This document shows positions 1 to 35,893 of a DNA stretch of 35,893 bases, in pieces. The stretch is from Catenulispora sp. (GTDB lineage: Bacteria > Actinomycetota > Actinomycetes > Streptomycetales > Catenulisporaceae). Position numbers and translations under genes: made by a program. Below the pieces are notes generated by a model. That model did not search any database, had not been told where the DNA came from, and saw only the letters and a list, made by a program, of their open reading frames with translations. Where the stretch lies: assembly GCA_013361685.1 (NCBI GenBank), contig JABFXP010000509.1, forward strand, positions 1 through 35,893, in the 5' to 3' direction. Position 1 is the first letter of the stretch, and the number at the start of each line of letters is the position of its first letter.

Positions 1-489
1 CGCACGCCGCGCTCCCTGGTCGGCGCCGCCAGCGCGCGGTCGTCCAGCACGCTCGCCGGGGGCTACCGGCGCGCGGTGCGCGACGCCGAGTTCGCGGCGG
101 CGGCCCGCAAGGCCAACGACGACGAACTCTTCGACGTGGTGCTGGAATCCATCGGCGGCGACGTGGCGACCGCCTCGCTCGGTCTGCTCGCCCCCGGCGG
201 CCGCTACGTCAGCTACGGCGCCGCCGCCGGGCAGCCCGACCCGGCCGCCCCGACGCTGGCGGATCTGCGCCGCAACAACTGGACCACCGTCGGCTTCAGC
301 ATCAGCAACCGGGCGCGGACCGACGCCCGCGCCGTCGGGGCGTTGATCGCAGAAGTGTTCACGCTCGTCGAGCAGGGCCTGACGCTTCCGGCGCCGCGCG
401 TCGTCGGCTGGGACGAGGCGATCGAGGCGCATGTCGCCCAGGCCGAGAACCGCAGCCCCGGCAAGACTGTCGTCGCGGTCCGGGACTGA
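1..489 (+). CDS. MDR-type zinc-binding dehydrogenase / quinone oxidoreductase, C-terminal part
   Basis: The reading frame is open from base 1 to the TGA at 487-489, so the gene begins before the window. The visible ~162 residues match the C-terminal half of medium-chain dehydrogenase/reductases of the NADPH:quinone oxidoreductase branch: DELFDVVLESIGG, then LLAPGGRYVSYGAAAG (end of the Rossmann nucleotide-binding domain), then the closing catalytic-domain segment ending SPGKTVVAV. Family members reduce quinones or alpha,beta-unsaturated carbonyls with NAD(P)H; the substrate cannot be read from this part. The first ~25 residues (RTPRSLVGAASARSSS...) look looser than usual for the family and may carry a short insertion. 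An ATG or GTG inside the frame (GTG at 76) is unlikely to be the real start because homology-like sequence continues upstream. Confidence 0.8.
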   Translation, partial: RTPRSLVGAASARSSSTLAGGYRRAVRDAEFAAAARKANDDELFDVVLESIGGDVATASLGLLAPGGRYVSYGAAAGQPDPAAPTLADLRRNNWTTVGFSISNRARTDARAVGALIAEVFTLVEQGLTLPAPRVVGWDEAIEAHVAQAENRSPGKTVVAVRD

Positions 490-560
490 GCCGGGCCCGG
501 AACGGGGCGGAGAGAGAACGGGTCTGGCAGGGAACGAGACGGGACAAGCCAGCGCGGGTT

Positions 561-590
561 CGCCGAGCCGACGCCGCAGTCGGCTCGGCG
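561..590. terminator. 12-bp perfect hairpin after the dehydrogenase gene
   Basis: CGCCGAGCCGAC (561-572), loop GCCGCA, then GTCGGCTCGGCG (579-590). It lies 72 bases after the dehydrogenase stop and 128 bases before the next gene. No T-tract follows, so it is a high-GC hairpin terminator candidate rather than a classic intrinsic terminator. A competing pair (GTTCGCCGAG 559-568 with CTCGGCGAAC 593-602) surrounds it. Nothing else coding is seen between 490 and 717. Confidence 0.5.
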
Positions 591-717
591 CGCTCGGCGA
601 ACTCGGTGGCCCTCCGCTGCGACCGCGCGGGCGCGGCGTGCGGCGATCAGGGATCGTGATCGCTGCGAGTGCGATCGCGACTTGCGGCAGCCCCGATGAT
701 CCGTATGGAGTAGAGGC

Positions 718-1107
718 ATGTCTGTCATCCCCGAATCACACGCCGACCTGCTCGAGCGTCCTGTCTTCTGCCACCTGGCGACCATCCGCGCGGACGGGAC
801 CCCGCATGTGAACCCGATGTGGTTCCTGTGGGACGGCGAGTTCCTGTCGTTCACGACGTCGACCAAGCGGGCGAAGTACAAGGAGCTGAGCGAGCGGCCG
901 AACGCCGCGGTGTCGATCAACGACCCGGATGCGCCGTACCGCTATCTGGAGCTGCGCGGGACGGTGGAGCGGATCGAGCCGGACCCCGAGGGGGAGTTCT
1001 TCGCGGTGCTCGCCGATCGCTACTCGCTGCCGATGGACGGTCCGGTGGGCGACGCGCCGCACCGCGTGCGGATCTACCTGCGGCCCGCGCACGCGACGTT
1101 CCAGTAG
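718..1107 (+). CDS. PPOX-class F420-dependent oxidoreductase family protein
   Basis: 129 residues, the usual length of the small split-barrel flavin/F420 proteins. It shows LATIRADGTPHVNPMWFLWDGE near the N terminus (strand pair typical of the pyridoxamine-phosphate-oxidase fold), then FTTSTKRAKYKEL, SINDPDAPYRYLELRG and a C-terminal VRIYLRP. In actinobacteria this subfamily mostly binds F420 or FMN and reduces small ketones or enones, or binds biliverdin; the substrate here is unknown. The ATG at 718 has GGAG at 707-710, seven bases away. The gene stands alone between the hairpin at 561-590 and the nrdA control region. An imperfect inverted repeat GATCGC...GCGATC (658-676) sits upstream and could be an operator. 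Confidence 0.85.
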   Translation: MSVIPESHADLLERPVFCHLATIRADGTPHVNPMWFLWDGEFLSFTTSTKRAKYKELSERPNAAVSINDPDAPYRYLELRGTVERIEPDPEGEFFAVLADRYSLPMDGPVGDAPHRVRIYLRPAHATFQ

Positions 1108-1127
1108 TCGACTCTAAGCCCCCTGAA

Positions 1128-1174
1128 TCACAGTATGTGGGTTGTGAATTCAGCGCCGCCACAAGATATGGTGT
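1128..1174 (+). promoter_or_regulatory. Tandem NrdR boxes over the nrdA promoter
   Basis: Two sites resemble the 16-bp NrdR consensus (acaCwAtATaTwGwgt): a weaker one at 1128-1143 (TCACAGTATGTGGGTT) and a strong one at 1159-1174 (CCACAAGATATGGTGT). Their starts are 31 bp apart, about three helical turns, which is the known arrangement for NrdR, the ATP/dATP-sensing repressor of ribonucleotide reductase genes. A possible promoter, TTGTGA (1142-1147) with TATGGT (1167-1172), overlaps both boxes, so binding would block it. The nrdR gene itself is not in the window. Confidence 0.75.
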
Positions 1175-1184
1175 CTGACGCAGC

Positions 1185-1405
1185 TGGTTCGGCCGTGCTC
1201 CTCGTCCTCGGGCAAGGGGTGGCGGCCGAGGCAAGAGGGAACCCGGTGCGAGTCCGGGACTGCCCCGCAGCGGTGAGTGGGAACGACCGTCGTCGTGCAC
1301 AACACTGGGCCGGACGGCGCCTGAGGGCGTCGGCCTGGGAAGTGACGGCCAGTAGGTTCCGGGGTCCGCCCCGGACGCCCGCGAGTCCGAAGACCTGCCA
1401 GCGGT
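1185..1405 (+). ncRNA. Cobalamin (adenosylcobalamin) riboswitch
   Basis: The conserved core is readable: AGAGGGAACCCGGTGCGAG then TCCGGGACTGCCCCGCAGCGGT at 1234-1273, matching the GGGAA..GGTG..AxTCCggg.CTGCCCCCGCaaCtGT block, and the B12 box AGTCCGAAGACCTGCC at 1384-1399. The peripheral stems in between are GC-rich. Class Ia ribonucleotide reductase operons in Streptomyces are known to be shut down by B12 through such an element, because the cell also has a B12-dependent class II enzyme. The exact 5' and 3' borders are estimates. Confidence 0.9.
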
Positions 1406-1493
1406 GCCGTGCCCCGGCGTGGGGCGCGGCCGGTCCGAGGCCGCGCGGGACGGCTGACGGCGAAGCTGCCGCGCGCTCGCGGCTGCCTTCTCG

Positions 1494-1537
1494 TCTCCTC
1501 GCGCGGGTCCGGACCGGACCTACGACGGGTGAGGAGA
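1494..1537 (+). promoter_or_regulatory. Probable ribosome-site-hiding stem of the riboswitch
   Basis: TCTCCTC (1494-1500) is exactly complementary to GAGGAGA (1531-1537), which contains the Shine-Dalgarno of nrdA (GAGGAG 1531-1536, seven bases before GTG 1544). The 30-base loop holds its own self-complementary run (GTCCGGAC). An eight-bp hairpin, GCGCGGCC/GGCCGCGC (1424-1446), lies between the aptamer and this stem. The arrangement fits a translation-off switch. The structure is inferred from pairing only. Confidence 0.5.
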
Positions 1538-1543
1538 TGGGCT

Positions 1544-4015
1544 GTGACGGTCACGCAGGTCGGCGTCGGCATCAGGGGCGACGTGGGGGCGGCCGGGGAC
1601 GGTGACGGTGCGGGCGGCGCGGACGGTGTGTCCGGTGCGGGCCACGCGTCCGGTGCGGATGTGTGGGAAGACCTCTCGGCGCAGCTCTCCGTGCAGACCC
1701 TCGAGGCGTCCATCGCACTCCGGGCGGCTGATCTCCCCGACGTGGACGCCGGGCGGGTCGCCCGCAAGACCTTCGCGGGCCTGCCGATCGGGGCGACCGC
1801 GGCGCAGGCGGCCGAGCTGGCGGTGCAGTGCGCGGCCGAGCTGATCGGCGAGGAGCCGCAGTACTCGAAGCTGGCGGCGCGGCTGCTCTCGGCGGTGATC
1901 GCGCAGGAGGCGGCGGGTCAGGGGGCGACGTCCTTCAGCGCGGCGATCGCCATCGGGCATCGGGAGGGCCTGATCGGCGACGGCACCGCGGACTTCGTGG
2001 CCGCCTCGGCCGGAATCTTCGACGCCGCGCTCGACCCGGACGGCGATTTCCGTTTCGAGTACTTCGGGCTGCGCACCGTCTACGACCGCTACCTGCTGCG
2101 CCACCCCGTCAACCGGCACGTCATCGAGACGCCGCAGCACTTCCTGCTGCGGGTGGCCACCGGCCTGTCGCAGGAGCCCGCGGAGGCGGTCGGCTTCTAC
2201 CGCCTGATGTCCTCGCTGGCCTACCTGCCCAGCTCCCCCACGCTGTTCAACTCCGGCACCCGGCACACCCAGATGTCGTCCTGCTATCTGGTCGACTCCC
2301 CGCGTGACGAGCTCGACTCCGTCTACGACCGCTACCACCAGGTGGCGCGGCTGTCGAAGTTCGCCGGCGGCATCGGCATCGGCTTCTCGCGGGTGCGCGG
2401 GCGCGGCGCGCTGATCCGCAGCACCAACGGCCGGTCGAACGGGATCGTGCCGTTCCTGCGCACGCTGGACGCCTCGGTCGCGGCGGTGAACCAGGGCGGG
2501 CGGCGCAAGGGCGCGGCGTGCGTCTACCTGGAGCCGTGGCACCCGGACGTGGAGGAGTTCCTGCAACTGCGGGACAACACCGGCGAGGACGCGCGCCGCA
2601 CCCACAATCTGAATCTGGCGAACTGGATCCCGGACGAGTTCATGCGCCGAGTCGAGGCCGACGAGCCGTGGTCGCTGATGGACCCCGACCAGGTGCCGGA
2701 GCTGCCGGATCTGTGGGGCGCGGAGTTCGACGCGGCGTATCGGAGGGCTGAGGCCGAGGGCCGGTTCGTACGACAGGTCCCGGCGCGGGAGCTCTACGGC
2801 AAGATGATGCGGACGCTGGCGCAGACCGGCAACGGCTGGATGACGTTCAAGGACGCGTCGAACCGGCTGTGCAATCAGACGGCGGTCGCGGGCAACACAG
2901 TTCACTTGTCGAATCTGTGCACTGAGATCATCGAGGTCTCCTCCGACACCGAGACCGCGGTGTGCAACCTGGGCTCGGTCAACCTGGCCGCGCACCTGAC
3001 CGCGGACCGGAAGGCCGTGGACTGGGACCGGTTGCGCGCGACGGTCCGCACCGCGGTGGTGTTCCTGGACCGCGTCATCGACATCAACTACTACCCGAGC
3101 GAGCAGACCGCGGTGTCGAACCCGCGCTGGCGTCCGGTGGGCCTGGGCCTGATGGGGTTGCAGGACGTGTTCTTCGCGCTGCGGCTGCCGTTCGACGACC
3201 CGCGGGCGCGGGAGCTGTCGACGCGGATCGCCGAGGAGGTGTATCTGACGGCGCTGGAGACATCGGCCGGGCTGGCCGAGCGGTTCGGCCCGCATCCGGC
3301 GTTCGACCAGACCCGCGCCGCCGCGGGCGTGTTGCAGCCGGACCTGTGGAACGTGGCGACGGCGCCGGAGCTGGCCGGCCGCTGGGGCGCGCTGCGCTCC
3401 CGGGTCGCCGCGTCCGGGCTGCGCAACTCGCTGCTGGTGGCGATCGCGCCGACCGCGACCATCGCCTCCATCGCCGGCTGCTACGAGTGCATCGAGCCGC
3501 AGGTGTCGAACTTGTTCAAGCGCGAGACGCTGTCGGGTGAGTTCCTGCAGATCAACAGCGCGCTGGTCGGCGAGCTGAAGGCGCTGGGGCTGTGGACGCC
3601 GGCGGTGCGGGAGGCGATCAAGCGTGCGGAGGGCTCGGTGCAGGGCATCGAGGCGTTGCCGGACGAGCTGAAGGCGCTGTACCGGACGGCGTGGGAGCTG
3701 CCGCAGCGCGCGCTGATCGATCTGGCGGCGGCGCGCGGGCCGTTCGTGGACCAGTCCCAGTCGCTGAACTTGTTCCAGGCGGCGCCGACGATCGGGAAGC
3801 TGTCGTCGATGTACATGTACGCGTGGAAGGCCGGGTTGAAGTCCACGTATTACCTGCGGTCGCGGCCCGCGACGCGGATTCAGCAGGCGACGGTGGGAGC
3901 GGCGGTGACGGGTGCGGCGACCGCGGGGACGGCGGTGGCCGAGGTCGCCGTCGTCTCCGAGGAGGCCGTCGCCTGTTCGCTGGAGAACCCCGAAGCCTGC
4001 GAAGCCTGCCAGTAA
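1544..4015 (+). CDS. nrdA: Class Ia ribonucleoside-diphosphate reductase, alpha (large) subunit
   Basis: 823 residues. It reduces ribonucleoside diphosphates to deoxyribonucleotides with NrdB. Catalytic residues are in place: C247 (SSCYL) and C474 (AVCNLGS) form the redox pair, N-L-C459-T-E461 carries the thiyl-radical cysteine and its glutamate, Y769-Y770 (TYYLRS) relay the radical, and the C-terminal CEACQ is the shuttle cysteine pair. PTATIAS and the finger-loop motifs are intact. The N terminus begins with a ~40-residue Gly/Asp-rich stretch and then a domain that aligns in position with the ATP cone but lacks its VxKRDG nucleotide signature, as in Streptomyces NrdA. The start is GTG 1544 because GAGGAG lies seven bases upstream; an in-frame GTG at 1409 falls at the riboswitch edge. 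nrdB follows after 13 bases. Confidence 0.95.
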   Translation: MTVTQVGVGIRGDVGAAGDGDGAGGADGVSGAGHASGADVWEDLSAQLSVQTLEASIALRAADLPDVDAGRVARKTFAGLPIGATAAQAAELAVQCAAELIGEEPQYSKLAARLLSAVIAQEAAGQGATSFSAAIAIGHREGLIGDGTADFVAASAGIFDAALDPDGDFRFEYFGLRTVYDRYLLRHPVNRHVIETPQHFLLRVATGLSQEPAEAVGFYRLMSSLAYLPSSPTLFNSGTRHTQMSSCYLVDSPRDELDSVYDRYHQVARLSKFAGGIGIGFSRVRGRGALIRSTNGRSNGIVPFLRTLDASVAAVNQGGRRKGAACVYLEPWHPDVEEFLQLRDNTGEDARRTHNLNLANWIPDEFMRRVEADEPWSLMDPDQVPELPDLWGAEFDAAYRRAEAEGRFVRQVPARELYGKMMRTLAQTGNGWMTFKDASNRLCNQTAVAGNTVHLSNLCTEIIEVSSDTETAVCNLGSVNLAAHLTADRKAVDWDRLRATVRTAVVFLDRVIDINYYPSEQTAVSNPRWRPVGLGLMGLQDVFFALRLPFDDPRARELSTRIAEEVYLTALETSAGLAERFGPHPAFDQTRAAAGVLQPDLWNVATAPELAGRWGALRSRVAASGLRNSLLVAIAPTATIASIAGCYECIEPQVSNLFKRETLSGEFLQINSALVGELKALGLWTPAVREAIKRAEGSVQGIEALPDELKALYRTAWELPQRALIDLAAARGPFVDQSQSLNLFQAAPTIGKLSSMYMYAWKAGLKSTYYLRSRPATRIQQATVGAAVTGAATAGTAVAEVAVVSEEAVACSLENPEACEACQ

Positions 4016-4028
4016 AGGACCATCTCTG

Positions 4029-5042
4029 ATGCTGCTCGATCCCGGTCTCAACCTGACCTTGCGCCCGATGCGCTACCCGGCCTTCTTCGACCGTTACCGC
4101 GACGCCATCAAGAACACGTGGACGGTCGAGGAGGTGGACCTGCACAGCGACCTCGCCGATCTGCACCGCCTCTCGCCCGCCGAGCGGCACCTGGTGTCGC
4201 GGCTGGTCGCGTTCTTCGCCACCGGCGACACGATCGTGGCGAACAACCTGGTGCTGAACCTGTATCAGCATGTGAACAGCCCTGAGGGGCGGCTGTATCT
4301 GTCACGGCAGCTGTTCGAGGAGGCTGTGCATGTGCAGTTCTACTTGAACCTGCTGGACACGTATGTGCCGGACGAGGACGAGCGGGCGGCGGCGTTCGCG
4401 GCGGTGGAGAACATCCCGTCGATCCGGCGCAAGGCAGAGTTCTGCTTCAAGTGGATCGACTCGCTCGGCTCGCTGCACCGGCTGGAGACGCGGGACGACC
4501 GGCGGGCGTTCCTGCTGAATCTGATCTGTTTCGCGGCGTGCATCGAGGGGCTGTTCTTCTACGGGGCGTTCGCGTACGTGTACTTCCTGCGCTCGCGCGG
4601 GCTGCTGCACGGCCTGGCGTCGGGCACCAACTGGGTGTTCCGCGACGAGTCGATGCACATGGCGTTCGCGTTCGACGTGGTGGAGACGGTGCGCGCCGAG
4701 GAGCCGGACCTGTTCGACGAGGAGACGGCCCGGAAGGTGCGGGAGATGCTCGCCGAGGCGGTGGACTGCGAGACGCAGTTCGCCGAGGATCTGCTCGCGG
4801 GTGGGCTCGGGGGCAGGAGCGGGGTGCCGGGGTTGCCGGTGGCCGACATGCGCGGCTACCTGGAGCACGTCGCGGACCGGCGGCTGGCCCAGCTCGGGCT
4901 GGAGCCGTTGTACGGGTCGGCGAACCCGTTGGCGTTCATGGAGTTGCAGGACGTGCAGGAGCTGTCGAACTTCTTCGAGCGGCGGGTCTCGGCGTATCAA
5001 GTGGCGGTCGCCGGTAGCGTCTCGTTCGACGACGACTTCTAG
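4029..5042 (+). CDS. nrdB: Class Ia ribonucleotide reductase, beta (radical) subunit
   Basis: 337 residues. It generates and stores the tyrosyl radical passed to NrdA. The di-iron ligands and radical tyrosine are visible in family order: Asp of ATGDTIV, then EAVHVQFY (Glu-x-x-His-x-x-x-Tyr; the Tyr is the radical site), then Glu of CIEGLFF, then RDESMHM (Glu-x-x-His). The acidic/aromatic C-terminal tail SFDDDF is the usual docking tail for the large subunit. The start ATG 4029 has AAAGGA (4014-4019) overlapping the nrdA stop, so the pair is surely co-transcribed and NrdR and B12 control should extend to it. No nrdS-like AraC regulator follows; a BtuF-like gene does. Confidence 0.95.
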   Translation: MLLDPGLNLTLRPMRYPAFFDRYRDAIKNTWTVEEVDLHSDLADLHRLSPAERHLVSRLVAFFATGDTIVANNLVLNLYQHVNSPEGRLYLSRQLFEEAVHVQFYLNLLDTYVPDEDERAAAFAAVENIPSIRRKAEFCFKWIDSLGSLHRLETRDDRRAFLLNLICFAACIEGLFFYGAFAYVYFLRSRGLLHGLASGTNWVFRDESMHMAFAFDVVETVRAEEPDLFDEETARKVREMLAEAVDCETQFAEDLLAGGLGGRSGVPGLPVADMRGYLEHVADRRLAQLGLEPLYGSANPLAFMELQDVQELSNFFERRVSAYQVAVAGSVSFDDDF

Positions 5043-5097
5043 ACGGCGAGCCGGATAAGCGGATAGGCCGATAGACCGTTAGACGGAGGTTGGTGCT

Positions 5098-5823
5098 GTG
5101 CCGGTGCGGCGGGTGGTGTCGCTGGTGCCTTCGCTCACGGAGGCGCTCGCGGCGACGGCACCCGGGCTGCTGGTCGGGGCGACCGACTGGTGCACGCATC
5201 CGGCGGGGCTCGACGTGGAACGGATCCGCGGGACGAAGAACCCTGACGTCCCGCGGATCGTCGGGCTGCGGCCGGATCTGGTCGTGGCCAACGAGGAGGA
5301 GAACCGGGCCGCCGACCTCGACGCGCTGCGCGAGGCCGGCGTCGAGGTGTGGGTCACGCGGATCAGGACCCTGGGTGAGGCGTTCCCCGCGCTGGACGCC
5401 ATGCTGACCGAAGGCTGCGGGCTGGCTCGGCCCGGCTGGCTGGACCGGGCGGAGGCCGCGTGGGCGGACCTTCCGGTCCCGGCGGCGTCGGTCCCGGCGG
5501 TCGTCCCGATCTGGCGCCGTCCGTGGATGGTGCTGGGCCGGGACACGTTCGCCGGGGACGTGCTGGCGCGGCTCGGCGTGCGCAACGTCTACGCCGGCCA
5601 CGCCGAGCGCTACCCGAAGGTGCCGCTGGAGGAGTTGCGCGCGAGCGGCGCCGAGTTGGTGGTGCTGCCCGACGAGCCGTACGCGTTCAGCGCCGACGAC
5701 GGGCCCGAGGCGTTCGCGGGCCTGCCGTCGGCGCTGGTCTCCGGCCGTCACCTGACCTGGTACGGACCGTCGCTGGTGGAAGCCGCCGAGGTGTTGCGCG
5801 GTCAGCTGTTCGCCACGGCGTAG
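5098..5823 (+). CDS. Cytosolic BtuF/TroA-like helical-backbone metal or cobalamin receptor
   Basis: 241 residues opening VVSLVPSLTEALAA, the hallmark of the BtuF branch of class III substrate-binding proteins, followed by GATDWCTHP, GLRPDLVVANEEENR and a second lobe (VVPIWRRPWMVLGRDTFAGDVLARLG). BtuF binds cobalamin in the periplasm for the BtuCD importer. Here there is no signal peptide or lipobox, so the protein should be cytosolic and is more likely a cofactor carrier or sensor than a transport receptor. The GTG start at 5098 has GGAGGT seven bases upstream. It lies 55 bases after nrdB on the same strand, behind a B12 riboswitch, which supports a corrinoid ligand, but that is inference. 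Its last 22 bases overlap the convergent gene at 5802-6395. Confidence 0.75.
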   Translation: MPVRRVVSLVPSLTEALAATAPGLLVGATDWCTHPAGLDVERIRGTKNPDVPRIVGLRPDLVVANEEENRAADLDALREAGVEVWVTRIRTLGEAFPALDAMLTEGCGLARPGWLDRAEAAWADLPVPAASVPAVVPIWRRPWMVLGRDTFAGDVLARLGVRNVYAGHAERYPKVPLEELRASGAELVVLPDEPYAFSADDGPEAFAGLPSALVSGRHLTWYGPSLVEAAEVLRGQLFATA

Positions 5824-6395
5824 CGGTGCAGGACGTTGCTCGAGCCCTCCCAAGTCCGGATGTCGATCAGGGTCAGCGCCGGCGGCTTGCCGCCGGCGAA
5901 CGCCGCGTCGCCGTCGCCGAGCACCACCGGCCCGATCATCAGGTGCAGCTCGTCGACCAAGCCGGCGGCCAGCAGGTCGGTCCACAGGACCCGGCTGGCC
6001 CACACCACGATGTCGCCTTCGGACTCCTGGCCTTCCTTCAGCTCGGCGACGGCGCGGTGGGCGTCGGCGCGGCGGACGATGGTCGTGGTGTCGGTCCACG
6101 GCGCGGTGTCGTCCGCGGTCAGGCTGTCGGAGACGACGACCTTCGGGATCGCGTTGTCCAGGCGCGAGAACTCCTGCTGCACCGGGCCGAAGGCGGGGTT
6201 GCCTTCGACGGTGGGCCAGAAGCCCTTGAAGAAGCGGTAGGAGCGGGCACCGAGCAGGCTGGTGCCGGCGGCCTTCATCCTCTCCAGGTTGTATTCGTCG
6301 AAGGAGTGGTCCATCGGCAGGACCATGACGTCGCCGCCGGGGCCGGCGACGTACCCGTCGAGGGACATGATGGCGACGACGATGAGCTTGCGCAT
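5802..6395 (-). CDS. Dihydrofolate reductase / RibD C-terminal-like reductase family protein
   Basis: 197 residues beginning MRKLIVVAIMSLDGYVAGPGGD, the typical opening of the RibD_C/YwjB-type 'dihydrofolate reductase family' proteins, with MDHSFDEYNLERM, LLGARSYRFF, KVVVSDSLT and the C-terminal LVDELHLMIGPVVLGDGDAAF. These are NADPH-binding reductases whose real substrates are mostly unknown; true DHFR function is unlikely. I start at ATG 6395 because GGAGGA stands just upstream; the frame continues 13 codons further but without a ribosome site. The 3' end overlaps the convergent BtuF-like gene by 22 bases. A 7-bp hairpin lies in its leader. Confidence 0.85.
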   Translation of the reverse strand: MRKLIVVAIMSLDGYVAGPGGDVMVLPMDHSFDEYNLERMKAAGTSLLGARSYRFFKGFWPTVEGNPAFGPVQQEFSRLDNAIPKVVVSDSLTADDTAPWTDTTTIVRRADAHRAVAELKEGQESEGDIVVWASRVLWTDLLAAGLVDELHLMIGPVVLGDGDAAFAGGKPPALTLIDIRTWEGSSNVLHRYAVANS

Positions 6396-6417
6396 GGGTT
6401 CCTCCGGTGGGGATGCG

Positions 6418-6436
6418 GCGTGCGCTTCTCGCACGC
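6418..6436 (-). terminator. Small perfect hairpin between the sigma gene and the reductase gene
   Basis: GCGTGCG (6418-6424), loop CTTCT, CGCACGC (6430-6436). It lies 72 bases beyond the stop of the minus-strand sigma gene and upstream of the reductase start, so it may end the long leftward operon. There is no U-tract. The run of six T at 6488-6493 is outside it. Confidence 0.35.
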
Positions 6437-6507
6437 TTCACCGGGGTAGAGACAGCGGCCCGCGCCGGCTCATCGGTTCGCGGCGAAGTTTTTTCCAGCC
6501 GAGGTCG

Positions 6508-7527
6508 TCACAGGGCTTCGGGTATCCCGAGCCGCACCAGCAGGTCGGGGTCGACGAAGGCGCTGACCTGGGATATCCGGCCCGCGCGCAGCGAGAGCAG
6601 GTTGAGCGCGCCGAGGCGGAACGGGCCTTGCGGATCCTGCTGCTGGTAGCAGGCGAAGCCGAGCTGGCCGTTGACCGCGACCGGGCGCAGCCGCCACGGC
6701 GTGGCGAAGACGCCGACGGCGAAGAAGGCGGCGACGGCGTCCCGGCCGTCGAACCAGGCCGGCAGCGGCGGCATGGTGAAGCGGACGTCGGCGGTGAGCA
6801 GCCCGACCAGCGCGTCGACGTCGGCGCTCTCCCAGGCGCGCACGAAGTCGTCGACGAGCGCGCGGATGCCGTCGGAGCCGAGCTCGGCCAGCTCGGCGCG
6901 CTGCCGGGCCGGCGCGGCGCCGGGGCGGGCGGCCATGGTCTGGCGGGCACGTTGCAGGGCGCTGTTGACGGCGGCGACGGAGGTGTCGAGCAGCTCGGCG
7001 GTCTCGGCGGCGGAGAACTCCAGGACCTCCCGCAGGATCAGCACCGCGCGCTGCGTCGCGGGCAGGTGCTGGAGCGCCGCGACGAAGGCCAGCTCGACGC
7101 CTTCGCGGTGGAGATAGGCCTCGGCGGGATCGGCCCCCGGGACGGCGGCCTCCTGCGGCCAGGGCTCGACCCAGACCGGTCCGGTGATCGGGCGGCCGAG
7201 GTCGTCGGCGACGGTGCGAGACGGGCCGAAGTCCGGCGACACCAGGCGGCGCGACCGCTGCGACCCCAGGCGGATGCACGCGTTGGTGGCGATCCGGTAC
7301 AGCCAGGTCCGCACCGAGCTGCGGCCCTCGAACGACCCCAGCCCCCGCCACGCGCTGAGCAACGACTCCTGGACCGCGTCCTCGGCGTCGAAGGGCGAGC
7401 CGAGCATGCGGTAGCAGTGCGCGGTCAGCTCCGAGCGGTACGGCGCCATCAGCCGGTCGAAGGCCGCCGGATCGCCGGCGCGCGCCGCGGCGAGCAGGGC
7501 GGCGTCGGACTGGGCCGGCTCGTTCAC
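6508..7527 (-). CDS. ECF sigma factor with SnoaL-like C-terminal domain
   Basis: 339 residues. Region 2 spans about 24-90 (MAPYRSELTAHCYRMLGS, DAEDAVQESLLSAWRG, FEGRSSVRTWLYRIATNAC) and region 4 about 150-200 (LPATQRAVLILREVLEFS, DTSVAAVNSALQRARQ). A SnoaL/NTF2-like domain follows at about 215-330. This is the large ECF group with C-terminal SnoaL domains, where the tail modulates activity in cis and no classical anti-sigma is needed. The GTG start at 7527 shares GTGA with the TGA of the upstream GntR gene (7524-7527), so translation is coupled. The frame runs upstream to 7773 but only as a shadow of the GntR gene. It is the last gene of the leftward operon. Confidence 0.9.
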   Translation of the reverse strand: MNEPAQSDAALLAAARAGDPAAFDRLMAPYRSELTAHCYRMLGSPFDAEDAVQESLLSAWRGLGSFEGRSSVRTWLYRIATNACIRLGSQRSRRLVSPDFGPSRTVADDLGRPITGPVWVEPWPQEAAVPGADPAEAYLHREGVELAFVAALQHLPATQRAVLILREVLEFSAAETAELLDTSVAAVNSALQRARQTMAARPGAAPARQRAELAELGSDGIRALVDDFVRAWESADVDALVGLLTADVRFTMPPLPAWFDGRDAVAAFFAVGVFATPWRLRPVAVNGQLGFACYQQQDPQGPFRLGALNLLSLRAGRISQVSAFVDPDLLVRLGIPEAL

Positions 7528-8165
7528 GTTCCCAGCTTCTCCAGGATCCGGTGCATGCCGCTGTCCCAGTTCGTCTTCAGCGCCGCCACCGCGCCCGGCA
7601 GGTCCTCGGCGAGCAGGCATTCGGCGATCCGTTCGTGTTCGGCGGCCGAGCGTTCCAGGACCTGCTGGTCGCCGACCACGACGCGCTCGTAGCGGTGCAT
7701 GGTCAGTTTCAGGGTCGTGATCAGGTCCATCAGCCGGTCGTTGCGGCAGCCGGACAGCAGCTGGTCGTGCCATTCGTCGTCGTAGCGCTCGATGACGCCG
7801 AGTTCGGCCTGCGCTGCGGAGAAGGCGTGGGCCTCCTCCAGCAGCCGGGGGGCGATCTGCTTCAGGTGCTCCGGGGAGGAGAGTTCCAGGGCCAGGGATT
7901 CCAGGGTGGCGACGATGGTGGTGAGGTCGCGGAACTCCTGGGGGCTCATCGGGGCGAAGCGGAAGCCCTTGCCGCGTTCGCTGATGATGATGCCCTCGCG
8001 TTCCAGGCCGATCAGGGCCTCGCGCAGCGGGGTGCGGCTGACGCCGAGGTCGGCGGCGAGGTGGACCTCGTTGATCGGCTGGTCCGGGTCGAACTCACCC
8101 CGGCCCAGGCGTTCCAGGAGCACGTCCTTGATCTGCTCGCGTAGCGGACGCCGCTCGATCGCCAT
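7524..8165 (-). CDS. GntR-family transcriptional regulator, FCD (FadR) subfamily
   Basis: 213 residues. An N-terminal winged helix (RRPLREQIKDVLLERL, INEVHLAADLGVSRTPLREAL, LEREGII) is followed by an all-helical FCD ligand domain, with the expected Asp/His metal-ligand spots in RYDDEWHDQLL and AAEHERIAECL. Regulators of this type sense small carboxylates and bind palindromes centred on GTATAC. Start ATG 8165 has AGGAGAGGTGA upstream; an in-frame GTG 12 bases earlier is too close to that site. It is 104 bases after the SDR gene and coupled to the sigma gene. The palindrome TGCTGTATACAGCA (13104-13117) at the head of the operon is its probable site. Confidence 0.88.
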   Translation of the reverse strand: MAIERRPLREQIKDVLLERLGRGEFDPDQPINEVHLAADLGVSRTPLREALIGLEREGIIISERGKGFRFAPMSPQEFRDLTTIVATLESLALELSSPEHLKQIAPRLLEEAHAFSAAQAELGVIERYDDEWHDQLLSGCRNDRLMDLITTLKLTMHRYERVVVGDQQVLERSAAEHERIAECLLAEDLPGAVAALKTNWDSGMHRILEKLGT

Positions 8166-8269
8166 CTGAGAAGTCACCTCTCCTGCTCCACCCGTCGGCC
8201 ACATTGTTCCGTACCGCGCCCCGGTTTTCGCACGGACGCCCACGGTGCGTCGCGGCGTCGGCGCGCCGG

Positions 8270-9016
8270 TCACGCCGTGCCGGCGCCGTCCACGGCGAGC
8301 ACCGCGCCGCTGACGAACGCCGCGGCGTCGCTGGCCAGGAACGCGACCGTCTGGGCGATGTCCCGGGGCTGCCCGATGCGGCCCAGCGGCCGGACGGCGG
8401 CGTCGGCGTAGAAGGCGTCGACGTTCTCGCCGAGTTGCCGGGCCTCGTCGGCGAGCATGCCGGTGGCGGTGTCGCCCGGGCACACGCAGTTGACGCGGAT
8501 GTTCGCCGGGCCGTGGTCGATGGCCATCGCCCGGGTCATGTTGACCACGGCGCCCTTGGACGCGCAGTAGGAGATGGCGCTCGCCCCGCCTTTGATGCCC
8601 CAGCCGGAGCCGGTGTTGACGATGCTGCCGCCGCCGGCCGCCGCCATCAGCGGCACCACGCGGCGGCTCATCAGCAGGATCGACTTCACGTTCACGGCCA
8701 TCACCAGGTCCCAGTCGTCCTCGGCGATGTCGAGCACGGTCGAGCGCCGGATGATCCCGGCGTTGTTGAACAGCACGTCCACGCCGCCGTGCGCGGCCAC
8801 CGCGGCCCGCACTACGGCGTCGCAGTCGGCGGCCTGCGACACGTCGCACCGGACGAACGTCGCGCCGACCTCCCGGGCCGTCTGCTCGCCGCGGTCGGCG
8901 TCGAGGTCGGCGATGACGACGCCGGCTCCGAGTTCGGCCAGCAGGGTGGCGGTGGCGCGGCCGATGCCGCAGGCTCCGCCGGTGACGATCGCGGACTTCC
9001 CGGTCAGGTCGATCAT
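8270..9016 (-). CDS. Classical short-chain dehydrogenase/reductase
   Basis: 248 residues with all classical SDR marks: TGGACGIG cofactor loop (12-19), acidic D37 after the second strand suggesting NAD preference, NNAG (84-87), catalytic S137, Y150 and K154 (YCASK), and the C-terminal SDAAAFVSGAVLAVDGAG. It oxidises or reduces an alcohol/ketone pair; the substrate is unknown. It starts three bases after the stop of the AcoX-like gene, so it belongs to the glycine decarboxylase operon. Its product could act on a hydroxy compound in the same catabolic route, but nothing in the sequence names it. Confidence 0.88.
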   Translation of the reverse strand: MIDLTGKSAIVTGGACGIGRATATLLAELGAGVVIADLDADRGEQTAREVGATFVRCDVSQAADCDAVVRAAVAAHGGVDVLFNNAGIIRRSTVLDIAEDDWDLVMAVNVKSILLMSRRVVPLMAAAGGGSIVNTGSGWGIKGGASAISYCASKGAVVNMTRAMAIDHGPANIRVNCVCPGDTATGMLADEARQLGENVDAFYADAAVRPLGRIGQPRDIAQTVAFLASDAAAFVSGAVLAVDGAGTA

Positions 9017-9019
9017 GGT

Positions 9020-10108
9020 TCAGTGCCTTTCGCTGTGCAGGGGATACAGGATGGTACGGCGGTGTCCGCTGATGACCCGCAAGTAGCGGGGGAAGGCGGC
9101 GTCGAGGCGGTCGTCGCCGGTGTCGACCAGCAGCGGCCGGCCGCCGAGCGCGGCGATCTTGGCCTCGGTGGCGACGACGTGCAGCCGGTCCAGGCCGACT
9201 CGGCGCAGCACTTCGGGGGTGAGCTGCTGGTTGCCGCGGCCGAGCAGGAAGCCCTGGCCGCCGATGGGGGTGACGGCGATGCGTGCCGGGGTGGCGGTGA
9301 CGAGTTTGAGGAGTTCGTCGCCGCTGACGTCGGCGGCGACGAGCGTCTGGTCGGCCAGGACGCTGACGCCGAGGACGGGGATGTCCACGCCCCAGGCGGC
9401 GGCGATGGCGCGGGTGGTGGTGCCGGGGCCGAGGACGAGCAGTTCGCCGGGGGTGAGCAGGTCGGCGAGTTCGGCGGCGATCCCGGAGACGGCGTCGGGG
9501 GTGATGCCGGAGCTGCCGGTTTTGCGCTGCTGGACGCGGGTGGGGATGTCGGGTACGCGGAGGTGGCCGAAGAGTTGGGTCGTGCCGTCGACGCGGTCGA
9601 CGACCTCGGCGTCGCGCAGGCGGGAGGAGGAAGAGGAGGAGGCGGCGACTTCCCCGGCGGCGCGCGGGTTCACCGCGAAGACCGCGGAGTGCATCTTCAC
9701 GCCGGTGGGGATGCCGAGCACCGGGAGTGAGTCGCCGACGGCTTCGAGGATGTCGCGCGCGGTGCCGTCGCCGCCGGCGAACAGCAGCAGGTCGACGTGG
9801 GGTGCCAGGGTCCGGGCCGCCGCGACCGTGTCAGCGGCCGAGGTCGGCTCGCCGGGGACGTAGACGACCATCGGGGTGAGTCCGGCCGCGCGCGCCGACT
9901 CCTCGCCCATCGCTCCGGCGGCGGTCAGGATGGCGGCGTCCGGACGCCGGGCAAGCAACTCCCGCAGCGCCGTCGCGGCCCGCTCCCCCGCACGTGCGAC
10001 CGCGCCCAGCGCGAAGGCTTGTTGCTGGACCTCCGGGCTGTCGCTGCCTTTCAGGCCGACCCGGCCGCCGACGCCGGCGACCGGGTTGACGACCAGGCCG
10101 ACTTTCAC
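9020..10108 (-). CDS. ATP-NAD kinase-fold protein, AcoX-like
   Basis: 362 residues. It begins MKVGLVVNPVAGVGG (NPxxG of the NAD/diacylglycerol-kinase fold) and carries FAGGDGTARDIL with the GGDGT nucleotide motif at 112-116, then GIPTGVKMHSAVFAVNP. The C-terminal GPGTTTRAIA and PIGGQGFLLGRGNQQ are typical of the COG3199/AcoX group rather than true NAD kinases. AcoX is named for its place in acetoin catabolism operons; its reaction is not settled. A short poly-Ser run (AASSSSSSRL, residues ~154-163) is a low-complexity insertion. Start is GTG 10108 with no strong ribosome site, 28 bases after gcvPB; a coupled start is likely. Confidence 0.8.
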   Translation of the reverse strand: MKVGLVVNPVAGVGGRVGLKGSDSPEVQQQAFALGAVARAGERAATALRELLARRPDAAILTAAGAMGEESARAAGLTPMVVYVPGEPTSAADTVAAARTLAPHVDLLLFAGGDGTARDILEAVGDSLPVLGIPTGVKMHSAVFAVNPRAAGEVAASSSSSSRLRDAEVVDRVDGTTQLFGHLRVPDIPTRVQQRKTGSSGITPDAVSGIAAELADLLTPGELLVLGPGTTTRAIAAAWGVDIPVLGVSVLADQTLVAADVSGDELLKLVTATPARIAVTPIGGQGFLLGRGNQQLTPEVLRRVGLDRLHVVATEAKIAALGGRPLLVDTGDDRLDAAFPRYLRVISGHRRTILYPLHSERH

Positions 10109-10136
10109 GAGGCGGCCTTGTGGTGTGCGGTCCTCA

Positions 10137-11708
10137 TCACGCCAACTTCCGCTGGTAGGCGCGCCATGTCACGGCCCAGGTCCCCGGGTCGTCCAGGGAT
10201 TCGCCCTTCATCTGGTGGATCGGCCCGTTGTGCGGCGCGGTGCGCACTGTCTCGGGGTCCTCATACGCCTCGCGCGCGACCTCGGCGAGGATCGCGGCGT
10301 ACTCGTCGAGGTCGGCCTGCGAGTAGGACTCGGTCGGCTCCAGGGTCATCGGTTCCGGGACCAGGTAGGGGTGGTGGCTGGTCCAGTAGTGCGTTCCGAA
10401 GTCGCTGACGCGGTAGCCGATCTGCTCGGAGTGGATGCCGGTGTCGGCGTTCAGCTGCTCCCAGCTGTAGCGGGCCTGTTCGATGCGGCGCCGGCCCTGT
10501 GCGTAGGGCAGGGAGACGCCCTTGATCTGGAGCACCTTGTGGATCAGGTAGTTGTTGTTCAGTACGGCGGTCTCGGCGACGTCCCGCAGGCCTTCGGCGC
10601 CCAGCGCCATGATCCACGCGTAGGCCCGGACCAGGTTGGACACCACGCCGTAGAACGGCCGGATCTTGCCGACCGACTCCGGGCGGTCGTCGTCCAGGTG
10701 GTAGCGCGATCCGTCGAACTCCACCGTGGGGCGGGGCAGGAAGGGGGCCAGCGCCTCGGTCACCGCGCTGGCGCCGGCGGCCGGGCCGCCGCAGGCGTGC
10801 GGGGTGGAGAAGGTCTTGTGCAGGTTGAAGTGGCACAGGTCGAACCCGGCGTCGCGGGCCCGGGTGATGCCCAGGATGCCGTTGGCGTTGGCCTGGTCGT
10901 AGCAGCACAGGCCGCCGGCCTCGTGCACGATCCGGACGAACTCCTCGATGCGCGGGTTGAAGATCCCGGTGTCCTCGGGGTTGGTGATGAGCAGCGCGGC
11001 GGTGCGCGGCCCGACCGCGGCTTTGAGCGCCTCGATGTCGGGATAGCCGTCGGCGTCCGGCATCAGGGTGATGACTTTGTAGCCGGCGGTCTTGGGCGCG
11101 GCGGCGTTGGTGGGGTGGGAGAACTGGGTGGTGATGACCTCGTCGCGCTGGTCGCCCTCGCCGCGGGCGGCGTGGTAGGCGCGGATCATCGTGACGTTGG
11201 CGTAGATGGCCGAGGATCCGGCGCCGGGCTGCAGGCTCACGCGGTCCATGCCGGAGATCTCCTTCAGCAGCCCTTCGAGCCGGTACAGGATCTCCAGGAC
11301 GCCCTGCACGGTGCTCTCGTCCTGGAGCGGGTGCAGCTCGCTGATCCGCGGGTCGCGGACGAACGCGTCGTTGATCTTCGGGCTGTACTTCATGGTGCAG
11401 GTGCCCTGGCCGATGTCGACGTTCAGGTCGACGCCCAGGTTCTCCTGCGACAGCCGCAAATAGTGGCGCAGGACGTGCGGCTGCGACATCTCCGGCAGGG
11501 CCGGCGCCTCGGCGCGGCGCAGGCCGGGCGGCAGGTCCGGCACCGGCAGGTCCGGGACCGGGACGCCGACGCCGCGCTCCCCCGGGCTGGTCAGCTCGAA
11601 GATCAGCGGCTCGTCCCAGCGGGCCTGGTGGAAGCGGCGCAGCCGGGGCTTGGGCGCGATGCGGGCCTCGGCGGGCTCGACGTGGGTGTGGGGCGACGGC
11701 GCGCTCAC
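10137..11708 (-). CDS. gcvPB: Glycine dehydrogenase (decarboxylating) subunit 2
   Basis: 523 residues. With GcvPA it forms the PLP-dependent P-protein that decarboxylates glycine and loads aminomethyl onto lipoyl-H protein. The PLP lysine is K298 in CHFNLHKTFSTPHACGGP. Other family blocks are DLNVDIGQGTCTMKYSPKIN, SLQPGAGSSAIYAN, TQFSHPTNAAAPKTAGY and DQANANGILG. The GTG start at 11708 overlaps the gcvPA stop as GTGA (11705-11708). About 30 extra residues precede the usual first block. Most actinobacteria carry one long GcvP, so the two-gene form is notable. No gcvT or gcvH lies in the window. Confidence 0.93.
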   Translation of the reverse strand: MSAPSPHTHVEPAEARIAPKPRLRRFHQARWDEPLIFELTSPGERGVGVPVPDLPVPDLPPGLRRAEAPALPEMSQPHVLRHYLRLSQENLGVDLNVDIGQGTCTMKYSPKINDAFVRDPRISELHPLQDESTVQGVLEILYRLEGLLKEISGMDRVSLQPGAGSSAIYANVTMIRAYHAARGEGDQRDEVITTQFSHPTNAAAPKTAGYKVITLMPDADGYPDIEALKAAVGPRTAALLITNPEDTGIFNPRIEEFVRIVHEAGGLCCYDQANANGILGITRARDAGFDLCHFNLHKTFSTPHACGGPAAGASAVTEALAPFLPRPTVEFDGSRYHLDDDRPESVGKIRPFYGVVSNLVRAYAWIMALGAEGLRDVAETAVLNNNYLIHKVLQIKGVSLPYAQGRRRIEQARYSWEQLNADTGIHSEQIGYRVSDFGTHYWTSHHPYLVPEPMTLEPTESYSQADLDEYAAILAEVAREAYEDPETVRTAPHNGPIHQMKGESLDDPGTWAVTWRAYQRKLA

Positions 11709-13051
11709 TGGGCGATCTCCTGGAGGATGGCGGCGAGGTGGTCGATGTCCTCGCGGGTGTGGATCTCGGTGACGCAGAACAGGGCATCGCTGTCGGACAG
11801 GACCAGGCCGCCCTGAATGCCCCGCTCCAACAGGAGGGCGGAGATCTCCTGAGCGGACCGCCCGCCGGTGAACCGCAGCACGAAGTCGGCGAAGCTCACC
11901 CGGTCCCGGTTCGGCGCCTCGACGCCGGGGACTTCGGCCAGCCGGTCCTGGGCGTAGCGGGTGAGGGCGAGGATGGTCTCGCCGATCTCGCGCATGCCCT
12001 GCGGGCCCATCAGCGCCAGGTAGACGCCGGCCATGATCCCGTTCAGCGCGGAGGCGGTGCCGACCCACTCCTTGCCCTCTTCGCGCACGGCGAAGGAAGT
12101 CCGGTCGTAGAAGACGTCGCCGAACCCGTATTCGCCCTCGACGGCGGTCGGGATGACCCCGAACAGCCGGGACGGGAACTCCCGCACCAGCCGCTCCTCG
12201 TCACGAGTGGCGATGAACCCGGCGTTGCCGCCGCCGTAGCTCATGCGGATGCCCAACGGCTGGACGTCGCCGCAGACGATGTCGGCGCCGTAGGCCGCCG
12301 GCGGGGCGACGGCGCCCAGCGAGATCGGGTTGCAGCCGACGACGAGCAGCGCCCCGACGGCATGGGCCCGGTCGGCGAGCAGCGGCAGCGCCGGGTCCAG
12401 GACGCCGTGGAAGTTCGGGGCCTCGATGTAGACCGCCGCGACATCGGCGCCGACGACGAGGTCGGCGGCCTGCCAGCCGAAGGGGCCGGCGGGTCCGTCG
12501 AGCACTTCGACGTCGTGGTCCGGCCGGACGTAATCAATGATCTTCGACAGTTTGTCCGGGCTGACCGGCCCGACCACCAGCAGCCGCCGGCGCCCGGTCA
12601 CCCGGCCGGCCATCCGCAGCGCGGTGGCCGCCGCCTGGTAGCCGTCGTAGGTCGGGACGTTGACGACGTCCATCTCCAGCAGTTCGCCCATCAGCGACTG
12701 GTACTCCCACAGCGCCTGGAAACGGCCGTGGTCCTCGTAGGGCTCGCCGGCGTAGGCGGTCAGGAACTCGCTGCGGTTGCCGACCTCCTCCACCACCGCC
12801 GGGACGTGGTGCCGGTAGCAGCCGGCGCCGAGGAAGCTCAGCCGCGCCGGGGTGTTGCGGGACAGCAGGTCGTCCATGTGCCGGGTCAGTTCGGCCTCCG
12901 AGCGCAGCGGCGCCGGGAGGTCCAGCGGCCGGTGCAGGCGGATCGCGTCGGGGATGTCGGCGTAGAACTCCTCGACGCTGCCCGCGCCGATCGCCGCGAG
13001 CATGCGCCTCCTGATCTCGGGATCGCTGTTCGGGATGTACGGGTGGCCCAC
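11705..13051 (-). CDS. gcvPA: Glycine dehydrogenase (decarboxylating) subunit 1
   Basis: 448 residues, the normal size of GcvPA. It shows HPYIPNSDPEIRRRML at the start, FLGAGCYRHHVPAVVEE, FLTAYAGEPYEDHGRFQALWEYQS, NVPTYDGYQAA and GCNPISLGAV, all typical of subunit 1, which pairs with GcvPB to make the active site. I choose GTG 13051 because AGGA lies five bases before it and HPYIPN should be near the N terminus; the frame also opens at a TTG at 13075 without a good ribosome site. It is the first gene of the leftward operon and faces the sugar operon across a 93-base divergent region. Confidence 0.92.
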   Translation of the reverse strand: MGHPYIPNSDPEIRRRMLAAIGAGSVEEFYADIPDAIRLHRPLDLPAPLRSEAELTRHMDDLLSRNTPARLSFLGAGCYRHHVPAVVEEVGNRSEFLTAYAGEPYEDHGRFQALWEYQSLMGELLEMDVVNVPTYDGYQAAATALRMAGRVTGRRRLLVVGPVSPDKLSKIIDYVRPDHDVEVLDGPAGPFGWQAADLVVGADVAAVYIEAPNFHGVLDPALPLLADRAHAVGALLVVGCNPISLGAVAPPAAYGADIVCGDVQPLGIRMSYGGGNAGFIATRDEERLVREFPSRLFGVIPTAVEGEYGFGDVFYDRTSFAVREEGKEWVGTASALNGIMAGVYLALMGPQGMREIGETILALTRYAQDRLAEVPGVEAPNRDRVSFADFVLRFTGGRSAQEISALLLERGIQGGLVLSDSDALFCVTEIHTREDIDHLAAILQEIAQ

Positions 13052-13079
13052 AGGTTTCCTGCTTTCTGTTCCCAAACCC

Positions 13080-13117
13080 TTGACGGGGAGCCGGTATGCA
13101 GTGTGCTGTATACAGCA
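13080..13117. promoter_or_regulatory. Shared divergent control region with GntR-type palindrome
   Basis: TGCTGTATACAGCA (13104-13117) is a perfect 14-bp palindrome with the GTATAC core common to FCD-type GntR sites. TTGACG at 13080-13085 is a good -35 for the rightward sugar operon; with it the palindrome falls over the -10 region. The start of the leftward gcvPA gene is 53 bases away, so one bound repressor could cover both directions. I could not place a convincing -10 for either side. Confidence 0.6.
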
Positions 13118-13144
13118 TTCAGTATTGCGGCAGAGGAGGGCTCG

Positions 13145-14482
13145 GTGTCAATGAGGACAACACGGCGTTCGGCACTCATCGCCGGTTATGCGTGCATCAC
13201 CGCTCTGGTGCTCGCGGTGACCGGCGGCTGCGCGACCGGCAACGGCAAGAAGGACCCGGCGCCCGCGATCAGCACGGGGGCGCAGGCGAAGATCGACGGC
13301 ACGGTCACCATCTGGTCCTGGGACGTGGCGGCCAAGGCCCTCCAGCGCCTGGCGCCGGCGTTCGAGCAGGCACACCCCGGCACGAAGATCGACGTGGTCG
13401 ACATCGGCTACGACAACGCCTACGACAAGATCACCGTCGGGCTGAAGTCCGGCGCCGGGCTGCCGGACATCCTGCAGGTCGAGGGCCCGAAGATGCAGAG
13501 CTACATCGGCACCTTCCCCACCGGCTTCTACGACCTGACCACGCTGGCCGCGCCGCTGAAGGGCCAGTTCAACGCCGCGGCCTGGCGCACCGGCAGCGAC
13601 GACAAGGGCAAGACCTACGCGCTGCCGTGGGACATCGGCCCGGTCGGCGTGTTCTACCGGACCGACCTCTTCCAGCAGGCCGGAGTCGACCCGGCATCCA
13701 TAAAGACCTGGGACGACTACATCGCGGCCGGCGTCCAGATCAAGGCCAAGACCGGCAAGAAGCTGCTGGTCGTCGACCCGACCGGGGACAGCACCTTCGC
13801 GGTCATGCTCCAGCAGCAGGGCCAGGGCTACTTCAAGGACGGCAAGATCGCGGTGAACACCCCGGCCGCCGTCAAGGCCATGACCGTCATGAAGGAACTG
13901 AACGACAAGGGCCTGGTCGACTACGAGAAGGGCTGGGACGCGCTGGTCTCGGCCACCAAGGACGGCAAGGTCGCCACCACGCCGACCGCCGCGTGGTGGT
14001 CCGGCACCCTCACCGACGAGATGAAGGAGCTGCAGGGCAAGTTCGACGTGATGCCGCTGCCGGCCTTCGCCGACGGCGGCGTGCGCACCGCCAACAACGG
14101 CGGCTCGCTGCTGAGCATCTCGGCGCAGAGCAAGAACTCCGCCACCGCCTGGGCCTTCATCCAGTTCATGCTGGCCGACCAGGCCAACCAGGTCTCGATG
14201 CTGAAGAACGAGGGCCTGTTCCCCGCCTTCACCCCGGCGCTGTCGGATCCGTACGTCACCGCGCCGCAGGACTACTACGGCGGAAAGACCGTGTTCAAGA
14301 CCTTCGCCGACCTCGCCGAGGACATCCAGCCGGTGGAGTACACCGGTGACTACTCCAAGGCCGGGGACCTGGTCACCACCGCCACCACCTCGGTGATGCA
14401 AGGCGGCAAGGACCCGAAGGCCGAACTGGACTCGGCGGCGAAGCAGATCGCTTCGGCCACCGGCCGCCAGATCGCCCAGTAA
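13145..14482 (+). CDS. Extracellular sugar-binding lipoprotein of an ABC importer
   Basis: 445 residues. A Tat/Sec-like N terminus (MRTTRRSALIAG) leads to a hydrophobic stretch ending VTGGC, a slightly off lipobox (Thr at -3), so a diacylated lipoprotein is likely. The mature part is a family-1 solute-binding protein: VTIWSWDVAAKALQRLAPAFEQAHPGTKI, LPDILQVEG, ALPWDIGPVGVFYRTDLF, and NNGGSLLSISAQSKN. Trp/Tyr-rich loops fit an oligosaccharide ligand. GTG 13145 is five bases from AGGAGG (13134-13139); ATG 13151 is the alternative start and changes only two codons. It begins the five-gene sugar operon. Confidence 0.9.
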   Translation: MSMRTTRRSALIAGYACITALVLAVTGGCATGNGKKDPAPAISTGAQAKIDGTVTIWSWDVAAKALQRLAPAFEQAHPGTKIDVVDIGYDNAYDKITVGLKSGAGLPDILQVEGPKMQSYIGTFPTGFYDLTTLAAPLKGQFNAAAWRTGSDDKGKTYALPWDIGPVGVFYRTDLFQQAGVDPASIKTWDDYIAAGVQIKAKTGKKLLVVDPTGDSTFAVMLQQQGQGYFKDGKIAVNTPAAVKAMTVMKELNDKGLVDYEKGWDALVSATKDGKVATTPTAAWWSGTLTDEMKELQGKFDVMPLPAFADGGVRTANNGGSLLSISAQSKNSATAWAFIQFMLADQANQVSMLKNEGLFPAFTPALSDPYVTAPQDYYGGKTVFKTFADLAEDIQPVEYTGDYSKAGDLVTTATTSVMQGGKDPKAELDSAAKQIASATGRQIAQ

Positions 14483-14485
14483 GCC

Positions 14486-15433
14486 GTGGCCGTGGACACC
14501 GCACCGCCCACGGCCCGGACCGGGCTCGCCCCCTCAAGGCGAGCCCGGCCCCGGGGCCGGAGAAGCTTCCGCGTCATCCACTGGGCGTTCGCCGGACCGG
14601 CCGCCGCCCTGTTCGTGGTCTTCTTCGCCTATCCGCTGTGCGCGAGCTTCTATCAGAGCTTCACCACCGACGAAGGCGGTGTGCAGACCTGGTCCGGCCT
14701 GGTGCAGTACCGCCGGATGCTGCACGACCCGATCTTCTGGAAGTCGCTGTGGAACACCGGCCTGCTGCTGGTCTTCCAGGTCCCGCTGATGATCGGGCTG
14801 GCACTGGTCCTGGCCGGCGTGCTGAACCAGTCCTGGCTGCGGTTCAAGGACACCTGGCGGCTCGCGTTCTTCCTGCCCTCGATCACCATGCTGGTGGCGT
14901 ACGCGGTCGTCTTCCGCGTCCTGCTCAAGACCGACGGCGGCATGCTCAACCAGATCATCGGCTGGTTCGGGGGGAGCCCCGTCGACTGGCTGGACGACCC
15001 GGTGTGGGCGCGCGTGTCCCTGATCGGCACCATCACCTGGCGCTGGACCGGCTACAACGCGGTGATCCTGCTCGCCGGGCTGCAAGCCATCTCCCGGGAG
15101 CAGTACGAGGCCGCCGCCATCGACGGCGCCGGCCCCTGGACGACGTTCCGCAAAGTCGTGGTGCCCCAGCTCAAGCCGGTGATCCTGTTCTGCTCGATCA
15201 CCTCCACGATCGGCACGCTCCAGCTGTTCGACGAGAACTTCATCCTCACCAAGGGCGGCCCGGACAACGCCACCATGACGCCGGTCCTCTACCTCTACAA
15301 GGTCGGCTTCGACCAGATGGACTTCAGCTACGCCTCCGCGATCGCCTGGGCCGTGGTGCTGATCATCGGAGTGCTCTCGGTGATCCAGTTCCGGGTCTTC
15401 GGCAGCACGGAGAAGGAGAGGGGACGCAAATGA
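14486..15433 (+). CDS. Sugar ABC transporter permease (first of pair)
   Basis: 315 residues. A basic N terminus (RRARPRGRRSFR) is followed by six predicted membrane spans, starting FAGPAAALFVVFFAYPLCASFYQS, the usual signature of MalF/UgpA-type permeases. The cytoplasmic EAA loop reads EQYEAAAIDGAGPWTTFRKVVVPQLKP and couples to an ATPase. The start is GTG 14486, three bases after the lipoprotein stop. The operon has no ATP-binding gene; in streptomycetes such importers share the MsiK ATPase encoded elsewhere, and the same is likely here. Confidence 0.92.
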   Translation: MAVDTAPPTARTGLAPSRRARPRGRRSFRVIHWAFAGPAAALFVVFFAYPLCASFYQSFTTDEGGVQTWSGLVQYRRMLHDPIFWKSLWNTGLLLVFQVPLMIGLALVLAGVLNQSWLRFKDTWRLAFFLPSITMLVAYAVVFRVLLKTDGGMLNQIIGWFGGSPVDWLDDPVWARVSLIGTITWRWTGYNAVILLAGLQAISREQYEAAAIDGAGPWTTFRKVVVPQLKPVILFCSITSTIGTLQLFDENFILTKGGPDNATMTPVLYLYKVGFDQMDFSYASAIAWAVVLIIGVLSVIQFRVFGSTEKERGRK

Positions 15434-16256
15434 CGGTGAACCCACAGGTCCTGCGCCGATTCGTGTTCCTGGCGGTCCTGGCCGTCGGAGCCTTCATCAG
15501 CGTCGTCCCCTTCTACTGGATGATCGTCGCCGCCACCCACAGCAACGACGAACTCTTCCACTCCCCGCCGCCGTTCGTCCCCGGCGGGCACCTGCTCAGC
15601 AACCTGAAGTCGTTGCAGCAGTCCATCGGGTTCACCCGCGTGATGCTCAACAGCGTCGCCGTCGCCGTGACCTACACGCTCGTCAGCGGCCTGATCTCGG
15701 CGATGGCCGGCTACGGACTGGCCAAGTACCGCTTCCGCGGTCGCGGAGCGCTGCTCGCCCTGGTGCTGACCACGATGATGGTGCCGTTCCAGGTGCTGCT
15801 GGTCCCGCTGTTCCAGATGATGTCGAACCTGGGCTGGGTCAACACCTACCAGGCGGTGATCGTGCCGTTCCTGGCCAACTCCTTCGGCATCTTCCTGATG
15901 CGCCAGGCCTTCCTGGACTTCCCCGACGAACTCGTCGAGTCCGCGCGCATCGACGGCTCCGGCGACCTGCGGACCTTCTTCCGCATCGTGCTGCCGGTGG
16001 TCAAACCGCAGCTCGGCGCGCTGGCGATCTTCACGTTCATGAGCCAGTGGAACGCCTTCCTGTGGCCGCTGCTGATGCTGAACTCCGAGGACAAATACAC
16101 CGCGCCGGTCGCGCTCTACACGCTGGTCGGCAACAGCCACGTGGACTACGCCGGACTGATCCTCGGCTCGTTCCTGGCCACGGTGCCGCTGATGGCGATC
16201 TTCTTCGTCTTCCAGAAGCAGTTCGTGAGCGGCCTGCTCGGAGGGGCGGTGAAGGG

Positions 16257-16260
<4 letters not shown>
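15430..16260 (+). CDS. Sugar ABC transporter permease (second of pair)
   Basis: 276 residues of MalG/UgpE type. It has the opening VPFYWMIVAATHSNDELFHSPP, six predicted spans, a LISAMAGYGLAKYRFRGRG block, and an EAA loop ELVESARIDGSGDLRTFFRIVLPVVKP. ATG 15430 overlaps the preceding stop as ATGA, with GGAGAGG just upstream, so translation is coupled to the first permease and the two form the heterodimeric channel. It in turn overlaps the GH42 gene by ATGA at 16257-16260. Confidence 0.92.
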
Positions 16261-20545
<4,285 letters not shown>

Positions 20546-20588
20546 TCATCGGGTACTGAGTCCGTTCGACGGTGACAAGGACGACAAG

Positions 20589-20621
20589 GTGGCCCCGGCG
20601 GAGAGAATCCGCCGGGGCCAC
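20589..20621. terminator. Strong bidirectional hairpin between convergent genes
   Basis: GTGGCCCCGGCGGA (20589-20602), loop GAGAA, TCCGCCGGGGCCAC (20608-20621): a perfect 14-bp stem. It lies 43 bases after the GH63 stop and 43 bases beyond the stop of the convergent large gene, so it can end transcripts from both sides. No T-tract follows, as is common in high-GC actinomycetes. Confidence 0.85.
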
Positions 20622-20664
20622 TGGGTTCTGGCACTATCTGGGTGCTGCCATCACCGTTCCGTCG

Positions 20665-23600
20665 CTACCGCGCCAGCAACGCCCGCACCTGTTCGGCCGT
20701 CAACGGCTGCACATACGTCCGCACGTCCCGTACCCGCCCGCCGAGCAGCCGCCCGGTGACGGCCCCGCCCCGCCGGCCGAAGCCGATCGTGAACGCCCCG
20801 GAGGAGCTGATCGCGCTGCTGTTCCGGAACGTCGCCGAGCCGCGGAGCCGGCCGTCCAGGTAGACGTGCATCAGCCCGGCCACGGCGTCGTAGACCCCTG
20901 CGACGTGGTGCCACTCACCGGCCTTGACGGGGATCCCGGAGTCGACACTCGTCTCCGTGCCGTTCGTCAGATAGCGGGTGAAGTGCCACGACTTCGTGGA
21001 CACCGCGTATTGCAGACTGAAGACCGACGACTGCCCGGTGTCCTGCGCCGCCAGGAACGTGTTGCCGCCGGGCAGCCGGTCCAGCGAGATCCAGCCGGCG
21101 ACCGTGAAACTGCCGGAGGGGCCGGTGTTCAGGACCGGGCCGGAGGTGGCGATGCCGCTGACGGAGTTCTCGAAGCCCGCGACCCCGCCGACGCCGGGGA
21201 CGGGCTGCCAGCGGATGACCGTGGCGGTCGCGTTGTGCCGGCGTTCGGCGTCGTGCGCCACGGTCCCGGAGGTCTCGTCCAGGCGCCAGAAGGCCGCCGC
21301 GTCGGGCTCCAAGCGCAGCTCGTCCAGCGCCTGCCGGTAGACGCGCACGTCCCGCACCGCGCCGTTCAGATGACCATCGGCCCGGCCCAGGGCCCGAGCG
21401 ACGCCGATCTGAAAGGGACCGGCGGCGGCGAAGGCGTGGTTCGGCTCCACCTCCAGCGCGCCGAGCATGGTGCCGTCGACGTAGATCCGCATCTCAGTGA
21501 ACTGCTTCCCACCGGCGGTCCGCGCGTCCGGGTCGTAGACGCCGGCCACATGGGTCCAGACCCCCGGGGTCTGCGGCACCTTGGCGACCACCCGGTTCAC
21601 GACCGGGTTCGGGGCGTCGGCGGCGGCCCGCTCGAACACCCAGCCGCCGAGCGTGGCCGAGTAGCCGAGGCTGAACGTCGAGACCTGCGTCCCGGACTGC
21701 GACAGGACCGCCGCGTACTTCTGGGCGTCCGGCAGGCGGTTCAGGCGGACCCAGGCCGAGACGGTGAACGGCTTGCGCGCCGCGGTGTCGAGCACCGGGC
21801 CGGAGGTGGAGATCGCGCCGTCACCGACGAAGTTCGCGAACCCGCCGATCCCTTCGGTGGCGGAGAACGTGACGTTCTGCGCGGTCGCCGGGAACAAGCC
21901 GCGCCGGTCCGGCACCTTCCCCGCGACCAGCCCGCTCAAGGGCCAGGCCGCCGCCGGAGTGACCAGCGTGCTCGCCAGCAGCATCCCGTAGGCGTAGCCG
22001 TGCAGCCCGGCGTAGAAGCGGCCGCCGCCGTCGGTCGCCAGCTCGGTGTCGAAGTTCAGCCCGGTCGACAGCAGCGAGGTCAGCAGCCACTGCTGTTGCA
22101 GGGTGCCGTCGAGCAGGTTGACCTCGTAGACGTACCCGTCGCAGCCCGCGAACAGGCGGTCCTGGATGTACAGCATCGCGGCCGGAGCATGCTCCCGCAG
22201 AACGCTGAGTCGCTCGGTGCGCCACAGCGGGTCCTTGCCCCACGGCACATCCAGCGGCAGCGCGTACCCGACGCCGTGGCTGCCGATATAGAGCCGGCCG
22301 CCGTCGCCGGCCAGGTGCGCCGGCTGATCCGCGGCGCCGGCGTCGTGGAACCGGAGGCTCTGCAGCACGTCGCCGTTGGACCGCCGGATCTCGTAGGCCC
22401 AGCCGTTGGTGGCGGCGAACAGCCGGTCGCCCTTCAGCAGGATCCGCACGGTCTGGTCGACGCCCGGGTTGCCCAGGTGCTGTTTGGTGGACCAGACCCA
22501 CTTGTCGTCCCACTTGCCGTGCAGCCGCACCGCGTAGGCGGCGCCGTGCGTCCCGGCGTAGATCAGTTCGCCGTCGGTGGCCAGGTCCACCGGGAACAGC
22601 CCGGCCTGCCACCACTTGCCGAACGCGATGCGCTGGAGCACCTTGCCGTTGCTCTTGTCGATCTCGCTCAGATAGCCGTGGCAGGCGGCGAACAGGCGGT
22701 TGCCGGCGAGCAGCACGGCCACCGGCAGCAGGCTGTCCCGGACGCCGAGGGCGTCGGTGCTCCACGTCGGCCCGCCGCCCCAGGCCCCGTTGCGCGGGGC
22801 CGCGTGCACGTGACCGTTGATGCCGACGTAGACCTGGTTGTCGTCCATGGCCAGGGAGTTGGTCTTGCTGCCGAGGGTGGTGTCCGGCAGCGTCATGGTC
22901 TTGTTCTTGCGGATGGCGCCGGTGCGCGCGTCGGCCTCGTAGAGGTAGCCGTCGGAGGCCAGGAACAGGCTGTCCCCGTCCGGCAGCAGCGCGACCTGGT
23001 CGAAGGCCAGCTTGTCCCCGAGGCCGGTGTACCACTGCTCGCCGATCGGCTCGTCGCGCGACACCACACCCAGGCGCGGGGAGCTCAGCTGCAACAACAG
23101 GTCCTTGAGTTTGTCGGCGAAGGGCGTGAAGACGTTCTCCTCCACCCAGGCCTTCTGGCCGGTGGCCCAGGTCCGCAGGTCGGTGATCTGGTTCTGGCTG
23201 GACCCGGCCCGGGTCGGGAACCGGCTGCGGATCTTGGCCTGGTCGATGGACGTCCCGCCGAATTTCATGATCTCGTCGAGCGCGGTCCGGGACATCTGGG
23301 CCGTCTCGGCGGTGGTGAACACGCCGGGGCCGCCGCCGGCGCCGGACAGCAGCGTGTCGTCGCCCCAGATCCGGTAGGCGGTCGGCTGCGCGGCCGAGGC
23401 CACCCACAGCGAGTTCCCGTTGTAGTGGTCGTGCAGTTCGGCGGCCGCGAGTTGGGAGGCGGCGCTGGTGAGGAACGTCAGGTAGTCGAGGTAGCCGGTG
23501 AGCTGGTCGCGCTCGCGGCCCGGGCCGTTGCCGCCGCCGGTGGCGCGGATGGCCAGGCTGCGCAGCTCCTGCACGGTCTGCGGGTCGTGCGACGGCCCGG

Positions 23601-24864
23601 CGTAAGCGGGGTCGTAGAGCCGGGCCCCGGCTTGCAGTCCCGGCTGGAGCGCGGCGGTCATGTAGCGGAGGACGTCGTGGTCGGGCAGCAGGTCGCTGTC
23701 CCCGGCCCACTCCACGAACCACTGCATCACCAGGGTCTTGTCGATGAGGTGGCCGGCGGCGAAGGAGTCCTCGAGGAAGTGGTCGGCGTATCCGCCGTAG
23801 TTGCGCGCCTGGCGCAGATCCTCAGGGTTCTTAGTCTTGAAGTAGCTCTCCGCGAACTGCCGGGCCACCGTGTTCGCGGTGCTCCAGCGGTGCCAGGAGT
23901 ACGGCGCGAAATGGCAGGCGTTGCGGGCCAGCAGGCCGCGGTAGTGGTCCTGCCCGGCCGGGCCCAACCCGGCGGTGAGCTGGTCCAGGGCGGTGGTCTC
24001 GACGATCGCGTCGACCAGGCCCCAGCCGGTCGGCCCGAACGGCGCCAGGGCGAAGCGCTCCGCCGGGTCGCGGCCGGTGAGCAGCTTGGTGAAGGCGTTG
24101 AAGCCCTCCTGCCGGATCACCTGCAGGATCGGCATGAGGATGTCCGCGCCCATGCTGTCGACCTGCTCGGGGTTGGCCAGGTAGTCCGGCAGGGCGTTGA
24201 CGTCGCCGTAGGTGGCCAGCACCTTGTCCGGGCCGAGGCGGACGGTGACGAGGTCCTTGTCGACCGAGTGGACCTTGGCCTCGTCGACCGAGAACGGGTC
24301 GGTGCGCCACAGCGCCATCAGCTGGATCTGCCGTTGCAGGATGGTCTGCCAGCCGGGGCCCTTGGTCGAGACCTCGCGCAGGTCCACCGGCTTGCCGTCG
24401 CCGAGCCAGCGGTGCTCGAAGGAAGCGTGGAGCTGGACGGCGCCGGTGCGGGACGGACCGGCCGGAACGGTCACGTGGCCCGCCGCGTCGCGGGGCGCTC
24501 CGGCCAGGAAGGCGTCGGCGAACCGGTCGGCGTCGGCCTCGGCGTCCTCGGAGCCGCCCGGCGCGCCACCGGCCTGCTGCACCGTGTGCGCGACCTCATG
24601 CGCCAGCAGGTGCCGGCCGGCGGCGGTGTCCGGCCGGTAGGCGCCGTTCCGGAAGAAGATCCCGGAGCCGGAGGCGATCGCGTCGGCTCCGTAGGCCCGG
24701 GCCACGGCGTCGGCCGCCGAGCCGGTGTGGATCCGCACCGCGGCGAGCTTCGCGCCGAGCACGCGCTCCAGGTCGTCGCGCAGCTCGGCGGGCAGCGGCC
24801 CGCCCTCCCGTGGTGTCTCCCAAGCTCGCGCCAACCGGGATCGTGCCGAGTCCGTGGTTCCCAT
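20665..24864 (-). CDS. eCIS_core (DUF4157) multidomain protein: phospholipase C/S1-P1-like, eight-blade propeller, two LamG-like domains
   Basis: 1399 residues, no signal peptide or membrane span. Residues ~21-100 are an eCIS_core/DUF4157 domain (LPAELRDDLERVLGAKLAAVRIH...LLAHEVAHTVQQ) with the metalloprotease-like HExxH at H89-E90-H93. Residues ~140-500 have spaced metal-ligand motifs like zinc phospholipase C/S1-P1 proteins: H146, ACHFAPYSWHRW (H318, H325), YADHFLEDSFAAGHL (D361, H362, D366, H372) and LHDHYN (H478, D479, H480). Residues ~615-965 hold eight repeats of ~45 residues (LYAGxHGxAY type), a PQQ-like propeller. Residues ~990-1185 and ~1190-1399 are two related LamG/concanavalin-like domains (WxHVAGVYD, xxxVYLDG). 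DUF4157 marks cargo of extracellular contractile injection systems in established surveys. No injection-system gene is nearby. ATG 24864 has AGAGGGGG upstream. Domain functions are inferred. Confidence 0.85.
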   Translation of the reverse strand: MGTTDSARSRLARAWETPREGGPLPAELRDDLERVLGAKLAAVRIHTGSAADAVARAYGADAIASGSGIFFRNGAYRPDTAAGRHLLAHEVAHTVQQAGGAPGGSEDAEADADRFADAFLAGAPRDAAGHVTVPAGPSRTGAVQLHASFEHRWLGDGKPVDLREVSTKGPGWQTILQRQIQLMALWRTDPFSVDEAKVHSVDKDLVTVRLGPDKVLATYGDVNALPDYLANPEQVDSMGADILMPILQVIRQEGFNAFTKLLTGRDPAERFALAPFGPTGWGLVDAIVETTALDQLTAGLGPAGQDHYRGLLARNACHFAPYSWHRWSTANTVARQFAESYFKTKNPEDLRQARNYGGYADHFLEDSFAAGHLIDKTLVMQWFVEWAGDSDLLPDHDVLRYMTAALQPGLQAGARLYDPAYAGPSHDPQTVQELRSLAIRATGGGNGPGRERDQLTGYLDYLTFLTSAASQLAAAELHDHYNGNSLWVASAAQPTAYRIWGDDTLLSGAGGGPGVFTTAETAQMSRTALDEIMKFGGTSIDQAKIRSRFPTRAGSSQNQITDLRTWATGQKAWVEENVFTPFADKLKDLLLQLSSPRLGVVSRDEPIGEQWYTGLGDKLAFDQVALLPDGDSLFLASDGYLYEADARTGAIRKNKTMTLPDTTLGSKTNSLAMDDNQVYVGINGHVHAAPRNGAWGGGPTWSTDALGVRDSLLPVAVLLAGNRLFAACHGYLSEIDKSNGKVLQRIAFGKWWQAGLFPVDLATDGELIYAGTHGAAYAVRLHGKWDDKWVWSTKQHLGNPGVDQTVRILLKGDRLFAATNGWAYEIRRSNGDVLQSLRFHDAGAADQPAHLAGDGGRLYIGSHGVGYALPLDVPWGKDPLWRTERLSVLREHAPAAMLYIQDRLFAGCDGYVYEVNLLDGTLQQQWLLTSLLSTGLNFDTELATDGGGRFYAGLHGYAYGMLLASTLVTPAAAWPLSGLVAGKVPDRRGLFPATAQNVTFSATEGIGGFANFVGDGAISTSGPVLDTAARKPFTVSAWVRLNRLPDAQKYAAVLSQSGTQVSTFSLGYSATLGGWVFERAAADAPNPVVNRVVAKVPQTPGVWTHVAGVYDPDARTAGGKQFTEMRIYVDGTMLGALEVEPNHAFAAAGPFQIGVARALGRADGHLNGAVRDVRVYRQALDELRLEPDAAAFWRLDETSGTVAHDAERRHNATATVIRWQPVPGVGGVAGFENSVSGIATSGPVLNTGPSGSFTVAGWISLDRLPGGNTFLAAQDTGQSSVFSLQYAVSTKSWHFTRYLTNGTETSVDSGIPVKAGEWHHVAGVYDAVAGLMHVYLDGRLRGSATFRNSSAISSSGAFTIGFGRRGGAVTGRLLGGRVRDVRTYVQPLTAEQVRALLAR

Positions 24865-24968
24865 GAACGTCCCCCTCTTACTGCCGAATAGACACGCGCA
24901 CTTAAGAGAGCCGCGGAATCCGGTCTACGTACGACCCGGCCGGAATATTCAAGGAAGCACCTCGGTTA

Positions 24969-24984
24969 ATACCCTGCGGGGTAT
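24969..24984 (+). promoter_or_regulatory. CsoR/CstR-family-like operator before the thioredoxin gene
   Basis: ATACCC-TGCG-GGGTAT is a perfect inverted repeat with the C-tract/G-tract layout (TACCC...GGGTA) bound by CsoR-family copper or persulfide sensors. It lies 38 bases before the thioredoxin start and 105 bases from the start of the divergent DUF4157 gene. No CsoR-family gene is in the window. The rest of the 158-base divergent gap shows no other clear signal. Confidence 0.5.
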
Positions 24985-25022
24985 CCACACGGAGACCCTT
25001 CTGAAGAGCAAGGAGGCGCGGC

Positions 25023-25421
25023 GTGGCCGTCGTGGAACTGACCAAGGACACCTTCACCGAGACCGTGTCGGGCGAGGGCATCACGCTCATCGACTTCTGG
25101 GCCGACTGGTGCCCGCCGTGTAAGGCGTTCGCGCCTGTCTACGACAAGGCCGCGGCCAAGCACGGTGACATCACCTTCGGCAAGGTCGACACCGAGGCCG
25201 AGCAGGAGCTGGCGATGGCGTTCGAGATCCGCTCGATCCCGACGCTGATGATCGTGCGCGACGGCGTGACGCTGTACTCGCACCCCGGCGCCCTGCGGGA
25301 GGCCGCGCTCGAGGACCTGATCGCACAGGCCCGGGCGCTGGACATGGACCAGGTGCGCAAGGCGATGGCCGAGCAGGACGGCGCGCAGGACGCCGCCGGC
25401 GCCGAGAGCGCCGCGCGCTGA
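25023..25421 (+). CDS. Thioredoxin with WCPPC active site
   Basis: 132 residues. The active site is FWADWCPPCKAFAP with C30 and C33; the cis-Pro loop is IRSIPTLMI. The usual thioredoxin motif is WCGPC; the Gly-to-Pro change is seen in some actinobacterial thioredoxins and would be expected to alter redox potential. The C terminus extends about 25 residues beyond the fold (MAEQDGAQDAAGAESAAR), probably disordered. GTG 25023 follows AAGGAGG by a few bases. It is cytosolic. The stop TGA shares its A with the start of the methyltransferase gene, so the two are coupled. Control through the CsoR-like palindrome upstream would tie it to copper or sulfane-sulfur stress (inference). Confidence 0.92.
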   Translation: MAVVELTKDTFTETVSGEGITLIDFWADWCPPCKAFAPVYDKAAAKHGDITFGKVDTEAEQELAMAFEIRSIPTLMIVRDGVTLYSHPGALREAALEDLIAQARALDMDQVRKAMAEQDGAQDAAGAESAAR

Positions 25422-26071
25422 TGGCGGGGGCCGAGGACCGGGCGCTGTGGGAGCGGCGGTACGGCGACGCCCGGTCGGTATGGGGCTGGGCGCCGAACCG
25501 CTTCGTGGCGGAGGTCCTCGGCCCGCTGCGGCCGGGCCGCGCGCTGGATCTGGCGTGCGGCGAGGGCCGCAACGCGCTGTGGCTCGCGGGCCTGGGATGG
25601 CGTGCCACAGCCGTGGACTTCGCGGAGAACGCGCTCGTCCGCGGCCGGGAGCAGGCCGCGGACCACGACGTGGCCGTGGACTTCGTGGCCGCCGACGTGC
25701 TGGAGTACCAGCCGCAGGCCGGTGCGTACGACGCGGTGGTCATCGCGTACCTGCACCTGCCCGCCGACCAGCTCGGCACGGTGCTGCGGCACGCGGTGCC
25801 GGCGCTGGCGCCGGGCGGGACGCTGGTCGTGGTGGGACACGATGTCACGAACATCGCCGAGGGCGTCGGCGGCCCGCAGGATCCTGACATCCTCTACACG
25901 CCGGAGCTCGTCACGAGCCACCTCGGCGGCCTGCACGTGACGCGCGCCGAGCGGGTCCACCGCCAGACCGACCGTGCTCCGCAGCCGGCGATCGACACGC
26001 TGGTCGTGGCTCAGGCCGCGGGCTCGGCGGTGTCCTCGGCCGGTCCGGGGACGTCGGCAAGCGAGAGGTAG
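25421..26071 (+). CDS. Class I SAM-dependent methyltransferase (TehB-like)
   Basis: 216 residues. It opens WERRYGDARSVWGWAPNRFVAEVLGPL and has motif I ALDLACGEGRNALWLA, motif II VDFAENAL, then YDAVVIAYLHLP and LAPGGTLVVVGHD. This pattern is that of small TehB/thiopurine-type methyltransferases that act on tellurite, selenite or small thiols; the substrate is not readable. ATG 25421 overlaps the thioredoxin stop, so the pair likely works together on thiol or metalloid stress. The last 61 bases overlap the convergent metal ATPase gene; the C-terminal ~20 residues (SAVSSAGPGTSASER) look like overlap-encoded tail rather than fold. Confidence 0.85.
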   Translation: MAGAEDRALWERRYGDARSVWGWAPNRFVAEVLGPLRPGRALDLACGEGRNALWLAGLGWRATAVDFAENALVRGREQAADHDVAVDFVAADVLEYQPQAGAYDAVVIAYLHLPADQLGTVLRHAVPALAPGGTLVVVGHDVTNIAEGVGGPQDPDILYTPELVTSHLGGLHVTRAERVHRQTDRAPQPAIDTLVVAQAAGSAVSSAGPGTSASER

Positions 26072-28428
26072 CTCTCCTCCTCCTGGAGGGTGTGCAGCCG
26101 CAGGACCGCGTAGAGGCCGTAGAGGACCAGGCGCAGTTCGGCGATGTCGGCGGCGCCGAGGTCGCGGCGGCGGACCAGGTTTCCCAGGGCCCTGATCTGG
26201 CTCTGGATCTCGACGTGGGCGCGGCTCATGGTGGCCATGGGGTCGACGCCGCCGAGGGCCTCGGCCATCGCCGGATACAGGAGTTCTTCTTCGGCTTCCT
26301 CGTGCGGGAGCACGTCCTCGACGAGGTCGCGGTGGAGCTGCCGGACGCGCCCGAGGGCGGCGTCGGTGGGCTGGTCGGCGAGGTCGTCGGCGACGGCGCG
26401 CATCCGGTCCAGGACCGCCCACACCGCGGTGTGCTCGGCGGCGAAGCGGCGGGCCAGTTCCTGGGTGCGGTCGTCCAGGCGGACCGCGTCCTCGTCGGGA
26501 CGCAGGACGCGCAGCGCGTTGAGGATGGCGGCCAGGTCGATGCCCTCCTGGAGCAGCGCGCCCCAGGCGGCGGGCAGGTGGCCGAGGGCGGCGACGAGCA
26601 TCGCGACGCCGGAGGCGGCCATTCCGCCGCCGGCGCTTTGCAGGGCGATGCGTTTGGTGCGGCGGGCCACGGTCATCGCCTCGGCCAGGCGTTCCAGGCG
26701 GTCCACGGTGAGCACCACGTCGGCGGCCTCGGAGGAGGCGGTGGTGCCGCCGGCGCCGACGGCCACGCCGACGTCGGCCAGGGCCAGCGCCGGGGCGTCG
26801 TTCACGCCGTCGCCGACCATGCCGGTGACGGCGCCGGCCCGCTCGGCCCGCACCAGGTCGGCTTTGAACTCCGGGCCGCACTCGGCGAAGACCTCGTCCA
26901 CGCCGGTGACCGACCCGACGGCCTCGGCGACCGGCCGCCGGTCCCCGGTGGCCATGACCACGCGCCGGACGCCGCCGCGGCGCAGGGCCCGGATGGTGCG
27001 GGCGCTGTCCGGGCGCACCGGGTCGTCGAACAGCAGCACCCCGACCGCGCGGCCGTCCACGCCGATGAAGACGGTGAGCGCGCCGTCGGCGTCGGAGCGG
27101 CGGCGGGCGGTTTCGGCCCAGGCCGCGGCGCCGGGGTCGCCCGGGTCGCCGGCGAACGCGGCCTTGCCGATGTGGACCTCGCGACCTTCGACGTACCCCC
27201 GCATGCCCTGGCCGGTGATCTCCTCGGCGTCCCGAGGCGCGGACAGCCGCAGACCGCGTTCGTGGGCGGCGCGCACCACGGCGGCGGCCAGGACGTGCGC
27301 GGAGACCTGGTCCAGCGAGGCGGCCAGGCGCAGCACCTCCTCGGCCGAGACGTCCTCGGCGGTGACCACGCCGCCGAGCGTGGGACGGCCGGCGGTGAGG
27401 GTGCCGGTCTTGTCGACGATCAGGGTCCGGACGTCCGCCAGCCGCTCCAGCACCCCGCCGCCCTTGACCACGACGCCCCGGCGCGCGGTGAGCGACAGCC
27501 CGGCGACCATCGCGACCGGCACGGCGAGGATCAGCGGGCACGGCGTGGCCACCACCAGCACCGCGACCGCGCGCCGCGCCTCCCCGGACAGCCACCACGC
27601 CAGACCGCACACGATCAGCGTCAGCGGCAGGAACCAGGCGGCGATCCGGTCGGCGGCCCGGACGGCGGGCGCCTTCGCCTGCTCGGCCTCGCGCACCAGC
27701 CGCAGGATGCCGGCGTAGGTGCCGTCGGCGGCGGTGGAGGTGGCCCGCAGGTCGAAGGGGGCGCCGGCGTTGAGCACACCGCTGCGCAGCCGGTCGCCGC
27801 TCCAGTACTCGACCGGCAGCGGCTCGCCGGTGAGCGCCGACTCGTCGAGGGTGGCCGCGCCGCCGGCCAGCGTGCCGTCGACCGGGACGACCTCGCCGGC
27901 GCCGACGATGACGATGTCGCCGGGCCGGACGGCTTCGGCGGGGACGGTTTCGACGGTGGTGGGCTCGGCGGATTCGGAGGGCACAGTGAGCTCGGAGGAT
28001 CCAGTGAGCTCGGTGGATTCGGCGGATCCGACCGCACCGCCGACCCGCCGCCGCACCGTCCGCGGCGCCCGCGCGAGCAGCGCCCGCAGGTCACGGCGGG
28101 CCCGGCCGGCGGCGGCGGCCTCCAGCGCCCGGCCCCCGGCCAGCATCACCGTGATCAGCGCGCCGGCCAGTTCCTCGTGGACCAGCAGCGTGCCGACCAG
28201 CGCGAGCAGGGCGATGACGTCGGCGTCGAGGCGGCGTTCGCGCAGGGCGGCCAGGACCCAGGTCAGGGAGCACAGCACGCCGAGGACCGCGACCCCGCCC
28301 CAGACCACGTGCGCGGCGCCGTGTGCCCCCGCACACCAGGCGACGCCGCCGGCCGCCAGGCCGCCGACGGCGGCGGCCAGGATGAGCTGGTCGGCGTGGT
28401 CCCGGAGCCGGGATCGCGTGTCCTCCAC
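26011..28428 (-). CDS. P1B-5-type heavy-metal ATPase with C-terminal hemerythrin domain
   Basis: 805 residues. P-type ATPase core: A-domain TGEP (200-203), membrane ATPCPLIL with C296-P-C298 type site, phosphorylation D339 in DKTGTLT, MATGD, MVGDGVNDAPAL (537-548). The last span region LLQEGIDLAAILNALR (626-640) with TPCP fits the P1B-5 group, linked to nickel/iron export, whose members often carry a C-terminal hemerythrin-like domain; here it spans ~655-790 with H666, H699, H709, E713, H738, H779 and E783 as di-iron ligand candidates. The nucleotide-domain HP motif of heavy-metal ATPases reads SAHV (376-379), so the Pro is missing. No N-terminal metal-binding domain. Residues ~135-165 are a Ser/Thr/Glu-rich insertion from an 18-base DNA repeat. 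Start is GTG 28428. Confidence 0.9.
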   Translation of the reverse strand: MEDTRSRLRDHADQLILAAAVGGLAAGGVAWCAGAHGAAHVVWGGVAVLGVLCSLTWVLAALRERRLDADVIALLALVGTLLVHEELAGALITVMLAGGRALEAAAAGRARRDLRALLARAPRTVRRRVGGAVGSAESTELTGSSELTVPSESAEPTTVETVPAEAVRPGDIVIVGAGEVVPVDGTLAGGAATLDESALTGEPLPVEYWSGDRLRSGVLNAGAPFDLRATSTAADGTYAGILRLVREAEQAKAPAVRAADRIAAWFLPLTLIVCGLAWWLSGEARRAVAVLVVATPCPLILAVPVAMVAGLSLTARRGVVVKGGGVLERLADVRTLIVDKTGTLTAGRPTLGGVVTAEDVSAEEVLRLAASLDQVSAHVLAAAVVRAAHERGLRLSAPRDAEEITGQGMRGYVEGREVHIGKAAFAGDPGDPGAAAWAETARRRSDADGALTVFIGVDGRAVGVLLFDDPVRPDSARTIRALRRGGVRRVVMATGDRRPVAEAVGSVTGVDEVFAECGPEFKADLVRAERAGAVTGMVGDGVNDAPALALADVGVAVGAGGTTASSEAADVVLTVDRLERLAEAMTVARRTKRIALQSAGGGMAASGVAMLVAALGHLPAAWGALLQEGIDLAAILNALRVLRPDEDAVRLDDRTQELARRFAAEHTAVWAVLDRMRAVADDLADQPTDAALGRVRQLHRDLVEDVLPHEEAEEELLYPAMAEALGGVDPMATMSRAHVEIQSQIRALGNLVRRRDLGAADIAELRLVLYGLYAVLRLHTLQEEESYLSLADVPGPAEDTAEPAA
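27984..28019 (-). repeat. Two tandem 18-base units inside the metal ATPase gene
   Basis: CAGTGAGCTCGGAGGATC (27984-28001) is followed directly by CAGTGAGCTCGGTGGATT (28002-28019); related degraded units flank both sides. The repeat is in phase and encodes the six-residue pattern S-x-E-L-T-x in the A-domain insertion. It looks like a slippage expansion. Confidence 0.75.
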
Positions 28429-28439
28429 GAACCTTTACT

Positions 28440-28451
28440 TCAACATGTTGA
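28440..28451. promoter_or_regulatory. Perfect 12-bp palindrome upstream of the metal ATPase
   Basis: TCAACATGTTGA sits 11 bases before the GTG start of the ATPase gene, inside the 122-base gap that separates it from the KimA-OB gene. Its position suits an operator. I cannot assign it to a regulator family with confidence. The rest of the gap (28452-28550) shows nothing further. Confidence 0.4.
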
Positions 28452-28550
28452 CGACCCTCGGCCCGGGAAGGCGTCCGTGTGCCGCGTGTCGGCCTCGGGC
28501 GACCCCCGATCGGCCGACGGCACCGCGCGTGACACCCGGCCGTCGCCGTA

Positions 28551-30908
28551 TCAGTCCCCCGCCGACGGCCGCAGCTCGTAGATCGGGTTGAACACGGCCC
28601 GCTTGCCGCCGGTCGTCGTCACCCGGCCGCGCACCACGATGCGGCGGCCCGGCACGATGCCCGGGATCTCGCGGCGGCCGAGCCAGCTCACCGTCACCGA
28701 GCCGGTCCCGTCCCACAGGTCCGCCTCCAGCACCGGCACCCCGGCGCGCGGCCGCAGCCGCACCGTGCGCAGCGTGCCGGCCAGGCAGACCTGTTCGCGG
28801 TCCGGGCAGTCGACGATCGGGGTGGCTCCGGACGGGGTGACCTCCTCGGACAGAGTGGCCGCCTCCAGCTCCGAGTTCTCCAGGGTCAGGTTCTGCAGCC
28901 GCGTGCGCTGCCGCGGCGGTTTCGGCTTGGTCATCGTGCTCCCTCGGAAGGCTGCTGCCTGCGCCTGCGCCTTCGCCCGCTCGATGCGGGCCGTCGCCGA
29001 CTGCAGCTGGTAGGGCACCGCCGCGACCACGACCCGGCGCTGGAACAGCAGCCGGCTCTTGAGCCGCAGCGCGGACTGGTTGTGCAGCACCTGCTCCCAC
29101 CAGTGTCCGAGCACATACTGCGGGATGTAAACGGTCACGACGTCATCAGGGTTCTCCGAGCGCAGCCGTTTCACGTATTCGATGATCGGGCGGGTGATCT
29201 CCCGGTACGGGGAGTCGATCACGGTCAGCGGGACCGGGATGTTCCGGCGCACCCACTCCGCCTTCAGCGCCTCCACCTCGGCGTCCTCCAGGTGCACGGT
29301 CACCGCCTCCAGGCGGGTGGGGCGGGTGGCGCTGGCGTAGCCGAGGGCGCGCAGGGTCGGCAGGTGCAGCTTGGAGACCAGCACCACCGCGTGGTTGTTG
29401 GCCGGCAGGCTGACCCGGGTCTCGTCCTCCATCAGCGCCAGCTCCCGCGCCACCGCCGCGTAGTGGCGGTTGATGCCGCGCATCACCAGCCAGATGATCG
29501 GCATCGCGAGCACCACGATCCAGGCGCCCTTGGCGAACTTGGTGACCAGCACGATCACCAGCACCGCGGCCGTCACCCCGGCGCCGACGGCGTTGATCAC
29601 CCGGGAGCGCATCATCCGGCGCCGCTCGGCGACGTCGGCGGTGTCCTTCAGCAGCCGGTTCCAGTGCCGGATCATGCCGGTCTGGGAACAGACGAAGGAC
29701 ACGAACACCCCGACGATGTAGAGCTGGATCAGGCGGGTCGGCGAGGCGTGGAAGGCCACCACCAGCAGGGTGGCGAAGCCGGCCAGCAGGATGATGCCGT
29801 TGGAGAAGGCCAGCCGGTCGCCGCGGGTGTGCAGCTGGCGCGGCAGGTAGCCGTCCCTGGCCAGGATCGAGCCCAGCACCGGGAAGCCGTTGAACGCGGT
29901 GTTCGCGGCCAGCACCAGGATCAGCGCGGTGACGACCTGCAGCAGGAAGAACATCGGCGAGTTGCCGCCGAACACCGAGCGCGCCACCTGCGCGATCACG
30001 GTGCGCGGCTCCTGCCCGGCGGGCAGGCCGCTCAGGTTCGCGGCGTCGGCGGCGTGCACGTGGCCGGCCAGCGCCAGCGCGGTGACGCCGGCGAACATCG
30101 CCACCGCGATCGCGCCGAGCAGCGCCAGCGTGGTGGCGGCGTTCTTGCTCTTCGGCGGCTTGAACGCCGGCACGCCGTTGCTGATCGCCTCCACGCCGGT
30201 CAGGGCGGTGCAGCCGGAGGCGAAGGCGCGCAGCAGCAGGAAGATCAGCAGCATCCCGTTGTAGTGGGTGGTGTTGACGATCTGGTAGTGCTCGCTCTCG
30301 GCGTGCAGCCCGCTGCCGAACACGATGCGGATCAGGCCGGTCACGATCATGATGCCGACGGCGGCCACGAAGCAGTAGGTCGGCACCGCGAACGCCGTCC
30401 CGGACTCCCGGACCCCCCGCAGGTTCAGGAGCGTGATGACGGCGATGACCGCCACGGCTATCAGCACCACGTGGTCGTTCAGCGCCGGGAACGCCGAGGC
30501 CAGGTTCGCCACCCCGGAGGACACCGAGACCGCGACGGTGAGGATGTAGTCCACCATCAGGGCGCTGGCCACGGTCAGGCCGACCTTCGACCCCAGGTTC
30601 GTGGTGGCGACCTCGTAGTCGCCGCCGCCGGAGGGGTAGGCGTGCACGTTCTGCCGGTAGGAGGCGACCACCACCAGCATCAGCAGGCCGACCGCCAAGG
30701 CGATCCACCACGTGAAGTGCAGCAGCGCGAGCCCGCCGGCGCTGAGCACCAGCAGGATCTCCTCCGTGGCGTAGGCGACCGACGACAAGGCGTCGGAGGC
30801 GAACACCGGCAGCGCGATCTTCTTCGGGAGCAAGGTCTCGCCGAGCATCTCGCTGCGCATCGGCCGGCCGACCATGACCCTTTTGGCAATCCCCAAGGCA
30901 CTAGGCAC
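28551..30908 (-). CDS. KimA-like potassium importer (APC family) fused to an OB-fold domain
   Basis: 785 residues. Residues ~1-640 are an APC-superfamily transporter close to Bacillus KimA: GETLLPKKIALPVFASDALSSVAYATEEILLVL, SYRQNVHAYPSGGGDYEVA, SGCTALTGVEAISNGVPAF, LAANTAFNGFPVLGSILARDGYLPRQL, 12 predicted spans, then the cytosolic domain ending HNQSALRLKSRLLF. KimA imports K+ with H+. Residues ~659-785 are an OB-fold (CLAGTLRTVRLRPRAGVPVLEA, VSWLGRREIPGIVPGRRIVVRGR, FNPIYELRP) that is normally a separate gene beside this transporter in streptomycetes. An internal ATG (28934) with AGGGAG four bases upstream survives at the junction, so the OB protein may also be made alone. GTG 30908 has no ribosome site; TAGCAT (30922-30917) lies eight bases upstream, fitting a leaderless start. 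Confidence 0.85.
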   Translation of the reverse strand: MPSALGIAKRVMVGRPMRSEMLGETLLPKKIALPVFASDALSSVAYATEEILLVLSAGGLALLHFTWWIALAVGLLMLVVVASYRQNVHAYPSGGGDYEVATTNLGSKVGLTVASALMVDYILTVAVSVSSGVANLASAFPALNDHVVLIAVAVIAVITLLNLRGVRESGTAFAVPTYCFVAAVGIMIVTGLIRIVFGSGLHAESEHYQIVNTTHYNGMLLIFLLLRAFASGCTALTGVEAISNGVPAFKPPKSKNAATTLALLGAIAVAMFAGVTALALAGHVHAADAANLSGLPAGQEPRTVIAQVARSVFGGNSPMFFLLQVVTALILVLAANTAFNGFPVLGSILARDGYLPRQLHTRGDRLAFSNGIILLAGFATLLVVAFHASPTRLIQLYIVGVFVSFVCSQTGMIRHWNRLLKDTADVAERRRMMRSRVINAVGAGVTAAVLVIVLVTKFAKGAWIVVLAMPIIWLVMRGINRHYAAVARELALMEDETRVSLPANNHAVVLVSKLHLPTLRALGYASATRPTRLEAVTVHLEDAEVEALKAEWVRRNIPVPLTVIDSPYREITRPIIEYVKRLRSENPDDVVTVYIPQYVLGHWWEQVLHNQSALRLKSRLLFQRRVVVAAVPYQLQSATARIERAKAQAQAAAFRGSTMTKPKPPRQRTRLQNLTLENSELEAATLSEEVTPSGATPIVDCPDREQVCLAGTLRTVRLRPRAGVPVLEADLWDGTGSVTVSWLGRREIPGIVPGRRIVVRGRVTTTGGKRAVFNPIYELRPSAGD

Positions 30909-31030
30909 GACCGCGATGCTACGGCGGGGCTACGTCCCGTGCACTAGTGACCCCCGGAATATTTCTCACGCCGCACTCACGGTTGCCGCGCGCCTACACC
31001 GGGAACACAGTCATGTCCCCCATGGGTCTC

Positions 31031-31729
31031 TCACGGCTGGAACCGGTAGCCCATGCCCGGCTCGGTCAGCAGCTGCCGGGGCCGCGACGGCTCGGGCTCC
31101 AGCTTCTGCCGCAGCCGGGAGAGGTAGAAGCGGAGATAGCTGCCCTCCGGTTCGTTCTCGGTCCCCCACACCTGCGCCAGCAGCTGCTTGCTGGAGACCA
31201 GCCGCCCGGGATGCCGCAGCAGCGTCTCCAGCACCGCCCACTCGGTCCGGGTCAGCCGCACCGTCTCCGGCACGCCGGCCGGCGCCTGCGGGGCCCGCCG
31301 CACGGTGTGCGCGGCCAGGTCCACGAGATGGTGCCCGACCGCGACCACCGGACCGGCCGCGTCCTCCGGCTCCGAGCGCCGGATCAAGGCCCTGATGCGG
31401 GCGGCGAGCTCGTCCATCGAGAACGGCTTGGTGACGAAGTCGTCGGCGCCGGCGTCCAGCGCCTCCACCTTGTCCCAGGGCTCGGTCCGCCCGGACAGCA
31501 CCAGGATCGGCACCGCCGACCAGCCGCGCAGTCCGGAGATGACCTCGACGCCGTCCCGGTCCGGCAGGCCCAGGTCCAGCACGACCAGGTCCGCGGGGCG
31601 GCGCGCGGCGGCGGCCAGGCCGGCGGCGGCGTCGGCGGCGACCGCGACGTCGTAGCCGCGCGCCGAGAGGTTGATGCGCAGGGCCAGCAGGAGTTGGGAC
31701 TCGTCGTCGATGACCAGGACGCGTTTCAT
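31031..31729 (-). CDS. kdpE: OmpR/KdpE-type response regulator
   Basis: 232 residues. Receiver: acidic pair D8-D9, phosphoacceptor D52 (VVLDLGLPDRDG), K101 (VTKPF). The winged-helix effector at ~130-232 has VRLTRTEWAVLETLLRHPGRLVSSKQLLAQVWG and the KdpE-like end SYLRFYLSRLRQKLEPEPSRPRQLLTEPGMGYRF. KdpE activates K+ transport genes when K+ is scarce. ATG 31729 overlaps the kinase stop as ATGA (31726-31729). The gene downstream in the same direction, after 122 bases, is the KimA-like importer; no kdpFABC is seen. The function as a potassium regulator is inferred from family and neighbours. Confidence 0.85.
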   Translation of the reverse strand: MKRVLVIDDESQLLLALRINLSARGYDVAVAADAAAGLAAAARRPADLVVLDLGLPDRDGVEVISGLRGWSAVPILVLSGRTEPWDKVEALDAGADDFVTKPFSMDELAARIRALIRRSEPEDAAGPVVAVGHHLVDLAAHTVRRAPQAPAGVPETVRLTRTEWAVLETLLRHPGRLVSSKQLLAQVWGTENEPEGSYLRFYLSRLRQKLEPEPSRPRQLLTEPGMGYRFQP

Positions 31730-32865
31730 CGGGCCTCCTGCCCGCTCATCCCGGCGGCGAGCCGCACCGCGGTCCCGGCCGGCATCGCCACCACCATCGT
31801 CAGGCCGCCGCCGGGTGTGTCCTCGGGCCGCAGCGTCCCGCCCATCGCCTCGGTGAGGCCGCGTGCCAGGGCCAGGCCCAGGCCCACGCCGGCGGCGTTG
31901 TCGCGGTCGCCGAGGCGCTGGAAGGGACGGAAGACGCGTTCGCGGTCGGCCGCGGGGATGCCGGGGCCGTGGTCGACGACGCGGACCTCGACGACTGTCG
32001 CGGAGCCGGAGCCGGAGGCAGCCGTAGCAGTAGCTGTAGCTGTGCTCATTTCGATCTCGATCGGCGAGGCGGTGTGCTTCGCGGCGTTGCCGATCAGGTT
32101 CGCGAGCACCCGTTCCAGCAGCGCGTCGTCCGCCGTCACCGGCGGCACGTCCGCGGTCGCCGGCCGCACCGTGACGCGGTCCCGGGCTGAGGGCACGTCG
32201 TCCACGGCGCGCGGGATCACCTCGTCCACCGCGACAGGTTCCAGGTGCGGCTTCAGCGCGCCGGATTGCAGCCGCGACATGTCCAGCAGGTCCTCCACCA
32301 GCCGCGACAGCCGGCCGAGCGAGTCGTGGGCGGCGCCGAGCAGTTCGGCGCGGTCGGTGCCGGAGAGGTCGAACTGCGGGTCGCGCAGCGTCTCGACGGA
32401 GGCGCGGGCGGCGGCCAGCGGCGCGCGCAGGTCGTGCGAGACGGCGGCGAGCAGCGCGGTCCGCATCCGGTCGGCGGCCTCCAGCTGCGCGGCCTCGGCG
32501 GCGGCCTGCGTGGCCCGCCGCGACTGCTTGCCGGAGTACTCCACGACCGAGGCCACGGTGATCGCCACGATCACGAAGGCGACCAGCGCGATCACGTCGT
32601 TGGTGCCGGCGATGCGGAAGGTGTGGACCGGCGAGATGAAGTAGTAGTCGACCAGCAGCGCCGACCAGATCGCCGCGACCAGCGCCGCCACCATGCCGCA
32701 CAGCCGCGCGATCACGACCAGCGCCACCAGGTAGATCAGCACCTGGCTGCTGAGGTTCAGCCGCGAGGTCAGTCCGGACACGACGGCGGTGAGCACCGGC
32801 GGTACGAAAGCCGCGGCCGCCAGTCCACGCCACCGGCGTCCCGAGTCCCGCATGCTGTGCAGCAT
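31726..32865 (-). CDS. Short KdpD-like sensor histidine kinase (DUF4118 type)
   Basis: 379 residues, under half the length of full KdpD (about 850-900). It keeps the four-span DUF4118 region (spans roughly 15-33, 41-56, 58-73, 92-108; LLVDYYFISPVHTFRI between), the dimerisation helix with H144 (AAVSHDLRAPLAAARASVETL) and the ATPase lobe (N260 in NLIGNAAKH, DHGPGIP 298-304, GVGLGLALARG). The N-terminal KdpD/USP sensor half and the GAF part are absent. Residues ~274-289 (STATATATAASGSGSA) are a repeat-like insertion inside the ATP-binding lobe. Start ATG 32865 lacks a ribosome site; ATG four codons later is possible. Confidence 0.85.
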   Translation of the reverse strand: MLHSMRDSGRRWRGLAAAAFVPPVLTAVVSGLTSRLNLSSQVLIYLVALVVIARLCGMVAALVAAIWSALLVDYYFISPVHTFRIAGTNDVIALVAFVIVAITVASVVEYSGKQSRRATQAAAEAAQLEAADRMRTALLAAVSHDLRAPLAAARASVETLRDPQFDLSGTDRAELLGAAHDSLGRLSRLVEDLLDMSRLQSGALKPHLEPVAVDEVIPRAVDDVPSARDRVTVRPATADVPPVTADDALLERVLANLIGNAAKHTASPIEIEMSTATATATAASGSGSATVVEVRVVDHGPGIPAADRERVFRPFQRLGDRDNAAGVGLGLALARGLTEAMGGTLRPEDTPGGGLTMVVAMPAGTAVRLAAGMSGQEAR

Positions 32866-32957
32866 ATTGGCGCGCGGGGCGGCACGCGCGATCTTGCGCC
32901 GGGTTCCGGGCCGTTTACGGGCCGCTCACAGGCGCCGGAGCCCGATACCGGCCCCGG

Positions 32958-33329
32958 TCAGAGGCGGTCGGCGGGTCCCACTCTCAGCAGGCCGCCGTCG
33001 GGGTCGACGACGGCGAACAGTGTCGGCCCGAAGACCGGCGGCACCGGCACGTCCAGGCACTCGACGCCGTACGCGGTCCATTTCTCCCGCAGTTCCTCCG
33101 GCTCCTCCACGCGCAGGTACCAGCCGGCGGCGTTGTCGCCGGGGTCGGTGTCCGGGGCGGGGTAGAAGTGGACCTCGGCGTCGTCGTAGCGCAGCCGCAG
33201 GTAGTCGTCGGAGGCGTCCACGACCGAGAATCCCAGGAAGCAGTGGAACGCGCGGGTGCGTTCCAGGTCGGCGCTGGGCAGGATCGGGACGGAGGAAGCC
33301 ACGCTTCCAGCCAAGACCCGGCGCGGCAC
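32958..33329 (-). CDS. VOC (glyoxalase/bleomycin-resistance-fold) family protein
   Basis: 123 residues with the paired beta-alpha-beta-beta-beta pattern: VPILPSADLERTRAFHCFLGFSV, LRLRYDDAEVHFYPAPD, GWYLRVEEPEELREKWTAYGVE, FGPTLFAVVDPDGGLLRVG. Members bind a metal and a small molecule, or sequester drugs such as bleomycin; nothing here shows which. The metal ligands are not all evident. The start is uncertain: GTG 33329 or GTG 33302 (VASSVPILP), neither with a strong ribosome site; the later one better matches family N termini. It is divergent from the MerR gene. The 92-base gap to the kinase holds only a weak inverted repeat CCGTTTACGG (32911-32920). Confidence 0.75.
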   Translation of the reverse strand: MPRRVLAGSVASSVPILPSADLERTRAFHCFLGFSVVDASDDYLRLRYDDAEVHFYPAPDTDPGDNAAGWYLRVEEPEELREKWTAYGVECLDVPVPPVFGPTLFAVVDPDGGLLRVGPADRL

Positions 33330-33342
33330 ACCGGCCAGGGGC

Positions 33343-33385
33343 CCTCACGGAACCCTCACGTCGGGCCCGGGCATCCTCACGGAGT
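33343..33385. repeat. CCTCACG direct repeats with 11-base phasing
   Basis: CCTCACG starts at 33343, 33354 and 33375, that is 11 and 21 bases apart, in the divergent gap between the VOC and MerR genes. The copies at 33343 and 33375 extend to CCTCACGGA. Eleven-base direct units with a TCAC core resemble sites of OmpR/PhoB-family regulators in actinomycetes. Confidence 0.45.
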
Positions 33386-33393
33386 TCCCACAC

Positions 33394-33425
33394 TTGACCT
33401 TGGAGTCGGCTTCAAGGATTACCGT
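33394..33425 (+). promoter_or_regulatory. MerR-type promoter and operator of the merR-like gene
   Basis: TTGACC (33394-33399) and TACCGT (33420-33425) are 20 bases apart, the overlong spacer typical of MerR-controlled promoters. Between them lies the dyad CCTTGGAG-tcgg-CTTCAAGG (33398-33417, 7 of 8 pairs). The expected start of transcription falls at or next to the ATG at 33433, with no ribosome site, so the message is probably leaderless. Confidence 0.75.
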
Positions 33426-33432
33426 CGATCGC

Positions 33433-34185
33433 ATGAGGGTTGCGGAACTGGCCGAGGCCTCGGGCGTCCCGGCGTCGACACTGCGTTTCTACGAGAAGGC
33501 GGGGCTGCTCGCCGCCGAGCGCGACGCCAACGGCTACCGGCGCTTCGGGCCGGACGCGGTGGAACGGCTGGCGTTCATCGCCGCGGCCAAGCGCTTCGGG
33601 CTGCCGTTGGAGGAGATCGTCGCGGTCGTCGAGGTGTGGGCGGAGCAGGCGTGCCGTGCGGTGCGCGATGAGCTGCGCCCCCGGGTCGCGCAGCGGGCGG
33701 CGGCGGCCCGGCGGCAGGCGGCGGAGAGCGCGGAATTCGCGGAGCGCCTTGAGGAGGCGCTGATGCGGCTGGAGAGGCTTCCGGACCGGGAGTCGCGGTG
33801 CGATGCGGACTGTTGCGACTCCACCGCCGGCTTGTCCGACACCGACAACGGGACCGGCACCAGCACCGGAACCGGCGCCGCACCGCAGGAGCGCTGGCGA
33901 ACCGCCCCGATCGCCTGCGAGCTGGACGCCGGCGGCCTCAACGATCGCCTCGCCGCTTGGCACCGGCTGCTCGCCGCGGCCGACCCGGTCCGCGCGCCGC
34001 TCCCCGACGGGATCCGCCTCACGCTGCCCACCCGGCACACGTCCGCACTCTTCGAGCTCGCGACGGCCGAGCAGGAGTGCTGCCCGTTCTTCGACTTCCG
34101 GTTCCACCTCGACGGCCCGCAGACGCATCTGGAGGTCCGCGCGCCGGCTGCGGGCCTCCAGATGCTCACCGCATTGTTCGCCTGA
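33433..34185 (+). CDS. MerR-family regulator with Cys-rich C-terminal domain
   Basis: 250 residues. The N-terminal HTH (MRVAELAEASGVPASTLRFYEKAGLLAAERDANGYRRF) and the second MerR block (AVERLAFIAAAKRFGLPLEEI) are complete, followed by a dimerisation helix to ~115. Then come a Cys cluster (ESRCDADCCDS), a Gly/Thr linker (TDNGTGTSTGTGAAP) and a C-terminal domain of ~100 residues with ELATAEQECCPFFDFRFHLDG. Paired cysteines suggest metal or thiol sensing, but the effector is not known to me. It should regulate its own promoter and perhaps the divergent VOC gene. The frame is open upstream to 33256 but the promoter elements lie inside that part, which fixes the ATG start. Confidence 0.88.
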   Translation: MRVAELAEASGVPASTLRFYEKAGLLAAERDANGYRRFGPDAVERLAFIAAAKRFGLPLEEIVAVVEVWAEQACRAVRDELRPRVAQRAAAARRQAAESAEFAERLEEALMRLERLPDRESRCDADCCDSTAGLSDTDNGTGTSTGTGAAPQERWRTAPIACELDAGGLNDRLAAWHRLLAAADPVRAPLPDGIRLTLPTRHTSALFELATAEQECCPFFDFRFHLDGPQTHLEVRAPAAGLQMLTALFA

Positions 34186-34211
34186 ACAACCCGGTCCGCG
34201 CAACACGCATC

Positions 34212-35297
34212 TCAGCTGGTGAACGGCTCCCACTTGTGGCTGAAGTACCACGTGCTCTGCGATATGCCCGAGCAGTTGTCAGCACCCGCGGTTCCCACAC
34301 ACCCGCCGTTGTCGCGTTGCGAGGCCCACATCGAGATCTCGTTGATCCCCTTGCTGTTCGCCCAGTTCAGCACGGTCGTGGCGTCGGCCTCGGTGAACGT
34401 CTCGGGCTTGCCGTAGTCGTCGATGCCCGGCATCTCCGTGACGCCGACCATCGCCCACAGCTGCGCGGTGCTCTTGGCCGGGTAGAGGGAGTGCAGGTAG
34501 CTCTCCAGCCCGGCGCCGGCGGTCTCGGTGGCCGTGGCCATCTCGTGCGACCCGCCGGTGTAGTAGTCGAAGGTCATGATGTTCACGACGTCGACCCGCG
34601 TGCCGTTGGACTTCGCGTTGCTCAGCACGGCCTTGCCGCCGGAGTCCAGGCCGTCGGTGTTGGTCGGCAGCGTGTAAGAGACCTGCAACGACCGTCCGGC
34701 CGCCGAGGCCCACGCCTCGACCTGCTTCAGCGCCTTGTTGCGGCGGTCGATGCCCGCCGTGTTGGTCAGGGAGTCCTGCTCCACGTCGAAGTCGATGCGG
34801 TGCAGGTTGTACTTGCTGACGACGTTCTCGATCGCCGAGGCGATCGAGGAGACGCTCGTGCAGCTGTCGGCGATCTCGGTGTTGGTGGTGTCCGCGGTGT
34901 AGCCGCCGAACGAGGGGATGACGTCGCCGCCGGAGGACCGGATGGTGCTGATGGCCGAGGCGAAGGTGGAGCCGATGGGCTGGCCTGTGTCGCCGTTCCA
35001 GTAGACGGTGCAGGAGCCGGATTTGCTGGTCTGCACGAACGCCATCGAGAGGTACTTCGCGCCGGAGTTCTTCGCGATCGTGGCCGGGTTGTCGCCGGTG
35101 TAGGCCTCGAAGTAGGGCGCGAATATGTGCGCCGGGAGCGCGGTGGCCGCGGTGAGGGTCGCCGGGCTGGCCTGCGCGGAGGTGGCGCCCGACGTGGCGG
35201 TCAGGCCGAGGGCGGCGGCGGAGGCGGCGATGGCCGCGACGGCGATGCGGACGGGCCGGCGGCCGCTGCGGGGAAGCGGTGCGGAGAGCTCTGTCAT
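34212..35297 (-). CDS. Secreted GH18-family chitinase-like protein
   Basis: 361 residues. A signal peptide (RRPVRIAVAAIAASAAALGL...) is cleaved near AQA, residue ~43. The barrel starts IFAPYFEAYTGD and has the third-strand motif VIPSFGGY, the active-site strand LHRIDFDVEQ (D169, D171, E173; E173 the catalytic acid), and later VNIMTFDYY. GH18 consensus is DxxDxDxE; the first Asp is replaced by His166. This form occurs in some GH18 subgroups, so activity on chitin or related aminosugar polymers is likely but not certain. Four Cys near positions 96, 146, 333 and 342 may form disulfides. No separate carbohydrate-binding domain. GGAG lies about 10 bases before ATG 35297. Confidence 0.85.
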   Translation of the reverse strand: MTELSAPLPRSGRRPVRIAVAAIAASAAALGLTATSGATSAQASPATLTAATALPAHIFAPYFEAYTGDNPATIAKNSGAKYLSMAFVQTSKSGSCTVYWNGDTGQPIGSTFASAISTIRSSGGDVIPSFGGYTADTTNTEIADSCTSVSSIASAIENVVSKYNLHRIDFDVEQDSLTNTAGIDRRNKALKQVEAWASAAGRSLQVSYTLPTNTDGLDSGGKAVLSNAKSNGTRVDVVNIMTFDYYTGGSHEMATATETAGAGLESYLHSLYPAKSTAQLWAMVGVTEMPGIDDYGKPETFTEADATTVLNWANSKGINEISMWASQRDNGGCVGTAGADNCSGISQSTWYFSHKWEPFTS

Positions 35298-35323
35298 GAC
35301 TGCGGATCTCCTCGTGGGGGAGG

Positions 35324-35342
35324 GTTAGTTAAGTTAACTAAC
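35324..35342. promoter_or_regulatory. Perfect 19-bp palindrome, likely ROK-regulator operator
   Basis: GTTAGTTAAGTTAACTAAC: 9-bp half-sites around a central G. It is AT-rich in a GC-rich genome. It lies just downstream of the predicted transcription start of the GH18 gene and 26 bases before its ATG, a road-block position. The gene reading away on the other side encodes a ROK regulator. Confidence 0.7.
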
Positions 35343-35356
35343 GCTTCTGTCCGCGC

Positions 35357-35385
35357 AGAGTAGGCCGACCGCGACGGCCCGTCAA
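35357..35385 (-). promoter_or_regulatory. Sigma70-type promoter of the GH18 gene
   Basis: On the minus strand, TTGACG (35385-35380), 17-base spacer, TACTCT (35362-35357). This is a good match to the principal (HrdB-like) sigma consensus. Transcription should start near 35350, just ahead of the 19-bp palindrome. Confidence 0.7.
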
Positions 35386-35454
35386 TACCCTGCGAAGTCC
35401 TGCCCGCGGCTTCCGCGGACCCGTCCCGCGGGCGGCACGCCATACTCTGCGTCC

Positions 35455-35893
35455 ATGGACACCCGTGCGCCGCGGCCCGTCGCCGGCGTCACCGCCGCCA
35501 CGCTCCGGGAGATGAACATCCGGACCGTGTGGTCGGTGATCGAGGGCGGGCACCCGATCTCCCGCGCCGAGATAGCCCGGCTCACCGGGATCTCCAAGCC
35601 GACCGTCTCGGTGCTGCTGGAGGAACTGCTCGCGATCGGGCTGGTGACCGAGTCCCCCGACACCGCCCGCGACCCGTCACACGGCGCGGTGTTCTTCGGC
35701 CCGAAGCCGGACGGCGTGCACGCGCTCGCGCTGGACCTCGGCGCGCACCGGCTGCGCGGGGTGCTGGCCGGCCCGGGCGCGGAGATCGCGGCCCGCCGGG
35801 ACGTGGACGTGCGGGGGCTGCCCGCGCCCCGCATGGTCGCCGCCGCCGCGGAGCTGGCCGCGACCCTGGTCGAAGCGGCGGGCGTGGACCGGG
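35455..35893 (+). CDS. ROK-family transcriptional regulator, N-terminal part
   Basis: The frame from ATG 35455 stays open to the window end (146 codons). The first ~75 residues are the winged helix of NagC/XylR-type ROK regulators: TLREMNIRTVWSVIEGGHPISRAEIARLTGISKPTVSVLLEELLAIGLVTES. The sugar-kinase-like fold then begins with HALALDLGAHRLRGVLAGPGAEI. The C-terminal part with the zinc site lies outside. TACTCT at 35443-35448 is seven bases before the ATG and there is no ribosome site, so the message may be leaderless. It is divergent from the secreted GH18 gene, which it probably represses until an aminosugar ligand is present (inference). Confidence 0.85.
   Translation, partial: MDTRAPRPVAGVTAATLREMNIRTVWSVIEGGHPISRAEIARLTGISKPTVSVLLEELLAIGLVTESPDTARDPSHGAVFFGPKPDGVHALALDLGAHRLRGVLAGPGAEIAARRDVDVRGLPAPRMVAAAAELAATLVEAAGVDR

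Follow-up and report, generated by a model that had tools for sequence, protein, structure and literature searches.

The DUF4157 domain is taken as a near-certain mark of cargo of contractile injection systems (CIS), and zinc phospholipases C (PLC) are characterized by the mature N-terminal Trp as a ligand together with HxxxE ligands. Toxins with DUF4157 (PVC-metallopeptidase) and a PLC-related Het-C domain were predicted by Zhang et al. in 2012 (PMC3482391), who describe Het-C as all-helical and predict its relationship with PLC and S1-P1 nucleases, and report a notable share of such PVC toxins without an adjacent immunity gene. A toxin joining DUF4157 to a domain related to PLC and S1-P1, as suggested in the preliminary description of the locus studied here, had already been published as Het-C (PMC3482391). 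In the eCIS-associated toxins (EATs), as presented by Geller 2021 (PMC8213781) and Danov 2024 (PMC11297309), DUF4157 lies near the N terminus with an enzyme domain behind it; one candidate in these papers, ML_1, has the order DUF4157-PLA2-LysM and was not toxic to yeast.

The window, which is the whole stretch of 35,893 nucleotides analysed here, contains an open reading frame of 1399 amino acids with an ATG start that occupies exactly positions 20665..24864 of the minus strand, and a purine-rich, Shine-Dalgarno-like stretch was recognized by eye adjacent to and upstream of the ATG. No signal-peptide-like or membrane stretch was found in the 1399-residue protein (highest 19-residue hydropathy mean, 1.43). 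The reported DUF4157 domain with HExxH was recovered: Pfam eCIS_core (PF13699; DUF4157, PVC-metallopeptidase) matched residues 23-100 (24565..24798, minus strand) with E 3.2e-26 and 91.7 bits against a curated cut-off of 22, and the HExxHxxQ signature is present as HEVAHTVQ from residue 89, containing HEVAH. Behind it, a PLC-like helical domain spans residues 139-605 (23050..24450, minus strand), with the motifs NACHF at 315, HFLEDSFAAGH at 362 and HDHYN at 478. The propeller was also found as described, with eight motif repeats spaced 43-47 residues apart, and an alignment of relatives supports it; from the first to the last the repeats cover residues 633-956 (21997..22968, minus strand; domain ends approximate), and a weak BamB match suggests a PQQ/BamB-like propeller. 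Two LamG-like domains close the protein, the first at 21340..21792 (minus strand; limits approximate, set by eye from the sequence) and the second at residues 1248-1393 (20686..21123, minus strand; set by Pfam), and Laminin_G_3 matched two stretches with E 1.4e-46. A phmmer comparison of the whole protein with PDB sequences returned only pentraxins, over the second LamG domain (best E 0.0011).

The protein resembles the DUF4157/Het-C toxins of PMC3482391 in having an N-terminal HExxHxxQ metallopeptidase-like domain and an all-helical domain with a predicted relationship to PLC and S1-P1. Unlike them, it adds the propeller and LamG tail, gives no Pfam Het-C match and belongs to a genome in which no CIS marker was found; in addition, the Het-C motif is HxxxDxxxH (PMC3482391), with x3 in all four Het-C proteins fetched, whereas the spacing in the present family is H-x3-D-x5-H. 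It shares the layout of the EATs, but no CIS operon was found near the gene among 20 ORFs of the window and no CIS marker in the genome, and its core is PLC-like rather than PLA2 as in ML_1. The VgrG2b effector domain of Pseudomonas aeruginosa belongs to a T6SS spike, whereas DUF4157 here is the N-terminal part of a long protein.

The family is real, with 93 confirmed relatives, and the closest relative of the window protein is from Actinospica. The effector core occurs in Actinomycetota, Chloroflexota and Cyanobacteriota and, more distantly, in one Terracidiphilus and several Bacteroidetes, and was outside Pfam and NCBIfam coverage in the scans made here. The two lectin-like domains reported earlier hold for the window protein, which has two Laminin_G_3 stretches, but do not describe the family, as the C-terminal tail varies among relatives; a test for an association between the type of C-terminal module and a lack of CIS showed none. 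No relative turned up when plasmids, phages and viral contigs were searched, so that a plasmid or phage reading is unsupported.

In this order, DUF4157 does mark CIS-bearing genomes, as the preliminary description assumed: a sheath match was present in 246 of the 252 sampled genomes with eCIS_core and absent in six. The lack of CIS genes in the window, also stated there, is supported by Pfam, which found no sheath, tube or baseplate family among 20 of its ORFs, and it extends to the whole genome, window included, where sheath, tube and Pvc16_N gave no match. The Actinospica genome likewise has no CIS marker, so that the reading of the window copy as CIS cargo is not supported as stated there. 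Homologues are not restricted to CIS-free strains, since 22 of the 45 genomes searched (window genome counted) have a sheath match. Sheath, tube and Pvc16_N matches were all absent from six other named genomes, where the gene copies are complete ORFs, and every eCIS_core protein in these six and in the window genome is a member of this PLC-like family.

These distributions bear on the explanation that the protein is ordinary CIS cargo, which a CIS particle would take up in trans, and that the CIS genes of this strain fall in a gap of its assembly. The co-occurrence of eCIS_core and sheath across the order agrees with it, as do the sheath matches in eight of nine sampled genus mates. It also agrees with three distant relatives (L045, L063 and L079) that carry eCIS_core and are encoded at most 6 kb from a CIS sheath. 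However, all three markers are missing from seven genomes whose eCIS_core proteins come solely from this family, and the assembly gap would have to recur in every one of them; we therefore regard this explanation as rather doubtful.

The protein might instead be no toxin at all, but a scavenging enzyme, extracellular or intracellular, or an adhesin of the producing mycelium, serving phosphate uptake or development. Sugar uptake and glycosidase genes are among its neighbours in the window, and among 35 near loci no immunity-like gene was recognized and no specific conserved neighbour stood out; across these loci and the window, the most widely shared neighbours belong to two common gene types, with ABC-transporter ATPases at 9 loci and a response regulator at 4. 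A Streptomyces DUF4157 effector is also described as acting in development (PMC11126660). Against this stand the lack of a secretion signal, the CIS genes near distant relatives and one distant relative whose chain also includes a lysozyme and a C70 protease, and we consider a non-toxin role unlikely. Three Streptomyces loci have a flank in common that includes a large AAA-TPR regulator, partly resembling one beside the gene in Actinoallomurus. At the 3′ side of the window gene, between two convergent genes, a perfect GC-rich 13-bp inverted repeat with a 5-nt loop was seen by eye at 20590..20620 (no strand assigned). The hairpin of the strong terminator reported earlier thus exists, but it lacks a T tract, and a terminator scan of the sequence did not list it.

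Inspection of a 43-row family alignment revealed that D227, H318, H362, D366, H372, H478 and D502 are kept in 43/43 rows, and E150 and H151 in all 42 rows with a letter. Because these residues are invariant, the His/Asp motifs of the core are, judged by the alignment, not due to chance. The family has the H-x3-D-x5-H spacing of zinc PLC, and H151, D227, H318, H362, D366, H372 and H478 are colinear with the zinc PLC ligand set, an agreement seen at the level of residue order. The predicted model of the PLC-like domain (pLDDT 88.6, pTM 0.90) had zinc PLCs as the first 12 structural neighbours of the isolated domain, including Bacillus cereus PC-PLC and clostridial PLC structures, aligned from PLC residue 1-2 on. 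The helical PLC-like core proposed earlier thus agrees with the best structural neighbours, and the model is suggestive of a PLC-like fold, although long stretches are unmatched because about 150 of the 467 domain residues align with PLC structures. Unlike zinc PLC, the family has no N-terminal Trp ligand, since the domain is internal, and position 482, which follows the sixth His by four residues, is occupied by N, C or T instead of completing HxxxE; the invariant D502 might stand in for the missing ligand.

Profile methods did not connect this core with described families. PF00882 gave no match in the window protein at E up to 1 or among 48 family proteins at 0.01, and neither S1-P1 (PF02265) nor Het-C (PF07217) had a Pfam match in the same proteins. 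Het-C was absent from the near relatives' genomes searched, only G427, G441, G443 and G445 of 39 giving a match. With hhalign, the family matched none of the S1-P1, PF00882 and Het-C sets; S1-P1 and PF00882 likewise failed to match each other. A profile search of PDB returned nothing beyond chance hits (best E 0.18), and Foldseek with a 625-residue N-terminal model gave nothing significant.

An S1-P1-type metal-dependent nuclease in place of a phospholipase would fit the superfold common to both (PMC3482391), the frequency of nucleases among DUF4157 toxins (PMC3482391, PMC11297309) and the H-x3-D-x5-H spacing, which is also present in 8/8 strong S1-P1 proteins fetched. However, the superfold entries in the structural list for the isolated domain are all PLCs, although families outside the list may also be related; S1/P1 nucleases appear in neither of the two structural lists, which need not mean that they are unrelated, and no S1-P1 profile matched, by a method weak at such distance; we judge a nuclease quite improbable. 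Decay of a former cargo gene into a functionless relic in CIS-free lineages would agree with the missing CIS markers but is very improbable, since the 1399-codon ORF and those of the six other CIS-free genomes are complete and the nine invariant residues are intact in every row with a letter, CIS-free rows included.

We give an even chance to a DUF4157-type effector with a zinc-dependent hydrolase core of the PLC/S1-P1 superfold and a glycan-binding tail, most likely CIS-independent here. No CIS marker was found, and this is the sole DUF4157 family in this and the six other named genomes; therefore, the protein most likely does not depend on an injection system here. For its CIS independence, activity, release and target, we infer a course in which the protein would be synthesized without a Sec-like signal and be released by lysis or by some other means. 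Following the literature, DUF4157 would be a maturation or docking part, and the folds suggest that the propeller and LamG domains anchor the protein to a surface. The metal site would cleave phosphodiester bonds, and phospholipid head groups are likelier than nucleic acid because the structural neighbours are PLCs. CIS cargo is probably the ancestor or a relative of this branch.

What is new here is a separate PLC-like family, its lectin tails and its CIS-free distribution, the last suggesting that this cargo family may work without the syringe. More tentatively, and with somewhat less than even confidence, we propose a DUF4157 family cut loose from CIS, a free-standing metallo-phosphodiesterase that is the sole DUF4157 family in CIS-free actinomycetes and carries exchangeable lectin docking modules. 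If this is true, DUF4157 would be more than a CIS loading tag: it would be a module able to act in the absence of particles, perhaps in self-processing or as a chaperone domain. The complete genes in genomes without CIS markers offer a system to study DUF4157 apart from the particle.

The window gene is a complete, ATG-initiated ORF of 1399 codons (20665-24864, minus strand), and its product showed neither an N-terminal hydrophobic signal nor a membrane stretch. The preliminary description had assigned to it a DUF4157 domain, a propeller and two lectin-like domains. These were all recovered, as Pfam placed eCIS_core at residues 23-100 and Laminin_G_3 in two stretches, and eight propeller motifs spaced by 43-47 residues run from residue 633 to 956. 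NCBIfam gave only two weak matches, both far under the cut-off, BamB for the propeller and TafC for the last LamG, and nothing else on this protein. Residues 139-605 matched no Pfam or NCBIfam family at the cut-off, and the single sub-threshold Pfam match was DUF2914 (E 0.097). A perfect 13-bp hairpin separates the gene from a convergent MGH1-like glycoside hydrolase gene, and on the other side a divergent thioredoxin-like ORF (25023-25421, plus strand) carries a WCPPC motif, as judged by eye. A methyltransferase follows directly at 25421, and the single ORF at 26011-28428 (minus strand) encodes a P-type ATPase with a hemerythrin domain at the C-terminus.

When the core domain was used as query against 391 genomes of the order, seven matched including the window's own, five with E-values no higher than 1e-42. 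A profile scan of genome contigs confirmed 93 relatives among 223 pattern matches, of which 80 were retained. The full-length alignment (A2) contains 47 of these, L010-L057 without L048, for which no ORF was found; a second alignment (A3), also used for the tree, contains the window protein and 42 of the 47, omitting L041, L044, L054, L055 and L056, and a third (A5) contains 27 relatives and the window protein. D227, H318, H362, D366, H372, H478 and D502 are invariant in all 43 rows of A3, and E150 and H151 in 42 of 42 with one gap. The residue order and the H-x3-D-x5-H spacing match those of the zinc PLC and P1 nuclease ligand sets, and the same spacing was found in the S1-P1 proteins compared. 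Pfam detected eCIS_core in 35 of 48 family proteins, and several of the remainder start late or end at contig ends. LysM lies between eCIS_core and the core in L063 and in one A2 member, taken from its sequence as L057. On a Bacteroidetes MAG, one protein (L058:8753-11173) joins Peptidase_C70 (AvrRpt2-like), phage lysozyme and the family's DHFL..D core with no eCIS_core match, indicating that the core is used in other multi-domain proteins too.

In the portions available, PMC3482391 predicts DUF4157 to be a self-processing peptidase and Het-C to be a PLC/S1-P1-related toxin domain of PVC-type toxins. No description of the window protein's architecture was found in the accessible parts of the open-licence DUF4157/eCIS literature, including PMC11297309, PMC8213781, PMC11126660 and PMC12210884. 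Overall, what the preliminary description observed is confirmed, and its interpretation is partly supported.

Including the window protein, 20 proteins extend past the core by more than 200 residues; all of them fall in one 30-row clade, and the other 13 rows have no such tail. The propeller and LamG tail is found in the window and Actinospica. In L011, L012, L014, L015, L017 and L018 a similar propeller is joined by a second repeat module resembling, by eye, PLL/tectonin lectins (Pfam found Tectonin in 4 and DUF346 in 1 of the 48 proteins); the others have one module or none. Large AAA-TPR regulators of HTH and/or LuxR type adjoin the family gene in L014, L015 and L018 (Streptomyces) and L017 (Actinoallomurus).

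Linkage to CIS genes was determined by a six-frame scan of all 80 retained loci with flanks of up to 10 kb, less at contig ends. A sheath gene was located 1.5 kb from the family gene in L045 (Thermoflexales), 5.4 kb in L063 (Terracidiphilus) and 5.9 kb in L079, all with eCIS_core, and a tube gene 8.5 kb away in L049, where eCIS_core was not detected. L063 (BLASTP 3e-9) and L079 (285 columns aligned to the family profile, 99.4%) are distant members, and no sheath or tube was found within these flanks in L010-L044. At the genome level, sheath matched in 22 and tube in 25 (24 above the cut-off) of 45 genomes, the window's and 44 with relatives, L031 and L017 sharing one genome and L032, L048 and L058-L089 lying outside this set. 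A quick tree was built from 43 rows and has one very long branch (L057). The window falls in a clade (SH-aLRT 87, drawn with an open fork) in which 19 rows come from genomes with neither marker, 10 from genomes with both and 1 from a genome with tube only, and the absence in the 19 is weak because many are MAGs. Among the named genomes of this clade other than the window's, 6 lack both markers and 10 have them. Outside the clade, 10 of the 12 rows of known status have both and 2 have tube only.

Across the window's whole genome, sheath, tube and Pvc16_N all gave no match and eCIS_core occurs once. In the order sample of 391 genomes, sheath matched in 260 (an upper bound for CIS, because PF04984 matches phage tails too), eCIS_core in 252, both in 246 and neither in 125; sheath without eCIS_core was found in 14. 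The six genomes with eCIS_core but no sheath include the window's (G000) and that of its nearest relative (G021, taken as Actinospica, L010); G050, G159, G294 and G354 are the others. In this sample, sheath was lacking in 2 of 5 family-bearing eCIS_core genomes versus 4 of 247 others (p 0.005), with the weak core matches G135 and G279 counted within the 247, and in 1 of 4 versus 4 of 247 (p 0.08) when the window's genome was removed. That genome is a draft of 980 contigs, 90.35% complete with 3.57% contamination. Sheath matched in 8 of 9 sampled genus mates and a relative in only one (G025, 44% over part), indicating that the family gene is sporadic. Either the missing CIS is peculiar to G000 or it results from the draft state of this genome.

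A DUF4157 domain is considered likely to be enough alone for a positive eCIS prediction, according to the part of PMC11297309 available. In seven genomes without sheath, tube and Pvc16_N matches, all 8 eCIS_core matches coincide with loci of this family, as a comparison of positions by hand showed; two CIS-bearing control genomes gave 6 and 3 matches. No DUF4157 family retained in CIS-free genomes was found in the accessible parts of the open-licence literature, including PMC3482391, PMC12923769, PMC13277306 and PMC11566945. The main interest lies not in the PLC core but in the fact that several CIS-free actinomycetes were found to carry a single DUF4157 family, namely this one.
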